A DNA stretch of 64,000 nt from a virus. The stretch covers positions 1 through 64,000 of IMG/VR virus record IMGVR_UViG_3300008954_000005; one strand, given 5' to 3'. Below the pieces are notes generated by a model. That model did no database searches, had not been told where the DNA came from, and worked only from the letters and a program-made list of their open reading frames with translations. A program made the translations under genes and the position numbers. Below, in pieces: positions 1 through 64,000 of the stretch (positions are counted from its first letter, which is position 1; every line of letters starts with the position of its first letter).

Positions 1-375
1 TTTGAAATCAGTGACGAGTTCCACGCATGGTTCGTGAAGACACACTGCCCATCAAGCCGATTCAATAAGGATTCCTTTAAGGGATGGCTTCGCCGTTCAT
101 TGCGACTAGCGCTTGTTACGCTGGAGCAGGGAAAATATAAAACAATATATTCCAAAATGAACGGTGGAGCGCCCTTCGGGGCATGTAATCCCCAAGCAGG
201 AGATATTATCGTATTCTTTAGCAACGGCTACCGAACTAGAATAGTAAGTAAGGTAACCAAACGAGGCGTCGAACTAGAAGAACTGTTCGACGGAGACACC
301 TACAGGAGGGCTAGTTATGGAGAGATTCATGAGATTACACGCACCCGATCCAAGAGAGCGGGGTCCACATCCTAA
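1..375 (+). CDS. Hypothetical protein, 5' end outside window
   Basis: The reading frame is open from the first base of the window and ends in TAA at 375, so the visible 124 residues are the C-terminal part of a longer protein. A GTG at 34 could serve as a start, but the upstream residues read like normal protein, so I treat the gene as truncated by the edge. The segment is basic and contains a stretch around residues 60-100 that could form a small beta-barrel (alternating Val, Ile and charged residues). I recognise no family. It overlaps the next gene by 59 bases, which supports one transcript. Confidence 0.6.
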   Translation, partial: FEISDEFHAWFVKTHCPSSRFNKDSFKGWLRRSLRLALVTLEQGKYKTIYSKMNGGAPFGACNPQAGDIIVFFSNGYRTRIVSKVTKRGVELEELFDGDTYRRASYGEIHEITRTRSKRAGSTS

Positions 376-538
376 GTGTACGCACCCAACCGAGGACATC
401 TACTGTTCCTTCTGCGACACTTCTTTCAAATGCGGCGGAGCGCCACACGATGACGAAGGCGTTCTCTGCCCAAGCTGCGGCAAGGGGGAGAGTATTCAAC
501 TCGCTTCCTCTCGTGGTGTAACCATTATCAAGCTGTGA
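317..538 (+). CDS. Small zinc-ribbon-like protein
   Basis: 73 residues starting at an ATG preceded by a full AGGAGG seven bases upstream. Cys pairs YCSFC near residue 30 and LCPSCG near residue 50 suggest a single zinc ribbon. Such small Cys-rich proteins are common in large phages, and usually nothing is known of their role. It overlaps the end of the preceding gene and its stop codon overlaps the GTG start of the next gene, which points to translational coupling. Confidence 0.65.
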   Translation: MERFMRLHAPDPRERGPHPKCTHPTEDIYCSFCDTSFKCGGAPHDDEGVLCPSCGKGESIQLASSRGVTIIKL

Positions 539-774
539 GAAGCTGGGATGGTGCTTGCCAACGGTGCTTTACGAAAACCGCTGGCCACATTATGTCTATG
601 TACAATGAGGACTTGATTTGCTTTGACTGCAAAGACAAAGAGAGCCAACGTCCCGATTATAAATTAGCTGAAGCGAAAGATCTCCAAGCCTACGCTAGTA
701 GGCTTCGTTCGTCTGGTATGTCCAGACAAGCAGCGACTGTTGAAGAGGTCGCAGACAAACTTATTAAGGAGTAA
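535..774 (+). CDS. Conserved phage protein with two CxxC pairs
   Basis: 79 residues with a GTG start that overlaps the stop of the gene before it (GTGA). The N-terminal half has CQRC near residue 8 and CFDC near residue 29 around a NEDLIC motif. I recognise this arrangement from small proteins found in many T4-like and other large phages, but their role is unknown. The C-terminal half is a charged helix. No strong ribosome binding site precedes the GTG, so expression probably depends on the upstream gene. Confidence 0.65.
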   Translation: MRSWDGACQRCFTKTAGHIMSMYNEDLICFDCKDKESQRPDYKLAEAKDLQAYASRLRSSGMSRQAATVEEVADKLIKE

Positions 775-778
775 TATC

Positions 779-1018
779 ATGCCCAAAATTGGGAAGGCAC
801 CAAAAGCCGACAGTATTGAAACGGTACTGGAATCGGTATCAAACGTTCTTGCTACGTCTCGAAGCACTGCCTTCGAAAAACAGTTGTGTGTTACATGCGG
901 CAAGGACGCGTCTACGTTTAAATCGGACCTCTGCCGTAAGGAGTACTCTCTTTCCGGTATGTGTCAAGTTTGCCAAGATGGTTTCTTTGTTCCAATTGAG
1001 CCTGAGGGTGACGAATAA
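779..1018 (+). CDS. Conserved phage Cys-rich protein
   Basis: 79 residues starting with MPKIGK after an AAGGAG seven bases upstream. The C-terminal half carries CVTCGKDA, then SLSGMCQVCQ, a pattern I know from a widespread small phage protein with a putative zinc knuckle. The alternative upstream start at 740 lies inside the preceding gene and lacks a ribosome binding site. The stop overlaps the next ATG (TAATG). Function unknown. Confidence 0.7.
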   Translation: MPKIGKAPKADSIETVLESVSNVLATSRSTAFEKQLCVTCGKDASTFKSDLCRKEYSLSGMCQVCQDGFFVPIEPEGDE

Positions 1019-1302
1019 TGGCCCAGGTATATCAAGTACTCGAACCAAGTTTCGGGTTTGAAGACCACTCGTTCCCAGATGAATACGTACTGGTGGCGAC
1101 GGTAGCCAGTGAGGATGTAGACAAGATCTACGAACTCACTAACTCCATCGACAAGTACTGGTGGGAGAACGAGGGTGTAACTAAAGAGTTTATCGGAGAA
1201 GGGTGTCGGTCAACCAGCGTTGGTGATATTGTCATCCTTGACAGCGGTGAGAAGTTTCGGTGTGAGAACATCGGTTGGGCCAGGATGAACACGGAACCAT
1301 GA
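1018..1302 (+). CDS. Hypothetical protein
   Basis: 94 residues, acidic, no Cys pairs of note and no membrane segment. Its start is coupled to the previous stop (TAATG) and its stop overlaps the next start (ATGA), so it sits in a tight five-gene run. The C-terminal half, with DIVILDSGEKFRCENIGW, looks like a small beta-fold. I do not recognise the family. Confidence 0.6.
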   Translation: MAQVYQVLEPSFGFEDHSFPDEYVLVATVASEDVDKIYELTNSIDKYWWENEGVTKEFIGEGCRSTSVGDIVILDSGEKFRCENIGWARMNTEP

Positions 1303-1565
1303 ACTATAAGCCCGACTGGAGCCCGAGGTACCTCACCTCCACAAAAGATAAGCTAGATAAGATTTGTGGCTACGACGTCAAGCTCCTTAAAGAGTTTGAG
1401 GCCGAACTCTACGGAATGTCCCCAGGGATTTCGGTAGGTTTGGGTAGAGGGCAGCATTCGGCATCATTCCAGATGAACGACGCTTGTTGGAATTGGCTTA
1501 GGCCTCTTCTCGAAGAGCTTCGAGAGGCTCGGAAGGCTCGGTCGGATCAAGAGGGGGAGGCGTAG
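1299..1565 (+). CDS. Hypothetical protein
   Basis: 88 residues, last gene of the first plus-strand run. The ATG overlaps the previous stop as ATGA. The C-terminus is a strongly charged helix rich in Glu and Arg. Its last 68 bases overlap the 3' end of a convergent minus-strand gene, so one of the two ends may be dispensable. No family recognised. Confidence 0.55.
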   Translation: MNYKPDWSPRYLTSTKDKLDKICGYDVKLLKEFEAELYGMSPGISVGLGRGQHSASFQMNDACWNWLRPLLEELREARKARSDQEGEA

Positions 1566-1773
1566 CCTCCTCCTCGCCCCAGGCCTTTATGTGTGGTGGC
1601 CGGTCTATCTGCTCAGCAGATAAGTCCATGTACTCTGGGTGAACGCCCTGTAGTGTATCGCAGATCTTCTCGGAACTATATGATGCGGGAGCCTGGACAA
1701 TTACTGTCCAGGGCTCGCCTGTCTCCCGAAGACAAAATGAAATTTTCCAGAAAAGCATTAACGGTTTAGTCAT
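1498..1773 (-). CDS. Hypothetical protein
   Basis: 91 residues if translation starts at the ATG that overlaps the end of the upstream minus gene (GATGACTAA). The middle contains a TVIVQAP beta strand and the C-terminus is Pro- and Glu-rich. A longer reading from 1860 would lie inside the upstream gene and is unlikely. It converges on and overlaps the plus-strand gene ending at 1565. Function unknown. Confidence 0.5.
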   Translation of the reverse strand: MTKPLMLFWKISFCLRETGEPWTVIVQAPASYSSEKICDTLQGVHPEYMDLSAEQIDRPPHIKAWGEEEATPPPLDPTEPSEPLEALREEA

Positions 1774-2089
1774 CAGATCGTCGCACAAACATTCCCGAAG
1801 ATTTTGGTCGAGACGAGGGAGGCTCGGGTAATCCGAAACTAGCAGGTTGGCACTGTACAAGTCTTCGAGCTTCGTGCGTAAATGCTAAACCGTCCTCGAC
1901 TAGATCTTCTACACTCATTTTAGTTGGATCCCCCTCTGTAACTAGTGACAAACCAGAGGCTCCATCAGAGACTGTCCACTGACACATCAGCGTAGTGTTA
2001 CCCGGCTCATCAACATTTTTCAAGTTATGAGCGATGGCCACGCTTATCACCGCTAATAAAATTAGTATTTTCCACTTATGGCGTCTCAT
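1766..2089 (-). CDS. Membrane-anchored or secreted small protein
   Basis: 107 residues with a short basic N-terminus followed by a hydrophobic segment at about residues 8-20 (ILILLAVISVAIA), typical of a signal peptide or single membrane anchor. The rest is soluble, with two Cys residues and a Pro/Ser-rich tail. It is the first gene of a two-gene minus-strand unit diverging from the plus-strand genes at 2165. A spanin or other envelope role is possible but not shown. Confidence 0.55.
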   Translation of the reverse strand: MRRHKWKILILLAVISVAIAHNLKNVDEPGNTTLMCQWTVSDGASGLSLVTEGDPTKMSVEDLVEDGLAFTHEARRLVQCQPASFGLPEPPSSRPKSSGMFVRRSDD

Positions 2090-2164
2090 ATTTAAATGAT
2101 ATGCCCGAAGTATTAGCGTGTGGAAGATGTGTTTATTATTCGTACCCTCTTTTGACCAGGAGCA

Positions 2165-2338
2165 ATGATGAAAAAGAAAAATAAAAAGAAGCCTAAGGCT
2201 CGTAATATCATTGCCTTACAAATGATACTCCGTTCGGGGAACCATGCGGGCAAACATAAAAACAGAAACCACGACTTAGCACGGGGAAGTTCCCGTAAGC
2301 AAAAACACAGGGAGTCTTATGCTGCAACAGACGGCTAA
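2165..2338 (+). CDS. Small basic conserved phage protein
   Basis: 57 residues beginning MMKKKNKKK, very rich in Lys, Arg and His. It has a RNIIALQMILRSGNHAGKHK stretch that resembles a small basic protein present in many phages (RNP-x-A-x-x-L-R type), whose role is unknown. The start follows a CCAGGAG. Its end overlaps the next gene by 20 bases. The composition suggests nucleic-acid binding, which is inference only. Confidence 0.55.
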   Translation: MMKKKNKKKPKARNIIALQMILRSGNHAGKHKNRNHDLARGSSRKQKHRESYAATDG

Positions 2339-2981
2339 AATGCGAATAAGTTCTCAATATATAGGCAGAGCGCAGTACATCTTAGACCCCTCATTGCCAA
2401 TGGCCACCCTATTCGAAACCGCCAGCAATGAAGCGCCCGAGAATAGTTACCGCCGTGGTACTCAGTACAGGCTGGGCTACTCTGTAACCCTGCTGGAAAG
2501 TCCTGGGTACTGTGCCCTTAAGCAATACATACTGAGTACGTTTGGTGATAACGCTGAGGCTGAGCCCGCAAGATACACGACAGAGGAAACTCTAAACGTG
2601 TGGGATTTTGAAGCAAAGAAGGGTTGGGTATCTCTAGAGGAGGGTGAGTGGTGGCAAAAGCTCACTACGAAAGAGTCAAGTGGTTATGGGTATATCCTTG
2701 GATCACAACTAGCAACCTACCTCAACCTGAAGGGCTTATCAGTACGATTGATCGCTATTGGGAATCAATCTTTGGCCATTATCAATGGCATTGGGAATCA
2801 ATCTTTGGCCATTATCAATGGCAAAGACATCGACCGAACTCGTGCGAACCCAGCGACTGGGTCAATCGGTATTGCGAATGGTTTCCACATAATGCCGTAC
2901 AGCCTCTACATTATTGAGGCCAAAGCTCTTCCGAAGAACCCTCTGTTCTCTAGGCGGAAAAGGCAGATTGTCTACACATAA
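2319..2981 (+). CDS. Hypothetical protein with internal 11-residue tandem duplication
   Basis: 220 residues. The ATG at 2319 has GGGAG five bases upstream, whereas the alternative ATG at 2340 has no ribosome binding site. Residues near 147-168 consist of the 11-residue block IGNQSLAIING repeated exactly, encoded by an exact 33-bp repeat. The first half has Tyr- and Trp-rich stretches, the C-terminus is basic. No family recognised. A strong rho-independent terminator follows. Confidence 0.65.
   Translation: MLQQTAKMRISSQYIGRAQYILDPSLPMATLFETASNEAPENSYRRGTQYRLGYSVTLLESPGYCALKQYILSTFGDNAEAEPARYTTEETLNVWDFEAKKGWVSLEEGEWWQKLTTKESSGYGYILGSQLATYLNLKGLSVRLIAIGNQSLAIINGIGNQSLAIINGKDIDRTRANPATGSIGIANGFHIMPYSLYIIEAKALPKNPLFSRRKRQIVYT
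2757..2822 (+). repeat. Exact 33-bp tandem duplication inside a CDS
   Basis: Two adjacent copies, 2757-2789 and 2790-2822, are identical base for base and keep the reading frame. The perfect identity at all codon positions points to a recent slippage or duplication event. Confidence 0.95.
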
Positions 2982-2986
2982 ATTCT

Positions 2987-3050
2987 GAGGTTGGTCTCGT
3001 TAGGGGGTGCGCATACGCGTACCTTTCTAACGAGGCCAGCACCTCATTTT
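2987..3050 (+). terminator. Long-stem terminator
   Basis: GAGGT and TGG-CTCGTTAG at 2987-3003 pair with CTAACGAG-CCA and ACCTC at 3027-3045, followed by ATTTTTA. The stem closes the transcript of the preceding gene. Confidence 0.75.
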
Positions 3051-3085
3051 TACCTATACTTCCCTGCGACGTACTTCGGTTATTA

Positions 3086-3100
3086 GGCATAATAATTATA
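3086..3100 (+). promoter_or_regulatory. Promoter-like motif GGCATAATAATTATA
   Basis: A copy of the recurring motif GG(T/C)ATAA(G)AATTATG lies 13 bases before the ATG at 3113 and just after a terminator. I see no clear -35 box. Its class is inferred from recurrence in the window. Confidence 0.45.
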
Positions 3101-3112
3101 GAGGTACCACGA

Positions 3113-3301
3113 ATGTCGTCAGTCCCTAGGAAAACGCTGTCCTATGCAGAGGTAAAGGAATACTTACGGCGAGCCGGTCTGCGCGACATAAACATCATGA
3201 ACTCCGATGCTAACGCCATCATCGCCAGCCTCGCGCACACTCTACTAGAGACCATCAAGGAACTCGAAGAGCTAAAAAGACAGCGCAATATTAGGCAGTA
3301 A
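3113..3301 (+). CDS. Small hypothetical protein
   Basis: 62 residues, ATG preceded by GAGG at nine bases. The sequence is mainly helical: a possible helix-turn-helix-like start (YAEVKEYLRRAGL) and a C-terminal charged helix. No family recognised. It forms its own unit between a terminator and the next promoter-like motif. Confidence 0.55.
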   Translation: MSSVPRKTLSYAEVKEYLRRAGLRDINIMNSDANAIIASLAHTLLETIKELEELKRQRNIRQ

Positions 3302-3305
3302 TACC

Positions 3306-3320
3306 GGTATAAGAATTATG
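3306..3320 (+). promoter_or_regulatory. Promoter-like motif GGTATAAGAATTATG
   Basis: The best-conserved copy of the recurring motif, 38 bases upstream of the start at 3358. Nearly identical copies occur at 4439 and 5007, each before a separate gene, which supports a promoter role. Confidence 0.6.
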
Positions 3321-3357
3321 CCAGGACTACTTACTGGTTTAACCAAGGAGGGCTCGC

Positions 3358-3870
3358 ATGCCTAACGACCGCGTATTTACGCACATTGGCCATGATGATC
3401 ATGGCATCTCCCCTGAGCAGGTTGAGTTCGTGATGACTCACCCCGCTCTCCTCGACCGACCGGCTGACTCGTTCATCCTTGAGGTCATCGCTCTTCCCGA
3501 AGAACTCGGAACTGCGCCCTCGGCCTTGTATGGTCCTGCGGCGGGTGACGAGCCTGTTGGGGAGGACCGCGTTTTCTACGAGACTCGTGGAAACCGAAAG
3601 GGGCCTTCGCGCCTCATGTTGGCAGGACACCGGCCTGCCACGAACCTCGTCGTTATCGGTATCCGGGGAAGCGCTTGCTTCACCATGTACGGAACCCAGG
3701 CCGACACCCCGTCGCCCAAGGAGCCGTGGGATGCTGCCAATGAGGAGGAGTTGGCTCGTTGTCTGGAGTTTTGGAATCAGCATTGTCTTGCTGAGCCCAA
3801 CCCGGAGTTTCTCGGTCTTCCGAGTTACAGCCACGGACACAAGTATCGTGTCCCACTTCATCTGAAGTAA
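3358..3870 (+). CDS. Hypothetical protein, probably highly expressed
   Basis: 170 residues. The ATG follows a strong CCAAGGAGGG. Codon use is richer in G and C at third positions than in most plus-strand genes here, as in its neighbours at 3985, 4515 and 5164. This suggests strong expression. The N-terminus is His- and Asp-rich, the rest alternates strands and helices, and there is no membrane segment. No family recognised. It lies between its own promoter-like motif and a long stem-loop. Confidence 0.65.
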   Translation: MPNDRVFTHIGHDDHGISPEQVEFVMTHPALLDRPADSFILEVIALPEELGTAPSALYGPAAGDEPVGEDRVFYETRGNRKGPSRLMLAGHRPATNLVVIGIRGSACFTMYGTQADTPSPKEPWDAANEEELARCLEFWNQHCLAEPNPEFLGLPSYSHGHKYRVPLHLK

Positions 3871-3900
3871 ATCTTGGAGTAATTCTGCTTCGAGTAGGAT

Positions 3901-3950
3901 GAGTAGAGGGGGTGGGGATTTTTATCCTTTCTGACCCACCTCCTCTACTC
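3901..3950 (+). terminator. 16-bp stem-loop without a T-run
   Basis: GAGTAGAGG-G-GGTGGG at 3901-3916 pairs with CCCACC-T-CCTCTACTC at 3935-3950 around an 18-base loop. No U-tract follows, so it may be a transcript-end stabiliser or a factor-assisted terminator rather than a classic one. Confidence 0.5.
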
Positions 3951-3984
3951 CGTGTCCTATTAACCTGCCTGTAAGGAGGGCATC

Positions 3985-4230
3985 ATGGCTGAGATTATTG
4001 ACTGCGAGTGTCGGGATGGATGTCAGTGTTCTGTTGACCCTGGTCCCGCCATGCACCTCATCGAGAGAGGCGGGAAGCGCATGCAAGTGTGCTCCCGGTG
4101 TACTCTTCCCGAGGACACCGACATCGAGAAATTCGCGGTGAATCGTAACGCCCTCACGTTCAAGGACGTGATGGACTACGATCCCATCGCTGCGTTCCTG
4201 CTGCTTGCAGAGAGCGCCGAAGAAGCGTAA
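3985..4230 (+). CDS. Small Cys-rich protein
   Basis: 81 residues, start preceded by GTAAGGAGGG. Six Cys in the first 40 residues (CECRDGCQC, then CSRC) suggest one or two bound zinc ions. The C-terminal half is a helical acidic segment. The gene shares the strong ribosome binding site and GC-rich codon use of its neighbours. Function unknown. Confidence 0.6.
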   Translation: MAEIIDCECRDGCQCSVDPGPAMHLIERGGKRMQVCSRCTLPEDTDIEKFAVNRNALTFKDVMDYDPIAAFLLLAESAEEA

Positions 4231-4244
4231 AGAGATTTTGAACA

Positions 4245-4375
4245 GGCCCGTAGACCCCCCCGCCGCTTCAGCCCTTGTGGCTTGCTAATGTGGGCTGGGT
4301 CGGTGGCCGGAATGCGTACTGGTTTGGGCCAGCGTATTCGGTAAGACGCATCCCCAAAGATGTAGTTTCCTGTTC
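4245..4375 (+). other. Structured intergenic RNA segment
   Basis: No gene is visible between 4231 and 4514. The stretch contains CAGCCC pairing with GGGCTG (around 4268 and 4290) and a longer imperfect hairpin, GAATGCG-TA-CTGG with CCAG-CGTATTC (around 4310-4340). It ends in the terminator at 4383. It could be a structured 3' untranslated region or a small RNA. Confidence 0.35.
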
Positions 4376-4382
4376 AGTGGGT

Positions 4383-4413
4383 CGGGGGGAGTAATCCCCC
4401 CGGCTCTTTTTTT
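4383..4413 (+). terminator. Rho-independent terminator
   Basis: A CGGGGGG / CCCCCCG stem with loop AGTAAT is followed by a seven-base T-run. Confidence 0.8.
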
Positions 4414-4438
4414 ACCTGCAATTCCAGCCCCCTTTTTT

Positions 4439-4453
4439 GGCATAAGAATTATG
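4439..4453 (+). promoter_or_regulatory. Promoter-like motif GGCATAAGAATTATG
   Basis: It differs from the motif at 3306 by one base. The flanking upstream sequence TTTTACCTGCAA is also shared with the copy at 5007. It precedes the gene at 4515. Confidence 0.6.
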
Positions 4454-4514
4454 TAGGAAAGGATACCCCTTCCCTGCGTTCAACAATACTTTTGTCCCTA
4501 AGGAGGGAATGCAA

Positions 4515-4898
4515 ATGTTGGAAGCTACTACCCCTATCGCCACTACCAACAACAACACTCCCAGCGAATCCCCGGAGATGCTCGCCCGAGAAGTGATGGA
4601 CCTGTGTGGTGCATCGAAGCTCGGTGAGCAGGTCATGGAGAGCATGCTGACGATGCTGGATGATGAGATCGATCCGGAGTTCCGGCACAAGTTCCTCTCG
4701 CTCGCCAAGCCGGAACAGTTGGTCGATATGATCGTCCCTCTGTACGTGGCCCACTTCGATACGGAAACCCTCAAGGCGCTCATCGACTTCTACAAAACCC
4801 CTGCTGGGGTGAAGTTGATTGCCGCTATTCCCGCGATCACCGAGGCATCGATGAAGGCTGGGCAGCAGTGGGGAACCGAACTGGCCGCGCAACTCTGA
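4515..4898 (+). CDS. DUF2059-like protein
   Basis: 127 residues. The second of two nearby ATGs is chosen because it lies eight bases after AAGGAGGG, while the first is too close. The C-terminal half, residues about 65-125, has the DUF2059 pattern: LVDMIVPLY, then HFD-x4-LKALIDFYKTPAG, then a final helix. DUF2059 proteins are usually secreted or periplasmic, but here no signal peptide is seen and the N-terminus is a Thr/Asn-rich tail. The function of the family is unknown. Strong ribosome binding site and codon bias imply high expression. Confidence 0.65.
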   Translation: MLEATTPIATTNNNTPSESPEMLAREVMDLCGASKLGEQVMESMLTMLDDEIDPEFRHKFLSLAKPEQLVDMIVPLYVAHFDTETLKALIDFYKTPAGVKLIAAIPAITEASMKAGQQWGTELAAQL

Positions 4899-4951
4899 GC
4901 TTCGCTGTGGATTACTAGAAGCGAGTCCCTCGCATAAGTGGGGCGGGAAAG

Positions 4952-4982
4952 GGGAGGGGGTTAATCACCTCTCCCTTTTTTT
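4952..4982 (+). terminator. Rho-independent terminator
   Basis: A GGGAGGGG / CCTCTCCC stem with a short loop is followed by a seven-base T-run. Confidence 0.75.
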
Positions 4983-5006
4983 ACCTGCAAAACGACCCCC
5001 CGATTT

Positions 5007-5022
5007 GGATATAAGAATTATG
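5007..5022 (+). promoter_or_regulatory. Promoter-like motif GGATATAAGAATTATG
   Basis: Third near-identical copy of the motif, with the same TTTTACCTGCAA about 30 bases upstream. It precedes a possible 37-residue ORF and the gene at 5164. Confidence 0.6.
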
Positions 5023-5037
5023 AAGGACCGGTGTAAC

Positions 5038-5151
5038 GTGACATTGACAACAGAGTCCCTTCAGGGGTTGACCAACGCCCCGGAGAATCGCCGTACATAC
5101 TCGGACGGAGCAGGTTGGCAGCGAGTACCCTTTTCAACAATTGTCCCTTAA
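5038..5151 (+). CDS. Possible 37-residue leader protein
   Basis: A GTG-start ORF whose TAA overlaps the TTAAGGAGGG ribosome binding site of the gene at 5164. AAGGA lies about eleven bases before the GTG. The composition reads like protein (Thr, Leu, Asn, Arg mixed). It could be a real small protein or a leader that couples translation to the next gene. No homologue recognised. Confidence 0.35.
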   Translation: MTLTTESLQGLTNAPENRRTYSDGAGWQRVPFSTIVP

Positions 5152-5163
5152 GGAGGGAATGCT

Positions 5164-5568
5164 ATGGACCTTAGTAAAATCGCACTGCTCAGTACCTCTG
5201 ATGCCCGCAAGATCAAGTGGGCCTCCTGCGGGAATGATGCTGAAGAAGTCAACGCTTCTCCCCGCCTTTTGGAACTTCTTGAGGATGGGTACACGGTCTA
5301 CATCGTGTCGACGAGGCCGAAGTTGAGCCCGGAGAAGTACGACAAGTGCCTCTTCGATCTCATCCCCGAGGAGAACTTCTTCACCCCCATTCCGGAGTTG
5401 TTGGACGGCCGTTGCGCTCAGGACGCGGGGTACATCGAGATGTGGGAGCGCGTGCTTACGCACCTCGGCATCCACCCAGGAAGTTTCGACGCTAAGCACT
5501 TTCGTTATGAGCTTTGTTGGATGGACCTTCGTCTGGTCGCAGAAGAGGCGGGAATCACTATTCGGTAA
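5164..5568 (+). CDS. Hypothetical protein
   Basis: 134 residues. The second of two ATGs is placed correctly after CCCTTAAGGAGGG. The protein is soluble, with a mixed fold, and lacks zinc pairs. TVYIVSTRPKLSPEKYDK near residue 50 and RYELCWMDLRLVAEEAG near the end are the most distinctive parts. No family recognised. It shares expression signals with the units at 3358, 3985 and 4515. Confidence 0.65.
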   Translation: MDLSKIALLSTSDARKIKWASCGNDAEEVNASPRLLELLEDGYTVYIVSTRPKLSPEKYDKCLFDLIPEENFFTPIPELLDGRCAQDAGYIEMWERVLTHLGIHPGSFDAKHFRYELCWMDLRLVAEEAGITIR

Positions 5569-5592
5569 ACACTTATGCCTTTAGGAGGGCTT

Positions 5593-5691
5593 ATGGAAAA
5601 AGAAACAACCGGTGTCTGGTGGCAAGAAGTCGCACATGTTGCACTCAAGGGAAGCCTCTACTCGTACATCCTGTACATGGTGCTCTGCTAA
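5593..5691 (+). CDS. 32-residue hydrophobic microprotein
   Basis: The ATG follows TTTAGGAGGG at a good distance, and the stop overlaps the next ATG as TAATG. The C-terminal half, residues 15-32, is rich in Leu, Tyr, Val and Ile and could insert in a membrane. Function unknown, but the perfect ribosome binding site and coupling support a real gene. Confidence 0.5.
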   Translation: MEKETTGVWWQEVAHVALKGSLYSYILYMVLC

Positions 5692-5930
5692 TGCGGGGCG
5701 CTTGTGTGGCGTGCGGGTGCGCTTACCACGAATGTGAATGTGATAGACTTACGTCTACAAATATACCAAACTACAAGCCAAGGAGGCTTACATGTTCTGC
5801 AGAGAATGTTTCCGTCGTCACGGGGTCAAGAAAGCCTTGGTCCCAGGACAAGCCATGCTCCCCTGCTGGGGGAACCGGCGAAACGACCACAGCCGTGGTC
5901 AAACACTCTACGCAGTTGGATCTGTTCTAG
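5691..5930 (+). CDS. Small protein with Cys cluster and C-terminal clamp-binding-like motif
   Basis: 79 residues, start overlapping the preceding stop. The N-terminus has CVACGCAYHECECD, a likely zinc site. The protein ends exactly in TQLDLF, which matches the bacterial sliding-clamp binding consensus QL(S/D)LF. The middle is Ser/Thr/Pro-rich and probably disordered, a common layout for clamp-tethered peptides. It overlaps another ORF in a different frame (5792-6034), so either or both may be real. The clamp interaction is inference from the motif. Confidence 0.45.
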   Translation: MRGACVACGCAYHECECDRLTSTNIPNYKPRRLTCSAENVSVVTGSRKPWSQDKPCSPAGGTGETTTAVVKHSTQLDLF

Positions 5931-6034
5931 GACAGGTGCTGAAGTGCGAGGAGTGTGGTCACTCGGTGTCTTTTAACGGATCGTTACGGATGGTGCTCCC
6001 TGAGCATCACAAGGGATTCGTTTACTCCGTGTAA
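5792..6034 (+). CDS. Small Cys-rich protein, alternative start possible
   Basis: 80 residues from an ATG with a perfect AAGGAGG, overlapping the previous gene by 139 bases. The last 30 residues contain KCEECGHSVSF, a CxxC pair, and read convincingly as protein. A shorter version could start at a GTG at 5936, right after the previous stop and with AGGA upstream. That would avoid the long overlap. I cannot decide between the two starts. Confidence 0.45.
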   Translation: MFCRECFRRHGVKKALVPGQAMLPCWGNRRNDHSRGQTLYAVGSVLGQVLKCEECGHSVSFNGSLRMVLPEHHKGFVYSV

Positions 6035-6128
6035 TCCAAACTGAAGGCTGATGGAATATCGATGCGGTTGTCTGTAAAGACTAGAGCACACATCAGGTTA
6101 TGCCTACCCTCCGGGGTTAGCGCATAGC

Positions 6129-6152
6129 GGGGGGCTTGCCCCCCTCTTCTTA
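6129..6152 (+). terminator. Rho-independent terminator
   Basis: A GGGGGG / CCCCCC stem with tetraloop CTTG is followed by TCTTCTT. Confidence 0.6.
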
Positions 6153-6249
6153 GCTAGGGGAGCAAGACTTGAACAGCGGTGAGAAAGTTTAACAGCCCGT
6201 GTCCCACTTCGACGCAGAAACCCGCGTTTAGTAGATAGGAGGTATTGAT

Positions 6250-6480
6250 ATGCCAATCAAAGACATGTTGAAAAAAGACAGTGACCCGTTCAAAAACGTA
6301 GCCCTACACGGACCAGAAGACATCAGCGAGTGGAAGCGGATACCCGGACTGTTCCGCAAGTGGGAGTTTGCACAGATTGTTGAAGACAGCGACGCAATCA
6401 GCTTTCAAAAGCAAGGCAAGGCCGAGGACGGCACCCAACTGTGGGCGCTCTACCGTCATTGCCCGGAGGCTACGCTATGA
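6250..6480 (+). CDS. Hypothetical protein
   Basis: 76 residues; TAGGAGG lies eight bases before the ATG. Charged, soluble, no motif recognised. The segment SEWKRIPGLFRKWEF is distinctive. The first gene after a terminator. Confidence 0.55.
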   Translation: MPIKDMLKKDSDPFKNVALHGPEDISEWKRIPGLFRKWEFAQIVEDSDAISFQKQGKAEDGTQLWALYRHCPEATL

Positions 6481-6595
6481 GCCAAAAGGTCTACACTTGG
6501 AGCCAGATGTATGCCTTTTTGTCCATAAACCTAAGCCGCTGGTGAGATTCAACTCTCCGAAAATCGTTTAACAGCAGAGAAGGTTAACAAGAAAC

Positions 6596-6679
6596 ATGAG
6601 GAACAATCAGCAGTTGCGATCGACGCAAGAGAACGGGTTGAACCCGCATGAATGGGTAAGGAACAATATTGAGCCATAG
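6596..6679 (+). CDS. Possible 27-residue peptide
   Basis: A short ORF ending NGLNPHEWVRNNIEP, a composition typical of real protein. No good ribosome binding site precedes the ATG. Its last eleven bases overlap the TTG start of the next gene. It may be a leader or an unused frame. Confidence 0.25.
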   Translation: MRNNQQLRSTQENGLNPHEWVRNNIEP

Positions 6680-6974
6680 AGTACAAAATCTATACTGCTC
6701 TACCTGTGGGCACAACCTGACCATGGAAGGGGTGAGGAGCGCACATGCTCACGAGGGTCATGATGAGGAGCCTTTAGGCGTACAAGCTCACAACCCGGTT
6801 CCAATACACATAACGCAATGCGTAAGTCCGTACATAGCCGTACCGCCACAACAAAGGGCATGCGACTGCAAGCTGAGCAACAACTCAAATAGCCAGATTT
6901 GGGTCGCTGTGACTCTAGGGCTTACCATCTTCTCTTTGGTGGCCGGGTTCGTCATGGGCTGGTTAGCTCACTAG
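6669..6974 (+). CDS. Small zinc-ribbon membrane protein
   Basis: 101 residues from a TTG start with AAGGA seven bases upstream. YCSTCGHN at the N-terminus and CDC before the anchor are Cys-containing. Residues 77-99 form one strong transmembrane helix (IWVAVTLGLTIFSLVAGFVM), giving a tail-anchored layout with the N-terminal part probably cytoplasmic. The middle is His-rich. Function unknown. Confidence 0.55.
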   Translation: MSHRVQNLYCSTCGHNLTMEGVRSAHAHEGHDEEPLGVQAHNPVPIHITQCVSPYIAVPPQQRACDCKLSNNSNSQIWVAVTLGLTIFSLVAGFVMGWLAH

Positions 6975-7270
6975 GTCACGCTGTACAAGGTGTAGGCCAC
7001 GGTCAGTTCCTCCCCAGGCCAAATCGGCCTAAGCGTAACCAACTCCATAAATTCCCCACAAGCGCTAGTAAGCTTGCGACAATTCGGATCGTCCGAGTGG
7101 TTGTAGAACCCGCCCAATGGGGTACGTATCCACCCCTCTGAATAGGATTCGTTCTTTATGTGGGACACGCCTAGAGAGCAGTCCCCAGGTATCTCGGTAG
7201 TAGCGAATAGGCCTAAGCCATGAATACCAGAGCCTCGTATGGTTACGTTTTTTGGAAGAGGCTCATACAT
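6971..7270 (-). CDS. Minimal SET-domain protein (putative lysine methyltransferase)
   Basis: 99 residues covering only a SET domain. The S-adenosylmethionine-binding GSGIHGLGLFA lies at residues 13-23, NHSDDPNC at 57-64 and GEELTVAY at 86-93; these are the three hallmark SET motifs in order. SET proteins transfer methyl groups to protein lysines. The shortest known viral members are about 120 residues, so this one is near the minimum, mainly because the region between motifs is short. It is the last gene of a four-gene minus-strand group, and its stop overlaps the convergent gene by four bases. The substrate is unknown. Confidence 0.75.
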   Translation of the reverse strand: MYEPLPKNVTIRGSGIHGLGLFATTEIPGDCSLGVSHIKNESYSEGWIRTPLGGFYNHSDDPNCRKLTSACGEFMELVTLRPIWPGEELTVAYTLYSVT

Positions 7271-7275
7271 GTTTA

Positions 7276-7539
7276 TTACTTAACTACCCGAAGATGTTTA
7301 TATTTTATTATCTCAAAATATTCTGACCAAACAACATCCGACTCTAGTTCAACGCGAAGTATTTTTGCTGCGTTGTCGCCAACAATATCCACCTTCGGCG
7401 GTGACGTGCTGTGCACAACACATTCAATCCCAGGTTCAATCGTATGTTCAGAAAGGTCGTCGTCGCGCAGTATTATTACGGTGACTTCTTTCTTAAAACG
7501 TAAGATCGTCCCGGCTTGGTACGGTCCTCTACTGTCCAC
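7276..7539 (-). CDS. Hypothetical protein
   Basis: 87 residues from a GTG with TGGAAG five bases upstream, overlapping the 3' end of the upstream gene by 64 bases. It is predicted mostly beta (FKKEVTVIILRDD, IECVVHST), perhaps a small barrel. No family recognised. It lies directly before the SET gene and is probably cotranscribed. Confidence 0.55.
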   Translation of the reverse strand: MDSRGPYQAGTILRFKKEVTVIILRDDDLSEHTIEPGIECVVHSTSPPKVDIVGDNAAKILRVELESDVVWSEYFEIIKYKHLRVVK

Positions 7540-7913
7540 TCATCTTCCATTTTTAATTGGTCTAGTCCTATGTACTCTGTAGGCAATGTCATAATTGTCA
7601 TTGTTGATGACTCCGTTATAGTCGTCGTTGTTTGTGAGAGTTGTGTCGCCTCTGGCTGGCTAGCCTGATACGCACGAATAGCTCTCGTTGTTATATATGA
7701 AGGCACTGGGCGTCTATCGATATCCACCTCTTGTGCTGTGGGCAGGCTTACTGCTTTGGTATGTGTTTCTTGTTCCCTGGTGTTCTGCACCCTCAAGAGT
7801 ACAGGTGAAGATAAAAACTGGTCGAGCGGGCGCGGCTTCTCTTCCGTCCGCAAAATAAGGGCGGTCGCGAGAACCGAACAGGTGACTAGTAGTAATGAGC
7901 AGATAACCAGCAT
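7476..7913 (-). CDS. Membrane-anchored Ser/Thr-rich protein
   Basis: 145 residues if started at MLVICSLLL, chosen because this places a hydrophobic signal or anchor at residues 1-20. A longer reading from 8009 has no ribosome binding site and overlaps the upstream gene more. The rest is Ser/Thr-rich (around TTTTITESSTMTIM), probably extracytoplasmic. Its start overlaps the end of the DUF5658-like gene. A surface or envelope role is likely; the family is unknown. Confidence 0.5.
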   Translation of the reverse strand: MLVICSLLLVTCSVLATALILRTEEKPRPLDQFLSSPVLLRVQNTREQETHTKAVSLPTAQEVDIDRRPVPSYITTRAIRAYQASQPEATQLSQTTTTITESSTMTIMTLPTEYIGLDQLKMEDEWTVEDRTKPGRSYVLRKKSP

Positions 7914-8266
7914 GTCGACACTTCGTCGCCTCTCTCCAAAACAGACCAACTCTGTTGGATGCTTGATGGAGATAAGCCGAAGAGCGTGACAGCACCGAAA
8001 ACATGCCATACGGTCACCAAGGCATAAACTATTAACAAGACGCTAAGCAAACGCCTCTGTTTCCCCTTTAGGGAACGATCCAAAAATAATAAACAAACAG
8101 TTACCAACCCAACTTTGATTGATAAAAAACCAACAGCCCCGTACCGAAGAGCGAACCTCATTACAGGGTTTACCTCTAAAACACCCATCTGAACGGCGTA
8201 CAGCGTTAAAACCCCATCGAAGAGGTTCAACAAGAAAAGTATTAGTACTTTTACGTCCCACTGCAT
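7886..8266 (-). CDS. DUF5658-like multi-pass membrane protein
   Basis: 126 residues with about three hydrophobic helices: residues 8-25, 43-62 and 75-95. The pattern LNLFDGVLTLYAVQMG...EVNPVM is the signature of DUF5658, a family of small integral membrane proteins of unknown role. AGGA lies just before the ATG. First gene of the minus group that ends in the SET protein, so the group may act at the host envelope. Confidence 0.65.
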   Translation of the reverse strand: MQWDVKVLILFLLNLFDGVLTLYAVQMGVLEVNPVMRFALRYGAVGFLSIKVGLVTVCLLFLDRSLKGKQRRLLSVLLIVYALVTVWHVFGAVTLFGLSPSSIQQSWSVLERGDEVSTCWLSAHYY

Positions 8267-8364
8267 AAGTCCTGTTCCCTTGCGGGAGGGGGTGATATTA
8301 CGAGTGTATATGGAATTATTAGTGGTGTAGAAGAGGGTAACGAACGCAAGATAGAACTTTGTTA

Positions 8365-8377
8365 GGGTATAAGCATT
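8365..8377 (+). promoter_or_regulatory. Promoter-like motif GGGTATAAGCATT
   Basis: A copy of the recurring TATAAG motif, 33 bases before the ATG at 8410, in the intergenic region between divergent genes. Confidence 0.5.
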
Positions 8378-8409
8378 TCAGAGGTACGTACTTACACAGG
8401 AGGCGCAGA

Positions 8410-8754
8410 ATGTTCTGGAAATCAGTGGCAGGTAACCAATTCATGCAGGGAACCTTGCCTCACATAATTCGCACAGTAGAAAATTTAGCAAACAACATAG
8501 GGAGGTTAGCTATGGCCAGTGAAAAACGTAATGAAACAGTATCAATCGGCGGCGATATGAAATATTTAAAATTCTTACTCGATAATTACGGAGGAAACTG
8601 CTCCGTAGGCGAGGTAGCCGTCAATGAACGTGCTCGGATAGCGGCGAAAAAGCACGAGGAGGTCGAAGGCTTCTTCGATCTCATCGATCCAGCACTAGAG
8701 TCTTTTCGAGAGATGGGCTCTACAGACGATGAGAGTGACCAAGAGTCTAACTAG
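8410..8754 (+). CDS. Hypothetical protein with possible internal start
   Basis: 114 residues, ATG preceded by ACAGGAGG. An in-frame internal ATG at 8512 also has a good GGGAGG in front, so an 80-residue form may be made too. The C-terminus is acidic. No motif recognised. A terminator follows at once, so the gene is a single-gene unit with the motif at 8365. Confidence 0.55.
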   Translation: MFWKSVAGNQFMQGTLPHIIRTVENLANNIGRLAMASEKRNETVSIGGDMKYLKFLLDNYGGNCSVGEVAVNERARIAAKKHEEVEGFFDLIDPALESFREMGSTDDESDQESN

Positions 8755-8762
8755 ACTAAAAA

Positions 8763-8788
8763 GGGGGGTCCGATGCCCCCCTTTTTTT
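8763..8788 (+). terminator. Rho-independent terminator
   Basis: A GGGGGG / CCCCCC stem with a seven-base loop is followed by seven T. Confidence 0.8.
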
Positions 8789-8824
8789 ACCCTATACTCA
8801 GTCTATGGGAACTGAGGAACTTAC

Positions 8825-9265
8825 ATGTTAGGTGACCCAAGACAATCGATACTAAAAGACATAGAGCTTTTTACAACGAGCACGCTCGCACTAAAGCACT
8901 TTGTCTCTGATGTCGCTGTGCACTACCAGACCTTCAATTACCCAGACGCTAATTGTATGTATTTAATACTAGTTAGTGGGGAAAGGTTGCTGGCCTACGG
9001 GATGGAGCTGGATTTAACTCCCGTAACGGATTTCAGTTACTTGTTCGACGAGGACAGCAACGAGCCCTCCCCGCTTGAGTCTCGGGTCTCTCTCTTTTGT
9101 CGGAGGTTTTGGGCAGACAACCCGTACCAAATAGCACAAATCATTGGAGAAGAAAGCGAGAGCGTGTATGAATCTCTGGACCACGTCACACCACGAGAGT
9201 CAGAAACAAACGAAGACTTCTTCCTTCGAAATGCGATGTGGCTTCTGAACCCTACGGTTCATTGA
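8825..9265 (+). CDS. Hypothetical protein
   Basis: 146 residues. GAGGAACTTAC precedes the ATG. Acidic, soluble, mostly helical in its second half; SLFCRRFWADNPYQIAQIIG is the most distinctive part. No family recognised. Its stop overlaps the end of the convergent minus-strand operon by seven bases. Confidence 0.6.
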   Translation: MLGDPRQSILKDIELFTTSTLALKHFVSDVAVHYQTFNYPDANCMYLILVSGERLLAYGMELDLTPVTDFSYLFDEDSNEPSPLESRVSLFCRRFWADNPYQIAQIIGEESESVYESLDHVTPRESETNEDFFLRNAMWLLNPTVH

Positions 9266-9534
9266 GAGTCTAGAAACTCTCTAAGGGGAGGCTCTTCCCA
9301 CTCCTCGACCTCCCAAGGCCAGTACCAGAGGTCACCTACACCACCCCCATCAGGTTTAACCACGTACACTCTATAGAAGTGGTGGAAGGCATGGCCTCTC
9401 AAAGACTCTACCCTAAAGATAGTGTCTGTGTACGGGCCTACCTTGACGATTACCCAAGAACCTATCTCGGGGTGTTCGACCTTTACGCCGCCGTACGTCC
9501 CGGCGTAATTAGCGTAATCTCCGTACAGCGGCAC
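9259..9534 (-). CDS. Hypothetical aromatic-rich protein
   Basis: 91 residues, last gene of the minus operon that starts at 15904. Rich in Tyr, Trp and Gly, predicted beta (IGSWVIVKVGPYTDTIFRV), like a small SH3-type barrel. Its start lies one base after the stop of the previous gene. No family recognised. Confidence 0.55.
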   Translation of the reverse strand: MPLYGDYANYAGTYGGVKVEHPEIGSWVIVKVGPYTDTIFRVESLRGHAFHHFYRVYVVKPDGGGVGDLWYWPWEVEEWEEPPLREFLDSQ

Positions 9535-9535
9535 T

Positions 9536-9895
9536 TCAATTTCCGCCTCCTCGCTGCAGAAGATGGGCAGAGTTATCTGAAAGCTTCTCTACTGCATCTA
9601 AGCGAGTTTCGATCTTGGCTACCTCTACAGAGAGATTTTCGAACTTCCCCTGTAGTGTTACGCCCTGTGCCTGCTGGTTTGTTATGGCGGTCTCTAAGCC
9701 ATCGATTCTCTGAGAGAGAACCTCCGACATGCGAGCAACGTCACTCTTTAACTCTGAAAGAGTGACCGAGTTGCCCGTCTCGTATTGAGTGAGCGCATCT
9801 CGCAATGACCGGTGTTGTTTCGTGACTACCAGAATCGCCGGAGTCAACGCACTAATGATGCCCAGGATCGTAGTGATGATGTACGCTGAATCCAT
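9536..9895 (-). CDS. Membrane-anchored coiled-coil protein
   Basis: 119 residues. Residues 5-25 form a transmembrane helix and the rest is a long heptad-type coiled coil (about 40-110). This layout occurs in phage lysis and holin-associated proteins, and the endolysin is in the same operon. An assignment as holin or spanin would be speculative. Confidence 0.5.
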   Translation of the reverse strand: MDSAYIITTILGIISALTPAILVVTKQHRSLRDALTQYETGNSVTLSELKSDVARMSEVLSQRIDGLETAITNQQAQGVTLQGKFENLSVEVAKIETRLDAVEKLSDNSAHLLQRGGGN

Positions 9896-9974
9896 CTAGA
9901 TTACACCCTTTGTGAAGTTTTTATTCAGCCCTAATAACGTAAGGCTGCTTCATACACAAAAAGTATAACCTCTA

Positions 9975-10379
9975 CTACTCCTCGGAAGAAGTCCCTGGAT
10001 CGTCTTCGGAAACCTCTTCTTGGTTTTCTGGTGGCGTAACGCCCCAGTAGGCGTGAAGATCATCATGAGTCTGTAGCTCCTTCTGGAAGGCTAGGAACTC
10101 CTCATAGTTGGTGATCTCCTTCTCAAGGAGGACCTTCATCTGCGCAAAGGTGAAACTCTCCAGCCGATTAATGGCCTGTCCAGACATCTGGAAGGCTTTC
10201 ATGAGTTCCGTGAGAAGCCCCTCGCACTGACCTAGGCGCTGATTGAAGGTATCGAGAACCTCTTGAAGGCTCATCTGCTTGGGGGCTTCGGCTTCTTCCT
10301 GTGCCCCTTCTTCACTTTTTCCCTCGTTTCGGCTTAGGTTTGCTTGGGGGTTTTTTTCTTGCTGTTCTTGAACGTCCAT
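9975..10379 (-). CDS. Acidic coiled-coil protein
   Basis: 134 residues, highly acidic at both ends, with a helical centre (residues about 40-105). The ATG has TTGGAG nine bases upstream and the gene overlaps the previous one by 68 bases in another frame. No family recognised; possibly a virion or assembly factor given its operon. Confidence 0.5.
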   Translation of the reverse strand: MDVQEQQEKNPQANLSRNEGKSEEGAQEEAEAPKQMSLQEVLDTFNQRLGQCEGLLTELMKAFQMSGQAINRLESFTFAQMKVLLEKEITNYEEFLAFQKELQTHDDLHAYWGVTPPENQEEVSEDDPGTSSEE

Positions 10380-10644
10380 TTGGTTTCGTCTCCAACGAAT
10401 TTAGTTTGTTAAGTTCTTCGCGTTCCGTCTTAATAAGCTCGGAAATATTATCAATAACTGACTCGATAGCCTTATTAGAAACAGTGGGGTTAAGGCACAC
10501 ACCCTCTTCCTCAATCTTTAACTTCTCCGGGTCTAACTCTACATCTGATGGTAAGAATTCTTCAAGATAACCGATAACGTCTTCAAGAACAGCAAGCCGA
10601 TGCTGTTTATCTGTAATCGCCTTTAGTACCTCTTCGATCTTCAT
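10312..10644 (-). CDS. Hypothetical helical protein with basic tail
   Basis: 110 residues. The ATG at 10644 is chosen over that at 10656 because GAGG lies six bases before it. The main body is acidic and helical, and the last 20 residues are Lys/Pro/Arg-rich. It overlaps the next gene by 68 bases. An A7 run occurs in the overlap, but the downstream ORF is in the +1 frame and has its own start, so I do not call a frameshift. Confidence 0.5.
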   Translation of the reverse strand: MKIEEVLKAITDKQHRLAVLEDVIGYLEEFLPSDVELDPEKLKIEEEGVCLNPTVSNKAIESVIDNISELIKTEREELNKLNSLETKPNGRSRTARKKPPSKPKPKRGKK

Positions 10645-10645
10645 C

Positions 10646-11281
10646 TTATGCCTCAATAAGAGCCTTAAACCTAATTGCTAGGTCTCCGCCCCCAACAGTA
10701 TCTTTCATAATACTCTTCAAAGCGTAGAAGACGCAGTCCCTGTCTCTAGCGGCCTCTACCTTCTTCTGGTACTTGAGAAAGGATCGGTCATTAGAATAAA
10801 GATAGTTTCGGGCCTCCTGGAATTTGGAATCCTGCTTAGTGCGGACCATATATACATCTGCACTTCCAGAAAGCAAGTTAAAGAACTCAGACATTCTTTC
10901 AGCAATCTTACTAGACTGCATATTAAACCCGTAACTATCTGGCAAGTTTTCCCGTATACATACTGTTGAGCATACGGGACAAATAACAGGCAAGGAATAC
11001 CAATTGTCGTATTTCTCCTGTAGCTGCCTCGGCCACGAATTTATATCACCATCCCCAGCGGCCTCGGCCTCCCGCTCGGACATAGTGAATACGTCAGAGA
11101 AGAACCCCTTGCACCCAGTGGCAGGACAAAACTTAAGAAGCTCATCACCCTTCCCAAACATCCCCGCCTTCTTCCACAAATTAAAGGAGCCAAGAATATT
11201 GGAGGTATTGGGCTTGAACACAGTACTCACCTGAATAATGTGCTCAGCGACTAAGTTATTAGGATCTAATATCAAACTCAT
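10646..11281 (-). CDS. Hypothetical protein with split Cys pairs
   Basis: 211 residues. CPATGC near residue 53 and CPVCSTVC near residue 100 could form one zinc site. The flanking parts are helical. DVYMVRTKQDSKFQEARNYL resembles structural or assembly proteins only loosely. Middle of the endolysin operon. Function unknown. Confidence 0.55.
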   Translation of the reverse strand: MSLILDPNNLVAEHIIQVSTVFKPNTSNILGSFNLWKKAGMFGKGDELLKFCPATGCKGFFSDVFTMSEREAEAAGDGDINSWPRQLQEKYDNWYSLPVICPVCSTVCIRENLPDSYGFNMQSSKIAERMSEFFNLLSGSADVYMVRTKQDSKFQEARNYLYSNDRSFLKYQKKVEAARDRDCVFYALKSIMKDTVGGGDLAIRFKALIEA

Positions 11282-11285
11282 TGGA

Positions 11286-11735
11286 TTACCTTAGTGGGTG
11301 CACCCTCTTCTGCTGCTCAGAGGTGTAGCCTGCTGAAGACGGTAACGGAACCTCAATCATCCCGCGCTCATCGCCCTGATTAGTGACGTTCCTCACGCCA
11401 GCGTTTTCCACAACATCTACACAGGTTGTGAATAACTTCCTAATGGCCTGCACAGCCTCGTCCAAAGACTCGTCGGACTCAAAGATCAAGACCCAACCGA
11501 AAACCAAGCGGCCCTCGTTCAGAAAATACTTCTTACCAATGAAGGAATACCACCCCTCCTCGTTGTCCAAAAACTCATTGAGAATTCGAAGCCAGCGGGG
11601 TTCATCATTCACTCGGGTAAGGAACCGAATGTCCCCGTTCCTACTCGAAACAGAGACTACCTCCATACACCCCATAGAATCTAAGGTGTCTTTCATCTCT
11701 AATTGGAGTTTCTCCATTGTTCTTTTCTTGGCCAT
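11286..11735 (-). CDS. Hypothetical protein
   Basis: 149 residues. The second of two adjacent ATGs is placed seven bases after AGGAG. Mixed alpha/beta composition with an aromatic central strand segment (EGWYSFIGKKYFL). No motif recognised; in the endolysin operon. Confidence 0.55.
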   Translation of the reverse strand: MAKKRTMEKLQLEMKDTLDSMGCMEVVSVSSRNGDIRFLTRVNDEPRWLRILNEFLDNEEGWYSFIGKKYFLNEGRLVFGWVLIFESDESLDEAVQAIRKLFTTCVDVVENAGVRNVTNQGDERGMIEVPLPSSAGYTSEQQKRVHPLR

Positions 11736-11745
11736 CATCTGTCTC

Positions 11746-12291
11746 CTATGTAGTTATTTTATAACCATGTGTAAGGTCGTTTAGCGCGTTTTGTTTGGTT
11801 GGGCCTCCCAAGAGAACGACCACATCTTTCTCTAGAGGCTCGGTCTCTAACAAGCGAAGACCTATAAAATTGATGAACTCAGTCCCTTCGTACAAAGGGA
11901 GGGTAAGCACAGACGGTATACCGAGCCAGTCCTTAAAGAAGTCTACAGAGCCAACGAACAAGTGCGTGGCTTGGTTCCCAGCACCATTCAGCTTAAGCAT
12001 GGCGTCCATAAGGGCGTCTCTTGGCGGCTTAGAAGAAACAACTTCCTCTAGAACTACCCGAGCCAACACTGATTCCGGCGCTTCGTCCGGTGGCGCAATG
12101 TGGAGAGAGTCGGATATGTCTTTATACCAAGACACTTCGATGGGCCTTCCCGTCCGTAAATGCACAGACTGCACATACGGTTTTGTTAGGACTCTGCGAA
12201 GAACCTCAATAATACCCTCGGCCGTAGAGGGCATGCTGAGTTCCTCGACAGAAAGAACAAGCGATTCGGGTACAGAAGAGGTCTCACTCAT
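11746..12291 (-). CDS. Hypothetical protein
   Basis: 181 residues, start coupled to the upstream stop (ATGA). It contains a region, residues about 20-60, with a helix-strand pattern (EGIIEVLRRVLTKPYVQSVHL), and a hydrophobic C-terminal half without a clear membrane helix. No family recognised. Confidence 0.55.
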   Translation of the reverse strand: MSETSSVPESLVLSVEELSMPSTAEGIIEVLRRVLTKPYVQSVHLRTGRPIEVSWYKDISDSLHIAPPDEAPESVLARVVLEEVVSSKPPRDALMDAMLKLNGAGNQATHLFVGSVDFFKDWLGIPSVLTLPLYEGTEFINFIGLRLLETEPLEKDVVVLLGGPTKQNALNDLTHGYKITT

Positions 12292-12911
12292 ATCTGATCC
12301 ACTTGCACTTTCTTGTTGGTCTTTTGTCTCAGTCTCTCAAGGTACTGAATAATAATTTCGGTCATGGTTGTGTCGTTCTGCGCTGCGTGCAGCTTCAACC
12401 ACTTATGCAAATCAGCGGATATTCTGATCTGCATCATTTTTTTACCAGTCATGTGCTTTATAACCTCCGGAATAACCCTGTTAAAACAGATTTCGTTTTC
12501 TAATTCGCCCGCGTACCGTCGTTTTCCCAGGAAAACCTGACAAAACCACTTCTTGGTGTTCTTGTTGGGCTCGTACGTAGTAATTGCGGAGAGTAGTTCC
12601 CTAGCTGGGGCACTTTGTGGGAAGGTGCTCGTACCAAAGCCAAGACCAGACCGCGCATATGCGGCGGCTGAGAACAGCTTTTTTGATATCTTAGAGTCTT
12701 CATGTGCCTTATCCCCACAATTCCTAGTTTTTGTTATACGAAGCCTTGGTGGGTTAACCCCTCCGCAATTCTTACAAGGCTTTCGTCTCGGTGTGTTCGT
12801 CCTTCTTGGTCGCCCACATGTTGCGCATACCCAATACTCATTAAAATTGCTGTGTAGACTCAGTTGACGTCCAAGCATCTGAGTCATCCTCAGCAGTAGT
12901 TTCATCTTCAT
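12288..12911 (-). CDS. Zinc-finger plus ribbon-helix-helix putative DNA-binding protein
   Basis: 207 residues. CATCGRPRR and CKNCGG at residues 29-50 form a likely zinc ribbon. Residues 160-200, MMQIRISADLHKWLKLHAAQ and following, have the Arc/MetJ ribbon-helix-helix pattern: a short strand, then two helices. Together they suggest a DNA-binding regulator, perhaps of the operon it is in. The start is uncertain: 12905 and 12878 also have ribosome binding sites. The first 70 bases overlap the preceding gene. Confidence 0.5.
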   Translation of the reverse strand: MKMKLLLRMTQMLGRQLSLHSNFNEYWVCATCGRPRRTNTPRRKPCKNCGGVNPPRLRITKTRNCGDKAHEDSKISKKLFSAAAYARSGLGFGTSTFPQSAPARELLSAITTYEPNKNTKKWFCQVFLGKRRYAGELENEICFNRVIPEVIKHMTGKKMMQIRISADLHKWLKLHAAQNDTTMTEIIIQYLERLRQKTNKKVQVDQI

Positions 12912-13200
12912 TCCCAGACGAAATGATCTGGTTCAGGCGTTCTCGTAAGACAGCCTCATCGACAGTCCCATTTCCCTCGGAAACCTCTTCTTCCGAAGCT
13001 TCTTGTTCTTCAATGTCCAACATGTCCCCAAAGGGAACCTGGGTTAGAAGATATTGCGCCTGATCATCCGTGATCGGCAGTGAAAAATCTCTGCCTGACC
13101 CTAAATCCAGCAGAAGAAGTTCTACTGTCTGTTCGCCGCCAAATAAGACGGTGTTTGCGAGTCCGATAATAAGGACTCCTTTGTTAACTTCGACACTCAT
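12841..13200 (-). CDS. Hypothetical acidic protein
   Basis: 119 residues, ATG overlapping the stop of the frameshift ORF upstream (ATGA). The N-terminal half is beta-rich and hydrophobic, the C-terminal half is strongly acidic with many Glu, Ser and Thr. It may be a tail accessory protein because it follows the chaperone pair. No family recognised. Confidence 0.55.
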   Translation of the reverse strand: MSVEVNKGVLIIGLANTVLFGGEQTVELLLLDLGSGRDFSLPITDDQAQYLLTQVPFGDMLDIEEQEASEEEVSEGNGTVDEAVLRERLNQIISSGNEDETTAEDDSDAWTSTESTQQF

Positions 13201-13520
13201 ATCTTTTTATCCTCCAAGGGGGTAACCATAATGGGACCAGCCGCAAACGCTCTTTCCAGAACAGCTTTTGTTCTGTCTCTCTCGTCAACTGCTGTCTTGA
13301 GAACATACGGAAACTTAGCCCGTTTGTACTTCTCAAAGCACTCTTGCTTCATCTTCGTATCTGTATGTAATCCAGTAAGTAATCCATAAAACTCTTGCTC
13401 CTGCCTATAACGAAACACCAGTATGCAGAGAGCCTCCTTCAGGCTTCCCGGCACGGGTGGAGCGGCAAGTTTGTCGTAAAACAAATTGGCCCGTGCCCAG
13501 CCCAGAGGAGACTCTAGCCA
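13197..13520 (-). CDS. Frameshift extension of the putative tail assembly chaperone
   Basis: This frame opens just before the stop of the upstream gene and has no ATG or GTG start with a ribosome binding site; the nearest candidate, a TTG at 13484, has none. Entered by a -1 slip at the A-AAA-AAT heptamer, it adds 107 residues (WLESPLGWARANL onwards) and gives a product of about 350 residues. This mirrors the G and G-T pair of many phages. The C-terminus overlaps the next gene as ATGA. A conventional start at 13484 would instead give a 95-residue protein. Confidence 0.55.
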   Translation of the reverse strand, partial: WLESPLGWARANLFYDKLAAPPVPGSLKEALCILVFRYRQEQEFYGLLTGLHTDTKMKQECFEKYKRAKFPYVLKTAVDERDRTKAVLERAFAAGPIMVTPLEDKKI

Positions 13521-14248
13521 TTTTTTAGTTGACCAAAGTCATCATCAGACAACCTCTCCACACGGTCGGCAAACCAACTAAGATTAACCAGTAGGTACTC
13601 CACAGGCTTTTCCCCGAGATCCATAATCTTGTCGAACTTGTTTCGGAACAAAGCCTCGTCAATCACCTTCGTCTCGTCTGTCCTGTGAACAGGCCCAAAC
13701 TCTCTCCCATTTAATGAGAGAATAGACAACGTGAGTCTGGCGTACCCCATCCAACTCCGAAGAGCCCAGTCAGACAAAGCTTCCTTCTCGGCTTGGCGCT
13801 CTACCCAAAAGTTCTCAGACGCCTTCAGCGAGTGGTACTCAACCTCAAGCTTCCCTGGGAGGATAGGGATTTGCTGGCTAACACGGCCGGTGAGGACAAG
13901 GTCCGCAAAATCCATCTCATCGCAGCGCTCCTCAATAGCCCTACGGGTGTCTGGGTTGTCGGCAACAGTTCCTCGATAGAACGTGGGGTCATTCCGATAG
14001 GCCTCAGTGATTTCCTCAGGAACCTCATCGATAACCACACGATTCTTTTCAATCTCCTCTTGCTCTTTAGCGGCCTCGTCCCTTTGGGACTGGACCTCTT
14101 TAGCAAAAGCTGCCACCTGCTCCATCGTCTCGGGCCGAGCCCTGTCCGATAGGTTCCGTGTGGGGGGCGGCTTTGCCTCTGGCTCTTCTTCTGGTTGGCC
14201 GATTCTTCCTTTTACAGAATCGATATTGGGGCGCTTACGCTTGGCCAT
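13514..14248 (-). CDS. Putative tail assembly chaperone (0-frame product)
   Basis: 244 residues. The N-terminal 70 are charged and Pro/Glu-rich. Residues about 100-240 carry FADLVLTGRVSQQIPILPGK and EVEYHSL, a pattern I associate with phage tail chaperones and gp26-like assembly proteins. The gene ends two codons after a slippery A-AAA-AAT, as expected for such genes. It lies right after the endolysin, with no tape measure nearby, which is unusual. Homology is by eye and the identity is moderately sure. Confidence 0.5.
   Translation of the reverse strand: MAKRKRPNIDSVKGRIGQPEEEPEAKPPPTRNLSDRARPETMEQVAAFAKEVQSQRDEAAKEQEEIEKNRVVIDEVPEEITEAYRNDPTFYRGTVADNPDTRRAIEERCDEMDFADLVLTGRVSQQIPILPGKLEVEYHSLKASENFWVERQAEKEALSDWALRSWMGYARLTLSILSLNGREFGPVHRTDETKVIDEALFRNKFDKIMDLGEKPVEYLLVNLSWFADRVERLSDDDFGQLKNG
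13520..13526 (-). other. -1 programmed frameshift site A-AAA-AAT
   Basis: On the minus strand, codons CTA AAA AAT GGC TAG end the 0-frame gene. The heptamer X-XXY-YYZ is in the correct phase, and the -1 frame leads directly into a 107-residue open frame. A short AGAG/CTCT stem follows a few bases downstream. Confidence 0.65.
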
Positions 14249-15098
14249 CTACTTTGTCCTCCAGTACTGTTTTAAACGGAAACCCCGCTACGTCCCACTT
14301 CCTTTTCGTGATGTGATAGTGAGCTAGGTGTCCTTGATAATTTTCAGGGTTTTCGATGATTGTTGCTTCTTCCGGGGAAGATAGTGGTATAGAAAAGGTT
14401 TCATTAATAAAAGACGCTAGTTTTGTGGCAGTTTCAATCTGCGCGTCATAATAACCGAGCAGGGTGCGGTCCTTCCCATGAACCGTGGCTTCGATTACAG
14501 GTCTAGGACCCCACCTCCGCTCGTAATAAGATTGATACCTTGTATAAACGGCATTTGATACAGAAATGCCAATAGAGCGCTTGTTGACCTCACGGTGTCC
14601 CGCGTGCCAACCAACGTGTTTTGATAAGTCTAGGTGTTGTAGGAAAGTCCCGTCGTTGTCTATAACCCCGTGATACGACAACCCCCTCCGCTTTAGAATT
14701 TTGTAGCAGGACTCCCCGCTTAACGCTGCATCCCAATGCCATACCGCCTGAATGGGCTCCTCTGTCCTGCTTGAGTGGCCCCCTAGACCGATAAGAGAAT
14801 AAGGTGAATTAGGCCCAGCCGGTTGAGCGGGAAAATCGACAGGTGTGACCAGCCCCCCAACAAGAACAAAGCCTTTCGCGTCTGGGTACTCCTCGATGCG
14901 TTTGAACTCCGCGACAGTCTGAAGTCTTAGCCATGTCATTGGCCCGACCTTTCCGTCTGCGTCCAGTTCGTGCTTCAGTTGAAATTCGACTACTGCGGCA
15001 ACGGTGTCTGCCATTGTCGCATCACAGGCAAGCCCAAGGTGCTCAGGTCCCCACCCGTACTTATCCATTGTCTTCTTATTGTATTCTGCGGCGGTCAC
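14235..15098 (-). CDS. Endolysin: peptidoglycan-binding domain plus N-acetylmuramoyl-L-alanine amidase
   Basis: 287 residues, GTG start with GGAGG nine bases upstream. Residues about 20-62 look like a peptidoglycan-binding_1 repeat (VVEFQLKHELDADGKVGP then MTWLRL). Residues 115-275 form an amidase_2 domain: zinc ligands H121 (WHWDA) and H262 with D269 (HITKRKWD), and WHAGH near 164. It cuts the amide bond between MurNAc and L-Ala to free progeny. There is no signal peptide, so release would need a holin. It is in the same operon as the membrane protein at 9536. Confidence 0.85.
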   Translation of the reverse strand: MTAAEYNKKTMDKYGWGPEHLGLACDATMADTVAAVVEFQLKHELDADGKVGPMTWLRLQTVAEFKRIEEYPDAKGFVLVGGLVTPVDFPAQPAGPNSPYSLIGLGGHSSRTEEPIQAVWHWDAALSGESCYKILKRRGLSYHGVIDNDGTFLQHLDLSKHVGWHAGHREVNKRSIGISVSNAVYTRYQSYYERRWGPRPVIEATVHGKDRTLLGYYDAQIETATKLASFINETFSIPLSSPEEATIIENPENYQGHLAHYHITKRKWDVAGFPFKTVLEDKVDGQA

Positions 15099-15354
15099 GT
15101 TTCTTGTCCTCCGGGTTTACAAACCGGCCATTCCCGGTTGTTTTTCTACACCCATTACAACTGAATGAGCCCCAATTCCTGTGCGCAGCGAAGCTTAGGC
15201 ACTGGTCGTAGTTGGGGCAGTCCATGTGTCTTGGAACTTTCTTGGCTTCAGAAGCCAATTCAAATGGGCCTATCCCATTATTTTTGTCAGCCGACGCGGC
15301 CATGAGCTTGCCGATGCATTCCCATAGCCCTCTCTGGTCGTTCGCTTTAATCAT
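15076..15354 (-). CDS. Small conserved phage zinc-binding protein
   Basis: 92 residues. The ATG at 15354 has GAGG close upstream and overlaps the end of the HD gene; longer readings are unlikely. CPNYDQC and FSCNGC, about 20 residues apart, give a four-Cys zinc site of a kind frequent in small phage proteins. The C-terminus is basic. Function unknown. Confidence 0.6.
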   Translation of the reverse strand: MIKANDQRGLWECIGKLMAASADKNNGIGPFELASEAKKVPRHMDCPNYDQCLSFAAHRNWGSFSCNGCRKTTGNGRFVNPEDKKRDRRRIQ

Positions 15355-15904
15355 TCGTATCCTCAAGCATGGAGGAGTACTCGTAGAATCTCTTAAGAAA
15401 CCGAGCCTCTGCGGGTCCAGGGGGAAGTGTGGCCAACGCCACCTCCTCATCAGCGAAAGGAGCTACCGATCTAAATTCCCTGGCCAAAATCACCTTATCT
15501 GCTTGATGGACCTCGTCGGGCCAGGGGTACTCGATAGAGAACCTTTCCGCAACACACCGCTCTACCGTAGCCTCAATCTCTTTAAATTCAGACAAGAGGG
15601 TCTTTAGCGGAGACACTACGTCCCCGATGTACGTCTCCGCAGCATCGTGGAGAAGACCAGCAAGAGCAATCTTGGGATCCTTTGTCTGAGAGAACACCAT
15701 ATCAGCGACTAATACCGAATGCTCCGCAACAGAGTAGTGCTCCGTTGTGTGGCCGTTGAACCGACACTGGAGGGATAGGGCGTGGGCTATGTCCTCAATA
15801 GTAACCTCCTCAACCTTGGGATCTAGATAGTAGAACCTACCCCCACCCCAAGTGTGGATCCAAGGGCCTCTGTCTGCGTCAATTGTGGCGTCATCTAAGG
15901 GCAT
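15347..15904 (-). CDS. HD-domain phosphohydrolase (YfbR-like nucleotidase)
   Basis: 185 residues. The HD signature is clear: H at VAEHSVLVADM, then LLHDAAETYIGD, and a distal Asp in HQADKVILAREF. Phage and bacterial members such as YfbR remove phosphate from deoxynucleoside monophosphates, so it may tune nucleotide pools together with the reductase at 25.2 kb. First gene of the long minus-strand operon; a TATATAC sequence about 25 bases upstream could be its -10 box. Confidence 0.8.
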   Translation of the reverse strand: MPLDDATIDADRGPWIHTWGGGRFYYLDPKVEEVTIEDIAHALSLQCRFNGHTTEHYSVAEHSVLVADMVFSQTKDPKIALAGLLHDAAETYIGDVVSPLKTLLSEFKEIEATVERCVAERFSIEYPWPDEVHQADKVILAREFRSVAPFADEEVALATLPPGPAEARFLKRFYEYSSMLEDTND

Positions 15905-15969
15905 CTTGCGTCTCCAGCGATTAGTATATACTTCATTGCTTTCAATACAGCAAACATTATCGGTATTTC

Positions 15970-15984
15970 AGTATAAGTATCTTG
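15970..15984 (+). promoter_or_regulatory. Promoter-like motif AGTATAAGTATCTTG
   Basis: The TATAAG motif lies 38 bases before the plus-strand gene at 16022, in the gap between divergent operons. Confidence 0.45.
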
Positions 15985-16021
15985 CAGAGTCAACCTAGCA
16001 CATAACCATAGGAGATAAGTA

Positions 16022-16777
16022 ATGGGACTAGACTGGTGTGTACGTGACCGGGTCATAGAGGGCCAAGAAGCAAACAACGTGTTCGCTGAGGCGCACTGTG
16101 CACGGATAAACGGAGAGATAAGTGAAGCTTATCGAGTATATTTAGAAACCAATGGTTTGGAAAGCCCAACCGCCTTCCCAAACGATGTAACAATGGCATT
16201 TCACGCTACCCCAGCGTACGCCAGCCTTGAGGCCGAGCTAAGTCGATGGGAAGAAACCAGACTGCTTTGCGTGGTGACACCAATGCAAACACTGGGGGCT
16301 CCCCAAATTGGCGTAGACCCCGAAGCTGACGAGTGGGCGATTAATTATTACAATGAAATAACCAGTGAAATCAAGAGTAAACCCAACCCCACAGAGAGGC
16401 TAGCTACTTTCTTAAAGATGTTCCCTACCACCGAGGAATACATCGAGAAGAACTCTGGAAAGTACGTAGCTGAGCTAGCCAAGAACAAGGGAGGTCTTGG
16501 GAAAGTAATTGGGATGTGTGTGGGTCCTGAGTCCTTTCGTGGAAAGATGCTCCGGTACATGGAGTGGCTTGACGAAAATCTTCAAAACCAAGCCTACGAA
16601 AACCACGAGCCTTCTGAGCTTGAGGCATATGGAAGGAGGCTTCTTGAAGCAGCCGTTAAGCAGGAGCCCAACGCAAAAACAGAGGAACAGAAAGAAGAAG
16701 TACAAACCCTAAAGGACGCCGCAGCTTGGTGTATCTTTTGGGGTGAGAACGGCCACGCAATGGCCGCTTGGTATTAA
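16022..16777 (+). CDS. Hypothetical protein (MGLDW-type, conserved in phages)
   Basis: 251 residues, ATG preceded by TAGGAG. It starts MGLDWCVRD, an opening that I have seen in conserved proteins of other large phages, function unknown. Mostly helical, with a Cys-containing C-terminus (AAWCIFWGENGHAMAAW). A terminator follows directly, so it is a single-gene unit under the motif at 15970. Confidence 0.65.
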   Translation: MGLDWCVRDRVIEGQEANNVFAEAHCARINGEISEAYRVYLETNGLESPTAFPNDVTMAFHATPAYASLEAELSRWEETRLLCVVTPMQTLGAPQIGVDPEADEWAINYYNEITSEIKSKPNPTERLATFLKMFPTTEEYIEKNSGKYVAELAKNKGGLGKVIGMCVGPESFRGKMLRYMEWLDENLQNQAYENHEPSELEAYGRRLLEAAVKQEPNAKTEEQKEEVQTLKDAAAWCIFWGENGHAMAAWY

Positions 16778-16781
16778 CCCT

Positions 16782-16821
16782 AGAGGGGGTTGGGTCGCAC
16801 ATGACTCAACCCCCTCTTTTT
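16782..16821 (+). terminator. Rho-independent terminator
   Basis: A 15-bp stem, AGAGGGGGTTGGGTC with GACTCAACCCCCTCT, is followed by TTTTT. Confidence 0.85.
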
Positions 16822-16838
16822 ATCGAAAGAGAGGCCTA

Positions 16839-17210
16839 ATGAAAGTATTCACTGCAGGAAACGCCCACAACATGCTTGGGGTTCGAACAAAGTTTGCACT
16901 TGGAAAAGTTGTTGCGACCAACAACTTCATAGACACGGTTCTAGACAAATGCTTCGGTGCGACAGCAGAGGAAATCAAAGAGTCTGAGTACGACAACGAA
17001 GTAGCCGATGAGGCGATGAAGGCCCTAATTCGCCACGCACATGGTGACTGGGGTGAGGTCTGTGACGAGGACAAGAAGCGCAACGACGAATCCGTAAAAG
17101 ATGGAACACAAATACTGTCTGTTTACACATCCCAAAACGGAATCAAGTTCTGGGTAATCACTGAGGGAGATCGCTCAGTCACTACGATACTTCTGCCAGA
17201 GGATTACTAA
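16839..17210 (+). CDS. Conserved phage/plasmid protein
   Basis: 123 residues, starting MKVFTAG. The C-terminal half, with HGDWG...DEDKKRNDESV and a final WVITEGDRSVTTILLPEDY, matches a widespread small protein of plasmids and phages often annotated only as hypothetical. First gene of a run of small genes reaching 19.3 kb. Function unknown. Confidence 0.65.
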   Translation: MKVFTAGNAHNMLGVRTKFALGKVVATNNFIDTVLDKCFGATAEEIKESEYDNEVADEAMKALIRHAHGDWGEVCDEDKKRNDESVKDGTQILSVYTSQNGIKFWVITEGDRSVTTILLPEDY

Positions 17211-17212
17211 TA

Positions 17213-17395
17213 ATGAATGAACTGCTAGCTGAGTACCAAGACCGCATGGGTTGGAACGAACAATCACTACTAAGCATCATGTCCGACTACATCGAATATA
17301 CCAGTAAGCCAGACCACGAGTGTCTGCCTTTTAGGGACTACATAGAGAACCGGGCTTTGGAAGAAGAGGCCATGGGAGAAGAGGAGGAAGAATGA
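17213..17395 (+). CDS. Small acidic hypothetical protein
   Basis: 60 residues starting three bases after the previous stop. Acidic C-terminus ending in a run of Glu, with an ATGA overlap to the next gene. Helical. No family recognised. Confidence 0.5.
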   Translation: MNELLAEYQDRMGWNEQSLLSIMSDYIEYTSKPDHECLPFRDYIENRALEEEAMGEEEEE

Positions 17396-17826
17396 CATCA
17401 CCAAACGATCAAGATCCACCTGACTACGTCACGGGGGACACAGAAGAGAACGCGTTCTTTGAAACTATATATGAGAAGTTTCCTTGGCTAATGGCCGTAG
17501 AGGAGATGCTTGGAGATGACGTAGTGTTCACCGGGGAGCCCATTGAGGGAGTCCACGAGATGCTCACGTTCGTTATCAACGAGTCTGTTAAATGGGGGCG
17601 GGAAAACGAACGAGTCGAATCAGGCGAGTACCTACAACAATTAGAACAAGAAGCCCTCGACGCCATTAGTATGGTTCTAGACGCCGCTACAGAAGAAGGT
17701 CACGAACTAAGTGACAGCGAAATCTGTAACGCTATTGATTGGGAGCAGCATTGGGAGCAGCTTAGAAAAACAGAGAAAAAGTGGAAAGAAACCTGGGGGT
17801 GGTACTCAGAAGGAGAAAGAACATGA
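17392..17826 (+). CDS. Hypothetical acidic protein
   Basis: 144 residues, coupled to both neighbours by ATGA overlaps. Very acidic and helical (ESGEYLQQLEQEALDAI), with Trp residues near the C-terminus. No recognised motif. Confidence 0.55.
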   Translation: MTSPNDQDPPDYVTGDTEENAFFETIYEKFPWLMAVEEMLGDDVVFTGEPIEGVHEMLTFVINESVKWGRENERVESGEYLQQLEQEALDAISMVLDAATEEGHELSDSEICNAIDWEQHWEQLRKTEKKWKETWGWYSEGERT

Positions 17827-18056
17827 GAAATTATGGATTACCAGAGTCAGATGTCTTGAGTAAACCAGTGGCAAAACCGGTTCAATCCGGTGGCGCTTTC
17901 GTACAATGCCCAAACTGTGGGTGCGAACAGATGATGGAGATTACCCTTCAGGTCAAGCAAGACCTGATCGCATCAACCACATCTACAGGCACCTACGTTG
18001 GTTGCCCAGCTTGTCCCTTTGCTAGCCCAATGGTTGTCATCGGGAATAAGGACTAA
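17823..18056 (+). CDS. Small zinc-ribbon protein
   Basis: 77 residues. CPNCGC near residue 27 and CPAC near residue 63 form a classical zinc ribbon with a beta-hairpin between (MMEITLQVKQDL). Coupled to the previous gene by ATGA. Function unknown. Confidence 0.55.
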   Translation: MRNYGLPESDVLSKPVAKPVQSGGAFVQCPNCGCEQMMEITLQVKQDLIASTTSTGTYVGCPACPFASPMVVIGNKD

Positions 18057-18064
18057 AGTGTTTT

Positions 18065-18589
18065 ATGGGAGATCGAACATACGTCCGTATCGCCGTCCAC
18101 CCCCTAGATTGGCATCTTGTCTACAACCTATTCGACGCCGATGAATCGATTTCTTCCTTGAAGGCTTTGGTGGAACAGCGCAGTGAGGGGTTCGATTCCT
18201 CAAAGATACACTGTTCCGATTGGATCTCATTACAAGAAACGCCATACAAAGCTGTTGAAGTAGAGGTCTACGAAGCCAACTATGGCTGGTACGATGAGAT
18301 GCATGAAGCTGCTAGTACCGGGGCCAGATTTTACGGCTACCATAGTTACGGTGGCGATTATGATTGTGGCGAATGCATTGGCTATGGTTTCAAAGCCCAC
18401 TACCTACGAGTAACCCGTGAACAAGAACCCTATGCCAGGGTGCTTGGAGGAGAAGTAGTCGAAGACGATGTGAGACAGATTAGAGAACATATCGAAGCTG
18501 AAAATAAATTCATTGCTTCAGTAAACCTACTGCCCCCCACCTGGGAGGAGATTATCGAATTATGCCCCCCCAAGACGCTAAATGGGTAA
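18065..18589 (+). CDS. Hypothetical protein, conserved phage type
   Basis: 174 residues starting MGDRTYVRIAV. Aromatic- and Gly-rich centre (FYGYHSYGGDYDCGECIGYG) followed by a helical C-terminus. Proteins with this opening occur in other phages without known role. It overlaps the next gene by 28 bases. Confidence 0.6.
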   Translation: MGDRTYVRIAVHPLDWHLVYNLFDADESISSLKALVEQRSEGFDSSKIHCSDWISLQETPYKAVEVEVYEANYGWYDEMHEAASTGARFYGYHSYGGDYDCGECIGYGFKAHYLRVTREQEPYARVLGGEVVEDDVRQIREHIEAENKFIASVNLLPPTWEEIIELCPPKTLNG

Positions 18590-18816
18590 GCACAGATACC
18601 TGGATTTGTATGAACCACATTCCGGCTGCGAGACTTCCGGCTGGCTTAGAGAAGTGCTGGTATCAGGACTGTTCTGTGCGACCCGCTCGACCACGACCTG
18701 TTTGTTCGTGGGATAGTTGCGAGTCCACCGCGAGAGAAAAATCCAAGTACTGCTCCCGTACGTGCTCAAACAAGAACGCCAGAAAACGGCACCGAGAGCG
18801 CAAGAAGGTTGCGTAA
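18562..18816 (+). CDS. Small Cys-rich basic protein
   Basis: 84 residues. A CSWDSC and CSRTC pair precede a basic tail (NARKRHRERKKVA). The pattern YCSRTCSNKNARKR resembles a short zinc-finger DNA- or RNA-binding module seen in other phages. Overlaps its upstream neighbour. Function unknown. Confidence 0.5.
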   Translation: MPPQDAKWVSTDTWICMNHIPAARLPAGLEKCWYQDCSVRPARPRPVCSWDSCESTAREKSKYCSRTCSNKNARKRHRERKKVA

Positions 18817-18827
18817 AGGAGAGAAAC

Positions 18828-18983
18828 TTGCCTTACGTACATGACAAGCAAAGCGCGAAAGAGATGCTTGATGCTGTCCACTTCTGGGCAAACATATTCA
18901 AGAGAATCGGTGCGTGGATAAAGAAAACAACCCTTCGGGTTTTTTGTAGACATAGACAAAAGGAGGACCAACCTAACGACTGA
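18828..18983 (+). CDS. Small hypothetical protein, TTG start
   Basis: 51 residues from a TTG five bases after AAAGGAGAG, starting twelve bases past the previous stop. An amphipathic helix (residues 12-32) is followed by a basic end. The quality of the ribosome binding site supports it. Confidence 0.45.
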   Translation: MPYVHDKQSAKEMLDAVHFWANIFKRIGAWIKKTTLRVFCRHRQKEDQPND

Positions 18984-18997
18984 CAAAGGAGAGCCCA

Positions 18998-19285
18998 ATG
19001 CAGCCAAACCAAGGCACCGTCTTTTATGAAGAAGTACACGCAGAAACACCAGAAGAGGGTCTCTGCCAAATAGACGCTGAAGTGCAGCATTCCAAGATCG
19101 TGATGTGCCGCGTACCTAGGGGAAAAGACCCCTATACGTTCGCAAACCAAATGCTAGAAAATTCAGACCCAAGAGTGGGTGAGAACCAAGTTGCCTGTAT
19201 AAACATAACCTTGTCCTCACGTAATAAAAAGAAGAAGAGGCAGAATGAACTACCTCTATGGCTATTCTTTGGATGGGAGGAATAA
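18998..19285 (+). CDS. Hypothetical protein
   Basis: 95 residues, ATG preceded by AAAGGAG. Mixed alpha/beta, with a basic KKKKR stretch and a hydrophobic end (LPLWLFFGW). The stop overlaps the next ATG (TAATG). No family recognised. Confidence 0.55.
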   Translation: MQPNQGTVFYEEVHAETPEEGLCQIDAEVQHSKIVMCRVPRGKDPYTFANQMLENSDPRVGENQVACINITLSSRNKKKKRQNELPLWLFFGWEE

Positions 19286-20901
19286 TGGCTATTCAATACC
19301 CAAAGACACATCATGATTGGGCACTAAAAACCTCAGACTCCTGGCAGGGTCTTCCGGGGATGCTCGCTACACTAAAGCATATTACCAGCCTAATGGACGG
19401 CGGCGACACGGGGACGGGCTTCGGCACGTCAATCGCAACGATGAATAATATAAACGCCCTGTCCGACTGGGTGGTCTCAGAGTTCCTCGTTGGGCCATAC
19501 GATGAGGTTGCAAGAGTAGAGCTACAGTGCCTGCTCTTCTACAGAGAGTTTGATCGACAGATCTTCTGTTTGAACCCAATCATTCAAGAGATGTTCGACA
19601 AAACTGATGTGGGTAAGGTTGGGTTGGCCGAGATAAAGAAGCTTCCGTACCCTTGCTTCTACATCAACCTAGCCAAGTCAAAACTCAAAGTTAAGAACTT
19701 TGAAACGGGTAAGTACTACCCGGTGTCTGGGTTCTATGTATTAAGAGATAATACAGACGGGGACGTGGATAAGCTTACCTTCTTCGTTCATGCTGAGGGT
19801 GACAATAACAAGTTTGGAGGGAAGTACTACTTCTCTTTCTCCTTGGAACGCTGCTTCTCAGAGTTCGACAGTGTAGGTGACTACGTTAAGTTCGTTTGTC
19901 GAAACCCTGAGCGAGACAGTTCTTCTCCTGGGGTAGAGCACACTAATAAAGACCTTCGTGAACACGCTAAGATGTTCATGTCGATCTATAGAATTTTCGC
20001 GGCTTTCCTTATGTACCTAAACATGGAGGACCCGAGCCTTAGAAAAGATGTGGCCGATGTACAACGACAGAAAGAGTTAGAGGGTAAAAGAGACCGGGCC
20101 AAAAACCCGAGCAGAAAGAAAAAGTATGAGACCCGTCTCCAGAAGTTGAAGCAGCGAGCCAACATCACCCATGTTGGTGAACGAGAAGAGACTAGAATTC
20201 TCGGTCAATGCGGTGGTTACGAAACCGAGCGCCATTGGCGTCGCGGCCATGACCACAGGTTCTGGATTGGCCCCAAGAAGAACAAGGAAACTGGTGAAGA
20301 CTGGTCCGTTGTTCCTGAGGGGGTGCTCCCAGAAGTGTATTGGGAGGGTCGTCGTATCTTGCTGTCGAAGTGGGTTGAACCAACGCTCATCCATCCCGAA
20401 AAGGAATTGATCGAGCAGGAGACTGGTCACAACTACTCCCTGGCGGTTCCGGCGTCTTACCTAGAGAAGAGGAAAATCCTCGAAGACATGTACTCGGCAA
20501 TGGAAGGAGAACTGGAGACGGTCACCCTAAATCGCCATGAACGAAGCAAGAAAAACCAACGAAACTGCTTCAAGCATTGGGGTTTCGAGTGTCGTGTCTG
20601 TGGTTTCGACCCAGTTAGGGATCACCCGCTAGGTGAGATGGTAGAAGATCTTCCGTCTCGTGGGTTGGAAGCACACCACCTTACCCCCCTTGGCGATAGC
20701 GATGAGGGTCGGCTAGTGAGCGCAATCGATGATATGCGCCCTCTATGCCACGTCTGTCACAAGGTTGTGCACGCACGAGGCACAAAGGAGCCACCAAGGG
20801 ATGTAGAGAAGATGCGTAAGGTGGTTGCGGATGAACTGACCAAACGGGCAATGATTCTTCATGCAGCCAACGAGCAGACTACGCCTCCCCAGGCTTCATA
20901 A
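19285..20901 (+). CDS. Large protein with C-terminal HNH nuclease domain
   Basis: 538 residues, ATG preceded by GGGAGGAA. The last 100 residues are an HNH endonuclease: CRVC, then LEAHHLTPLGD (HH at 464-465), then CHVCHKVVH at 488-496, giving the zinc-Cys HNH fold. Residues 317-322, HWRRGH, with an arginine-rich, Tyr/Trp-rich context, recall the RHW-x-RGH region of AcrVA2-related proteins. The N-terminal 290 residues are unfamiliar, with a charged helix around 265-300. It may be a multi-domain nuclease acting on nucleic acid or transcripts. The AcrVA2 link is by eye only. Confidence 0.65.
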   Translation: MAIQYPKTHHDWALKTSDSWQGLPGMLATLKHITSLMDGGDTGTGFGTSIATMNNINALSDWVVSEFLVGPYDEVARVELQCLLFYREFDRQIFCLNPIIQEMFDKTDVGKVGLAEIKKLPYPCFYINLAKSKLKVKNFETGKYYPVSGFYVLRDNTDGDVDKLTFFVHAEGDNNKFGGKYYFSFSLERCFSEFDSVGDYVKFVCRNPERDSSSPGVEHTNKDLREHAKMFMSIYRIFAAFLMYLNMEDPSLRKDVADVQRQKELEGKRDRAKNPSRKKKYETRLQKLKQRANITHVGEREETRILGQCGGYETERHWRRGHDHRFWIGPKKNKETGEDWSVVPEGVLPEVYWEGRRILLSKWVEPTLIHPEKELIEQETGHNYSLAVPASYLEKRKILEDMYSAMEGELETVTLNRHERSKKNQRNCFKHWGFECRVCGFDPVRDHPLGEMVEDLPSRGLEAHHLTPLGDSDEGRLVSAIDDMRPLCHVCHKVVHARGTKEPPRDVEKMRKVVADELTKRAMILHAANEQTTPPQAS

Positions 20902-21121
20902 ACATTGCCATAGAGAGCAGCATCAGATGTCTGGTGACTGCTTTATAGAAGTCGTCTTTTAATCCAAAGGCGTCCAGTGTGTCTCTCCATTGATCACCAT
21001 CAAGCTCGGTGCCCGTAGAAGGGCACCGGGCGTGATCGATGGAGAAGACATCCACTGCTTTGTAGTTCATTTCGGGGTACTTACGGACTTCCTGATGCAC
21101 CGAACATTTGATTTCCCACAC
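20879..21121 (-). CDS. Hypothetical protein, lone minus-strand gene
   Basis: 80 residues if started at the GTG at 21121, which follows GGGGG. The reading covers an otherwise empty 240-base gap between plus-strand genes, and the sequence (DQWRDTLDAFGLKDDFYKAV) has typical protein character. Longer starts would run antisense into the gene at 21144. Its 3' end overlaps the HNH gene by 23 bases. No family recognised. Confidence 0.45.
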   Translation of the reverse strand: MWEIKCSVHQEVRKYPEMNYKAVDVFSIDHARCPSTGTELDGDQWRDTLDAFGLKDDFYKAVTRHLMLLSMAMFMKPGEA

Positions 21122-21143
21122 CACCCCCGAGATGGAGAACGAG

Positions 21144-21422
21144 ATGAAGAAAGATAGCTCATCAAACAAAGAAGACATTACCAATAATATTACTAACAAT
21201 TCTCTTCGGGACACAGACGTAGCCGACAAAGAGAATAATGATTTAGTTCAAAAAATAATTGATTACGAACAAGACACTATGTCCGACGAGGACATACCTG
21301 CCTTTTTCCAGCACCTCATTAACACGGGCCAAGCCTGGGAACTGCAGGGGCACTATGGACGAATGGCTAAATACCTTATCGACATTGGAGTATGCAATGA
21401 AGTTGTACCACGGAACGAGTGA
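21144..21422 (+). CDS. DUF7417-like small phage protein
   Basis: 92 residues; the ATG at 21144 has TGGAG seven bases upstream, better than the ATGs before it. The C-terminal half, with FFQHLINTGQAWELQGHYGR, resembles a small domain common in phage proteins (DUF7417). The first 40 residues are Asn-, Asp- and Ser-rich and probably flexible. Overlaps the next gene by 26 bases. Confidence 0.6.
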   Translation: MKKDSSSNKEDITNNITNNSLRDTDVADKENNDLVQKIIDYEQDTMSDEDIPAFFQHLINTGQAWELQGHYGRMAKYLIDIGVCNEVVPRNE

Positions 21423-22635
21423 AAGCTCACTAAAACGTATCCTTAGAGAGGGCCTGCTTCCCAGGTCAATGAGTAATGTCCCAAGTAACTGGGAACACAC
21501 CGTAGATGCTTCCCCTGACCGAGTGTACCTGAGTCTTGGTTACGCTCCTTACTTTGCCATGTCGGCATGTGAGGAAGGAGAACGGTGGGCAATCCTAGAG
21601 ATAGATAAAGACCGAATGGTCAACGACGCTTTCTCTAATATGTCCGCTGAGGACTCGTTGTCGGGGAAGGGTTTTGATTACTTCTACCCTGACGAGGACT
21701 ATGTGGAAAACGTTCTTCGTTCGGTAGAAACCTCAGCGGGCCTAAAGAAACATAACGCATGGCTCGCAGAAGAAATGGACACCAGAGGATTCCCTTGGAG
21801 TGCCGAGGTTATGGAAAGAACGGGTTGGATTCGGGACAACATAGACCTGTTCAAGTTCATGGCAGAGGGGTCTTTAGAGCATTTGGGTAACGTCAGTTAC
21901 TCTAGGCACATTCCTCTCAAGTGCATCACACGAGCGGTTCTATACGATCCCAGATCAAATCCAACCATGACCATCGCGGCTATGGATCCAACGATCACCA
22001 CCATGAACTGGCGTATCTGCTCCCAGAAGTACACCGAGCTTACTCGATGGTTCCTTGGGTATGAAGACGTGAAAGGGGAAACCATTCGCGGATACAACGG
22101 GGCTGGTGAAGATGACAATGAGAAGAAGCTCAACGGCCTCAAGACCTTCCTAGGCGAACTAGAAGGTCTAGACGAAAGCCGTATGGATACTGTCCCGGAC
22201 ATCAGCCTCGACTACAAAGGAGACCTCAGAGGTGTTGATGTGGGTGAGGAGTTTCGGGATAAAACCCCACGAGAAGTAATCGAAACCGTTAAGGGGCAAA
22301 TCGACTTCTACCAACGGTATGTTGACTCAACGGAACAATTCAATAACGAAGTGCTCCCAAACCGAAGCGGTATTGAGCTAATTGAAGTAGCTCAATTCGG
22401 TCTCGGTGGAACCGCGAAAACCATTAAACGGGAAGAGTTTTACGAACGATGCTTAGATAAGATCGTCGGTAAATCAAACCCCGTCACCGGTATTCGCTCT
22501 GGGAACAGTTGGGTTCAGCAACATGAGCACTGGGACGCTATGACGGCACGGTACGGTGCTGACTACGTCGGCAAGGAGATGGAAAAGTCGGTACGTAAAA
22601 CACTAGATAACGCGTATAAAACCGAAGAGTTCTAG
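21397..22635 (+). CDS. ADP-ribosyltransferase-like protein
   Basis: 412 residues from MKLYHGTSE, with TTGGAG six bases upstream. LYHGTS, then a helix ending in REGLLPR, then DRVYLSLGYAPYFAM and WAILEIDKDRM follow the order of motifs in ADP-ribosyltransferase and KptA-type folds (HGT as NAD-binding His, YLS as central strand). Residues 1-100 hold this core; the remaining 300 are unfamiliar, with a long helical C-terminus. Phages use such enzymes to modify host proteins or RNA. The catalytic Glu cannot be fixed by eye. A strong terminator follows. Confidence 0.6.
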   Translation: MKLYHGTSESSLKRILREGLLPRSMSNVPSNWEHTVDASPDRVYLSLGYAPYFAMSACEEGERWAILEIDKDRMVNDAFSNMSAEDSLSGKGFDYFYPDEDYVENVLRSVETSAGLKKHNAWLAEEMDTRGFPWSAEVMERTGWIRDNIDLFKFMAEGSLEHLGNVSYSRHIPLKCITRAVLYDPRSNPTMTIAAMDPTITTMNWRICSQKYTELTRWFLGYEDVKGETIRGYNGAGEDDNEKKLNGLKTFLGELEGLDESRMDTVPDISLDYKGDLRGVDVGEEFRDKTPREVIETVKGQIDFYQRYVDSTEQFNNEVLPNRSGIELIEVAQFGLGGTAKTIKREEFYERCLDKIVGKSNPVTGIRSGNSWVQQHEHWDAMTARYGADYVGKEMEKSVRKTLDNAYKTEEF

Positions 22636-22642
22636 AAATAAA

Positions 22643-22671
22643 GCGGGGGGCAAAGTGCCCCCCGTTTTTTT
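22643..22671 (+). terminator. Rho-independent terminator
   Basis: A CGGGGGGCA / TGCCCCCCG stem with a three-base loop is followed by seven T. Confidence 0.9.
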
Positions 22672-22720
22672 ACATCGCTTTTCGTCGACTGGACTAACGC
22701 GTTTTATAAGCCTAATACTA

Positions 22721-24208
22721 CTAGCAGCCCTCCCCAGGGAGAGCATGGATAACAGCGACCAAGCCCCTATCTTTATCATGCAAATAAACGGGCAAGCTCT
22801 TAGGGGAACCAACGTACCCAGAACGAGCGTGCCATCTATCCGGGCCACTCAAACTAGGTAACTGTCGGCGTGTGACGCCATAAGCTACGTCTGTTTCGGT
22901 TTTCTCATAATGTAGATGGCCTGTGTAAATGGTCCGGTATGGACAGTGGGACCATTCCTTAGCGGCCTCTCTTGCCATATGGCCAGCTAGGTCTTTTGTT
23001 TTCCCTACCGTATCTCCGTGGGCAAAGCCAATTAAATTTTTACCGTACGCCACATACTGCCGAGCAGTTGTTTCAGTAGTGATCGTGACGTCAGGAGCAT
23101 TCCTAAAGAATGCCCTTAGATACAAGAGGATCACATATCCCATAGCCCGGTCGTGGTTTCCGTTCATAAGAACTAGGTGTACAGGAGCCACTTGTCTTAG
23201 TGACTCGATCCACTCTTCCATAAGGGTGCAGCCCGTCTCCAGGATACTATAAAAGTTACCATCATTGTCCTGTGGAGTCCCACGGGTAGTGGTTCCAGCA
23301 TCATTGTCTATGTGTAAAAAATCGCTCCCAATAGGAACGATAATCTTCTCTGGTGCCCCAAACTGGACAAGGCGACTAACGGCATCCTCTGTACAAGAGA
23401 ACAACCGTTTACGAGCTATATTACGATCAAATAACTCACCATTCTCCATATCGGAATATTTGCCCCAATGAAAATCTGAGAGGCCGACGACAGCGGCATA
23501 AGGAGCTTTTGCTACCTTGATGTTCAACTTATGGACTTTGGCTGGGCTCCTATCCCCAATGGTCTCAAGGAGCTGTCTAAGAACTTGGTCCTCAAACTCA
23601 CGCCACTTGTTCGCTTCCTTCTGGACCTCGCTCCATTTCTTTTTCTCAAACCGACGATAGAACGTAGCCCGTCTTTTTTGAAGGGCCTCTTCAACCAACT
23701 CGTCAGTATCCCTAGCCATCATTTCTTCGGCTGTGAAGGGCTCATGGTCCTTCGTCCAACCATGAATCTTCTTGTACTTGACGAACCACACGCGAGGCAT
23801 GCCAAACTCTCGGCAAACCATGTTGATGGTTCCCTCGCCAATGGTGTTGGAGTACATATCAAGCATGGCCCTATGCACCGTTCCGGGAACCGTTAATGGG
23901 CCAACGTCTGGGATAAAAGTGACGTAGCTGTCATTTTCTTTATCGTACCAGTACCGATCATCACTGACGAAGTTCTCGTCAACAATGACCTCTTCTTGCT
24001 CGATATCCTCTGTCTCGGGTGACGTCTCTTTTCGAAGAGACCTAGACCACTTCCCAAAGGCTACGAGTTCATCGTAGTCCATCCCAAGCTTTTCGCCGTG
24101 CCTATCGGATACTACCCGCCACTCTCGATTTAAAAATTGTTTATACAGTCGGTCCCCATACTCCTCATCGAGTTGGAACCAGTGCTCTGGTATATGTTCG
24201 TTACTCAA
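22721..24208 (-). CDS. Calcineurin-like metallophosphoesterase with N-terminal extension
   Basis: 495 residues from a TTG placed seven bases after TGGAGG; a GTG 15 bases upstream lacks a ribosome binding site. The C-terminal half has all metallophosphoesterase motifs in order: SDFHWGK, GSDFLH, NGNHDR, FAHGD and TGHLHYEK. The first 200 residues contain a likely helix-turn-helix (INMVCREFGMPRVWFVKYKK) that could bind DNA. Enzymes of this fold act as nucleases or phosphatases. It is downstream of the 24382 gene, separated by a stem-loop. Confidence 0.8.
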   Translation of the reverse strand: MSNEHIPEHWFQLDEEYGDRLYKQFLNREWRVVSDRHGEKLGMDYDELVAFGKWSRSLRKETSPETEDIEQEEVIVDENFVSDDRYWYDKENDSYVTFIPDVGPLTVPGTVHRAMLDMYSNTIGEGTINMVCREFGMPRVWFVKYKKIHGWTKDHEPFTAEEMMARDTDELVEEALQKRRATFYRRFEKKKWSEVQKEANKWREFEDQVLRQLLETIGDRSPAKVHKLNIKVAKAPYAAVVGLSDFHWGKYSDMENGELFDRNIARKRLFSCTEDAVSRLVQFGAPEKIIVPIGSDFLHIDNDAGTTTRGTPQDNDGNFYSILETGCTLMEEWIESLRQVAPVHLVLMNGNHDRAMGYVILLYLRAFFRNAPDVTITTETTARQYVAYGKNLIGFAHGDTVGKTKDLAGHMAREAAKEWSHCPYRTIYTGHLHYEKTETDVAYGVTRRQLPSLSGPDRWHARSGYVGSPKSLPVYLHDKDRGLVAVIHALPGEGC

Positions 24209-24330
24209 AAAAAGCCTCCACACGAAAATCTACGTTATGTAGCGCACGATTTCTGCGCTAGGTCCCCGGTTCCGTGTGTTGTTCATAAGTAGAACAGGGC
24301 TAAAAAATAAGAGATGACGTAGCCGCTGAT

Positions 24331-24371
24331 CCTGTACCCCCCAACACGAAAAGCGCATCGGGGGATACAGG
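24331..24371 (-). terminator. Stem-loop between minus genes
   Basis: CCTGTA-CCCCC pairs with GGGGG-A-TACAGG around a loop of about 19 bases. There is no T-run, so this may be a pause or processing site rather than a full terminator. Confidence 0.4.
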
Positions 24372-24381
24372 CACAGCATTA

Positions 24382-25053
24382 CTAGATTAAATTTAGGGCT
24401 CCCGTTGTAGCCAATGTACTTCCCTCTGTCTGTCGCAAAGCCATCCAACGCTCCCTATTGAAAAGCGGATTACCGGTTAATATGGAATCAACATAATCCA
24501 TGACGGCAATATCATCCGCAGGTTTAGTATAGTCCTGCGCAGACACCTTGTCGTAGAGGGTCTCCCAAAGAAGATAGCGATAAGCCTTCCGGTAATAGTC
24601 ACTAAGCTCGTTCTCCCAATAAGACGTCCACCGTTCATCGTTGCGTCGGCCTTCGAGGGTATACCCCCACATCTTGTTTATCAGAGCATCGAGGCTCCTA
24701 CCATTCTCAGAGAAGTTGCAATCTGTCTGATAACGTGTTCCTCTGTAAACTTGTAGGGCAGAGGTATGGCTACTTTGGTCACCATGCATCAATCTAAAAT
24801 TTCCGGGGAACCACCTATCCGCGCACATCGACATGGTGTCAGAGGACTGTCCGCTGTGGTGAAGTCCGGGAAGAACCGGATATGCCCCTACACAAACATT
24901 GAGATGCCTACACCTATCCAGCGCAGTCATAAAAGCTAGCTTGCCTACCTTTTGGCCGTAGAAAAGCGTCGCGGTGTCTAAAAAACTTTTGTCTAGTAAA
25001 CCCCCCTCTTTTGAAAGAAAGTTTGCTAGAATCTTCTCCGTGGTGTACGTCAT
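24382..25053 (-). CDS. Hypothetical protein
   Basis: 223 residues, ATG preceded by AGGAGG. His- and Cys-containing centre (RCRHLNVCVGAYPVLPGLHH) and a Tyr/Trp-rich helical second half. No family recognised. It is a single gene or the first of two, under a promoter-like motif 55 bases upstream. Confidence 0.6.
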   Translation of the reverse strand: MTYTTEKILANFLSKEGGLLDKSFLDTATLFYGQKVGKLAFMTALDRCRHLNVCVGAYPVLPGLHHSGQSSDTMSMCADRWFPGNFRLMHGDQSSHTSALQVYRGTRYQTDCNFSENGRSLDALINKMWGYTLEGRRNDERWTSYWENELSDYYRKAYRYLLWETLYDKVSAQDYTKPADDIAVMDYVDSILTGNPLFNRERWMALRQTEGSTLATTGALNLI

Positions 25054-25104
25054 AGTGCCTCCTTAGCGTACAGTTTCAGCTATTTTAGGCCACTTTGACC
25101 TCAA

Positions 25105-25116
25105 AGAGCTTATACC
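25105..25116 (-). promoter_or_regulatory. Promoter-like motif GGTATAAGCTCT
   Basis: A minus-strand copy of the recurring motif, preceded by TTGTT as at 27802, 52 bases before the start at 25053. Confidence 0.5.
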
Positions 25117-25223
25117 AACAAGGTGCACAATCCTGCGAAGAAAGATAAAAGTACTTACAGATACATTTCCTTATGGAAAACCAAGAAACACCATAAAAGC
25201 CAACTAATAAGAGGAGGGTCTAA

Positions 25224-27203
25224 ATGATCTTTGAACAGGTGTCCGATGCCAGAAAAGTGAGAAACTTTACGCTGCCTTCAGCGTTTCTAGAACAATACAT
25301 GGGGAAGCAGCCGAAGTGGGGACCACTTGGGTATTTCACCTTTAAACGAACTTACGCCCGACCGCTAAAAGATGGAACGACAGAGGAATTCTGGCAGACC
25401 TGTAAACGCGTTGTGGAGGGTGTCTATAACATTCAAAAGCTCCACTGCAGTAACCTGCGCCTCCCTTGGGATCACGCGAAAGCCCGAAGGTCTTCACAAG
25501 AGATGTTTGAGCGGATGTGGACCTTCAAGTGGCTCCCACCCGGTAGAGGCTTGTGGACCATGGGAACAGACATGGTCTACGAAAAAGGCAGTGCCGCTCT
25601 AAATAACTGCGCCTTCGTCAGCACGGAAGAGATCGACGTAGACTTTGCTGCTCCCTTTGTGTTCCTGATGGATATGAGCATGTTGGGTGTCGGAGTTGGT
25701 GGAGACACCAAAGGTGCCGACCGTATTCAGGTTGTTGTCCCTAAGTACCACGACGAGCCTTACATTGTTGAGGATAGTCGTGAGGGGTGGGTAGAGCTTA
25801 CGCGGGTAGTCTTAAACGCTTTCGTCAGTAAGGGCCAATACCCCACCAACATCGACTATTCCCAAATTCGCCCCAAAGGTGCGCCTATCCTCGGATTTGG
25901 TGGCACCGCATCTGGGCCGAAGCCTCTGGTTGATTTGATTGATAACCTGTCCGAACTGCTTATGCCGAAGGACGGGGAACCATACAAAATCACTAGCGCC
26001 ATTATCGTAGACATCTTCAACTACATCGGTAAGTGCGTTGTTGCGGGCGGTATCCGAAGAACTGCGGAGATCATGTTCGGTGACGCGGATGATCGTGAGT
26101 TCATCACTCTGAAGCAAGACGTGGAAGCTCTACAAGACAGGCGGTGGGCCTCAAACAACAGTGTCTTCGGAACAGTCGGAATGGACTACACCAGTGTGGT
26201 GGACTCCATCGCAGAGAACGGAGAGCCTGGGTTGATTTGGCTAGATAACATGCAGCATTACCGCCGAATGGATGGTAAGCGAAATGGTTACGACGTTCGG
26301 GCTATGGGCAGTAACCCCTGCAGCGAGCAGACCTTAGAAAGCTTTGAGTTGTGTTGCTTAGTAGAAACATTCCCAGCGAACCACGATAGTTTCGATGACT
26401 ACCAACGTACGCTGAAGTTTGCCTACCTCTATGCCAAGACCGTCACTCTTGTTCCCACGCATGACCCGCGAACGAATGCGGTGATGATGAGAAACCGCCG
26501 TATAGGTTGTTCAATGAGCGGCATCGTACAAGCTCTTAACAAGCACGGTCGTCGCGAGTTTCTCAAGTGGTGTGACAACGGCTACCAGTACATAAGACAA
26601 CTTGATCGCCTGTATTCTGAGTGGTTGTGTATCCCACGGTCAATCAAGGTTACAAGCGTCAAGCCTAGTGGAACGGTTAGTCTCCTTTGTGGTGCTACGG
26701 CAGGTATTCATTACCCCCACAGTGAGTACTACATCAGGAACATTCGTGTCTCCGATATCTCTCCGCTTGTGAAAGCTGCGAAAGATGCTGGGTATCCGGT
26801 CGAACCAGACGCATACGCAGACAGTACTGTTTGCATAAGCTTCCCTGTACACGAGCCGCACTATGCTAAAGGAAAGAGTGAAGTCTCGATCTGGGAGCAG
26901 TTCGCTAATGCTGCGGACCTACAAAAGTACTGGGCCGACAACCAAGTGTCTGTGACGGTTACGTTCACTAAAGAGGAGATTCAGGACATCAAGTCTTGTC
27001 TTGAGGTGTACGAAACCCGTTTGAAGTCCGTGTCTATGCTCCCACTTATGGATAAAGACCACGGCTACAAACAGGCCCCGTACATTGCGATCACAAAAGA
27101 GCAGTACGACAACATGTCGACTAAAACCAAGCCTCTGAATCTGGCTCAGTCAGTGCATGAGGTTACGGAGAAGTTTTGTGATGGGGACTCCTGTACTATC
27201 TAA
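25224..27203 (+). CDS. nrdJ: Adenosylcobalamin-dependent ribonucleoside-triphosphate reductase (class II, monomeric)
   Basis: 659 residues, ATG preceded by GAGGAGGG. It converts ribonucleoside triphosphates to deoxy forms using B12. Seen motifs: NNCAFVST near 129, NPCSEQ at 364-369 with the following ESFELCC, VKPSGTVSLL near 480, and the C-terminal redox pair C652 and C657 in CDGDSC. The overall pattern fits the monomeric RTPR type, not the dimeric NrdJ. It lets the phage make dNTPs without oxygen or a partner subunit, but the host must supply B12. I looked for a cobalamin riboswitch in the 170-base leader and saw none. Confidence 0.93.
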   Translation: MIFEQVSDARKVRNFTLPSAFLEQYMGKQPKWGPLGYFTFKRTYARPLKDGTTEEFWQTCKRVVEGVYNIQKLHCSNLRLPWDHAKARRSSQEMFERMWTFKWLPPGRGLWTMGTDMVYEKGSAALNNCAFVSTEEIDVDFAAPFVFLMDMSMLGVGVGGDTKGADRIQVVVPKYHDEPYIVEDSREGWVELTRVVLNAFVSKGQYPTNIDYSQIRPKGAPILGFGGTASGPKPLVDLIDNLSELLMPKDGEPYKITSAIIVDIFNYIGKCVVAGGIRRTAEIMFGDADDREFITLKQDVEALQDRRWASNNSVFGTVGMDYTSVVDSIAENGEPGLIWLDNMQHYRRMDGKRNGYDVRAMGSNPCSEQTLESFELCCLVETFPANHDSFDDYQRTLKFAYLYAKTVTLVPTHDPRTNAVMMRNRRIGCSMSGIVQALNKHGRREFLKWCDNGYQYIRQLDRLYSEWLCIPRSIKVTSVKPSGTVSLLCGATAGIHYPHSEYYIRNIRVSDISPLVKAAKDAGYPVEPDAYADSTVCISFPVHEPHYAKGKSEVSIWEQFANAADLQKYWADNQVSVTVTFTKEEIQDIKSCLEVYETRLKSVSMLPLMDKDHGYKQAPYIAITKEQYDNMSTKTKPLNLAQSVHEVTEKFCDGDSCTI

Positions 27204-27223
27204 AAAGAGCCTTCCGGCTCATA

Positions 27224-27256
27224 GGGGAGGGGGCATTACGCCCCCTCCCCTTTTTT
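27224..27256 (+). terminator. Rho-independent terminator
   Basis: A GGGGAGGGGGC / GCCCCCTCCCC stem is followed by TTTTTT. A smaller GAGCC/GGCTC hairpin lies just upstream at 27206-27219. Confidence 0.9.
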
Positions 27257-27258
27257 AG

Positions 27259-27771
27259 CTATGCCACCTCTTGTGTGGACTCGGTGTGAACCGTAGGCCT
27301 AATGTCGCTCTCAATCTCTTCCAACAGACAAAGGCACTCATCAAGGAAGCAGTCTCCGGGACTGTGATCGTATCCGGCCTCAGAGGCAGACTCTGACGCA
27401 TACTCCCCGCAATAGTATGAAGAGCTTGCAGCGCCGATTGCATCGCTAAAGCACTCACTAACAGAAGACTGCTGTTCTCTAAGGTCAGACGCTAACCTCT
27501 GAATCTTATCCAGCACCGACACGGTCACGTTCTCCGACGTCAACGCAGGAACCGAGCCGATAGGGGCGTCAGTAAGCGACTTCTCAAAAACCGTGAACAG
27601 CTTGTGTAAATCTAGGCTGTGCCCATTTACTTGGATTTCTACTGCAAGATTCGTCATATCAATCTCGCCGCCCTCATTTCTAGAGAGTTGTGCTTGTAGT
27701 ACTTGGCTAAGCGAGCAGCCCAGCAAGCGCCCAAACAACGTGTCTTTAACTACCTCATAGTTTGCTTCCAT
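27259..27771 (-). CDS. Hypothetical acidic protein
   Basis: 170 residues; the ATG at 27771 has GAAGGAGG in front. Acidic, Ser-rich C-terminal half with several Cys (CGEYASESASEAGYD, CFLDECLCLLEEIES). No family recognised. A minus-strand single-gene unit with a promoter-like motif 31 bases upstream. Confidence 0.6.
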   Translation of the reverse strand: MEANYEVVKDTLFGRLLGCSLSQVLQAQLSRNEGGEIDMTNLAVEIQVNGHSLDLHKLFTVFEKSLTDAPIGSVPALTSENVTVSVLDKIQRLASDLREQQSSVSECFSDAIGAASSSYYCGEYASESASEAGYDHSPGDCFLDECLCLLEEIESDIRPTVHTESTQEVA

Positions 27772-27801
27772 ATGTCCTCCTTCGTGGCTATAGGTTTGGA
27801 G

Positions 27802-27816
27802 CAAAATCCTTATACC
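27802..27816 (-). promoter_or_regulatory. Promoter-like motif GGTATAAGGATTTTG
   Basis: A minus-strand copy of the recurring motif, with TTGTT upstream as at 25105. The 240 bases between here and 28043 contain no gene I can support. Confidence 0.55.
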
Positions 27817-28042
27817 AACAAAAGGTACAAACCTACCGCGCACTCTAAAGCTTTCGTAATTGATATACAGAGGCGCATAAACGCGGTTAACTACTGGCTT
27901 ATCGGTGAATCATTAAGTACTGCTATGGATACATAGGGTACCTGTTATTAACGGGTAATGGGCGCAGCTACGACCCACCCCCCAAAGGGGACTACAATGT
28001 AGAAAACACCAGTATCCTCAGAGGATTACGGGAGCCCTGTAG

Positions 28043-28423
28043 ATGAGTAAGAAAAAGAAGACCTACCCAGACAACGTTATTCCCTTCCCTTCGGGTAGGA
28101 CGGAAGCGGTGTCTGAAGAAGACCTTAGAAAACTAGAAATATCTCACCAGTCTGTCCAAGACCTTGTAATCATGGCGGCGTGCGTAAACATGAGCACGAC
28201 CTACAAAGGCAAATTCGAGGATCAATGCCGAGAGAACGTTAAAAACGAAACCTTCCCTTGCTCAGAAAATTGTGGTTGTTATACACACATGCTCTCGTCG
28301 ATGGCGCTTGAACTCATCTTTGATGGACCGAGAGCAGACGAAGCGCGTGGACAACTCTATAGAGAATATTCTGACCTAATACGGAAAGCCAAGGAGCGCG
28401 GCTCAGACGACGCAATAGACTAA
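28043..28423 (+). CDS. Hypothetical protein with Cys cluster
   Basis: 126 residues. The first 20 residues are basic and Pro-rich. CRENVKNETFPCSENCGCY in the middle could bind a metal. The C-terminal half is helical. No family recognised. Only a weak ribosome binding site (GGGAG at 12 bases) precedes the ATG. Confidence 0.55.
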   Translation: MSKKKKTYPDNVIPFPSGRTEAVSEEDLRKLEISHQSVQDLVIMAACVNMSTTYKGKFEDQCRENVKNETFPCSENCGCYTHMLSSMALELIFDGPRADEARGQLYREYSDLIRKAKERGSDDAID

Positions 28424-28430
28424 CTTTATG

Positions 28431-28443
28431 GGGTATAAGTTTA
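28431..28443 (+). promoter_or_regulatory. Promoter-like motif before the tRNA block
   Basis: GGGTATAAGTTTA lies 22 bases upstream of tRNA-Lys, which fits a promoter for the tRNA and gene cluster. Confidence 0.5.
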
Positions 28444-28464
28444 CTGGTCCCGAATTAGCTTCAG

Positions 28465-28540
28465 GGGCCGGTAGCTCAACCGGTAGAGCACCAGACTTTT
28501 AATCTGTAGGTTGTGGGTTCAAGTCCCACCCGGCTCACCA
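28465..28540 (+). tRNA. tRNA-Lys (UUU)
   Basis: A 76-base cloverleaf with acceptor GGGCCGG / CCGGCTC, loop CTTTTAA giving anticodon TTT, T-arm GTGGG-TTCAAGT-CCCAC and an encoded CCA. The top pair of the anticodon stem is mismatched. Confidence 0.93.
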
Positions 28541-28566
28541 ATCACCCAATAAGGAGGAGGGACTCT

Positions 28567-28959
28567 ATGTCCGAAGAAAAGAAAGACCCCATGAGCATGT
28601 CTGACGTCATGCGAGAATTTTATTCCTTTGTAGAACAAAAAGTAAACGACGAAGAGGACCAAGAACTACGAGAGGCTCTTCTTCCAGAACTAGAACGGCT
28701 AAGGGATACAGTCCTAGAATCAGAGAGATTCATCTCTGAGTACCCCAACATCTCCGGGTTGTTTTCATCCATGTGCGGCATCATCTCCGAGCACGAGAGC
28801 AAGCTTGAGCTAGTCAAAGACGTTCTCGTCTCAAATGGTCTTATGATTCAAATCGAAGCCAGCACAGAAGAAGAGGCTGTGGAGATGGCAAAAAAGACGT
28901 TTGAGGAAGACATGCTCAACCGAATGATGGCAAACGTGGATAAATCCACAATCCACTAG
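28567..28959 (+). CDS. Hypothetical acidic helical protein
   Basis: 130 residues, ATG after AAGGAGGAGGG. Very acidic and helical with no Cys pairs (EDQELREALLPELERLRD). It lies between two tRNA genes and is probably cotranscribed with them. No family recognised. Confidence 0.6.
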   Translation: MSEEKKDPMSMSDVMREFYSFVEQKVNDEEDQELREALLPELERLRDTVLESERFISEYPNISGLFSSMCGIISEHESKLELVKDVLVSNGLMIQIEASTEEEAVEMAKKTFEEDMLNRMMANVDKSTIH

Positions 28960-28967
28960 TAAAGCTA

Positions 28968-29054
28968 GGGGCTGTGGCGGAATCGGTAGACGCAACGGAC
29001 TTAAAATCCGTTATCCTTCTGGGTGTGAGGGTTCGATCCCCTCCAGCCCCACCA
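28968..29054 (+). tRNA. tRNA-Leu (UAA)
   Basis: An 87-base class II tRNA with a long variable arm, acceptor GGGGCTG / CAGCCCC, loop CTTAAAA giving anticodon TAA, and encoded CCA. Confidence 0.93.
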
Positions 29055-29183
29055 TATCTAAAATGATATCTTTAGAAGGTAAATCAGACCAAGGACCGCA
29101 TAGAATGGACCAACCTCAGACCGCCATAGGCTAGGGGAGAGGGCACCGCTCTCTCCCCTAGAGGTGGCATCAGCCCTTTTTAC

Positions 29184-29259
29184 GCGCCCTTAGCTCAGAG
29201 GTTAGAGCCCCACTCTTATAAGGTGGTAGTCCTGGGTTCAAGTCCCAGAGGGCGTACCA
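29184..29259 (+). tRNA. tRNA-Ile (UAU)
   Basis: A 76-base cloverleaf with acceptor GCGCCCT / AGGGCGT, loop CTTATAA giving anticodon TAT, T-arm CTGGG-TTCAAGT-CCCAG and encoded CCA. It reads AUA without lysidine modification. Confidence 0.9.
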
Positions 29260-29311
29260 TGCTAAAAACTAGACTACTACTACGCAAGTAGCTATGAGAC
29301 TATACTTAGAT

Positions 29312-29331
29312 TGTGGCCAGCCCTGGTCACA
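29312..29331 (+). other. Hairpin in the gene-free stretch after tRNA-Ile
   Basis: TGTG-G-CCAG pairs with CTGG-T-CACA around a two-base spacer. The stretch 29260-29531 holds no convincing gene; several GC-rich segments (29450-29480) may fold further. It could be an RNA or a processing signal. Confidence 0.4.
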
Positions 29332-29539
29332 TAGGGAGAGTAGAGATGCGCAGCGCCTCAGACAGACCTGTACACGAGGTAGAGAACTCCATTACAGGAC
29401 CGAGTTTCTCGTGCTTGTGCCCTACTTCTTCCGTACCCGCAGGGAGGCATGGGGGAGCCCCGCCGCATGAGTGCTAAGCTACCGGCGCGATTGCATAGCT
29501 AAACAGATGCCTCACTTTTTATAGGAGATACCATGCCAA

Positions 29540-29899
29540 GTGTATTATCGAGCTAAAGAACTAGCCCGTGAGAATGGGCAGCAATATCACCTTGCTGCAA
29601 TACTGAAGCGTAAAAATAAAACCATCCGTATCGGAACTAATTCCGCTAAAACACACCCCGCGTACGGAAGAAAATACCCAGACGGAACCCACGGCTACAC
29701 AATGCATGCGGAGATGAACGTTCTCCGATTTGCCGAGCCGGGGGATCATATCGAGGTGTTGAGGGTATCAAAGGGAGGGGACCTCACAATGGCTAAGCCT
29801 TGTGTGCACTGCCAGCGTATGATGAGATATGCAAAAATCCGCTCAGTCAGATACACAGGGTCTGACGGGTCATGGGAGACACTCAAACTGTATGGCTAA
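29540..29899 (+). CDS. Cytidine/dCMP deaminase-fold protein
   Basis: 119 residues. The zinc site is complete: HAE at 56-58 and PCVHC at 87-91. This is the cytidine deaminase-like fold acting on free nucleosides, nucleotides or nucleic acid. At 119 residues it is short, close to free cytidine deaminases. The start is puzzling: AGGAG is best placed for an ATG at 29532, which is in another frame and stops after seven codons; the in-frame GTG at 29540 is twelve bases from AGGAG. The substrate cannot be told. Confidence 0.75.
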   Translation: MYYRAKELARENGQQYHLAAILKRKNKTIRIGTNSAKTHPAYGRKYPDGTHGYTMHAEMNVLRFAEPGDHIEVLRVSKGGDLTMAKPCVHCQRMMRYAKIRSVRYTGSDGSWETLKLYG

Positions 29900-30038
29900 A
29901 TCGGTTATTTCTATAAGATGCACAAAATGCAAAGAACATTATCGTTCAAAACTAAACAGGGGCGTGCCTTTACGAAAATGTCCGGGCTGTGGGCACCACA
30001 ACAAACCTGATGCAAATCGTAACCTGTGCAACATGTAG
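29892..30038 (+). CDS. Small zinc-ribbon protein
   Basis: 48 residues overlapping the end of the deaminase gene by eight bases. CTKCKEH and CPGCGHH form a Com-like zinc ribbon. It may bind nucleic acid. Function unknown. Confidence 0.5.
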   Translation: MAKSVISIRCTKCKEHYRSKLNRGVPLRKCPGCGHHNKPDANRNLCNM

Positions 30039-30714
30039 CCAGACATTCTTGCCTGACACCCCCTATTGCCCGTATTGTTGGGCCGGGGATTATTATTCCT
30101 TAATACCTTATTCAAAGAAGGAGACTCAAATGAGTTTTAACAAAAACTGGGCAGGAGACCTGCCAAAAGAAACCCTACAAAAATTTATAGCGATTGGGGA
30201 CGGTCACACGCTGTTTGACCCCGAAACCTATCTAGAGATCGGCGTCCCTAAAGAGGTCGTTGACCACTACACCCGAACCCATATAAGCCCAAAAAGACCT
30301 CATCCGGAAGCAGTAGACTCACTTAGCGACGCTCTTCGTACTGTGGCCCAAACGTATCTTACCCAGCAAGACGAGCAGGTAGACCCGGATGAACCTTGGT
30401 CTGTCCAAACGTTTATGGGCCACCTTCTAAACGAGGAGGATGACTGGTTCTCTTCTGAATTCGCCAGCCTTCTGTTGGAGAAGATGATTGAGGCTGGTGT
30501 AGATTCTGTCTACGGCTACCACCCAAAAGAGGCTATGTGGGACAACCAAGGAAACGTGATCGAATCCTTGGAAGCTGTTTACGGCCTAGAAATCACAAGA
30601 GGTCTCTGTACAAGCCTGTCTCTAGAGTACGACGGGAAAATTGGTAGGGGATCACAGTATGATGCATACTGCGAGGCCATTCGTGGGTATATCGACGGGA
30701 AGGAGGCATCATAA
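30010..30714 (+). CDS. Hypothetical protein with N-terminal zinc ribbon, two possible starts
   Basis: 234 residues from the ATG at 30010. CATCSQTF and CPYC in the first 25 residues form a ribbon. A second in-frame ATG at 30130 has a much better AAGGAG and would give a 194-residue form without the ribbon. The common part is acidic and globular, unfamiliar. It overlaps the previous small gene by 29 bases. Confidence 0.55.
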   Translation: MQIVTCATCSQTFLPDTPYCPYCWAGDYYSLIPYSKKETQMSFNKNWAGDLPKETLQKFIAIGDGHTLFDPETYLEIGVPKEVVDHYTRTHISPKRPHPEAVDSLSDALRTVAQTYLTQQDEQVDPDEPWSVQTFMGHLLNEEDDWFSSEFASLLLEKMIEAGVDSVYGYHPKEAMWDNQGNVIESLEAVYGLEITRGLCTSLSLEYDGKIGRGSQYDAYCEAIRGYIDGKEAS

Positions 30715-30715
30715 T

Positions 30716-30781
30716 ATGAATTGCTCTAACCCCAAAAAACCATTAAATTATTCCGAACATGGAGGTTACCCATATGTGTAA
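30716..30781 (+). CDS. Possible 21-residue leader peptide
   Basis: ATG nine bases after AAGGAGG; the ORF contains the next gene's GGAGG and its stop overlaps that gene's start (ATGTGTAA). Translation may help expose the next ribosome binding site. It could also be chance. Confidence 0.3.
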   Translation: MNCSNPKKPLNYSEHGGYPYV

Positions 30782-31049
30782 ACCAGCTTATGTCGAATTC
30801 CCAGACGCTCAGGTCAAGGGGAGCAGTGTGTGGGTAAACCCCTCACATATTATTGTAATCATCCCCTCGCCCGAGGCGGCTAAAACCCAATGTACCTTAA
30901 TGTTAAGCAGCAATCTTGACTCTGGGATAGAGGTTGAAATGTCTGCCGACGCGGCGGTGGAACACCTAAAAACGTCTATTGAGGCAGCAATGAACTCAGG
31001 GTACTACGTCGCAGTTGATCGTAAGATGTACAATACTGATGCCACGTAG
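30774..31049 (+). CDS. Hypothetical protein
   Basis: 91 residues from the ATG at 30774, eight bases after GGAGG. Beta-rich N-terminal half (SVWVNPSHIIVIIPS) and a helix after it. No metal site except a single Cys pair too far apart. No family recognised. Confidence 0.55.
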   Translation: MCKPAYVEFPDAQVKGSSVWVNPSHIIVIIPSPEAAKTQCTLMLSSNLDSGIEVEMSADAAVEHLKTSIEAAMNSGYYVAVDRKMYNTDAT

Positions 31050-31107
31050 TAATACTCACTCGGGAAACCCCTGTCTGAGTATGACCGCTGCTTAGAGGAT
31101 TTTCGCT

Positions 31108-31605
31108 ATGCTCATTTGTATCGATCTCAGCGCACTTTACTTTACTATTCGGAAGTTGGGCATCACTGTGAATTATGAGAAGTTGACGGACTGGTTAAGC
31201 TCCGACTGCTTCAAAAACCTTTACCCAGATGATGTACTCGACAAGCCTGTAGAACTACACGCGTTTACAGTGGCAGACCCAAAGAACACTTCCCAAACAA
31301 AGTTTTTGGAGAGGCTAAAAGCTTTGGGCTACACCCTGCACGTATACAACTTCACTACTAAACCCTGCTTCTCAATTGAAATGGCTGTGCTAGCTGCGCT
31401 GTCCGACCACGACAAGCAGGTGTTCATGACAAATGACGATTCTCTGATGAGGTCTTTTAGTCTACTAAGCGGTGCGGGGAAGGACCCAGCACTATGCTTC
31501 TTTAGTGAAGCTCTGCACGGAAATTGGACCCCAAAAATACTATCGAGAGAAGTTAGATTCACCGATCTATCCGATCCGGCAGTAAGGGCCAAAGTATCCT
31601 CCTGA
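31108..31605 (+). CDS. NYN/PIN-like putative ribonuclease
   Basis: 165 residues. MLICIDLSALYFTIRK at the N-terminus, a long middle with ELHAFTVADPKN, and QVFMTNDDSLMRSF near residue 110 resemble the NYN (PIN-like) fold, whose active site uses Asp residues at the start and after the central strand. Such proteins cut RNA. Sequence similarity is weak, so this is a tentative fold call. It lies upstream of tRNA-Arg. Confidence 0.45.
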   Translation: MLICIDLSALYFTIRKLGITVNYEKLTDWLSSDCFKNLYPDDVLDKPVELHAFTVADPKNTSQTKFLERLKALGYTLHVYNFTTKPCFSIEMAVLAALSDHDKQVFMTNDDSLMRSFSLLSGAGKDPALCFFSEALHGNWTPKILSREVRFTDLSDPAVRAKVSS

Positions 31606-31623
31606 CCTGCTTTTTCTACCTGA

Positions 31624-31700
<77 letters not shown>

Positions 31701-31702
31701 TC

Positions 31703-31969
31703 TTGAAAACCATAATTCATGTAAATCAGCATGTAATAAAAAAGAACCGAAAAGCGGGAAGCGCGGATCCGGTCCTCACAGTAAAGACCTATAAGAGTAA
31801 TACCTACGGGCACGAAGCTGTCTTGTTTGACAAGGAGGGGAATGAAGTAGCTACCGTTATCTACCGACCTGACAAGCCGCTATCCTGCGGCGCACACGTT
31901 TGGATTGAAACCCAGAACCCTGTCGATGTAATTGTTTACGAAGACGGCGAGGAAGTTAGTGATGAATGA
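31703..31969 (+). CDS. Hypothetical protein starting at TTG right after tRNA-Arg
   Basis: 88 residues. The TTG start is only two bases after the tRNA's CCA, and the AGGGGG of the acceptor stem is the only ribosome binding site. Translation would thus use unprocessed transcript or an alternative fold. Beta-rich, no motif recognised. The end is coupled to the next gene. Confidence 0.5.
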   Translation: MKTIIHVNQHVIKKNRKAGSADPVLTVKTYKSNTYGHEAVLFDKEGNEVATVIYRPDKPLSCGAHVWIETQNPVDVIVYEDGEEVSDE

Positions 31970-32189
31970 CCCTAATAAAACCTCTACCTCTGAACAGGCC
32001 CCTAGGCCACTAACAGTCTACCTTGGAGAAAGTGGGAACGCCCACGACAGCCAGCGAGTAGACATTCTCCCACACGGTATCTCAATTTCCGTATCGGTTG
32101 ACGCAACCGGAGTACGGGTTTGTGATATCTCTGGGGGAGAACAAACAACTATTTGGAGCGTCGACTACGATGACCTACCTGTCCGATGA
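31962..32189 (+). CDS. Hypothetical protein
   Basis: 75 residues, overlapping the preceding end by eight bases. Strand-rich (ISISVSVDATGVRVCDIS). No family recognised. It overlaps the next gene by 20 bases. Confidence 0.5.
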   Translation: MNDPNKTSTSEQAPRPLTVYLGESGNAHDSQRVDILPHGISISVSVDATGVRVCDISGGEQTTIWSVDYDDLPVR

Positions 32190-32376
32190 AGAGCTTTCAG
32201 CTATAGAAGAAGAACTAAAACAGACATCACCCAGCGTTCACTCGTTCACGATGTCCTTAGACCAAGCTACAGCACTAATTGCTGAGCTAATTGCGAATCG
32301 AGGGGTCGCCAAAACTGCGCCCAGGGGCCAGCAAATAGACCTATTCGATACCTCGTATATCTCAGGACGACGATAA
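32170..32376 (+). CDS. Small protein with QIDLF clamp-binding-like motif
   Basis: 68 residues. An N-terminal acidic helix and a LDQATALIAELIANR helix precede GQQIDLFD near residue 55, close to the sliding-clamp consensus QLxLF. This could tether it to the replisome, but the motif is short. Function otherwise unknown. Confidence 0.5.
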   Translation: MTYLSDEELSAIEEELKQTSPSVHSFTMSLDQATALIAELIANRGVAKTAPRGQQIDLFDTSYISGRR

Positions 32377-32390
32377 CCTCAGGAGGTTGG

Positions 32391-32660
32391 ATGATCGACG
32401 CAAAGGAAAAAATTGAACTGGACGTGACGGAAGATACGCCAGAGACCATCATTAAGTTCTTCAAGCATTTACTAGACCTTGGGATCTTCCCACGCGCCTA
32501 CGACCCAAACAGTAAGAAACTCTACGAAGCCGCTAAAGTTATACACAAGCATCTGTGTACGTTAGACACGGGCTACTACTCACCAACACGAGAAGTTAAG
32601 CTAATAGAGTTCGCAAGCGCGTACGCCAAAGTCCATAGTGGGCTTAGGGAACTAGACTAG
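32391..32660 (+). CDS. Hypothetical protein
   Basis: 89 residues, ATG after CAGGAGG. Helical, charged, no motif recognised. IIKFFKHLLDLGIFPRAYDP is the most distinctive part. Confidence 0.55.
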   Translation: MIDAKEKIELDVTEDTPETIIKFFKHLLDLGIFPRAYDPNSKKLYEAAKVIHKHLCTLDTGYYSPTREVKLIEFASAYAKVHSGLRELD

Positions 32661-32670
32661 TCTTGAAAAA

Positions 32671-32808
32671 ATGAAATCAAAATTCTCGTGGCTCCTGGCT
32701 TTAGCCGCTCTTTGTTTGGCAACCGCCCTATGGGTCTTTGTCCAAAAGGAAGAAACCCATGAAACGCAATCTCCCCACGTCCATCCAAGTTGGGGGCCAC
32801 GAGATTAA
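32671..32808 (+). CDS. 45-residue single-pass membrane peptide
   Basis: MKSKFSW start and a Leu/Ala-rich transmembrane or signal segment at residues 6-24, then a polar tail with several His. No strong ribosome binding site precedes it. It overlaps the next gene in another frame by 50 bases. It could be a small inhibitor or lysis peptide. Confidence 0.4.
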   Translation: MKSKFSWLLALAALCLATALWVFVQKEETHETQSPHVHPSWGPRD

Positions 32809-33055
32809 GATCGAACGACGCGCTGGCCTTATTGATTACTGTGAGGCCTTCGGTTTGTTCGATCCTACAAGCCTGACCATAGCCATAGACGAGAGCCTAA
32901 CAAATACGATGGCGTGGGAAACACTATGGCACGAAGTTGTTGAGGCTATTAACTTTTTCTCGGAAGCCGAGATGGAGCACAAGTCAATTCAAGTATTCGG
33001 CCTCTTGCTACACCAAGTGATAGACTCTATATTTATACGTAGTAAGAAACCCTAA
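32759..33055 (+). CDS. Conserved phage protein with HExxE motif
   Basis: 98 residues; the ATG at 32759 has AAAGGAAG in front. SLTNTMAWETLWHEVVEAINFF resembles a short metallopeptidase-like motif (HExxE rather than HExxH) that occurs in conserved phage proteins of about this size. Since the third ligand is not certain, activity is unproven. Confidence 0.55.
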   Translation: MKRNLPTSIQVGGHEIKIERRAGLIDYCEAFGLFDPTSLTIAIDESLTNTMAWETLWHEVVEAINFFSEAEMEHKSIQVFGLLLHQVIDSIFIRSKKP

Positions 33056-33079
33056 CTTCCGATATTACGAGATAATATA

Positions 33080-33550
33080 ATGCCTATACCGAAAACAAAT
33101 AAGTCAGAAGAGCGGCAACGAAACAGACACCAAGCAGCCAGAGCGCTAGTTGGTGGTGGCATGATCGGAACTGGTGTCGGGGTTGGTACTGGTGTTGGCC
33201 ACTACGAGATAAACAAAGAATACTACAACACACTCACCAAGAAGCTGAAAGAGGGCTTGACTTCGGGAGAGAAGGAAGTAGTAAAGAAGCTAGAGTCCCG
33301 AGGGTGGCTTGGAAGAAGATTTGCCCGAAACATAACCCCAGGAACACTCAAGAAAAAGGTTCCTGCGTGGTCTGCTGTGTCTGGCGAAGTAGCAAAAGGA
33401 TCTAAAAGGCTTGGAAGAGCGGCCGGTATTGGCTCAGGGGCTTTAGCCGCCTTAGCCATACTCACACTAGATAAAATGAGAAGTGCTGAGCCCAAGGGCA
33501 AAAAGGCTTCCGTAGAAAGGGAGTATCTCCTAGCTGTTTTGGGCCATTAA
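33080..33550 (+). CDS. Basic Gly/Ala-rich protein, virion-like
   Basis: 156 residues. A hydrophobic glycine-rich helix (GGGMIGTGVGVGTGVG) near residue 25 and a second hydrophobic helix near 120-135 flank a basic centre. The segment LKEGLTSGEKEVVKKL resembles part of the virion-region protein at 62765. It contains KASVEREYLL near the end, perhaps a processed tail. A virion or ejected protein is possible. No firm family. Confidence 0.5.
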   Translation: MPIPKTNKSEERQRNRHQAARALVGGGMIGTGVGVGTGVGHYEINKEYYNTLTKKLKEGLTSGEKEVVKKLESRGWLGRRFARNITPGTLKKKVPAWSAVSGEVAKGSKRLGRAAGIGSGALAALAILTLDKMRSAEPKGKKASVEREYLLAVLGH

Positions 33551-33578
33551 GCCCCCATGCAAAAACGTATATTACGGT

Positions 33579-33593
33579 GGTATAAGTATTTTG
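33579..33593 (+). promoter_or_regulatory. Promoter-like motif GGTATAAGTATTTTG before a gene-free stretch
   Basis: A copy of the recurring motif with no coding gene for 340 bases downstream; a terminator lies about 250 bases later. Confidence 0.55.
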
Positions 33594-33594
33594 C

Positions 33595-33857
33595 TGAGCG
33601 CTTTTAGTTTTATTTCTTGGGTCCCCGGTGGTGCACTACCGACATACTCTTGTGTAACTCTACTGGCGTGAAGTCACGCTTCTATACCGTGTAGCTGGCA
33701 TCTTTATAGAGATGTGCAGTGAGATAGTGTGGAATGACAGCCCGGAAAAGCCGGTCTCACCGGATGCGCATCTGGTGAGATAGTGGGGATAGGCGCACCC
33801 GAGGGTACCGATTTCTCCCAGCTAGGATAAGCCTTCCGCCGAAACAAGGCCTTTTTT
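33595..33857 (+). ncRNA. Candidate structured noncoding RNA
   Basis: The stretch 33551-33935 holds no coding frame I can support. Between the motif at 33579 and the T-run at 33852 are several hairpins: CGGTGGTGCACTACCG near 33626, GCGTG-AAGT-CACGC near 33666, and an 11-bp palindrome centred on GCGC at 33756-33779. GTGAGATAGTG occurs twice (33719 and 33775). This points to a phage RNA of about 260 bases. It does not match RNase P, tmRNA or 6S signatures that I can recall. Confidence 0.5.
33829..33857 (+). terminator. Terminator of the candidate RNA
   Basis: GCCTT pairs with AAGGC around a ten-base loop and is followed by CTTTTTT. Confidence 0.6.
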
Positions 33858-33935
33858 CTTTACAGGTATTGGGCGCGAGGGATAACCTTGCTGCCCTTTA
33901 CTTGTAGAGGAGCTAAGTAAAAAGAGGAATTTGCC

Positions 33936-34556
33936 GTGAACAAACAAAAACTAGTTCCATTATTTCTAGTGCTATCTGGGTGTCTATACCTTGTGCCCGC
34001 CAATGCTCAAACGTACAGCGGGTCTGGGCGAAGACCACCAAACCAGTTGACTGAAAATCAGTTGACGATGCTAGACCACGTAAATAGACAGATCCCAGCA
34101 ACAGAGGATCGCTTTGAGATACTTGCTATTATCTTGGTCGAGTCCAACCTGAACCATGAAGCGGTCAGTAGGACAGGTGACTACGGTTTGATGCAAGTTA
34201 ATTGTCGAATATGGCGGCAAACCCTTTTAAGAGAATTCGAGATTCACGACTGTGAAGCAGAAATGATGTCGGTCCAAACAAGCCTCATGGCAGGGATCTA
34301 CATCCTAAATCGATTTAAACGTTATAGAAGATGTCGAGGCTCCCGTGTTTACGCCTGTTACAACGGGGGGCAAAACTGGCGCGGCCGAGCAGAGAACTGT
34401 GAAGCTGCTTGCGCTGACGACGCTTGCAAGAGACGCTGTTGGAGACCGATGCGGTATTCAGACAGTGTCCGTCGACACATACGGTTTTTGAGAAGAAACT
34501 ACGCTGACCGTATCCAAAATATTAATACTACAGTAGGTTCTCCGCACCCTGGTTAG
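33936..34556 (+). CDS. Secreted lytic transglycosylase (SLT fold)
   Basis: 206 residues from a GTG with GAGGA in front. A signal peptide (hydrophobic residues 7-20, likely cut after ANA at 24) precedes an SLT core: catalytic E69 in ILVESNLNH, then GLMQVN at 84-89, and ACYNGG near 143. It cleaves the glycan strands of peptidoglycan. The C-terminal part has many Cys and Arg, probably disulfide-bonded in the periplasm. It may assist DNA entry or lysis. It lies just before the ubiquitin-like cluster. Confidence 0.8.
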   Translation: MNKQKLVPLFLVLSGCLYLVPANAQTYSGSGRRPPNQLTENQLTMLDHVNRQIPATEDRFEILAIILVESNLNHEAVSRTGDYGLMQVNCRIWRQTLLREFEIHDCEAEMMSVQTSLMAGIYILNRFKRYRRCRGSRVYACYNGGQNWRGRAENCEAACADDACKRRCWRPMRYSDSVRRHIRFLRRNYADRIQNINTTVGSPHPG

Positions 34557-34579
34557 AAGACATTTTAGTGGAGACATGG

Positions 34580-34930
34580 ATGAAGGAAAAAGGAGACACG
34601 GTAGACTTACTGCCGTTTGCTCAGCAAGTTAATGCTTCTCTCCAGAAGCAGAGCAAAGTAAAAAGTACGCTATATGAAAACTGGTTGGTGGACATCTACT
34701 TTGGGCCTAGCCCTACAGCAGATGAAGAACTACCAAGACTAGGTTTTATCGCTTGTGCATCGACACAAGACAAAGAGGCTGGTCCTCTCCCCAACTTGAG
34801 TAACTCAAGTGGGGTGCGAGTAGACTTCGACGAGAAGTCGGTTGTGTGGTGGTCCGGTGACTCACTGGACGATTTAGAATCTAAAATCACAAACGCATTC
34901 CCAGAAATTACCTGGAATAGGGAGGACTAA
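34580..34930 (+). CDS. Hypothetical protein preceding the ubiquitin-like gene
   Basis: 116 residues; the ATG at 34580 has GTGGAG six bases upstream, better than the GTG at 34568. Alpha/beta with a VVWWSGDSLDDLESK helix near the end. The stop overlaps the start of the ubiquitin-like gene (TAATG), so the two are cotranscribed and probably linked in function. No family recognised; it could be a partner or target adaptor. Confidence 0.6.
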   Translation: MKEKGDTVDLLPFAQQVNASLQKQSKVKSTLYENWLVDIYFGPSPTADEELPRLGFIACASTQDKEAGPLPNLSNSSGVRVDFDEKSVVWWSGDSLDDLESKITNAFPEITWNRED

Positions 34931-35361
34931 TGTCCACAGAGAATCTTCAAGAACAGCTTGATTCAGCAATCAAGACCAGAGATGAACATGTTCAAAATAT
35001 GGGAGATGAATTCAGCCAAGCCAATATGGATCGGCTGTCTGCACTCCAGAAGGCCGTTGCATCCGCAAAGACTGCCTTGGAAACCGCCGCTGCTGCAGCG
35101 GCTGCTCCTGCGGTAGAGGGAAATACCGACCTTTGTGTCGTATCTCTAATCCGAAGCGGAAAAAGCGACCGGGTCGTCGAGGTTCCTACGGATACCTCGG
35201 TGAGCGACCTTATGAATACTCTTGGTTGGCCAACCAACGACTTCACGTTTAAGCGTCGAGTCGGCCCAGGCCAAACCGTAGAGATTACCAATCTTGCAGC
35301 CACCCTCGGTACAGGTGATCACGAAATCTTCGTATCACCTCGTGTTGCAGGAGGCTTCTAG
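34930..35361 (+). CDS. Ubiquitin-like beta-grasp protein (PRTRC-C/MoaD-like) with Gly-Gly-Phe end
   Basis: 143 residues. Residues 1-50 are helical and 51-62 are Ala-rich, a likely linker. Residues 66-143 follow the beta-grasp order: strands LCVVSLIRSG and RVVEVPT, a short helix SVSDLMNTLG, strands FTFKRRV and EITNL, and a last strand IFVSPRV before AGGF. G141 and G142 are followed by one Phe, so the JAB protease encoded next door would expose the Gly-Gly. It would be activated by the E1-like enzyme and passed to the E2-like protein. A terminator follows it, so it may be made in excess. Confidence 0.75.
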   Translation: MSTENLQEQLDSAIKTRDEHVQNMGDEFSQANMDRLSALQKAVASAKTALETAAAAAAAPAVEGNTDLCVVSLIRSGKSDRVVEVPTDTSVSDLMNTLGWPTNDFTFKRRVGPGQTVEITNLAATLGTGDHEIFVSPRVAGGF

Positions 35362-35390
35362 ACTCTAGTCTAACTAGAGATTCCCTCCTT

Positions 35391-35428
35391 GGGGGTGGGG
35401 CTACTTCGGTAGCTTCACCCCCTTTTTA
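35391..35428 (+). terminator. Terminator between the ubiquitin-like and E2-like genes
   Basis: GGGGGTG and CTAC pair with GTAG and CACCCCC around TTCG, followed by TTTTTATTT. Read-through would supply the enzyme genes. Confidence 0.8.
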
Positions 35429-35444
35429 TTTACGGAGAATACCC

Positions 35445-36539
35445 ATGGCTTCAACAAGCAACACACAATGGGAATGGAGAGTTGACGACGACAGCGACAA
35501 TCTCGAATTCCTTCTATCTAAAATTATTGATGACTCCGTAGCCTCCTCCAAAGTCAACACAGTTGAACTGGAAACAGAGCTAGCAAAGCTCACAGCAAAA
35601 CGCACTGCTTGGGAGAGTAAGCTAACGCGGAGAAAGTCTATAGAGCAGTCTGTGCGAGAACGCCTAGAAAAACGACAAGTCGAACTCAGAAAAGCTCAAG
35701 ACGCCTTCCATAAAGCTAGGCAAAAAACTAGAGCAGTAGGCTACAAAGTTTCTCAGGCAGTTGAAGACTCAAGGGCTCTTAGTAATACCCTCGGACAGGA
35801 AAAGCTCTTTCTAGACAACTTCGCTGGTATCTACACAGAGGACGCCTTTAAGAACAGGGCCTTTATGGTGATGTCCCTGCGCGAGCGCATTGACTCATCT
35901 ATTCCCATCTCGTTCTCTCATGATAGAGACCAAAAGAAGATGCGGCTCTCGTGGGTCACTGGAGACATCTACATAAATAACTCCTTAGAGGGCGGTGTCT
36001 GGCCATTTAACTTTGGGCAGTACCGCGTAGAGGTCACCTTCAGCTATATGAACGGACATAGAGACGCCAGAGTGCTTATCCGTGGCCACCGAAGAAATAC
36101 CATTGTTTCAGGTGAGTACTTTCACCCGCATATCCGGAGCGATGGTACGGCCTGTCTAGGCAATGTCGCCAGGATGCTAATTGAGCACATGGCTAACCAA
36201 GACGTGGCCCAAGTCATTTGCACAGTTACGGAATATCTGTGTCACTACAACGAACAAGATCCGTACAGAAAACTGATGTTCTGGGGTGTAGCTAATCCTT
36301 ACGACCTCCCACACATCAACATGTACCAGTCTCACTTAGTGTTTGACTCAGGGCCAAAGAACCCCTGTGGCCTCTCACAATCTGACTGCATGGTTCAGCA
36401 TTTGACAGATAAAGCTGGGGAGTGCTCGTCGAGGAGCCTGCCCGCAGAGGTAGTTGTGACAGCAACATCCGTATATGAAAATCTTCAATCTTTTAGGGAG
36501 CGACTTAATGGCGAAGGTAACGAAGAAACCAACGGTTAG
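35445..36539 (+). CDS. E2 ubiquitin-conjugating-like protein with N-terminal coiled coil
   Basis: 364 residues, ATG preceded by ACGGAG. Residues 35-110 are a long charged coiled coil. Residues 140-300 contain a UBC-like core: strands with WPFNFGQYRVEVTFSY, then YFHPHI at 225-230 and DGTACLGN at 233-240. HPH...C matches the HPN...C of E2 enzymes, making C237 the probable thioester residue. It would accept the ubiquitin-like protein from the E1-like enzyme. It overlaps the JAB gene by 32 bases. Confidence 0.8.
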   Translation: MASTSNTQWEWRVDDDSDNLEFLLSKIIDDSVASSKVNTVELETELAKLTAKRTAWESKLTRRKSIEQSVRERLEKRQVELRKAQDAFHKARQKTRAVGYKVSQAVEDSRALSNTLGQEKLFLDNFAGIYTEDAFKNRAFMVMSLRERIDSSIPISFSHDRDQKKMRLSWVTGDIYINNSLEGGVWPFNFGQYRVEVTFSYMNGHRDARVLIRGHRRNTIVSGEYFHPHIRSDGTACLGNVARMLIEHMANQDVAQVICTVTEYLCHYNEQDPYRKLMFWGVANPYDLPHINMYQSHLVFDSGPKNPCGLSQSDCMVQHLTDKAGECSSRSLPAEVVVTATSVYENLQSFRERLNGEGNEETNG

Positions 36540-37506
36540 GTTCAGTCAAAAAGCCTACCAACAAATGTTTGCGTTAACGAACGCGTGTAAAATCGAAATC
36601 AGTGCTATGGGTATTGTTGCTACTGCCGAACAAAAAGAAGACGCGGGTGTAACTGAAGACTTCTATGTAACTGAGTTCTTTGTCATTGATCAGGAGTGCA
36701 CAGGCACGTCAACTGATCTAGATGATGATGCAATGGTGGACCTTCTTATGAACCTGCGTGATCAGGGAATTAAGTCGGAGCAAATGTGTGTTTGGTGGCA
36801 TAGCCACGTAAACATGGCCACTGCTCACTCAGGAACAGATGAAGCCCAAATCGAAAGATTTGATTTCGACACAGTCTGCATCTCTATTATCACTAATAAG
36901 AAGGGTGAGCTAAATCTGCGCGTGGACATGTTCCAGCCGTTTAGACACACCTTCGAGAAGTGTGATTACGTTCTAGACTTCGTAGATATCCTCCCAGATA
37001 ACTGGGCTGAGGAGATGGTCGCCACTCATGTAAATGAGAAAAAGATCATCCCGCAGAGGCTCAACGTTGTGAAATCACGATCACGCGGAGTTGTCACCGG
37101 ATACGGTGGGAACTGGGGTGGTTGGAGTCGTTGGGAAGATGACGATGACGAGCGTAACGTGCTTGGGGCATCCACCACTAGTGGTCGTGAAATCGTTAAG
37201 TCCTCCGACCTACTGAAAGAAGGCGATGACGATGACCTCCCGGCATTTGACGCCCTCGATCTCCCAAAAGAATTGGGTCATCTACAAGACGCGTGGGATC
37301 TAAATCTGCTCGACACTCAGGACGTAATGGAACTCTTTGCGAGATGGTATGCAAAAGAGTTGAGTACAGAAGAAGTTGTCCAAGAGCTAGAGGAAACCCA
37401 CAACATCCTTGTAAGCGATTTAAAAGCTGGAGACGATGAGGATCCGGCTGATGCTGTCGTGGATACTGAAGTAGATGACCTGTTAACTTTTGGAGGTACT
37501 GCATGA
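36508..37506 (+). CDS. JAMM/JAB isopeptidase-like protein
   Basis: 332 residues from the ATG at 36508, which has GGGAG seven bases upstream. The metal centre is complete: E30, H98-S-H100, and S108-x-x-D111 (HSHVNMATAHSGTD), exactly the JAMM spacing. Such enzymes cut ubiquitin-like proteins from targets or trim their C-termini. The C-terminal half, residues 190-332, is acidic and ends LLTFGGTA, itself resembling a Gly-Gly tail. It overlaps E2 and E1 genes on both sides. Confidence 0.88.
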   Translation: MAKVTKKPTVRFSQKAYQQMFALTNACKIEISAMGIVATAEQKEDAGVTEDFYVTEFFVIDQECTGTSTDLDDDAMVDLLMNLRDQGIKSEQMCVWWHSHVNMATAHSGTDEAQIERFDFDTVCISIITNKKGELNLRVDMFQPFRHTFEKCDYVLDFVDILPDNWAEEMVATHVNEKKIIPQRLNVVKSRSRGVVTGYGGNWGGWSRWEDDDDERNVLGASTTSGREIVKSSDLLKEGDDDDLPAFDALDLPKELGHLQDAWDLNLLDTQDVMELFARWYAKELSTEEVVQELEETHNILVSDLKAGDDEDPADAVVDTEVDDLLTFGGTA

Positions 37507-38165
37507 TTGACACCACGAGGCAGTCTGGAATTATTCCAGACGACCGCCTCTCGGACGTGTCGGTAGCGATCATCGGTGTGGGGGCCATTGGCTCTCACAC
37601 CGTTGAGTCGCTCTCAAAAATGGGAATCCGACATTTTCATATATTTGATGATGACGTTGTAGAAGAACACAACCTAGCCAACCAAGGCTATTTCCTACCC
37701 GAAATCGGGTATAAGAAAGTTGAAGCCTTAGCTAATCGTATTTCGGTTGGAACTGGGGCGGAGGTTGTTGCTGACGCATGTCGAGTAGAAGACAACCACG
37801 ACTTTACGGAACGGTACGTAATCTCTGCTGTAGACAATATGGCCTCTCGAAAAAGCATTTTCGAATCATTCCTCAACAGCACCACATCCCGTTTCTTTTT
37901 GGATGGTCGTATGGCGGCTCGGTTCGGGCAAGTCTACTTCGTAGACAAACTCAAACCAGAAACCATCGAAAAGTATGAAAACAGCCTATTCAGTGATGAG
38001 GAAGCTGTTCCCCTGCCGTGCACGGAGAAGGCCACAATCTTCTGCGCGTATGGGATTGCGTCTTTTATGTCCGCTCTTATCGCAAAGAGCATTATCGAAG
38101 AGCCCATTAAGTTTATGTCTGCGGAACTAGATTTCGCAAACATACTCCTGATGCAAGCTCTTTAA
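37503..38165 (+). CDS. ThiF/E1-like adenylating enzyme
   Basis: 220 residues, ATG overlapping the previous stop. The nucleotide motif GVGAIG lies at 25-30, the Asp cluster FDDD at 48-51, NLANQG at 57-62, and SAVDNMASR with D111 and R116 fits ThiF enzymes. C173 in LPCTEKAT is the best candidate for the catalytic Cys. At 220 residues it is a minimal E1 without the separate ubiquitin-fold domain. It would adenylate the Gly-Gly end of the ubiquitin-like protein. Confidence 0.85.
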   Translation: MIDTTRQSGIIPDDRLSDVSVAIIGVGAIGSHTVESLSKMGIRHFHIFDDDVVEEHNLANQGYFLPEIGYKKVEALANRISVGTGAEVVADACRVEDNHDFTERYVISAVDNMASRKSIFESFLNSTTSRFFLDGRMAARFGQVYFVDKLKPETIEKYENSLFSDEEAVPLPCTEKATIFCAYGIASFMSALIAKSIIEEPIKFMSAELDFANILLMQAL

Positions 38166-38215
38166 ATCAACCAATCGGGCTACGTCCCGAACTTAGAACC
38201 CTTAAGGAGGGAATT

Positions 38216-38959
38216 ATGGCGAATGACAAGCAGAAAAGTTGGACCACCGGTCTTCCTATGGAGGGCCTCATCAGCCCGTCTCGGGCACCCGATGTGATCA
38301 GCGTGGAATTCAACGGTACTACCACCAAGCTTCTGAAGCAGGTGGTAGCGAAGGATGAGGAGGGCACCGCCGTCTCCATCCGATACGTTGGAACACCTGT
38401 TGGTCCTGACGGGCGGTCCTGCCGCTTCGCAATGTCCATTGAAACAAATGGATTCGTGCGAGGCTCTGCGGCGATGAACTTCATCGCTGCGGGTGGTTGG
38501 GGTCGTGGTACGACTAAGCCCGATGAGGCTACCAAGCGTGAGAGCCGGAACAACTTCGTTCGTGGACTCATCACTAGCGCAATCGTCCATCAGGGTATGG
38601 ACAACAGCGCGGAGATGAAGTCCGTGATCGAACGGGAAACCGGCCTCACGGTTACTGACGGTGAGATGTCCCCAGAGGACAAGAACCTGTACGCTCTGTT
38701 GGGCGTTCGGGCGTACATCGTCACCTTGGCGGAAAGCCGGAACCTCAAGTTCTCGGTGGACCTCAAGAGCTTCATGGGCAAGGTGGTTCAGCCTACCTAT
38801 GCCGCCATCGTTGAGGGGGAGTGGGATGAGGAAAGTGACGAAGTCGCTCTCACCTCTGCTCTGAGCGAGGCTCACGTTCAACTGCTCACTGGTGCAGGCC
38901 TGAAGTTCCGCAAGGTTCGGAGGGCTCGTGGGGTGCAAAGGAAGACTCAGACCTCGTAG
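38216..38959 (+). CDS. Hypothetical protein, probably highly expressed
   Basis: 247 residues, start after CCCTTAAGGAGGG, the same strong leader used at 4515 and 5164. Codon use is GC-rich. Globular alpha/beta, ending in a basic tail. No family recognised. It is the last gene before a terminator in the ubiquitin-like cluster, so it might be an abundant substrate or partner. That link is only positional. Confidence 0.6.
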   Translation: MANDKQKSWTTGLPMEGLISPSRAPDVISVEFNGTTTKLLKQVVAKDEEGTAVSIRYVGTPVGPDGRSCRFAMSIETNGFVRGSAAMNFIAAGGWGRGTTKPDEATKRESRNNFVRGLITSAIVHQGMDNSAEMKSVIERETGLTVTDGEMSPEDKNLYALLGVRAYIVTLAESRNLKFSVDLKSFMGKVVQPTYAAIVEGEWDEESDEVALTSALSEAHVQLLTGAGLKFRKVRRARGVQRKTQTS

Positions 38960-39004
38960 TCTGATCTCCCAATTGTACGCTTAGCCGTGCGGGCCTTATA
39001 GAGA

Positions 39005-39035
39005 GAGGGGGGTTTATCCCCCCCTCTTTCTTTTT
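39005..39035 (+). terminator. Rho-independent terminator
   Basis: A GAGGGGGG / CCCCCCCTC stem is followed by TTTCTTTTT. Confidence 0.8.
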
Positions 39036-39074
39036 ACCCCAAACCCTATTAAGGTGTAATACCGATTGATAGAA

Positions 39075-39094
39075 TGACAGAGAATACCCTGTCA
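39075..39094. promoter_or_regulatory. Dyad TGACA-N10-TGTCA, copy 1
   Basis: A 20-bp inverted repeat with AT-rich spacer. Copy 2 begins 21 bp later, two helical turns, suggesting cooperative protein binding. Confidence 0.7.
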
Positions 39095-39095
39095 C

Positions 39096-39115
39096 TGACA
39101 AACAATAGACTGTCA
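39096..39115. promoter_or_regulatory. Dyad TGACA-N10-TGTCA, copy 2
   Basis: Same half-sites and spacing as copy 1, offset by 21 bp. Confidence 0.7.
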
Positions 39116-39154
39116 GTAAAACACTAGGTTTATCCGCTAGTTACGTATTTTTTA

Positions 39155-39168
39155 GGGTATAAGTACCC
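39155..39168 (+). promoter_or_regulatory. Promoter-like motif GGGTATAAGTACCC
   Basis: The recurring TATAAG motif, immediately followed by dyad copy 3, so a protein bound there would block transcription of the gene at 39226. Confidence 0.55.
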
Positions 39169-39188
39169 TGACAGACAATTACTTGTCA
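39169..39188. promoter_or_regulatory. Dyad TGACA-N10-TGTCA, copy 3
   Basis: Exact half-sites directly downstream of the promoter-like motif; a likely operator. Confidence 0.7.
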
Positions 39189-39225
39189 GTCCCTTCTATT
39201 CCCACAGTCCACAAGGAGGATTCAA

Positions 39226-40308
39226 ATGTCGATAAGGTTGATGAACACACGTGTTCCAGACCATATTCTTGTAAAAGGCGTGGTCACAAAAAGGTCTACG
39301 GCGTATTCAACCAACCTTTTCTGTGACCCAAACGACCCAGAAGAAACAGCTTACTTCGAAGATGAACTTACCCCGCTTGAAAAGGGTCACGTCTACCTTT
39401 GGAAAGAAGATGAATCTGGTGCAGTCTTAGTCCACATGCCATACAGAATTATGGATAAAGAAACTGGTTCCCTTCTGAAGGGTCTCAGTTCCTATAGGTC
39501 AATTGGGACTTTAATTGCTAGAAGCATACCCCAGAAAATGACTCTATCTCCAAAATCTTGCTTACAGGATTTTTTACTGAGCTATACCGATTTTAAAGTA
39601 TTCTCTCATAGAGTAGAGACCTTAGGGGGTACTACTGAAAAGGACTCAGTTGACCTAGAGCAGTTCCTGAAAGACATGCAGTACATCACTTCAGAAGCAA
39701 GTACCCTCCAAGCAAAAATAGGGACACTCAGGACAAAATACTGTATGTCTAGTTCAGAAGAATTATTGGACACAGAGGAAAAACTAAACGAAGTTCTTAG
39801 AGAGTTTGCCTGGGTAAGAGAAGAGATAACAGAGCTTGGTAACAAGCGGGTACTTATTGTTAAGAAGCTTGCCGCATTGAAGTGTGAAATCAATAGGACA
39901 ACTGACTATATCAGAGCTTCAGCGGAACAAGAGCAAGTACAAGAAGCCCTTAAGATGCTTAACCAAACCAACTTCGACAGAATTACCAGAGAAGCGATAC
40001 ACAAACACAATATCGATTCAGGCAGAGAACAGTCTACTGTGATACCTGCCCATATTGGTTCTCTGGCTAGCGCAATAGCGGAACTTAGAACGTACTACCC
40101 AGCCCTCACAAAGCTGACAGGTCATGGAGAGAACGTAGTCATAAGCCTCTCAGGTCTTAGGCTCATTCTTACACCAACTACCATAAAGGTAGAAGGAGAC
40201 CCATCAGTATTGAAGCCCTACATGGGTGAGGGCGCTACAGTAGACGCTTCCGGAAATGCTTCTCTTCGGAGAAGGAGGAGGAACATTGTACCAGATGTAA
40301 AGAAGTAA
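39226..40308 (+). CDS. Coiled-coil protein between dyad clusters
   Basis: 360 residues, ATG after ACAAGGAGG. Residues 1-120 are globular with strands; residues 125-250 form long coiled coils; residues 265-340 are again globular, ending in a basic RRRRR stretch. AT-rich codon use compared with the genes around it suggests a separate origin. No family recognised. The dyads on both sides suggest it belongs with the ParB-like protein, for example as a partition or packaging partner, or as the regulated target. Confidence 0.6.
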   Translation: MSIRLMNTRVPDHILVKGVVTKRSTAYSTNLFCDPNDPEETAYFEDELTPLEKGHVYLWKEDESGAVLVHMPYRIMDKETGSLLKGLSSYRSIGTLIARSIPQKMTLSPKSCLQDFLLSYTDFKVFSHRVETLGGTTEKDSVDLEQFLKDMQYITSEASTLQAKIGTLRTKYCMSSSEELLDTEEKLNEVLREFAWVREEITELGNKRVLIVKKLAALKCEINRTTDYIRASAEQEQVQEALKMLNQTNFDRITREAIHKHNIDSGREQSTVIPAHIGSLASAIAELRTYYPALTKLTGHGENVVISLSGLRLILTPTTIKVEGDPSVLKPYMGEGATVDASGNASLRRRRRNIVPDVKK

Positions 40309-40315
40309 CACACAC

Positions 40316-40335
40316 CGACAGAGTATAGATTGTCA
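40316..40335. promoter_or_regulatory. Dyad CGACA-N10-TGTCA, copy 4
   Basis: One half-site differs by one base. It lies just after the coiled-coil gene. Confidence 0.6.
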
Positions 40336-40388
40336 AGCCAATAGGCGGTTGATCTCGAAGTAAGTACAGGCAATTACTACGTTTTTAA

Positions 40389-40408
40389 CGACAAAGATTA
40401 CCTTGTCA
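40389..40408. promoter_or_regulatory. Dyad CGACA-N10-TGTCA, copy 5
   Basis: Paired with copy 6 at the same 21-bp offset as copies 1 and 2. Confidence 0.65.
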
Positions 40409-40409
40409 G

Positions 40410-40429
40410 TGACACACATTATATTGTCA
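40410..40429. promoter_or_regulatory. Dyad TGACA-N10-TGTCA, copy 6
   Basis: Exact half-sites; lies 85 bases before the start of the ParB-like gene. Confidence 0.7.
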
Positions 40430-40513
40430 TTTTATTCCTAATGGAGAACCTACTACCGATGAATATTTATGCAGCGGTATTGAGAACAAAACCAACAAAT
40501 GGAGGTTATTACC

Positions 40514-41413
40514 ATGCAGCTTGAGCAGCAGGTATTCCCAATTGACAGCATCGAGCGAAATGTGCTCGGTTTCCGAAACAGTCGATCCGATGTTGGAGAT
40601 ACGCGAGAACTTCGCGCCTCCATCATTTCCGATGGGCTGCTAAACCCCCCAATCGTTCACGTTACTACAGATGAAGATGGTAATGAGAGAGTCCTTCTCA
40701 TTGCGGGCTATCGACGACTCCAGGCTATTCTGGATGAGCGGCAGGCTCGAAGTGAGGGGGAGGATGAAGAGGCTTTCTTCGAAGACATCGCATGCGGTGT
40801 CCACGTTGGATCTCTTGAGTCCGCTCTCGCCCTGAACATTGCAGAGAACCTGCAGCGTGAAACGCTAAACTTCGCAGATAAGTGTGAAGCCGTATTCCGA
40901 CTTAATGAGCGCATCGGTAATCAGCAAGAAGTTGCTGATATGCTGAACATCTCTCAGCCCCAGGTGAGCGTTCTTTGCTCCACCTACAAGGGACTGAGTA
41001 CTGTTGCGTTCGATTGTCTTCGGCACGGTCGAATCACCATGGGACAGGCTAAGAAGCTTGCCAAGGTGGTGAAGGCTGACGGTACTCCAGACGCTGGTCA
41101 GCAGGATGAAATCCTTGAACAGCTTCTGGGACAGGGTAAGGATGAGGTTCCTGACACTAAGCAGCGTCAGCGAGCTAAGACCTACCGCTCGAAGAAGGAA
41201 GTCGAAGAGCTTCGTACCGCTCTTGCAAACGACGAAACCGGACTGGATCAGGAGCACAAGGACGCGGCGACCCGCTTCGTTCAGTGGTACTTCTGCGAAA
41301 TCGATACTGATGAACTCATTCATCGTATTGATGCGGTCGAAGAGGTTACGGTCGAAGATAAGCCCACCAAGAAGACGATTAAGCGTAAGCGTCGTATTCG
41401 GGTAGGTGACTAA
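40514..41413 (+). CDS. ParB-like DNA-binding protein
   Basis: 299 residues, ATG after TGGAGG. The N-terminal ParB/Srx domain has GLLNPPIV near 41, AGYRRLQA at 64-71 (the G-x-R-R CTP/DNA motif) and ENLQRETL at 111-118. A helix-turn-helix follows at about 136-158 (QEVADMLNISQPQVS). ParB proteins bind palindromic sites; the six dyads around 39.1-40.4 kb are the obvious candidates. No ParA is seen. PRTRC plasmid cassettes also join a ParB-like protein with ubiquitin-like, E2, JAB and ThiF proteins. It could control or segregate DNA. Confidence 0.85.
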   Translation: MQLEQQVFPIDSIERNVLGFRNSRSDVGDTRELRASIISDGLLNPPIVHVTTDEDGNERVLLIAGYRRLQAILDERQARSEGEDEEAFFEDIACGVHVGSLESALALNIAENLQRETLNFADKCEAVFRLNERIGNQQEVADMLNISQPQVSVLCSTYKGLSTVAFDCLRHGRITMGQAKKLAKVVKADGTPDAGQQDEILEQLLGQGKDEVPDTKQRQRAKTYRSKKEVEELRTALANDETGLDQEHKDAATRFVQWYFCEIDTDELIHRIDAVEEVTVEDKPTKKTIKRKRRIRVGD

Positions 41414-43006
41414 ATGAACCGGAGCGTCGAAGAACTCGACGTTCTCATTAGGGCTGCGCACCCGGTGATCTTTGTGGTTAGCCATGAAGAACATCGGGTT
41501 GCGCAAGCTCTTCATGAGATTGTTGAGCGCAAAAATAAAAGTTCAGAGGCTAACGCCTCTCTGTGGACATGGTCTATGACCGATGGAGCCTACTGCGGCG
41601 ACGAAAACTTCACAGATTTAGACGGTCCTCTTGAGATTCTTGAGCATATCGGAAAGTACGAAAAATCCGGTGTCTTTATGTTGAAGGACTTCGCGTATTT
41701 CCTGAATGAAGGCCCTGCCTATCTTGTTCAAAGAAAACTACGCGACCTCACGTCAGCTATGGGGCATGGAATTTCCATCGTAATTGTGGATAGTGAGTTA
41801 AACATCCCACCCCGTCTTGAGAAGCTTATGACCGTTGTGGACTTCGACCTCCCAACAGCACAAGAACTTGAGAGCTACACGGCGTGGGTAGTTAAGGACC
41901 ACCTAGGTAAGCAGAAGGACGTACCCCAAATTCATGAGGACGCCTGTAATGCTGCCGTAGGCCTTACTGCTACAGAAGTTGAAAACGTCTTCTGTAAGTC
42001 GCTCGCTAAAAATAGCACGCTTGATCCTAAAGTGATCATGGAAGAGAAGAAGCACATCATTCGTAAGTCTGGGGTGCTTCAGTACCATGACGTAGATAGG
42101 GATATGGCTGATGTAGGTGGACTCGCAACCCTTAAGGGATGGGTCAACCAACGAGGTCGGGCGTTCACCTCCAAGGCTAGAGAGTATGGTCTTCCACACC
42201 CAAGAGGAGCCCTCATTGTGGGAATTCCGGGTACTGGTAAATCCTTGATTGCAAAGTGTATCGGCGCATCATGGAAGATGCCGGTGCTGCGTATGGATGT
42301 GGGCGCTTTGTTCGGACAGTTTGTCGGGCAGTCAGAAGCAAATATGCGGAAGGCCCTGAAGACTGCGGAAGCTCTAGCTCCCTGTGTATTGTGGATTGAT
42401 GAACTCGAAAAGGGTTTTGGTAGTGCGGGTGGTGGGGGTGCTCACGATAGCGGAACCTCTGCCCGTGTGTTTGGTAGCTTCCTATCTTGGATGCAGGAGA
42501 AAACTTCTCCTGTATTCGTAGTTGCTACCGCAAATGACGTAAGCCAACTTCCACCAGAGATGCTTAGAAAAGGAAGATTTGACGAATTGTTTTTCGTAGA
42601 CCTTCCAAATGAAGCAGACAGGAAGGAAGTATTCCGTATCCACATTAGCAGGCTGGGGAGAGACCCAGACATGTTTGATCTCGGTGATCTTGTCAAACTC
42701 ACGAACGGTTTTACCGGCGCTGAGATTGAGCAAGTGATCGTTGACGGTTTATTCTTGGCCTTTGATGAGGACAGGGAACCAACCCTAAATGATTATTCAA
42801 TTGCTGCTGCTAGGACAGTCCCAATCTCCAAAACAATGGAGAAGAAGATTGAAGCTCTTCGTGGCTGGGCAAATGGTCGTGCTCTCATGGCCAATGAGTC
42901 TGACAAGCGAAAGAACGCTCCTACAAGCAGAGCGGCCAAGCGTGAAGGACGAGTCAAGCCAACAACAGGCTCTGACTGGTCCGGTCTGAAGAAGAAGGCA
43001 AATTGA
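41414..43006 (+). CDS. Ycf46-like AAA+ ATPase
   Basis: 530 residues, ATG one base after the ParB stop. Residues 1-230 are the degenerate N-terminal half of Ycf46-type proteins. The AAA+ core has Walker A GIPGTGKS at 270-277, Walker B VLWIDELEK near 327, TANDVSQLPPEMLRKGRFDE with the arginine finger near 390, and FTGAEIEQ as sensor 2. Such ATPases remodel proteins. Together with the DUF2997 and DUF1257 genes downstream it forms a trio known from cyanobacteria and plastids. The substrate may be proteins tagged by the ubiquitin-like system. Confidence 0.88.
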   Translation: MNRSVEELDVLIRAAHPVIFVVSHEEHRVAQALHEIVERKNKSSEANASLWTWSMTDGAYCGDENFTDLDGPLEILEHIGKYEKSGVFMLKDFAYFLNEGPAYLVQRKLRDLTSAMGHGISIVIVDSELNIPPRLEKLMTVVDFDLPTAQELESYTAWVVKDHLGKQKDVPQIHEDACNAAVGLTATEVENVFCKSLAKNSTLDPKVIMEEKKHIIRKSGVLQYHDVDRDMADVGGLATLKGWVNQRGRAFTSKAREYGLPHPRGALIVGIPGTGKSLIAKCIGASWKMPVLRMDVGALFGQFVGQSEANMRKALKTAEALAPCVLWIDELEKGFGSAGGGGAHDSGTSARVFGSFLSWMQEKTSPVFVVATANDVSQLPPEMLRKGRFDELFFVDLPNEADRKEVFRIHISRLGRDPDMFDLGDLVKLTNGFTGAEIEQVIVDGLFLAFDEDREPTLNDYSIAAARTVPISKTMEKKIEALRGWANGRALMANESDKRKNAPTSRAAKREGRVKPTTGSDWSGLKKKAN

Positions 43007-43875
43007 GTCGCGGGCGGCATCATACTGGAATAATCCAGCTAGACGAATTTCTTCAGGGAGGTCTTCCTTCGGGTATCTGCGAAGTTATCGGGGAAGACGC
43101 GAGTGGGAAATCTACGTTGGGGTTTAGTGTGATGAGGGAGGCCTCTTTAAGGGGCCTCCCAACCGCCTTGATTCATACGGAAGGGTATCCCGATAAAGGG
43201 TATATCCGTAGGTCCGGTCCAACCGAATGCTTAGTTAGTGTACCTACTAACGCCGAAGCAGCTATCGAATCTGCCCACGTTTCCCTCCTTAGTGGGTGTG
43301 TGATCGTAGTGATCGATTCTCTTTCGGCTGCTGAGTCTGTATGCGATCAGGCTCAAGTTGTCGGTGACCGTGTCCCTTTCGCTGCTAGGAAGATGGCTTA
43401 CCATGGCCTTAGTATCCTCCGAGAAGAAGCCTTAAAAAGAAACGCATTGGTGCTGGTCGTGAATCAGCTAAGAACGCCTATCCAATCCCTAGTGCCCACA
43501 CCCTGTTCCTCATTTGAGGGGACTATAAACAGGTTGTGTGCCGTGCGGATAAGGACCGTTAGAGAAACCACCAGAAATGAGTATGGGGAGCTTGCCTACC
43601 TAAAGGTGCGGTTCAACATCTATCGCTCATTGGTTTCTCCCCCAAGTGACAGAGCCTACGGATTTCTCTTTAATCAAAAAGGGTTTTGTCGGGGCTTCGA
43701 ACTTATGCGTGCTCTATTATCGGCTAATATACTAGACCAAAAAGGCGCATACCTTATCGGTCAAGATGGCAAATCGCTAGGCCCTGGGTATCTAGGTGCC
43801 GCAGAGCAAATCAATAAAAATTTTGAACACTATCGGAGGATCTACGATGATCGAAGTCAAAGTAGTAGTCCATGA
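43003..43875 (+). CDS. RecA-like ATPase
   Basis: 290 residues from a TTG that overlaps the previous stop (TTGA). It has Walker A GEDASGKST near residue 30, VIVVIDSLSAA near 105 as Walker B and LVLVVNQLRTP near 148 corresponding to the RecA L2-proximal strand. The start QLDEFLQGGLPSGICEVIG is typical of RecA/UvsX-type recombinases. The sequence diverges from host RecA, so it is a phage recombinase. The coupling with the AAA+ gene is notable. Confidence 0.82.
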   Translation: MSRGRHHTGIIQLDEFLQGGLPSGICEVIGEDASGKSTLGFSVMREASLRGLPTALIHTEGYPDKGYIRRSGPTECLVSVPTNAEAAIESAHVSLLSGCVIVVIDSLSAAESVCDQAQVVGDRVPFAARKMAYHGLSILREEALKRNALVLVVNQLRTPIQSLVPTPCSSFEGTINRLCAVRIRTVRETTRNEYGELAYLKVRFNIYRSLVSPPSDRAYGFLFNQKGFCRGFELMRALLSANILDQKGAYLIGQDGKSLGPGYLGAAEQINKNFEHYRRIYDDRSQSSSP

Positions 43876-44032
43876 AGACGGAACCGTTGAGACCGAGGTT
43901 AATGGCGTAAAGGGAAAGGGTTGTACCCAGTACACAAACGCTGTAATCAAGGCCTTGGGCGGTGAAGTAGTCAAGGATGAAAAGAAACAAGAGTATTATG
44001 AGTCCGAGTCTACCTCTGTGAAGAGTAGATGA
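43847..44032 (+). CDS. DUF2997 protein
   Basis: 61 residues, ATG after CGGAGG, overlapping the RecA-like gene by 29 bases. IEVKVVVHEDGTVETEVNG then VKGKGCTQYTNAV and ALGG match the DUF2997 family, small proteins that typically neighbour Ycf35/Ycf46-type genes. Function unknown. Its stop overlaps the next start (ATGA). Confidence 0.75.
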   Translation: MIEVKVVVHEDGTVETEVNGVKGKGCTQYTNAVIKALGGEVVKDEKKQEYYESESTSVKSR

Positions 44033-44616
44033 GGATCCATAGAGTTACCTACGGAAGTCGTGTAAACGGCCCCGGTGTAAGAACAGTTCTACATACACAG
44101 GGATGCACAATAGGCTGCGCCGGTTGTTTCAATGCACACACCTGGGATGCCGACAAAGGCGACGAACTCACGGTAGATACCGTTATTGAACTGCTTCTGT
44201 CCGACATTAAGGACGGAGTGACTATTTCTGGTGGAGAGCCCACCGAGCAATGGGAAGAGCTACACGTAGTTCTTCAAAGACTTAAAGACGTAGGCCACAG
44301 TGTGGTCCTATTTACAGGACTAACCAAAGCCCAACTAGAAGAACGTGAGATCTGGAAAGATCTTCAGAGCCTAACCGATATCCTTATCGTTGGGCCATAT
44401 GACAGAACAAAACATATACAAAGTGAACCTTTAAGAAGCTCCTCTAATCAGGAAGTCTTCTTCTTCTCAGAATACACATCTGATGATCTAGAATCCGTAC
44501 CGGAAATCGAAGTACACGTTGACGGGGATACCGTCACCATTGCTGGGTTTCCTACTAAACCAATAAGAACAACTCTCTTACGAGAGTTAAAGGAGGGCGC
44601 ATGTCGCACCTTGTAA
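44029..44616 (+). CDS. Radical-SAM protein, NrdG-like small type
   Basis: 195 residues. C26, C30 and C33 (CTIGCAGC) form the CxxxCxxC cluster motif for a 4Fe-4S centre; GVTISGGEPTEQ near 65 is the SAM-binding GGE. It has the length of activating enzymes such as NrdG, but no anaerobic (class III) reductase is in the window, so its partner may be another protein in this operon. The C-terminal 50 residues are beta-rich and unusual. Confidence 0.8.
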   Translation: MRIHRVTYGSRVNGPGVRTVLHTQGCTIGCAGCFNAHTWDADKGDELTVDTVIELLLSDIKDGVTISGGEPTEQWEELHVVLQRLKDVGHSVVLFTGLTKAQLEEREIWKDLQSLTDILIVGPYDRTKHIQSEPLRSSSNQEVFFFSEYTSDDLESVPEIEVHVDGDTVTIAGFPTKPIRTTLLRELKEGACRTL

Positions 44617-45020
44617 GTTGTAAGTCCTGTATGAAGGACAAAGATGCCGTACTCTCCGCTCTTAGTAAGCTAGGGGTTCCCGCAGAACTGATTCAAGTAG
44701 CGCAAGATGGCCAAACCCTGGACCTCCAAGGTTACATGCGTGGCCACACTGCGAAAGTGGATATCCTTGTGGATAGATCTTTTCACGGCGGATACGGACC
44801 TTTTGGTTTTTCCAAGAGTGAGGACGGAACATATCAAGTTCACGTAGACGATATGGATGACCGTGGCGCACTAGCTGCGAAGACTAAGACTAGTACATTT
44901 TCCACTGGAGTAAGTCAGTGGTACAGCGCTCTGAAAGCCCAGAGAGCCTTAAAGAAGCAAGGTCTCTCCACCAAAATCAAGCAAGAAGGGCAAAAGCTGG
45001 TGGTTTTGGCTAAGGGATAA
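44601..45020 (+). CDS. DUF1257 (Ycf35-like) protein
   Basis: 139 residues, ATG after AAAGGAGG, overlapping the radical-SAM gene by 16 bases. MSHLVSCKSCMKDKDAVLSA at the start, then DLQGYMRGHTAKVDILVD, FGFSKSEDGTYQVHVDD and a final helix fit DUF1257/Ycf35. Its function is unknown; it co-occurs with DUF2997 and Ycf46-type genes. Last gene of the plus-strand operon before a terminator. Confidence 0.75.
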   Translation: MSHLVSCKSCMKDKDAVLSALSKLGVPAELIQVAQDGQTLDLQGYMRGHTAKVDILVDRSFHGGYGPFGFSKSEDGTYQVHVDDMDDRGALAAKTKTSTFSTGVSQWYSALKAQRALKKQGLSTKIKQEGQKLVVLAKG

Positions 45021-45028
45021 TACACTAA

Positions 45029-45062
45029 ATGCGGACTCCCCCGGTGGGGTCCGCATTTTTTT
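45029..45062 (+). terminator. Rho-independent terminator
   Basis: An ATGCGGAC / GTCCGCAT stem with C- and G-rich upper part is followed by seven T. Confidence 0.85.
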
Positions 45063-45083
45063 ACCTATAAATGAGGAGGATAA

Positions 45084-45443
45084 ATGTGGTTAAAAATAAC
45101 GGAGTTCTTTAGTAAGGTCTGGAGCCTCTTAAAGAAGACCCCTGGGGCAATCATTCTAGTTCTATTGGCATTGGTTGCTGTGGTCTGGTGGTTAGTGAAT
45201 CGACAACTTCTCCTTAAGAAGAAGCTACAGATCCAAAAAGAGATCACCAACATCGAGACCGACGCAGCTACGGCTCGGGCTATGGCGGAAGCCACACACA
45301 GCGCAGAGACAGCCGCCGCTACTAAAGAGTATGAAGAAGAGAAGGCTAAGCTAGAAGAACAAAAGAAGCGTATCGAGGAGGCCGAGAAAAAAGGCCCTGT
45401 AGCAATAGCTGAAGAATGGAAGAAGTTCCTGTCAGGAGGGTGA
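45084..45443 (+). CDS. Membrane-anchored coiled-coil protein
   Basis: 119 residues, ATG after AGGAGG. A transmembrane helix at residues 20-39 (GAIILVLLALVAVVWWLV) is followed by a long charged coiled coil at 48-105. Such a layout occurs in inner-membrane spanins and virion-associated membrane proteins. It lies one base before the next envelope protein gene, so the two may form a pair. Confidence 0.6.
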   Translation: MWLKITEFFSKVWSLLKKTPGAIILVLLALVAVVWWLVNRQLLLKKKLQIQKEITNIETDAATARAMAEATHSAETAAATKEYEEEKAKLEEQKKRIEEAEKKGPVAIAEEWKKFLSGG

Positions 45444-45444
45444 G

Positions 45445-45879
45445 ATGAAGAATGTACTAAACTCTATTACCGTTGTAATGGTCTCCGTAGGATTGGTGTT
45501 CACACCTGTTATCGCCTACGCAGATGACCCCCCGTCAGAGGCGTGCACTGAGCCTGTGGCAGTGACCACGCCGTGTTCCGGAGTACTGCTCCCACCAGAT
45601 GCGGCGGCGGAGGGGCTACGCTGTTTGAGCGTTACCGTTCCAAGGCTTCAGTTGGATATCGACTTCCTGAACACGACTTACACAAGCCGGGAAACCCGCT
45701 ATCAATTACTGCTAGACGCAGAAAGAACCAGGGGAGACCGGCTGTTTGAACAACTACAGGACGCAGCCGGTATGACTGCCCCCAAGTGGTACGAACATCC
45801 TATCTTCTGGTTCTCTGTGGGATTCATAGTAGCTGGAGCGACCACTGTAGGGATTACCTACGCGGTGAATAACGAGTAA
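45445..45879 (+). CDS. Secreted protein with C-terminal membrane helix
   Basis: 144 residues. A signal peptide (residues 6-25, ending AYA-DD) leads to a region with CSGVLLPPDAAAEGLRC, a pattern I know from phage envelope proteins encoded near lysis genes. A coiled segment follows, and a final transmembrane helix at 118-138. Probably acts in the envelope, perhaps in lysis. It ends one base from the convergent virion module. Confidence 0.55.
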   Translation: MKNVLNSITVVMVSVGLVFTPVIAYADDPPSEACTEPVAVTTPCSGVLLPPDAAAEGLRCLSVTVPRLQLDIDFLNTTYTSRETRYQLLLDAERTRGDRLFEQLQDAAGMTAPKWYEHPIFWFSVGFIVAGATTVGITYAVNNE

Positions 45880-45880
45880 G

Positions 45881-46168
45881 CTACTGTTGTCGCCAGTCAC
45901 CAACTCGTAAGAGCGTTTTTGCCGCCTTTGCCACTCTTTGGCCCGCAGGCTGTACCCGAGGTGGTCGTATCTTCGGCGGAGCAGCACCAATACTAGCAAC
46001 GCCCTTTGGCCCGAGAACTGGAGCTTGCTTCGGTCGCCAAGAACCTGCTCGGAAGAGCGTTTTTGCCGCTCCCCCCACTCTTCCCAAGAGGCTTTGCTCC
46101 TGGGCAATCTTGGTAAGCTCTCTTACAAGAAGCTTTCTAGCAGCATGCTTTCCCAAAGCGTTCATAAG
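45881..46168 (-). CDS. Small basic protein with internal repeat
   Basis: 95 residues; the ATG at 46168 has AAAGG upstream and avoids overlap, in preference to a GTG at 46189. The block AAKTLFRAGSWR near 30-41 recurs as AAKTLLRVGDWR near the C-terminus. Basic with many Pro. Last gene of the leftward virion operon. Possibly an internal virion peptide. Confidence 0.5.
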   Translation of the reverse strand, partial: LMNALGKHAARKLLVRELTKIAQEQSLLGRVGGAAKTLFRAGSWRPKQAPVLGPKGVASIGAAPPKIRPPRVQPAGQRVAKAAKTLLRVGDWRQQ

Positions 46169-46169
46169 T

Positions 46170-46913
46170 TTAACCTTTATCTCCGGCACGTTTCAGCGCC
46201 CTAATTGCCATAGCGTCTGATGATCCTATACCACCCTCATAACCAGTTCTGGCTCTTCCGCGAGCGGCTCTTGCGTGTATTGCTCGAAGAAGGGCTTGTG
46301 CACCATAACCAGCACCACCGCCCATAAGGCCCATCAAAGCGGCCCCCTTAAGGCCACCAATCGCACCACCCAATCCCGCGCCAGCAAGTCCCCCGAGGGC
46401 ACCGGTGCCGGAAGCGCTAGTAATTGCTCTTGATAGAGGATTGGTTCCGTGGGAACGGCCTTTTGACTCTGTTTCCCCGCTTGCGCGTAAAGCGCGAAGA
46501 AGCCTTTGCTCAGAACCACCAATACCTTCTTGGCCCTGTCGTGCGCGACCACGAGCAGCCCTAGCTCGAATTACACGAAGCAATGCCGATGATGCCGCAC
46601 CCGTTAAAGCGCCACCTATCATTAGTTTGGCGTAATTTGGCTTCATCTTCCCTATAAATGGTTTTGCCTTAGCAAGGATCTCCACCGCCTCTTTATTGCC
46701 CCCCGCTGCTGCTCTTTGGAGTTTATCGACACCCAGACCTCCCAAACCCGCTAGTGCGGCTCCACCGAGGCCCTTCTGTGCAGCCGCAATCGCCCCGAAC
46801 CCTCCGGGGTTTGTAAAGGTTCTGGAGATCGGGAAGGTGCGCTCATCTTTCTCAGCGAGCTTTATGATCAGACGTCGTTTTGCGGTGTGCTTTACTAAGG
46901 CGGAATATTCCAT
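46170..46913 (-). CDS. Gly/Ala/Arg-rich protein, virion-associated
   Basis: 247 residues; the ATG at 46913 has TTGAGGAAC in front, while the longer start at 46952 does not. Several glycine-rich hydrophobic stretches (GALGGLAGAGLGGAIGGLKG) alternate with RARAARGRAR-type basic blocks, which occur twice (around residue 120 and 215). KLAEKDER near residue 18 resembles a possible protease site. It may be an ejected protein that crosses the membrane. Confidence 0.55.
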   Translation of the reverse strand: MEYSALVKHTAKRRLIIKLAEKDERTFPISRTFTNPGGFGAIAAAQKGLGGAALAGLGGLGVDKLQRAAAGGNKEAVEILAKAKPFIGKMKPNYAKLMIGGALTGAASSALLRVIRARAARGRARQGQEGIGGSEQRLLRALRASGETESKGRSHGTNPLSRAITSASGTGALGGLAGAGLGGAIGGLKGAALMGLMGGGAGYGAQALLRAIHARAARGRARTGYEGGIGSSDAMAIRALKRAGDKG

Positions 46914-46921
46914 TTTGTTCC

Positions 46922-47221
46922 TCAACGGCACCGAGCGCCGGTTGCTTGGCAAATAGAGCTAATGTTTTCAGCAGCCCTGCTTTGCTCAGTACGAATAACG
47001 CGCTGTTCCATAATCATTTCGCGGGTATCCTCTTCAAGAGACTCAACACGCTCCTCAATGACCGGGTGTGCATCAAGCTTTTCATGCTCTTGGATATGGA
47101 TATCGTTGGTAGCCGCCTGTGCGGAAGTCTGGTGCTGTTGGTAGTACAGAGAACCCGAGGCAAAGATAATGGGCACCAACCACAGAGCTACCTTAAACGC
47201 GTTTTGTGTTCGAGCAGTCAT
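46922..47221 (-). CDS. Membrane-anchored helical protein
   Basis: 99 residues. A transmembrane or signal helix at 8-25, then a His/Glu-rich coiled segment (HPVIEERVESLEEDTREMI). A spanin-like or tail-membrane role is possible. Its start is three bases before the previous gene's stop, in a tight run. Confidence 0.5.
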   Translation of the reverse strand: MTARTQNAFKVALWLVPIIFASGSLYYQQHQTSAQAATNDIHIQEHEKLDAHPVIEERVESLEEDTREMIMEQRVIRTEQSRAAENISSICQATGARCR

Positions 47222-47224
47222 TGT

Positions 47225-47533
47225 TCAGCCCTTGTACGCATCGATAAGCTTCTCAATCTTCTTATATAGAAGGATTGAGAGAATACCACCAGAGGCCCCT
47301 ACGGAAACATCCCAGGGAAAAGCGTAAGGAAAAGACAATCCCACCCCTGCACCAATCAGGAGTGGGATTAGCCTAAACGCCGCTTGCCACATCCATGGGT
47401 CGGCGGAATTAACATCCCGACCAACCCACTTGCCGCAGATAAGTTTTATTATCTGCGTAATACCATAGCTAAGCACGCCCGAAATCGCGAGCAGTGCTAA
47501 AAGCTCTGGCATAGATGGCATGGAAGACTCCAC
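47225..47533 (-). CDS. Small multi-pass membrane protein, holin-like
   Basis: 102 residues with three hydrophobic segments: residues about 8-28, 48-66 and 72-90. Size and topology match class I holins, but the gene is far from the endolysin (14.2 kb) and inside the virion module, so the call stays tentative. Confidence 0.45.
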   Translation of the reverse strand: MESSMPSMPELLALLAISGVLSYGITQIIKLICGKWVGRDVNSADPWMWQAAFRLIPLLIGAGVGLSFPYAFPWDVSVGASGGILSILLYKKIEKLIDAYKG

Positions 47534-47535
47534 GA

Positions 47536-48300
47536 TTATACGGCCGTCTCAGAGGTGAAACCACCAGTGTCATCCGCAAGGACACCACTGATAAGCTGCA
47601 ACTGAGTAAGCTTAATCGGAACCATCTTCTCGTACTGGATTCCTACCGACTCTTGAATCAGTAGCCCCTGGGCATCTACAGCCAAAGAGTGCTGAGGTAC
47701 ATAACACTGGTCAAGGTAGACCGTTGCAATGTTGTTTTCCTCATTGTCCTTGAAGATCAACAGCAACCCAAGTGGCTGGCTGAACAGGTCAGAAGCCAGA
47801 TTGAGGAACATGTTGTCGTAGCCAGGGGGAACCTTAACGGAGTGGAGCCCCGCGCTAACGCCGTCAGCGCCAGTAACAGAGAAGGGGTTCACACCAAGTC
47901 CAGCAGATTCCATAAGAGGGCTGATCTTGTACTCATCCGATCCACCATCGGAGGTGTCATAATATGCGTATAGACATCTCAGGAGGCTCGGGCCGTGGTA
48001 AACCACGCGACCGAGGGAAAGCTGTCCAACGCTACGACCAGAGATGAAGTAGCTTCGATCTGAACCGATCTCAAAGATTCGGCTGATAGCCTTGTTCTGT
48101 GACAACGCAATGTTCTGAGTAAGTCCGATTGGGTAAACAATCGTGTTTGTCAGATCAGTGTCGCCAGAGCCTAGGGCTACTTGGCTGAAAAAGGGAGGTC
48201 CCGCGCAGATAAGGATAAACTGCCCGTTAAGGAAGTTACCTTCTCGGAGACCACCCTGTACGTGGGTCTTGTATGGTGACCAATTTTCTAAACCGGGCAT
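47536..48300 (-). CDS. Putative tail tube or virion structural protein
   Basis: 254 residues, ATG after AAGGAG. Beta-rich throughout, no signal peptide. Its place two genes downstream of the sheath, together with size, fits a tail tube protein. I see no motif that proves it. Alternative: another abundant structural protein. Confidence 0.5.
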   Translation of the reverse strand: MPGLENWSPYKTHVQGGLREGNFLNGQFILICAGPPFFSQVALGSGDTDLTNTIVYPIGLTQNIALSQNKAISRIFEIGSDRSYFISGRSVGQLSLGRVVYHGPSLLRCLYAYYDTSDGGSDEYKISPLMESAGLGVNPFSVTGADGVSAGLHSVKVPPGYDNMFLNLASDLFSQPLGLLLIFKDNEENNIATVYLDQCYVPQHSLAVDAQGLLIQESVGIQYEKMVPIKLTQLQLISGVLADDTGGFTSETAV

Positions 48301-48334
48301 GATTTCTCCTTATCCGGGCGTGGTTTCAAATGTT

Positions 48335-49126
48335 CTAGGCATCCGTTACGCGGAAGTCGCCAACACGGATAATGCTGCTTCCATACACAAGAAAAATGCC
48401 GAGTTGCCCAGCACCAACATCGGGCGGGTCAGACGTAAGAGTTGCGTTTGCACAAGAAAGTGACGAGTCAGTCCAAGAAATCGAACCAGAGGCCGGATCA
48501 AGACCGGTACCAGCGATCTCACCAATGTGAACCTGAAGGTTGGCACCCTGACCACCCGAAAGGTTGGTCTGAGAAATCAGGTCAGCCTCGGCCCAAGCCG
48601 TCCCAGCGCCCGATTCAACAGCGGCGAAAACCAAGTTGTCGGCGTCGGTGTCGGCATTGATGAGAGCGACTAACTCAGTCGTCGTCGTAGCGTCATCGCT
48701 TTCTTGTACGAGAGCGATGTCCGTACCAGAAGTGGTACAGGCGTCACCACCAGCATCTTCAGTCAGAGTAAGGGTAATATCATTACCACCTGTACCGGGG
48801 CGAAGTGCCGTTACACTGAACGAAGCTGTACCAGCAGCGTTCGAGAACGTCTTGGTTGCCGCTGCCAACTGGGTGGGGTCACCGAGGTCAGCCAGCCAGA
48901 AGTTGTCACCGGTCAAAATGACACTCACGCTGCCCGCGCCGGAACCGTTGTTAGCCGTGATAACACCGGATGCGTTGTACAGAGTTGGTGAACTAGAACC
49001 ACCCTCCATTGCCGCAAAAGCTGTTTCGATATCGGCCCGAAGGTCCGCAATCGCCTCACCGACGATACCATCACGGAATTCCTTGCCCGCGAGGTTCTTG
49101 GTGGGTCCAAAAGAATTACTTGCCAT
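48335..49126 (-). CDS. Beta-rich virion protein with sheath-like module
   Basis: 263 residues, ATG after AGGAGG. Residues about 75-190 (AGTASF, then PGTGGNDITLTLTEDAGGD, then ALINADTDAD) resemble the insertion modules in the sheath upstream, so it may derive from one by duplication. Rich in Gly, Ala, Thr and Asp. Possibly a tail surface or decoration protein. Confidence 0.5.
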   Translation of the reverse strand: MASNSFGPTKNLAGKEFRDGIVGEAIADLRADIETAFAAMEGGSSSPTLYNASGVITANNGSGAGSVSVILTGDNFWLADLGDPTQLAAATKTFSNAAGTASFSVTALRPGTGGNDITLTLTEDAGGDACTTSGTDIALVQESDDATTTTELVALINADTDADNLVFAAVESGAGTAWAEADLISQTNLSGGQGANLQVHIGEIAGTGLDPASGSISWTDSSLSCANATLTSDPPDVGAGQLGIFLVYGSSIIRVGDFRVTDA

Positions 49127-49156
49127 TGTTCAAATCCTCCTAAGATTCCTAATTGA

Positions 49157-52100
49157 TTACACGTAAATCGTGATTTTGATGTAGTTGGCCGGGTAAAACG
49201 GCACGATTGTTACTTCTGCCTGAATGGTATCAGGGTTCTCCGAGTCCTGGATAAGGGAGTCAAGACTAGCTTCGGCAACAACCGACCCAGTCACACTCGC
49301 CAATGCTCCCTGCATACCCAGGGAAACTGCTTCTAAAAGCTGCTTTGTAATGTTGTTACGTCCAATAAATTTCTTGACCTGTCCACGAAGCAGTTTAGCT
49401 ACGTAGTCTACAGCTTTAAGAATAGACAACTCCCTGGTCTTCAACGAAGAGACGTCTGTGGTCAATTGGTGTCTTGACACACAAGGAGCCCCAGGAACAT
49501 CCTGGATAACCCAATAAATACCGCCAGCGGCTGCAGTAGCCATAGCGTTCTCACTAAACAGATCATTCGAACCAATCGGACGGGTGAACCCAACCATCGG
49601 TAGGTTGGTGAACGGTTGTGACGGATTCTGTTGTCCAATCATCGCAGCAACACCAGCGGCTAGGTAGTAGCCAGGGACCAAAGTCTCTAGACCACCAACA
49701 GAAACCGCACACTGGTCAGGCTGCATCATAATCAGTCGACGATTCTGGAACCCAGTTACGCCGCCAGCGATTTCAGCAAGAGTCTCGCAAGTCTCCAACT
49801 TCCCACCAGTGGACGAGTTGTCCAGAGCGGCCTGTCGAACAAAGACACTACCCGCTTCGGGTACATCTGTGATGTCTTCAGGGGCAGCTTCGTTGTAGTA
49901 GGAATCCTCGTTACCCGATGTTGCAGGGCCGTAGACACCGGCTTGGTAAATATCATCCGTCTCTAGAATGATAGTCGTATCGGTCTCTCCATCGAGAAGA
50001 CCAACGACCAAGTACCGGAAAGCGTCACCCTCACGGTCAAAGTAAACACCGTCAGCAGGGTCAAAGGCTTGCGTCGGATCTAGTCCCTCACCAGCAGCGT
50101 TCGAAATCGAACTATCAGCAAGAGCCAAGAAGACGTTTTTACCGGAGTCTTGGAGAGTGGCCGTGTACTGGGTACCCGACTTGTGCTCGATAACCCAATC
50201 ACCAGAGATGGCTAGACCCGAAGGCTTCTCAGTGGGTAGCTCGGGACAAGTAAGGGCCATACGCTCTTTCTTAGCGGTAGGCGCAGACATGTCCGTTACA
50301 TGCTGATTGAAAACCTTGATGACTTCCATATCGTGGGTGAGGGGCGCAAGTGCGTATACCTCTTTCAACTGTAGGAAATCGAGGGCTTCAGCGTAGGCCT
50401 TGACGGTACCCATCGGGGCATCGTCAGTAGTCGCAGAGATCCCGATAGCCGAAACATTGATATTAGTCGTGTTCAAGAACGCGAGGTACATACCAAAGGC
50501 AAGCGGGTTCGCAGGGTCAATCGGACCAATCGTGGACTCAACCTCAGCAATACTATTAAAGGTTAATAATCCGGGATTGGCTGCTGCACCAGTCACGTCC
50601 TTACGGAGAGCTTTATAATCAACGTAGATGTCAGCGCTTCCGGAAGATGCGATACCAGCGGCGTCGCGGTTCAAACCACCCTTGATTGTGTAAGACTGCT
50701 CAAGATCGTTTCCAGAGCCCTCGGGCTGAATGCTGCGGTCAGTGGCGACCGTATCATCATCAAGACCCTCGGCAGTAAGATACCAAGTACTAAGGTTGTC
50801 CTTGTTATCAACAGTCAGGTCATCAAGAACCAGCATGGCTCCAGTGAACGAAGACGCTGGGGTCGACAAGTTCTCCTGACCAACGACAAGACCTAGAGCG
50901 GTCCCATTGTCATACAGCCGGTCTGCAAGAGCGGTCGAGTTACTAGCACCGTGGAAGATCCGACTCGTATAGCTAGACGCTGCAGCCTTCGCCGCAGACG
51001 CCCAAGCACGCTTGTAGGTAATATCCCAAGTAGTGGAGGTCGTGAATCGGAACACAATGGGCTCAGCGGTCTGGGAGTTTCCAGCATTTTCATCGCCAGA
51101 GAAGCACAGGCTGATTTGTCCCGTTGAGTACGCGATACGGCTCATAGCCTTACCGGTATTTGCGGTTACCCCGCCGTCAAAGCACCAATCAGTGAATGCA
51201 TCTGACGAGGGCGCGTTGACCACATGCGATAGGGAGTTGGAGATGGAGTAGATCTCCATTCCATAATCACCAGCGCCGTTGTCTTTAAGAACCACATCAA
51301 CCGCAACAGACGTTGAGGTGTTCGCCGCATCATCGGTGGCGTCGGTACCAGTATCCGACAACCCGAGCCAAGCAAGTAGCGCAGCATCGGTATCAGCAAG
51401 TACAGCGATTGCGTCACCCACAGCAGGCGCACCGTTGTGGAAGAGAACAATCTCTCCAGCGTGATTACAGGCTTCGACACCCGTTCCATCAAGAGCGCCA
51501 GGGGCATTAAGAATGGTTACACAGTCATCGATGTCGGCCTCGGCACCACCCACAGTTACTGTGAGTTCTGCAGAAGCTGCACCATCTACAGAGATGTAGA
51601 GGGAGTAGGCACCCGCTGCTGGGATGTTGGCAACCGCAGCATCCTCGCAACGAATTGCGGGAACAGCAGTGAGGCTACCAAGCGCGATGGTTTGGCCCCC
51701 AGGCTGAAGCGCCTTCTGCATGACAGAGGTTACCGCTGTGGACCCCATCATGTTGTAGTCGCTAGAATCAAGCTGCGCTCCACGACCATTGGCCATCGAA
51801 GCAGAGCCGGAGTTTACGAGGTCGGTAAGCTGACCAGCACTAAAGGTGCCCGTCTTGTTTCCTTCCAGGGCACCAGACCACAGATTGTAAATAGCAGCCG
51901 CGCTACTCATGCTCATTTCAAGCATGGAGTCAGCGCCATCGTTAGAGTCCGTCTTAATCCGTAGAGGAGCGAAGGTTTCACCAATCTCGTTAGCAAGGTT
52001 GTAGCCAAGAACACTGGCTTCACCATCATCGAGAAGAGCGGTGATTACCGTCGCAGGAACATCTGTTGCCGCGAAGGTATGGGAAACAGCCGTTCCACCA

Positions 52101-53554
52101 TCTACCGCGATAGTGATGCTTTCCCCAGTAAGGTCCAGGTCAGCAGCAGTAGCGGCTCCGATATCGATGGAACCGCAGATGTAAGCGCATCCCTGGTCTT
52201 CCGCAGCTTCTGCATTACCGACCGCTAGTGTCGCATCAGCGTCAGCAGTAAAGTCGACCGGGTCATGCCCACCGCAGAGGTTCCATTGCCCAGCGCCAGC
52301 AGCACTAATCAACCCGCCACCAAGGGCAGCGGCTCCAGTACCATCGAAGTCAAGCACCCGGACAAGAGAAGTATCCGAATCGGATACATCACTTCGGAGG
52401 TATACAGCGATTTCGTCAGAGGCCGCAGCAATCGTTGCTGACGAATCGATAGCAGACGCTAGATCAGCGAAAGTGGTCGTATCTTCCAGCGTAATGGTAA
52501 GTGTCGGGGATGCGTAAACAGCGCTTACCGCGCCTTCAGCAAGAACCACAACAATATCGTTACCCGCATCACCGATGCTTGCAGCAGCGCCCATATCAGA
52601 AGCTACGCCACTATCCTTGTAGGTAGAAAGCCCAAGAGCAACCACCTCAATGTAGTTAGCACCCTGTGGGTCGGGCCACTGTGCCGCACCAAGAAGCTCA
52701 GAAGCATCAGGAGCGATATCATGGCCGAGGGGGATCTTCACAGAAGCTTCCCCACCCATAGCGGCTAATTTATTAGTCTTTAATCCAGACGAGACAATAC
52801 CGAACAACTCACCCTTGGTATCGTGAAGTGCGGGAGAGTGCGACCGTCCAGTTACCTTTTCGGTTCCATCAGATACGTGATAACGCGTAGGCGAGACATG
52901 GTACGCGTTTACGTTGACCGCGCTATCTTCCGAGAACTCCTGCAGCGTTCCACCAAAGTATCGATACAGCTTCGTGTTGGCATCGCTGATGACAATTTCG
53001 TCCACGTCAGCCAGCGGTGAGGGGAAGCTGCTGTAAGGAATGATGTATTCGCTATTGGTGTACTGAGTTTGCCCAGAGACCTTTTGTCCCTCGACAAAAC
53101 CAAGTTCCGTGTAGGCGTCATCAGCAACCGCAACCAGTTCAAGCGACTGGCTAGAGCCGCTGGAATCAGTCTGGATAACAAGTTTCTCATTCACGAACGA
53201 CGCCGTAGCGCCGGAAAGAGCCTTGTTAATCTGGTTCTTAATAAGGTTGTGGTCCAACCCTGAGTTGGACAGGGTGGGAGGGAACGTTACAACTGTCGCC
53301 AAGTTGCCGTTAATCTTGATAGAAATGCTCTTACCCTCGATAGAGACAAGCTCTCCGAGAGCAGCACTGCTACGCAAAATCGCGGCTACATCGACAAGAG
53401 CGTCTGTATCCAGACTCCCTTCACTGTCGATTGGTGAAACAATTTGATAACAAGGCCCAACGAGGCACGGGACCAAGGTGGGGGTAAGGACTGTAGGCGC
53501 ACCGGCAGTGATTTCCTGTGCAATCTCTACGCCTGGACGAGTAAGCGTTGCCAT
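49157..53554 (-). CDS. Giant tail sheath protein
   Basis: 1465 residues, about twice a T4-type sheath. The N-terminus TRPGVEIAQEITAG then PCLVGPCYQIV, and the C-terminal domain, residues about 1330-1465 (SRHQLTTDVSSLKTRELSI, then VAKLLRGQVKKFIGR), are typical of contractile sheaths. The middle 800 residues are rich in Ala, Asp, Thr and Gly and appear as repeated beta domains (AGNDIVVVLAEG, TADLDLTGESITIAVDGG). They probably project from the tail surface. No signal peptide. It polymerises around the tube and contracts at infection. Confidence 0.85.
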   Translation of the reverse strand: MATLTRPGVEIAQEITAGAPTVLTPTLVPCLVGPCYQIVSPIDSEGSLDTDALVDVAAILRSSAALGELVSIEGKSISIKINGNLATVVTFPPTLSNSGLDHNLIKNQINKALSGATASFVNEKLVIQTDSSGSSQSLELVAVADDAYTELGFVEGQKVSGQTQYTNSEYIIPYSSFPSPLADVDEIVISDANTKLYRYFGGTLQEFSEDSAVNVNAYHVSPTRYHVSDGTEKVTGRSHSPALHDTKGELFGIVSSGLKTNKLAAMGGEASVKIPLGHDIAPDASELLGAAQWPDPQGANYIEVVALGLSTYKDSGVASDMGAAASIGDAGNDIVVVLAEGAVSAVYASPTLTITLEDTTTFADLASAIDSSATIAAASDEIAVYLRSDVSDSDTSLVRVLDFDGTGAAALGGGLISAAGAGQWNLCGGHDPVDFTADADATLAVGNAEAAEDQGCAYICGSIDIGAATAADLDLTGESITIAVDGGTAVSHTFAATDVPATVITALLDDGEASVLGYNLANEIGETFAPLRIKTDSNDGADSMLEMSMSSAAAIYNLWSGALEGNKTGTFSAGQLTDLVNSGSASMANGRGAQLDSSDYNMMGSTAVTSVMQKALQPGGQTIALGSLTAVPAIRCEDAAVANIPAAGAYSLYISVDGAASAELTVTVGGAEADIDDCVTILNAPGALDGTGVEACNHAGEIVLFHNGAPAVGDAIAVLADTDAALLAWLGLSDTGTDATDDAANTSTSVAVDVVLKDNGAGDYGMEIYSISNSLSHVVNAPSSDAFTDWCFDGGVTANTGKAMSRIAYSTGQISLCFSGDENAGNSQTAEPIVFRFTTSTTWDITYKRAWASAAKAAASSYTSRIFHGASNSTALADRLYDNGTALGLVVGQENLSTPASSFTGAMLVLDDLTVDNKDNLSTWYLTAEGLDDDTVATDRSIQPEGSGNDLEQSYTIKGGLNRDAAGIASSGSADIYVDYKALRKDVTGAAANPGLLTFNSIAEVESTIGPIDPANPLAFGMYLAFLNTTNINVSAIGISATTDDAPMGTVKAYAEALDFLQLKEVYALAPLTHDMEVIKVFNQHVTDMSAPTAKKERMALTCPELPTEKPSGLAISGDWVIEHKSGTQYTATLQDSGKNVFLALADSSISNAAGEGLDPTQAFDPADGVYFDREGDAFRYLVVGLLDGETDTTIILETDDIYQAGVYGPATSGNEDSYYNEAAPEDITDVPEAGSVFVRQAALDNSSTGGKLETCETLAEIAGGVTGFQNRRLIMMQPDQCAVSVGGLETLVPGYYLAAGVAAMIGQQNPSQPFTNLPMVGFTRPIGSNDLFSENAMATAAAGGIYWVIQDVPGAPCVSRHQLTTDVSSLKTRELSILKAVDYVAKLLRGQVKKFIGRNNITKQLLEAVSLGMQGALASVTGSVVAEASLDSLIQDSENPDTIQAEVTIVPFYPANYIKITIYV

Positions 53555-53578
53555 GTCTTTTTAACTCCTGTCGGTTTG

Positions 53579-54199
53579 CTATTCCAAACCCATATGTAGG
53601 TTAACAGCTTGTACTAATGAGTAGAAGTCCTTCTCCTCAGCGGAGATTACTTCCTGTATGTAGAACGGTATAATCAGTTGGACCATTTTCCACTCTGGGG
53701 TTGATGACCCCGGCACAATCTGCCCTTGTTGGGTTTCCTGCGTCAAAGTAATATTATTACCGATAGCGTGCAATCTTCCTAACCGCATTATTTGCGGTTT
53801 GAATATAGGTATCATGCGAAAAAGGGTGTAAGCTATACTTTGTGCCTCTAAGCCTTCTCTGGCTACCACCGTGATAGTCATAGAAGTTCCCAAAAGATCA
53901 GCAACGATCCTCTTAGGTGATTGAAACACAGGTTGCATAGACTGCCCCAGAGACGTACTTGAATAAGTCGCTGGTCCACGAGCGGTACTAATAATTGGTC
54001 TCTTGTTCGTGTTTTCAACACCGGAGGGATTTTGATCAGTAATTATGATCTCAGTCTCTTCAACATTAGACGACCACTTGTAGTACCCGGAAGGCCTGCT
54101 TCTAAATAACCCTTGAATAAAAATCAACCATGCCCGAGTAGCCACAAGAAGTCTATCTTCTGGCAGGGTAAAGTTGACGTCTGGTGCTACGGCTTCCAT
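53579..54199 (-). CDS. Putative tail completion or neck protein
   Basis: 206 residues directly upstream of the sheath. Beta-rich with two helices, and YSSTSLGQSMQPVFQSPKRI in the middle. Position between neck-type genes and the sheath and size suggest a tail terminator or completion protein. No motif confirms this. Confidence 0.45.
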   Translation of the reverse strand: MEAVAPDVNFTLPEDRLLVATRAWLIFIQGLFRSRPSGYYKWSSNVEETEIIITDQNPSGVENTNKRPIISTARGPATYSSTSLGQSMQPVFQSPKRIVADLLGTSMTITVVAREGLEAQSIAYTLFRMIPIFKPQIMRLGRLHAIGNNITLTQETQQGQIVPGSSTPEWKMVQLIIPFYIQEVISAEEKDFYSLVQAVNLHMGLE

Positions 54200-55096
54200 T
54201 TAATCTCTATTACTGAATATATCAGTCAATACATTAGATAATTTCGCTGATTCCAACGTCTGTGGGTTCGTATAGTTTCTGTCTGGCGAAGCAGACAAGT
54301 CTTTTATCTCATCGTCAGACATATTAATAGGCAGTTTATACTCAATATCCCCTTTTGGGATTCTGTGTAGTGCTGCCTGTTGCCTAACTAATGATCTAGC
54401 TTTTTTGATTTTTGACATTGTGGAAGAAACACGCCAACGAACATTCTCCGCTTCAACCACAACGTCCCCCTCAAATAATTCAGGGTAGTTGCCTAGTTGA
54501 AGGGTTGTGTTCTCGTTTTCCACGTTGCCGAAGTTAGCATGAATGGTCTGTTCATTAGGCGTAACAACTAACCCATAAGCTTCTACGGGGGCGTGGTAGC
54601 CGCCAACCCAGGAACTGTCAAAGCAGACAGCGCACTGTGATCTGAGTTTTCTCTGGGAGACCTTGTCAAAACAAACGCCGCAACGTTGGCCTGTCTTCTT
54701 TTTAGGGAAGATCCAAAGCTTACGCCCAGAGAACTCTTTTAGCTTTAAGTTATTGAGTCGGGCCATCTCTAACGCAGATAAATCAGGCTTAGCAGCTAGC
54801 TTAAAACCGCCTAATTCTGGGTAGGTAAGCGTAGCTCCGGTCTCACGATTACGGACCACTACCCGGTAGTATATTTTGTTGTAATACGAGTGACGGCCAC
54901 GAACAGAGCTATCTCTGAAGTGGTACTTGTCAACCATCGCACTACTTACAGCGACGTACAGACCAAACTCCGTGTCTGCCCTCTCGACGATAAACTCGTA
55001 TCCATTTATATCTTCAAAGGCATCTTCAAGTGTCCAGTAGATATCTAAGTAGTCGATATCAAAACTTTTAACTTGTATGTCTGCCACTTTAATCAA
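54200..55096 (-). CDS. Virion protein with FN3-like start and two CxxC pairs
   Basis: 298 residues, next to the tail completion candidate. Residues 5-95 look like a fibronectin III-type fold (YEFIVERADTEFGLYVAV). CGVCFD near 139 and CAVCFD near 156 form a zinc site in the middle. The C-terminus is helical and polar. Likely a neck or head-to-tail protein by position. Confidence 0.5.
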   Translation of the reverse strand: MIKVADIQVKSFDIDYLDIYWTLEDAFEDINGYEFIVERADTEFGLYVAVSSAMVDKYHFRDSSVRGRHSYYNKIYYRVVVRNRETGATLTYPELGGFKLAAKPDLSALEMARLNNLKLKEFSGRKLWIFPKKKTGQRCGVCFDKVSQRKLRSQCAVCFDSSWVGGYHAPVEAYGLVVTPNEQTIHANFGNVENENTTLQLGNYPELFEGDVVVEAENVRWRVSSTMSKIKKARSLVRQQAALHRIPKGDIEYKLPINMSDDEIKDLSASPDRNYTNPQTLESAKLSNVLTDIFSNRD

Positions 55097-55107
55097 CGAA
55101 CTAACCC

Positions 55108-55485
55108 TCAGCTTTTAGCTTTTAGCAGTTGTTTCAGCTTTCGTTTACTTTGCGCTTTTGGGGTTTCCCCACCGGTAACCGCTTTAGCCATTGCCTTAGG
55201 TTCCGCAATTTCAGTCTGCTTAGGAACTGCTCTCGCCTTTCCGGCTGTACTTGCGGATTCGGAATGGATTTTTGAGATGCTGGGTGCCTTTTGTGTACGC
55301 CCGCCAAGAGAGGATCTCAATCTAGCAGTCGTCGTCCCCTTGCTCTTTAGGAGGTCTTTTGTTTGGTCCCTGGCAATTGCGCGAGCGGAGGACTCCTTCT
55401 TGAGGGACAAAAAGAACTCAACCCGATCCATGTAACGATCATCGGTACGCTCTGTGTCATTGAGGGCTTCGAATGGATTGTCCAT
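55108..55485 (-). CDS. Basic hypothetical virion-region protein
   Basis: 125 residues. The first 60 are helical and charged, the rest Lys/Ala/Ser-rich and probably disordered. It lies between capsid and tail genes. No family recognised; possibly an internal or processed virion peptide. Confidence 0.5.
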   Translation of the reverse strand: MDNPFEALNDTERTDDRYMDRVEFFLSLKKESSARAIARDQTKDLLKSKGTTTARLRSSLGGRTQKAPSISKIHSESASTAGKARAVPKQTEIAEPKAMAKAVTGGETPKAQSKRKLKQLLKAKS

Positions 55486-55488
55486 TGT

Positions 55489-55854
55489 TTACTTCCTCCC
55501 CTCACTGTAGAGCGAGCCAGTCATCGTAACGGTCACGGTGACCTCGACCGACGTCCCGGCGTCGTTGTCTGTGATGCCCAACCGAACGCCCCCTTTTGCC
55601 GGGGCTCCAATATCCACGATGTTCACGCCACTAGCGTTTAGCGTCACTTGTGCGGCAGCACCCGTTTCAGTCGTGTACAGGTTACGCCAACCGCTCCCAA
55701 GATTAACCTGGATTGTGAGTCCCGTTACATTAGTGTGGACAGCATCAATAATAAACTTTGTGTAATTGCGGGCGTTAGTAATCTCTAAGTTTGCTTCACC
55801 ATTTACGCATGTATGCGTAAAGGCGATAGACTTAGTGTGTGCGATTTGAGGCAT
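55489..55854 (-). CDS. Small beta-sandwich virion protein
   Basis: 121 residues of alternating strands (YTKFIIDAVHTNVTGLTIQV, TSVEVTVTVTMTGS), probably an Ig-like or jelly-roll fold. This suits a head decoration or tail surface protein. Preceded by AGGAG. No family recognised. Confidence 0.55.
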   Translation of the reverse strand: MPQIAHTKSIAFTHTCVNGEANLEITNARNYTKFIIDAVHTNVTGLTIQVNLGSGWRNLYTTETGAAAQVTLNASGVNIVDIGAPAKGGVRLGITDNDAGTSVEVTVTVTMTGSLYSEGRK

Positions 55855-55863
55855 AACGTACTC

Positions 55864-56400
55864 CTATAACTCGTCAAAGTAGCCGTTAATCAAAGAGTAC
55901 TCTGAGGCTACGCCTTTTCCGTTCAACGCCGTGCCTAGATTAATAGCCTGCTTAAGACGGAATTTCTTTTGTTCGTAGTTCTGAGCGAACATGTTGATCC
56001 AGTTAGCTAATTGAGGTCCCTTGTCGGACACACTAACAGACACCCCTTGTCCGTCAGAGTACTGCATGTGATTTCTTGTCTGAAGAAGTCCTACAGATTC
56101 CAACACCATGATTATACTCCCCCTAATAAGCAGGGACATAGAGGGAAAATCCTCAATAGTATATGGGGTGATTAACGGAGGGGTGGTATTGAAATCATCA
56201 ATCGCCTCCATAACAGCGAAAGCGATCTCCCTATCCGAAGTTTCGTGCCCCTCAATGAGCCTATTTAGTTCGGGGTAATCACGCATCTTGGCCCGCACCA
56301 GTACGATAGTATCCAAAAGCTTTTTTGGAATGCCCTTCTTAACAGTTGCATCTGCGCCTGTTGTATTGGTGCTGGGCTTTTGTGCGTCATTGCTAGCCAT
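55864..56400 (-). CDS. Hypothetical virion-region protein
   Basis: 178 residues from MASNDAQ, overlapping the upstream stop by eight bases; a longer start at 56445 would only cover overlapping sequence. Helical, with AVMEAIDDFNTTPPLITPYT in the middle, a pattern reminiscent of head-completion or adaptor proteins. Not proven. Confidence 0.5.
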   Translation of the reverse strand: MASNDAQKPSTNTTGADATVKKGIPKKLLDTIVLVRAKMRDYPELNRLIEGHETSDREIAFAVMEAIDDFNTTPPLITPYTIEDFPSMSLLIRGSIIMVLESVGLLQTRNHMQYSDGQGVSVSVSDKGPQLANWINMFAQNYEQKKFRLKQAINLGTALNGKGVASEYSLINGYFDEL

Positions 56401-56659
56401 CAGTCTTCGTACTCTTAGCCTTAGACTTAGAAGAAGCCTTGGCACCCTTTAGGTCTTTCTGTTTAGTTGATGCCCTTGCTCGACGACGAGAAGCTGCCTT
56501 CTTTTTTTCGTCTGGGTGGTCATCTAAAACGACGAGGTCCCCGGAGCTAAGCAGACTACGGTAATCCTTGAGTTGCTCAGCCGTGATGGGCATGACAGCG
56601 CCTTTAGTCAGGTGCTTCCCTAGGATCTTCCAAGTACGCTTTTCGCTTCGAATATACAT
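56393..56659 (-). CDS. Small basic protein
   Basis: 88 residues, start coupled to the preceding stop (TAATG). The N-terminal 50 residues are globular, the rest is a Lys/Ser/Ala tail. Could bind DNA inside the head. No family recognised. Confidence 0.5.
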   Translation of the reverse strand: MYIRSEKRTWKILGKHLTKGAVMPITAEQLKDYRSLLSSGDLVVLDDHPDEKKKAASRRRARASTKQKDLKGAKASSKSKAKSTKTDG

Positions 56660-57177
56660 TACTTGTCCTCAGCCTTTTTGCGCTTCCGACGCCTCGATTG
56701 AACCTTCTTCTTAGGCTTTTCTGCCTTCTTTGGTTCTGGCTCGGGAGCAGGTTCCGGTTCCGGTTCGGGCTCAGGTTCGGGCTCAGGTTCGGGCTCGGGT
56801 TCCGGCTCTGGCTCTGGCTCGGGTGTTGGTTCTTCAGCAGCCGCCTCAACCGGGGCTTCTTCAGCAGCAGCTTCTTCAGGTGCTGCCTCTTGTGCCTCTT
56901 CGGCCGGTGGCTCTACTGGTACGTGGATCTGTTCTGGTTCCCAGTTACTCGCTGCGCCCAGTTTGCGTAGCTCGATAATTCCAGCTTTAGCTAAGGCAGT
57001 GATTTGGGCTTCGTTTCTCTCAAACACTGTGTCGCTGATAGACACAGACTTACCGGCCTTAATGGACCGTTTTCCAATGTGGAGTCGTGCGGAATTTCTA
57101 ACAACGAAGGGGCTCCGATGCCCACGACGATTCGGATCTCTCCGCGTGCCGACCAGACTTTTAATGATGTAGGGCAT
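56659..57177 (-). CDS. Virion-region protein with Pro-Glu repeat
   Basis: 172 residues from MPYIIKS, eight bases after AGGAG. Residues 1-75 are a compact basic domain (RDPNRRGHRSPFVVRNSARL). Residues about 75-150 consist of Ala/Glu and then about 17 Pro-Glu dipeptides, and the end is Lys/Arg-rich. The stiff Pro-Glu rod would separate the two basic ends. Next gene downstream of the capsid, so perhaps a head fibre or linker. No family recognised. Confidence 0.55.
   Translation of the reverse strand: MPYIIKSLVGTRRDPNRRGHRSPFVVRNSARLHIGKRSIKAGKSVSISDTVFERNEAQITALAKAGIIELRKLGAASNWEPEQIHVPVEPPAEEAQEAAPEEAAAEEAPVEAAAEEPTPEPEPEPEPEPEPEPEPEPEPEPEPAPEPEPKKAEKPKKKVQSRRRKRKKAEDK
56735..56826 (-). repeat. 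Hexanucleotide-type repeat coding for Pro-Glu
   Basis: Tandem six-base units, GGTTCC or GGCTCA-like on the plus strand, vary mainly at third codon positions. The drift suggests selection for the dipeptide rather than recent slippage alone. Confidence 0.75.
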
Positions 57178-57264
57178 CCTATTAGCTCCTAATATGAATA
57201 AATGAAGGGGTGAGACACCCCCCAGCCGAAGCCAGGGGGTGCCCACCAGTACTACTACAAAAGG

Positions 57265-58458
57265 CTAGAAGTTCGAGATGCTGGGGAAGGTTTCGCCTTC
57301 CTCAACAAGGTTGTTCTTCGCACCAAGATCGGCCTCTGCCTTGGGCAGGTATGCGGCCCGTGTGGTCGCATTGTCAGCGGCAGTACCAACGGTCTCGACC
57401 GCACCGGCGTAAAGCTCAAGCTTACGCACACCAGCGACGTTACCAACGTACATACCAATGTCTTCCCATGCCTCAAACGAGACCCGGTTCCGTTCCTTAT
57501 CGGCAAAGAACTTGGTCTTGTTGAGAAGCAGGAAGCCACCCAAGTACTCCGGAGAGCAGAACGCGTAGATGTTACCGGGACGGAGGATGTCCGTCTTCAG
57601 GGTACGCACAAAGCGACGCCCAATGAGCGTCTTGTACTTGAACCCGTCAACGGTCGTCTCACCGACCTTCTCGCCCATATCGCTATGAGCCCACGCGTTG
57701 ATGTCTTCGAAGTCAGTGTCAGTGATCAGGAACTGATCACAACGCAAACGCGAACCACGGTTACCCGTACCAGTGAAAAGCTGGAACAGCTTAATCAGGT
57801 CATCCTTCTGGATGGGGTAGACGAGATCCTCATCAAGGCTGTCCGAAGCGTTAGCTACGGCAGTATTGTTGAGAACATCAACACCCTTGCACTTACCGAC
57901 CTCAGACAGGCTGTTATTCTCGACGTTCCATGCCGAGAAGGCAGCAGCGTCGGCGTAAGCAGCGCCAAAGGTAAGGCTCTGTGCATCCTGCTGGAGTGAC
58001 TGAACAGCCGACTCCATGTGGTTCAGGAACACCCGATCCTCGATCTCCTGGATGTCGTTAACAATGTTACGACGGATGATCTCGGTGATCGGAAGCGTGT
58101 AGGCCATAAGCTCCTGCTCGGTCTGCTCGTAACGGAGCGAACCGACCGTGTGGAACGGAACCTCAAAACGCGGGCCAGTGTAGTACTTCACCGAGGGCTG
58201 GCCTCGGAAAGACATCGACATGGCACGGCTCTGGGGTTCGACCTCTACGATCTTCACCAGGGTGTCGTGGGCAACACTGACCTGAAGGTCAGAGCGAGAA
58301 ACCGACTTCGGGGGGAGGACTTTGCGAGCAAAGCTCTCCTCACGCAGACGATCACGAATGTAATCACCACCTAGGGCAGCAATCTTTTCTTTACCAGCCT
58401 CACTATCGAGTTTCGAAACGAAAAGCTCGTTGAGGACTTCATTAGGTACACTAGACAT
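57265..58458 (-). CDS. Major capsid protein (HK97 fold)
   Basis: 397 residues, ATG after TTAAGGAGG. The first 50 residues are helical and charged, followed by VKYYTGPRFEVPFHTVGSLR and MAYTLPITEIIRR-x-IVNDIQEIED, which I recognise from capsid proteins of large phages. It assembles the head shell. KIAALGGD near residue 23 may be a maturation site for the protease encoded upstream. Expression is expected to be very high. Confidence 0.85.
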   Translation of the reverse strand: MSSVPNEVLNELFVSKLDSEAGKEKIAALGGDYIRDRLREESFARKVLPPKSVSRSDLQVSVAHDTLVKIVEVEPQSRAMSMSFRGQPSVKYYTGPRFEVPFHTVGSLRYEQTEQELMAYTLPITEIIRRNIVNDIQEIEDRVFLNHMESAVQSLQQDAQSLTFGAAYADAAAFSAWNVENNSLSEVGKCKGVDVLNNTAVANASDSLDEDLVYPIQKDDLIKLFQLFTGTGNRGSRLRCDQFLITDTDFEDINAWAHSDMGEKVGETTVDGFKYKTLIGRRFVRTLKTDILRPGNIYAFCSPEYLGGFLLLNKTKFFADKERNRVSFEAWEDIGMYVGNVAGVRKLELYAGAVETVGTAADNATTRAAYLPKAEADLGAKNNLVEEGETFPSISNF

Positions 58459-58471
58459 GATTTAGCCCTCC

Positions 58472-59053
58472 TTAAGCTTGAGCGTTGTCTTCGATGATTC
58501 TGGGTTCGGAGTAGAGCATGACCTCAATCTCTCCAGTTCCAGAAGTGGCGGAATCGTTTACGACGCGAACGACGTATCCGACGACCCAGGCAGCTACGCC
58601 ACCCGATTCCTGCACAGGGGCAAGAAACAGGCGGTTAGCCGTACCACGGTGAGCGCCGCTAGGGGCGGCAACGGTAAGTGCGGCTCCGGCCGTGTACCCA
58701 TCAGTCGAAGGCGCATTGCCATCGGTGAGAAAGGTCTTCATCCGGAAACGACCGCCACCGTGCATGATCACCGGGCACTTCTGGTCTCCCAGAGCCTGAC
58801 GATCCGAACGGCGGGCGGAAGCCCACACCATACGCAGTGCGCCACCAAGCTCTCCTAGAGCATTGGAACTCGCTGCGTATGCAGTACAAGTAGCAGCTTC
58901 CGCACCGGGAAGCGCTACAATAAATTGGCCATCTTCGGGCATTTCGGCAAACCCACTAGCATCCATATCCTCAACAAGCATCTTGAGGGTTGACGTGGTG
59001 GGGCTGACGTTCCGCCTTTTGCTGGCCTCCATGACAGTATCATTAAATGCCAT
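58472..59053 (-). CDS. Putative head decoration protein
   Basis: 193 residues directly before the capsid gene, ATG after GTAGGAG. Gly- and Ala-rich with beta strands (FIVALPGAEAATCTAY, VVRVVNDSATSGTGEIEV). Position and composition suggest a capsid-stabilising or decoration protein. No family recognised. Confidence 0.5.
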   Translation of the reverse strand: MAFNDTVMEASKRRNVSPTTSTLKMLVEDMDASGFAEMPEDGQFIVALPGAEAATCTAYAASSNALGELGGALRMVWASARRSDRQALGDQKCPVIMHGGGRFRMKTFLTDGNAPSTDGYTAGAALTVAAPSGAHRGTANRLFLAPVQESGGVAAWVVGYVVRVVNDSATSGTGEIEVMLYSEPRIIEDNAQA

Positions 59054-59078
59054 TTTGGTTCTCCTACAATTGGTTTAG

Positions 59079-59426
59079 TTAGTCTCCGAGAAGGAAATTC
59101 TCGAAGGCGGAAGTTGCATCTGTGTTTTCAGGCACATCGGAAATAGATGCAAAGGACAAGTCGGGTGCGGATAGGGCCAATGCTTCTTTGACTACTTCCA
59201 GATCCTTCTTAGAAGCTAGCAATGCAGCTACCTTCTTCTTAAAAGGAACGGCTTTGTCAGAGAATCCACGGGCATCCATCATGCTCACGATTTCTTCCGC
59301 TTTCTCCCGTTGCTCAAAATCTGCCAAAGCAGTTGCGAGCTTGGTGTTCTCTTCTACAAGCGCCCGAAGAACATCGGGAACCTGCGAGAGGACTTCCTTG
59401 GTTGAAGTTGGGTCCATTGTGCTCAT
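59079..59426 (-). CDS. Hypothetical helical protein in the head module
   Basis: 115 residues, overlapping the preceding stop (ATGA). Mostly coiled coil in the middle. It may be part of the scaffold or core. No motif. Confidence 0.5.
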   Translation of the reverse strand: MSTMDPTSTKEVLSQVPDVLRALVEENTKLATALADFEQREKAEEIVSMMDARGFSDKAVPFKKKVAALLASKKDLEVVKEALALSAPDLSFASISDVPENTDATSAFENFLLGD

Positions 59427-60166
59427 GACTGTGCCTCCTTACCGACAGTGGCGAGGAGTTTCTCTTTGAGAACCTCTACACCTTGTTTACGGGCTTTCGG
59501 CCCGTTGCCACCACGAACGCCAGCAGTCTTCGCATCCTCATCTGGGACACTCTCCTGAACTTGTTCGTCAGAGCTAAGTGCTGCATTCAGCACATCAGCG
59601 AGGCTTTGATCAACGCTTGCAGCCTTGACCTCTTCCTCGGATGAAGCTTCATTCGAAACTTCGGGTTCGTCGTTACTATAAGGGCTGGTTTCAAAAGCTT
59701 CCTCTAAGGGCTCAACAGAAGCCGTTTCGGGCTTCTCCTCAACCTCAGTCTCTTCTTCTGAAGAACCAGATCGTAGGGCTAGCAGTCTGCCTAATACATT
59801 TTGGGCAACCTGCGAAGCCTGCTGATCTTCTTCTACGGTTTCCGTTTCCGTCTTCTTAGCTAGCTGCGCTTGTAGGCGCTCACGCATAAGATCGGAAATT
59901 TGGGAAACGTTTTCAACCACAGGCGTTTCTTCTGTGACTTCAGAAGCAACAGGCGCTGCGGTTTCGGATACTTGCGTTTGGGGCTCTTCTTGCTGATTTG
60001 GATACTGGTCCACGATAAAGTCTACCGCAGAAGCCAATTTCTCTACGAAAACCGGATCAGTTAATGAATCAGATAAAACCGTTGCTTCTTCAACAATCGG
60101 TTCTGCCGCAGAAACAGAAGAGTTCGCCCCAGCAAGTTTTTGAATGAGTGTGTCTAAAGATGACAT
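59423..60166 (-). CDS. Acidic scaffold-like protein
   Basis: 247 residues, ATG after AGGAGATAGGG. Extremely rich in Glu, Val, Ser and Thr, with short repeated helices; likely a prohead scaffold or internal core protein. EVKAASVD near residue 183 and DAKTAGVR near 222 resemble the KTA-type sequences also found in the next gene. Confidence 0.5.
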   Translation of the reverse strand: MSSLDTLIQKLAGANSSVSAAEPIVEEATVLSDSLTDPVFVEKLASAVDFIVDQYPNQQEEPQTQVSETAAPVASEVTEETPVVENVSQISDLMRERLQAQLAKKTETETVEEDQQASQVAQNVLGRLLALRSGSSEEETEVEEKPETASVEPLEEAFETSPYSNDEPEVSNEASSEEEVKAASVDQSLADVLNAALSSDEQVQESVPDEDAKTAGVRGGNGPKARKQGVEVLKEKLLATVGKEAQS

Positions 60167-60189
60167 TTTTCCCTATCTCCTGGGGATAA

Positions 60190-60217
60190 CCCCTGGCTGA
60201 GTTTCCCCAGCCAGGGG
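60190..60217 (-). other. 10-bp stem-loop before a head gene
   Basis: CCCCTGGCTG pairs with CAGCCAGGGG around an eight-base loop, 24 bases before the ATG at 60166. No T-run follows, so it may stabilise the messenger or control ribosome access. Confidence 0.5.
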
Positions 60218-60332
60218 GTCTCTCATTGTACTTCTGTGGCTAGGTTCAATAATATTACGGACTAATAGAGTAAGCAAACCGTATCTACCAATTAAATTAG
60301 TTAATTCTGAGTGCTTACCCAACATAGTTCGC

Positions 60333-60986
60333 TTACTGATCCCCGTAGATGGCCTGGGCGATAGCGTTGACGTCGTAGCCAGCTTCGTTAAGAAGCTCAC
60401 CGGCACGCGACATCACAGCCGTCTCAAGCTCCTCGTCGTCAAAAGCAGAGGACTGCTTCGACGTACCATCGGTATCGATGAAGTCGAGGATCTCCTGGGC
60501 GCGAGTCAGCGCAGCATCTTCAAACTGCTGCATTACTTCGGGGCTAATCTCGGGCTCACCCGCTACAGCCTCGTCGCCAGCAGTCTTCAGAAAGTGGTCG
60601 CTCTTACGAGCGCCAGCAGTCTTCTCAGTGCCATCGGTCTGAATGGACGTGAGTTCATCGTAGAACGCATGAGCCATAGTGCGGCCAAGGAAATCAGCTT
60701 CAGCCAACTTGGCCTCGCCTTCCTCTACCTCACCACCCTCAGTGGTCTCCGTGGTCTCCGTGGTCTCGTCGCCTTCAGCGGCGGCGGTCTTCTCCGTCTC
60801 ACCCATAGCCTCGGTGATGATCTCAAGAATATCGTTGTCGTCAAACTCATTAAGGTCGATACCTTCAGCGGTAGCGATCTTCTCAAGTTCTTCCAAAAGG
60901 ACGGCCTCAGCAGTCTTCTCCGTGTCACCGGAGTTGGCCTGAATGTTAGCCTCGGTTCCGTATGCCTGTGCAAGCAATTCGTTCAT
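60333..60986 (-). CDS. Acidic scaffold-like protein with repeated KTA motifs
   Basis: 217 residues, ATG after AGGAGGG. Very acidic, Glu/Thr-rich. KTA occurs at residues 24, 66, 122 and 134, each time with small residues after it, and KIATA at 36. Multiple such sites, in the gene next to the protease, fit a core protein that is cut to peptides during maturation. No sequence family recognised. Confidence 0.55.
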   Translation of the reverse strand: MNELLAQAYGTEANIQANSGDTEKTAEAVLLEELEKIATAEGIDLNEFDDNDILEIITEAMGETEKTAAAEGDETTETTETTEGGEVEEGEAKLAEADFLGRTMAHAFYDELTSIQTDGTEKTAGARKSDHFLKTAGDEAVAGEPEISPEVMQQFEDAALTRAQEILDFIDTDGTSKQSSAFDDEELETAVMSRAGELLNEAGYDVNAIAQAIYGDQ

Positions 60987-61086
60987 TTTAGTACCCTCCT
61001 AGGGTGTTTTCAGGTTTAGTTTGCACTCGTTACTTTGCCAAGGCACCATCTTCGGCTGAATATTCGGCCTAAATACCTCATGGCGA

Positions 61087-62772
61087 TTAATCAATCTTAG
61101 CAATTGCCTTCTCCCAAGCTCTACCGAGATGACCCTTACTATGAGCCTTAAGCCCTAGACGAGTCAGCCCTACCAGTACAGAGGTTGCCAAGATTGGATG
61201 TCGCTCCACAAATCGATCAAGTGCGCTGATGTCCTGTCCGGAACCTCGCTTCTTTCGAACGTTGGCCCCGTAAAGATACATAAGTGGAAACACTCCCAAG
61301 AGAGCACTAGGTAGCCCTTTTCCCTCTTTGGTAAGTTCGTGTCCCATAAATGCGTCTTCTAGTTCCACGCCATTGTCGATTGTAGAAAGCAACTTTATAT
61401 CACCTCTGGTAATATCCTCAACTATGGAGCCTATTTTCTCCAATAATTGTTCGCGGTACCCATTGTAACCTGCTGCGATCTTACTAAGAAGAGCATTTTC
61501 TTCGTCTGTGAGATCAACATTGGTTTCTCCAAGTTTCCGCATACCCAGCATACGCTGTGCTTGGGGGTTTGTAGAAGCCCCTGTGGATTTAATGATAATT
61601 ATACGTTTGCGCAATACGGGCTCAAACATACTCCGTTGTTGTACGGAATTTAATAACAGATTTCTTATTAAAGAGGAATGGTCAGATGGAGCACCAATTC
61701 GGATGCTCTTATCCACCATTGGCGACGGATTGAATACGTGTCCTGCATTGTCGAGACGATTTGCCAAACTAGGTCTTCCGATCCTAATGAGTATTATTCT
61801 CTGATACTCCTTAGGCTTTAACACAATTCCACCAGCAGATGCAGTAGTTAATACTTTCTCTACCGGATGCCTAGCTAATCTATCAAGAAGGCTGGTCTTG
61901 AGATCTGGTTCTGTGTCGGCAACTGGCTTTATGTGCTTCGCAGACAAGGCGGGGACCTGCTTCAACAATTCAGAAGTTTTCCTCTTGTTAGCCAACTTCT
62001 CCCGAAGAGACTCAAGAGCAACCCCATCCCGAAGACCCCCAGTTTCAGCGGCTAGGGCGGAAGAACCACCGAAGACAGAAGCCACTTTAGCCATTGCATA
62101 ACTAGTTCTGTCTGCCCCTATGATGACAAAACTAATGTCAAAGAATCTAGGTCGGGGGTTGTAGACAAACACCTTTCTACCATCCGGAAAGATTTTGCCC
62201 ATCATAGTCTTGGTGTGTACGCAGTAGTCTTTTCTCGTCTTGGACTTATGCCCACAGATCGAGCAGACATCGTACTTTACCTTACACCCCATACTGACAG
62301 CGGGATGCTCACCAGCATCCAACTTTCGAACTAAATCCTCATGCCCCACTTCGGAAGCTTTTTCTCGATCAATTCGAATGATCAACTCGACTCTGTGCAT
62401 AACGGGGTTGTAACAAGCACAAACAATCTCCCCCATAGAGCGGCTGATGTCTTTGTTTTTGTGGTGCCTGTACACACCAGACTTCTTGAACGTTTTGTAC
62501 CCCGAAAGCTCAGTGTCTGTTTTGGGAGCGAGTTCGGACTCCTCAAAATAGTCCCCATTGATATTACTACCGTAATACTCACCGGCACCGAGAGCATTAA
62601 CTAGAACATACAAGTGTTTGTCTGACGGACTGATCCCATCAATGTGGCTTTTAATCGTATCGTGGAGGTCTGAGTGAGAGGCCTGCTTTACCAACCCCTC
62701 GGTTGGATTAATGGCCTGCACAAAGATGTTTCCATCTTCATCTGATCCGGGGAATGTGAGTAACTTAAGCAT
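61087..62772 (-). CDS. Prohead maturation protease with zinc-binding insert
   Basis: 561 residues. NALGAGEYYGSNINGDYF near 59-76, YRHHKNKDISRSMGE at 101-115 with a catalytic-type His, and AGEHPAVSMGCKV at 153-165 with S160 resemble prohead core proteases. A C170, C173, C184, H186 group (CSICGH then YCVH) forms a probable zinc site. FDISFVIIGADRTSYAM near 213 is also typical. The last 330 residues are unfamiliar and may be removed on maturation. It cuts scaffold and capsid during head assembly. Confidence 0.75.
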   Translation of the reverse strand: MLKLLTFPGSDEDGNIFVQAINPTEGLVKQASHSDLHDTIKSHIDGISPSDKHLYVLVNALGAGEYYGSNINGDYFEESELAPKTDTELSGYKTFKKSGVYRHHKNKDISRSMGEIVCACYNPVMHRVELIIRIDREKASEVGHEDLVRKLDAGEHPAVSMGCKVKYDVCSICGHKSKTRKDYCVHTKTMMGKIFPDGRKVFVYNPRPRFFDISFVIIGADRTSYAMAKVASVFGGSSALAAETGGLRDGVALESLREKLANKRKTSELLKQVPALSAKHIKPVADTEPDLKTSLLDRLARHPVEKVLTTASAGGIVLKPKEYQRIILIRIGRPSLANRLDNAGHVFNPSPMVDKSIRIGAPSDHSSLIRNLLLNSVQQRSMFEPVLRKRIIIIKSTGASTNPQAQRMLGMRKLGETNVDLTDEENALLSKIAAGYNGYREQLLEKIGSIVEDITRGDIKLLSTIDNGVELEDAFMGHELTKEGKGLPSALLGVFPLMYLYGANVRKKRGSGQDISALDRFVERHPILATSVLVGLTRLGLKAHSKGHLGRAWEKAIAKID

Positions 62773-63499
62773 TCGAAGCTCCCAACCCTTGGATAGTCTT
62801 AAGAAGACGGCGCTCGCTCGGGAGCAGTTTTCGCTTCTTATCTAGTCTATCACGGAGAGCCTTAGCCATAATAAACCCTCTATACTTTGTATCTGCGGCG
62901 GAAGTCGAACTGTTTAACACGGCTCCACCCGCCCTAGCCAGCGCTGATCCCGGCATTACGGCTGTAATTGCTGCTGCTGTTAAGCCCATCTTTTTGGGAG
63001 ACCAATAGATGTCTTCTGCCTTTTGGAGGCCTGTGGACTTTATCCGAGAACGCTTAGGGAATCTACGGATATCCGCCACCCGCGACAACGCCTCTTTCTC
63101 AGAGCGACTGAGTTTTTTACCGGCCTGAATCTTATGTGCCAAGTTATCGGCGTAAGCTTTCCTCTCGAACTTGGCAGTCAACCCAGAAAGTCCCGCACCA
63201 AGAGCGGTAGCAGTACCTATACTCCCCTTACTTAGAAGGCCACCAGAAGCAAGCGTCTTATTTATCGCAGCATTGGCCCTTGTAGATGGACCAAAGCCAA
63301 GCTCTAGTTGTCTGTTCCTTTTAAGGGGAAGACGGCTAGCCCGCTCAAAAACCTTGCTAGTGATGGCACGAGCCGCACGGGTGCCTAACGCCTTTCGCAT
63401 TGCGATAAGCGTTCCAGCCGTTACGGCCCCTGACGTTAAAGCCTTTCCGGGTGCCCCAGTTAGCTTTTCATACAGGGTAGTTTTACCCTCATCCGCCAC
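62765..63499 (-). CDS. Basic Gly/Ala-rich virion-region protein
   Basis: 244 residues, overlapping both neighbours by a few bases. Hydrophobic Gly/Ala helices alternate with Arg/Lys-rich segments. KLSRSEKEALSRVAD and KLLPSERRLLKTI are similar to each other and to a segment in the protein at 33080. Possibly an internal or ejected virion protein. Confidence 0.5.
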   Translation of the reverse strand: MADEGKTTLYEKLTGAPGKALTSGAVTAGTLIAMRKALGTRAARAITSKVFERASRLPLKRNRQLELGFGPSTRANAAINKTLASGGLLSKGSIGTATALGAGLSGLTAKFERKAYADNLAHKIQAGKKLSRSEKEALSRVADIRRFPKRSRIKSTGLQKAEDIYWSPKKMGLTAAAITAVMPGSALARAGGAVLNSSTSAADTKYRGFIMAKALRDRLDKKRKLLPSERRLLKTIQGLGASNA

Positions 63500-64000
63500 C
63501 GGCAGCAGCCCCCATCATTGCCTGAAGAAGAGATTCCTTACCCCTGGAGTCAGACCTCATCTTGTTGATCTCAGCTAAAGTCTTCACATCCTGCGGCTGG
63601 ATTCCTTCATCCTTGTATTGCAAGGATCGGCGCATGAACGACCCGGCTACCAGTGGATCCTTGGCCATGTCGGGGTTGAAGGTGTGCAGCGTGCGGAAGA
63701 TCTTCTTTACGTCGCCTTGGTCTTCTTTCTTGAGGTTGGGGTTCTCATCCATCATCGCATTGAAAGCCTTCCGTTGACGGATAGGCCCTCCAATCGAATC
63801 AATGGCTGCGTCAGCGCCCCTGATACCAGCAGTTAAGCCAGCAGCGCCCAGACCAAGACCCAGAACCTTTTCGCCAGTAGACAGGTCTGCTACACGGCGA
63901 GACAACATCCCACCCTGCGACGGATCAACATTGATCCCAAAACGTCTCCCAAAACCACCTACTCGACGTCCAAGTGCAGCCCTTAGTGCCTGTAGACGAC
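63489..64000 (-). CDS. Virion-region protein, 5' end outside window
   Basis: The frame stays open to the window edge; an ATG at 63908 is internal because the upstream RRVGGFGRRFGINVD reads as normal protein. The visible 170 residues include a Gly-rich hydrophobic stretch (VLGLGLGAAGLTAGIRGADA) and a helical, charged C-terminus ending in Gly/Ala. First visible gene of the leftward virion operon. No family recognised. Confidence 0.6.
   Translation of the reverse strand, partial: RLQALRAALGRRVGGFGRRFGINVDPSQGGMLSRRVADLSTGEKVLGLGLGAAGLTAGIRGADAAIDSIGGPIRQRKAFNAMMDENPNLKKEDQGDVKKIFRTLHTFNPDMAKDPLVAGSFMRRSLQYKDEGIQPQDVKTLAEINKMRSDSRGKESLLQAMMGAAAGGG

Follow-up and report, generated by a model that had tools for sequence, protein, structure and literature searches.

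Mirror-image sets of palindromic sites around an orphan coiled-coil gene in a group of large phages, putative operators of an XRE-type regulator

The locus and its six dyads

In the window, the 64-kb stretch of phage DNA analysed here (part of a 155,722-bp record, G000), an orphan gene that we call coil lies between two sets of three palindromic sites, or dyads, and is followed by genes for a ParB-fold protein, an AAA ATPase and a RecA-like protein. The features, in window coordinates, are these:

39000..39031, plus strand: intrinsic-terminator-like hairpin, an inverted repeat with a T tail, which ends the upstream Ubl/E2/JAB/E1 cluster
39075..39094, unstranded: site A, outer left, TGACAGAGAATACCCTGTCA
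39096..39115, unstranded: site B, left, TGACAAACAATAGACTGTCA, 21 bp from A
39118..39132, plus strand: second conserved block, AAAACACTAGGTTTA, adjoining site B and mirrored in the right arm
39135..39163, plus strand: promoter-like CGCTAG-N17-TATAAG, with GGTATAAG at 39156-39163
39169..39188, unstranded: site C, inner left, TGACAGACAATTACTTGTCA, 73 bp from B
39226..40308, plus strand: coil, orphan gene, 360 aa
40316..40335, unstranded: site C', inner right, CGACAGAGTATAGATTGTCA, directly 3' of the coil stop codon
40360..40386, minus strand: mirror copy of the second block, AAAAACGTAG ... ACTTAC on the minus strand
40389..40408, unstranded: site B', right, CGACAAAGATTACCTTGTCA, 73 bp from C'
40410..40429, unstranded: site A', outer right, TGACACACATTATATTGTCA, 21 bp from B'
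40499..41413, plus strand: gene for the ParB-fold protein, with an N-terminal ParB domain, GYRR and ENLQR motifs and a ParB HTH
41414-43006: AAA ATPase gene, after parB
43003-43875: RecA-like gene, after the AAA ATPase gene

The strong terminator-like hairpin stands directly before the array and would insulate the module from the upstream cluster.

The six 20-bp dyads have the form YGACA-N10-TGTCA and start at 39075, 39096, 39169, 40316, 40389 and 40410, exactly where a sequence-only reading of this DNA had placed them; four match TGACA-N10-TGTCA exactly, and those at 40316 and 40389 differ by one base, with C for the first T. Against a first-order Markov background of the same composition as the window, the pattern [CT]GACA-N10-TGTC[AG] is expected 0.003 times per 1.4 kb and 0.12 times per 64 kb. 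It was observed six times, all at the locus, and a scan of the rest of the 64-kb window returned no match. When spacer lengths were compared, the enrichment was limited to N10. A genome-wide scan, which the same reading had proposed as a check, found that the motif is not equally frequent elsewhere: the 155,722-bp record holds only two matches beyond the locus, at 81237 and 87404, each within coding sequence. The first sits in an RNA polymerase gene and was rejected as a functional site, being regarded as chance; the second is discussed below. A seventh copy, reduced to GACA-N10-TGTC, lies at 39731 within coil, and is not conserved as a site. In the relatives' genomes dyads are absent elsewhere save for isolated matches, and perfect dyads are confined to the locus except for 87404 in the window's genome.

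The coil gene (43% GC, with GC lower inside the arrays) is predicted to encode a beta-rich N-terminal domain, a three-helix coiled-coil bundle at about residues 142-265, C-terminal beta hairpins and an arginine-rich tail, which in the model is basic and disordered. Modelled alone, the N-terminal domain reached a mean pLDDT of 85 and a pTM of 0.80. We found no family or sequence match for the protein, and fold searches with the whole model and with the N-terminal domain returned generic three-helix bundles and weak matches alone.

Conservation and geometry of the arrays

Relatives were found via the neighbouring AAA ATPase and then by protein alignments, giving six other distinct IMG/VR phages with records of 50-181 kb (L016, L017 and L019 are the same three contigs as L008-L010, identical across the compared stretch). 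The gene order E1, unknown protein, coil, ParB, AAA, RecA-like is kept in all seven phages. Between the window and the six relatives, coil is 38-50% identical (35-80% among all seven phages) and ParB 49-73%. Both dyad sets are present in every one of the seven, with spacings of 21-22 and 72-73 bp and then 73-74 and 21 bp, and the inner sites C and C' lie 1128-1147 bp apart. A palindromic operator-like module preserved almost to the base pair around a gene with as little as 35-40% shared residues is rare. Neither DNA similarity to annotated phages nor, among these, any relative of coil was found; bacterial genomes yielded no relatives of coil or ParB, and single-sequence searches with the two proteins as queries recovered none.

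In six of the phages the GACA core of the half-sites is nearly invariant. Among 70 half-sites (one 19-bp site of L008, which is one base short and so has an N9 spacer, was excluded from the tally), positions 2, 4 and 5 of the GACA core are kept in 70 and position 3 in 69; the sixth base is A or G, again in 69 of 70. Dyad positions 9 and 12 are nearly always A/T, while the remaining central and flanking bases vary, which gives the consensus TGACAR-N8-YTGTCA. The seventh phage (L007/G002) keeps the geometry and is the only one whose half-sites are relaxed, to TRRCAG. Across IMG/VR, a dyad pair at 21 bp occurs in 47 stretches and a pair at 73 bp in 40, and the combination of 21 and 73 was found, among IMG/VR contigs, only in the present phage group.

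The sites are ordered A-21-B-73-C, coil, C'-73-B'-21-A', that is, as two mirror-image sets of three. The two 21-bp pairs had been noted correctly before, and the mirror order (21, 73 ... 73, 21) had gone unnoticed. Since 21 bp is close to two turns of B-DNA and 73 bp close to seven, the three sites of a set should face the same side of the helix. The mirror symmetry extends beyond the dyads, because the 53-bp B-C intervals of the left and right arms are inverted copies of each other: over all left-right pairs they are 43% identical in the inverted register, whereas other registers give about 19-31% and the direct orientation gives 20-31%. Two blocks, AAAACnnTAG and ACTTAC, are common to the B-C intervals of both arms in mirrored arrangement (39118-39144 and 40360-40386). 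Operators by themselves do not explain this block, which hints at an additional protein or a more elaborate assembly.

Mirror-image arms of three sites each, with TG...CA ends and a lower GC content inside, might also delimit a mobile or invertible element with coil as cargo, in which case they would be terminal inverted repeats that serve as binding sites for a transposase or recombinase. Terminal inverted repeats of the Mu/Tn7 type likewise carry multiple protein-binding sites per end, and their ends are mirrored. Here, however, the sites are palindromic and keep a fixed genomic place, and neither their location nor their orientation with respect to parB differs among the seven phages. No transposase lies inside, there is no clear target duplication, and tyrosine integrase (PF00589), looked for in the seven records, was found in none. 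We dropped this reading as scarcely credible, because place and orientation are fixed and the integrase is absent.

The arms differ in one respect. Only the left arm has a motif with the consensus GGCTAC-N17-TATAAG, and in each of the seven phages 5 bp separate its end from site C; the right arm has no counterpart of the -10 element. The earlier observation that one dyad abuts a promoter-like motif is thus borne out, with GGTATAAG at 39156-39163, 5 bp ahead of the site at 39169. A scan for the sigma-70 consensus found no promoter, and GGTATAAG emerged from comparison among the relatives. It occurs ten times in the genome (window positions 3306, 8366, 25109, 27809, 28432, 33579, 37708 and 39156; G000 positions 83048 and 87124), several copies being intergenic, ahead of genes and followed by TTTG. 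Because of these ten copies, several of them intergenic, GGTATAAG looks like a promoter element, probably of a phage-specific class. With the predicted promoter 5 bp upstream, site C should cover the start of coil transcription.

Candidate binding proteins

The protein encoded next to the arrays is, judged by its sequence, a true ParB-fold protein with CTP-pocket-like motifs (PHROG ParB-like, E 3e-13; profile match to Thermus Spo0J, E 4e-7), and the sequence-only reading had proposed that the dyads are a centromere-like or operator cluster for it. As a parS-like centromere, they would load the ParB-fold protein, perhaps with coil as a partner, and so organise or segregate phage DNA. The dyads lie 70 bp to 1.4 kb upstream of parB, and clustered dedicated sites beside the gene are typical of parS; the protein has the N-terminal and HTH domains with conserved GYRR and ENLQR motifs, and its HTH helix (SQPQVSV) is as invariant as the dyads of six phages. 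The half-sites, however, are separated by 8 poorly conserved bases and do not form a contiguous palindrome; in canonical parS (TGTTTCACGTGAAACA) they adjoin (PMC8367383), and clamp accumulation was blocked for the ParB-like protein ParT when one turn was placed between the parS half-sites (PMC12260392). Nor was a ParA-like ATPase found: PF13614, the one family that the test covered, is absent from all seven records, some of which may be incomplete, and present in 14 of 14 control genomes. Site specificity does not track ParB either, given that the L007/G002 protein has no change at 112 otherwise invariant columns despite its altered half-sites, and a centromere would not require that a dyad overlap a promoter. 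The locus therefore shares with ParB-parS loci a ParB-fold protein with CTP-pocket motifs beside a dyad cluster, and differs in the lack of ParA, the gapped half-sites and the specificity. We regard a parS-like centromere as unlikely. Of the earlier proposal, then, the operator part is supported, the dyads being conserved, essentially unique in the genome and, in one case, placed at a promoter start, and the part that made them a centromere for ParB is not.

A broader variant would make the mirrored arms and coil, with ParB, a segregation or replication-start machine that works without ParA, its coiled coil bridging two nucleoprotein arms. We think this distinctly unlikely; a DNA-organising machine of this new type would have the AAAACnnTAG...ACTTAC block and the near-absolute spacing as its mark. 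Nothing relevant was found in the literature on phage Ubl systems together with ParB.

The coil protein might bind the arrays itself, autoregulating its gene and bridging the arms via its coiled coil. It is the one gene that the arrays always enclose, its product combines a coiled-coil bundle with a basic tail, and genes flanked by their own operators are common. No DNA-binding domain was recognised in it, however, and its models match no known DNA-binding fold, although this is weak evidence. Furthermore, the protein is roughly neutral (pI 6-7.7) and evolves fast, whereas the dyads are nearly fixed, and the four changes that are unique to L007 at otherwise invariant columns of coil all fall outside the N-terminal domain. 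We regard binding by coil as improbable.

A scan of the genome's proteins for other DNA binders gave one ribbon-helix-helix protein and one XRE-type HTH protein. The former (window 12291-12911, minus strand) combines a zinc-ribbon-like N-terminal part (CxxC...CxxC) with a C-terminal ribbon-helix-helix part, and is present in six of the seven records. That it, or some other phage or host regulator, reads the dyads is decidedly improbable. The ribbon-helix-helix protein is conserved and has Arc-like matches, but no phage, L007 included, departs from MQIRI in the strand that contacts DNA, and no perfect or one-mismatch dyad was found near its gene. A host regulator would hardly be expected to pair with so phage-specific an architecture.

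The XRE-type protein (PF13560/HTH_3) is encoded at about 87464-87901 of G000, 47 kb from the arrays. It was found in six of the seven records, the seventh being a 50-kb fragment, and on three more distinct contigs. Among the nine XRE sequences compared, L007 departs from the other eight at exactly one of the columns on which they all agree: its recognition helix begins with alanine in place of arginine (S-R-E-T to S-A-E-T). In the half-sites of the same phage, positions T1, G2 and A3 are freed and C4 and A5 are kept. The replacement fits the loss of a contact to G, and the simplest reading is that an arginine-guanine contact was lost along with the guanine requirement. Comparison of sequences would thus predict which regulator reads the dyads, and by which arginine. 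This match is, however, a single event recognised post hoc.

The same holds for a dyad near the XRE gene itself, which is one homologous case, also noticed post hoc. The perfect dyad at 87404 of the window's genome lies just upstream of the XRE gene, and the closest promoter motif is 280 bp further upstream. Of the nine phages compared, four, all of clade 1, carry a dyad some 60-110 bp ahead of the XRE start, and none of the five in clade 2 does. We count it as supportive at most, because it lies within a conserved peptide of the preceding gene and is missing in clade 2, and it may be a coding coincidence. Taking these observations together, we lean towards the XRE protein as the binder of the dyads.

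A predicted looping switch and its likeness to known systems

We propose, at about even odds, that the XRE regulator uses the six dyads as operators and would loop and silence coil through them, much as happens at lambda OL/OR. One dedicated phage regulator, most likely the XRE protein, would fill the three operators on each side as dimers, and the dimers on both sets would pair across coil to form a loop of about 1.2 kb. Occupation of the inner left site C would shut the coil promoter; repression would become tight and switch-like by virtue of the loop that reaches the downstream set. The right set, being upstream of parB-AAA-recA, may affect those genes too. The helical phasing and the mirror symmetry are compatible with a protein-mediated loop. 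The position of the XRE gene, 47 kb away and outside the arrays, speaks against such a switch, and the joint occurrence of XRE binding, repression and looping could, in our estimate, equally well hold or fail. The predicted regulation suggests that the coil protein must stay off for part of infection, and the arrays would mark this orphan gene as very tightly controlled in the present phage group.

Lambda CI is a precedent: this protein connects two operator sets, each of three, that lie about 2.3 kb apart (PMC5880393). The present locus shares with OL/OR two sets of three putative operators that flank a central gene region at kilobase distance, an inner operator that overlaps an inward-reading promoter (here predicted, with TATAAG-N5-TGACA in all seven phages), and a phage-encoded HTH regulator of the lambda-repressor type (here in six of seven records). 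In contrast to lambda, the enclosed gene has no recognisable HTH and the regulator is encoded outside the sets; the 21/73 spacing is strictly mirrored, an additional mirrored block is present, and the predicted loop spans 1.2 kb, not 2.3 kb. The 14-bp separation of the half-sites, centre to centre, exceeds that in lambda or 434 operators. There is also no sign of lysogeny genes, and a lysogeny switch is not indicated because the integrase is absent from all seven records. If the model is true, the locus would be a clean and small lambda-like looping switch outside the lambda-type phages.

The C proteins of restriction-modification systems offer a second comparison. Two of them, C.AhdI and C.BclI, are among the solved structures that match the XRE profile. 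C proteins are small XRE controllers that work on adjacent paired operators. In the present phages, however, no restriction genes were seen beside the XRE gene, the operators are six in two mirrored sets, and the regulator has an additional C-terminal domain.

The predicted switch sits in large, uncultured phages, which encode an RNA polymerase of their own and also bear genes for ubiquitin-like conjugation. The polymerase gene (G000:C1:76780-82497, L111:12780-18497, minus strand) encodes a 1905-aa protein that matches RNA polymerase beta and beta-prime and has an NADFDGD motif; by these matches it is a phage-encoded multisubunit RNA polymerase with fused subunits. Window 34930-38165 holds a ubiquitin-like protein candidate, an E2-like protein, a JAB peptidase and a ThiF/E1 protein, conserved beside the module in relatives, and is a candidate phage-borne ubiquitin-like conjugation system, in which the Ubl candidate was recognised by inspection of its sequence alone. 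One protein from window 1-47533 matches a SET domain (E 2.6e-9), which is unusual for a phage, and a 1465-aa protein encoded on the minus strand at window 49157-53554 matches phage tail sheath over its last 180 residues.
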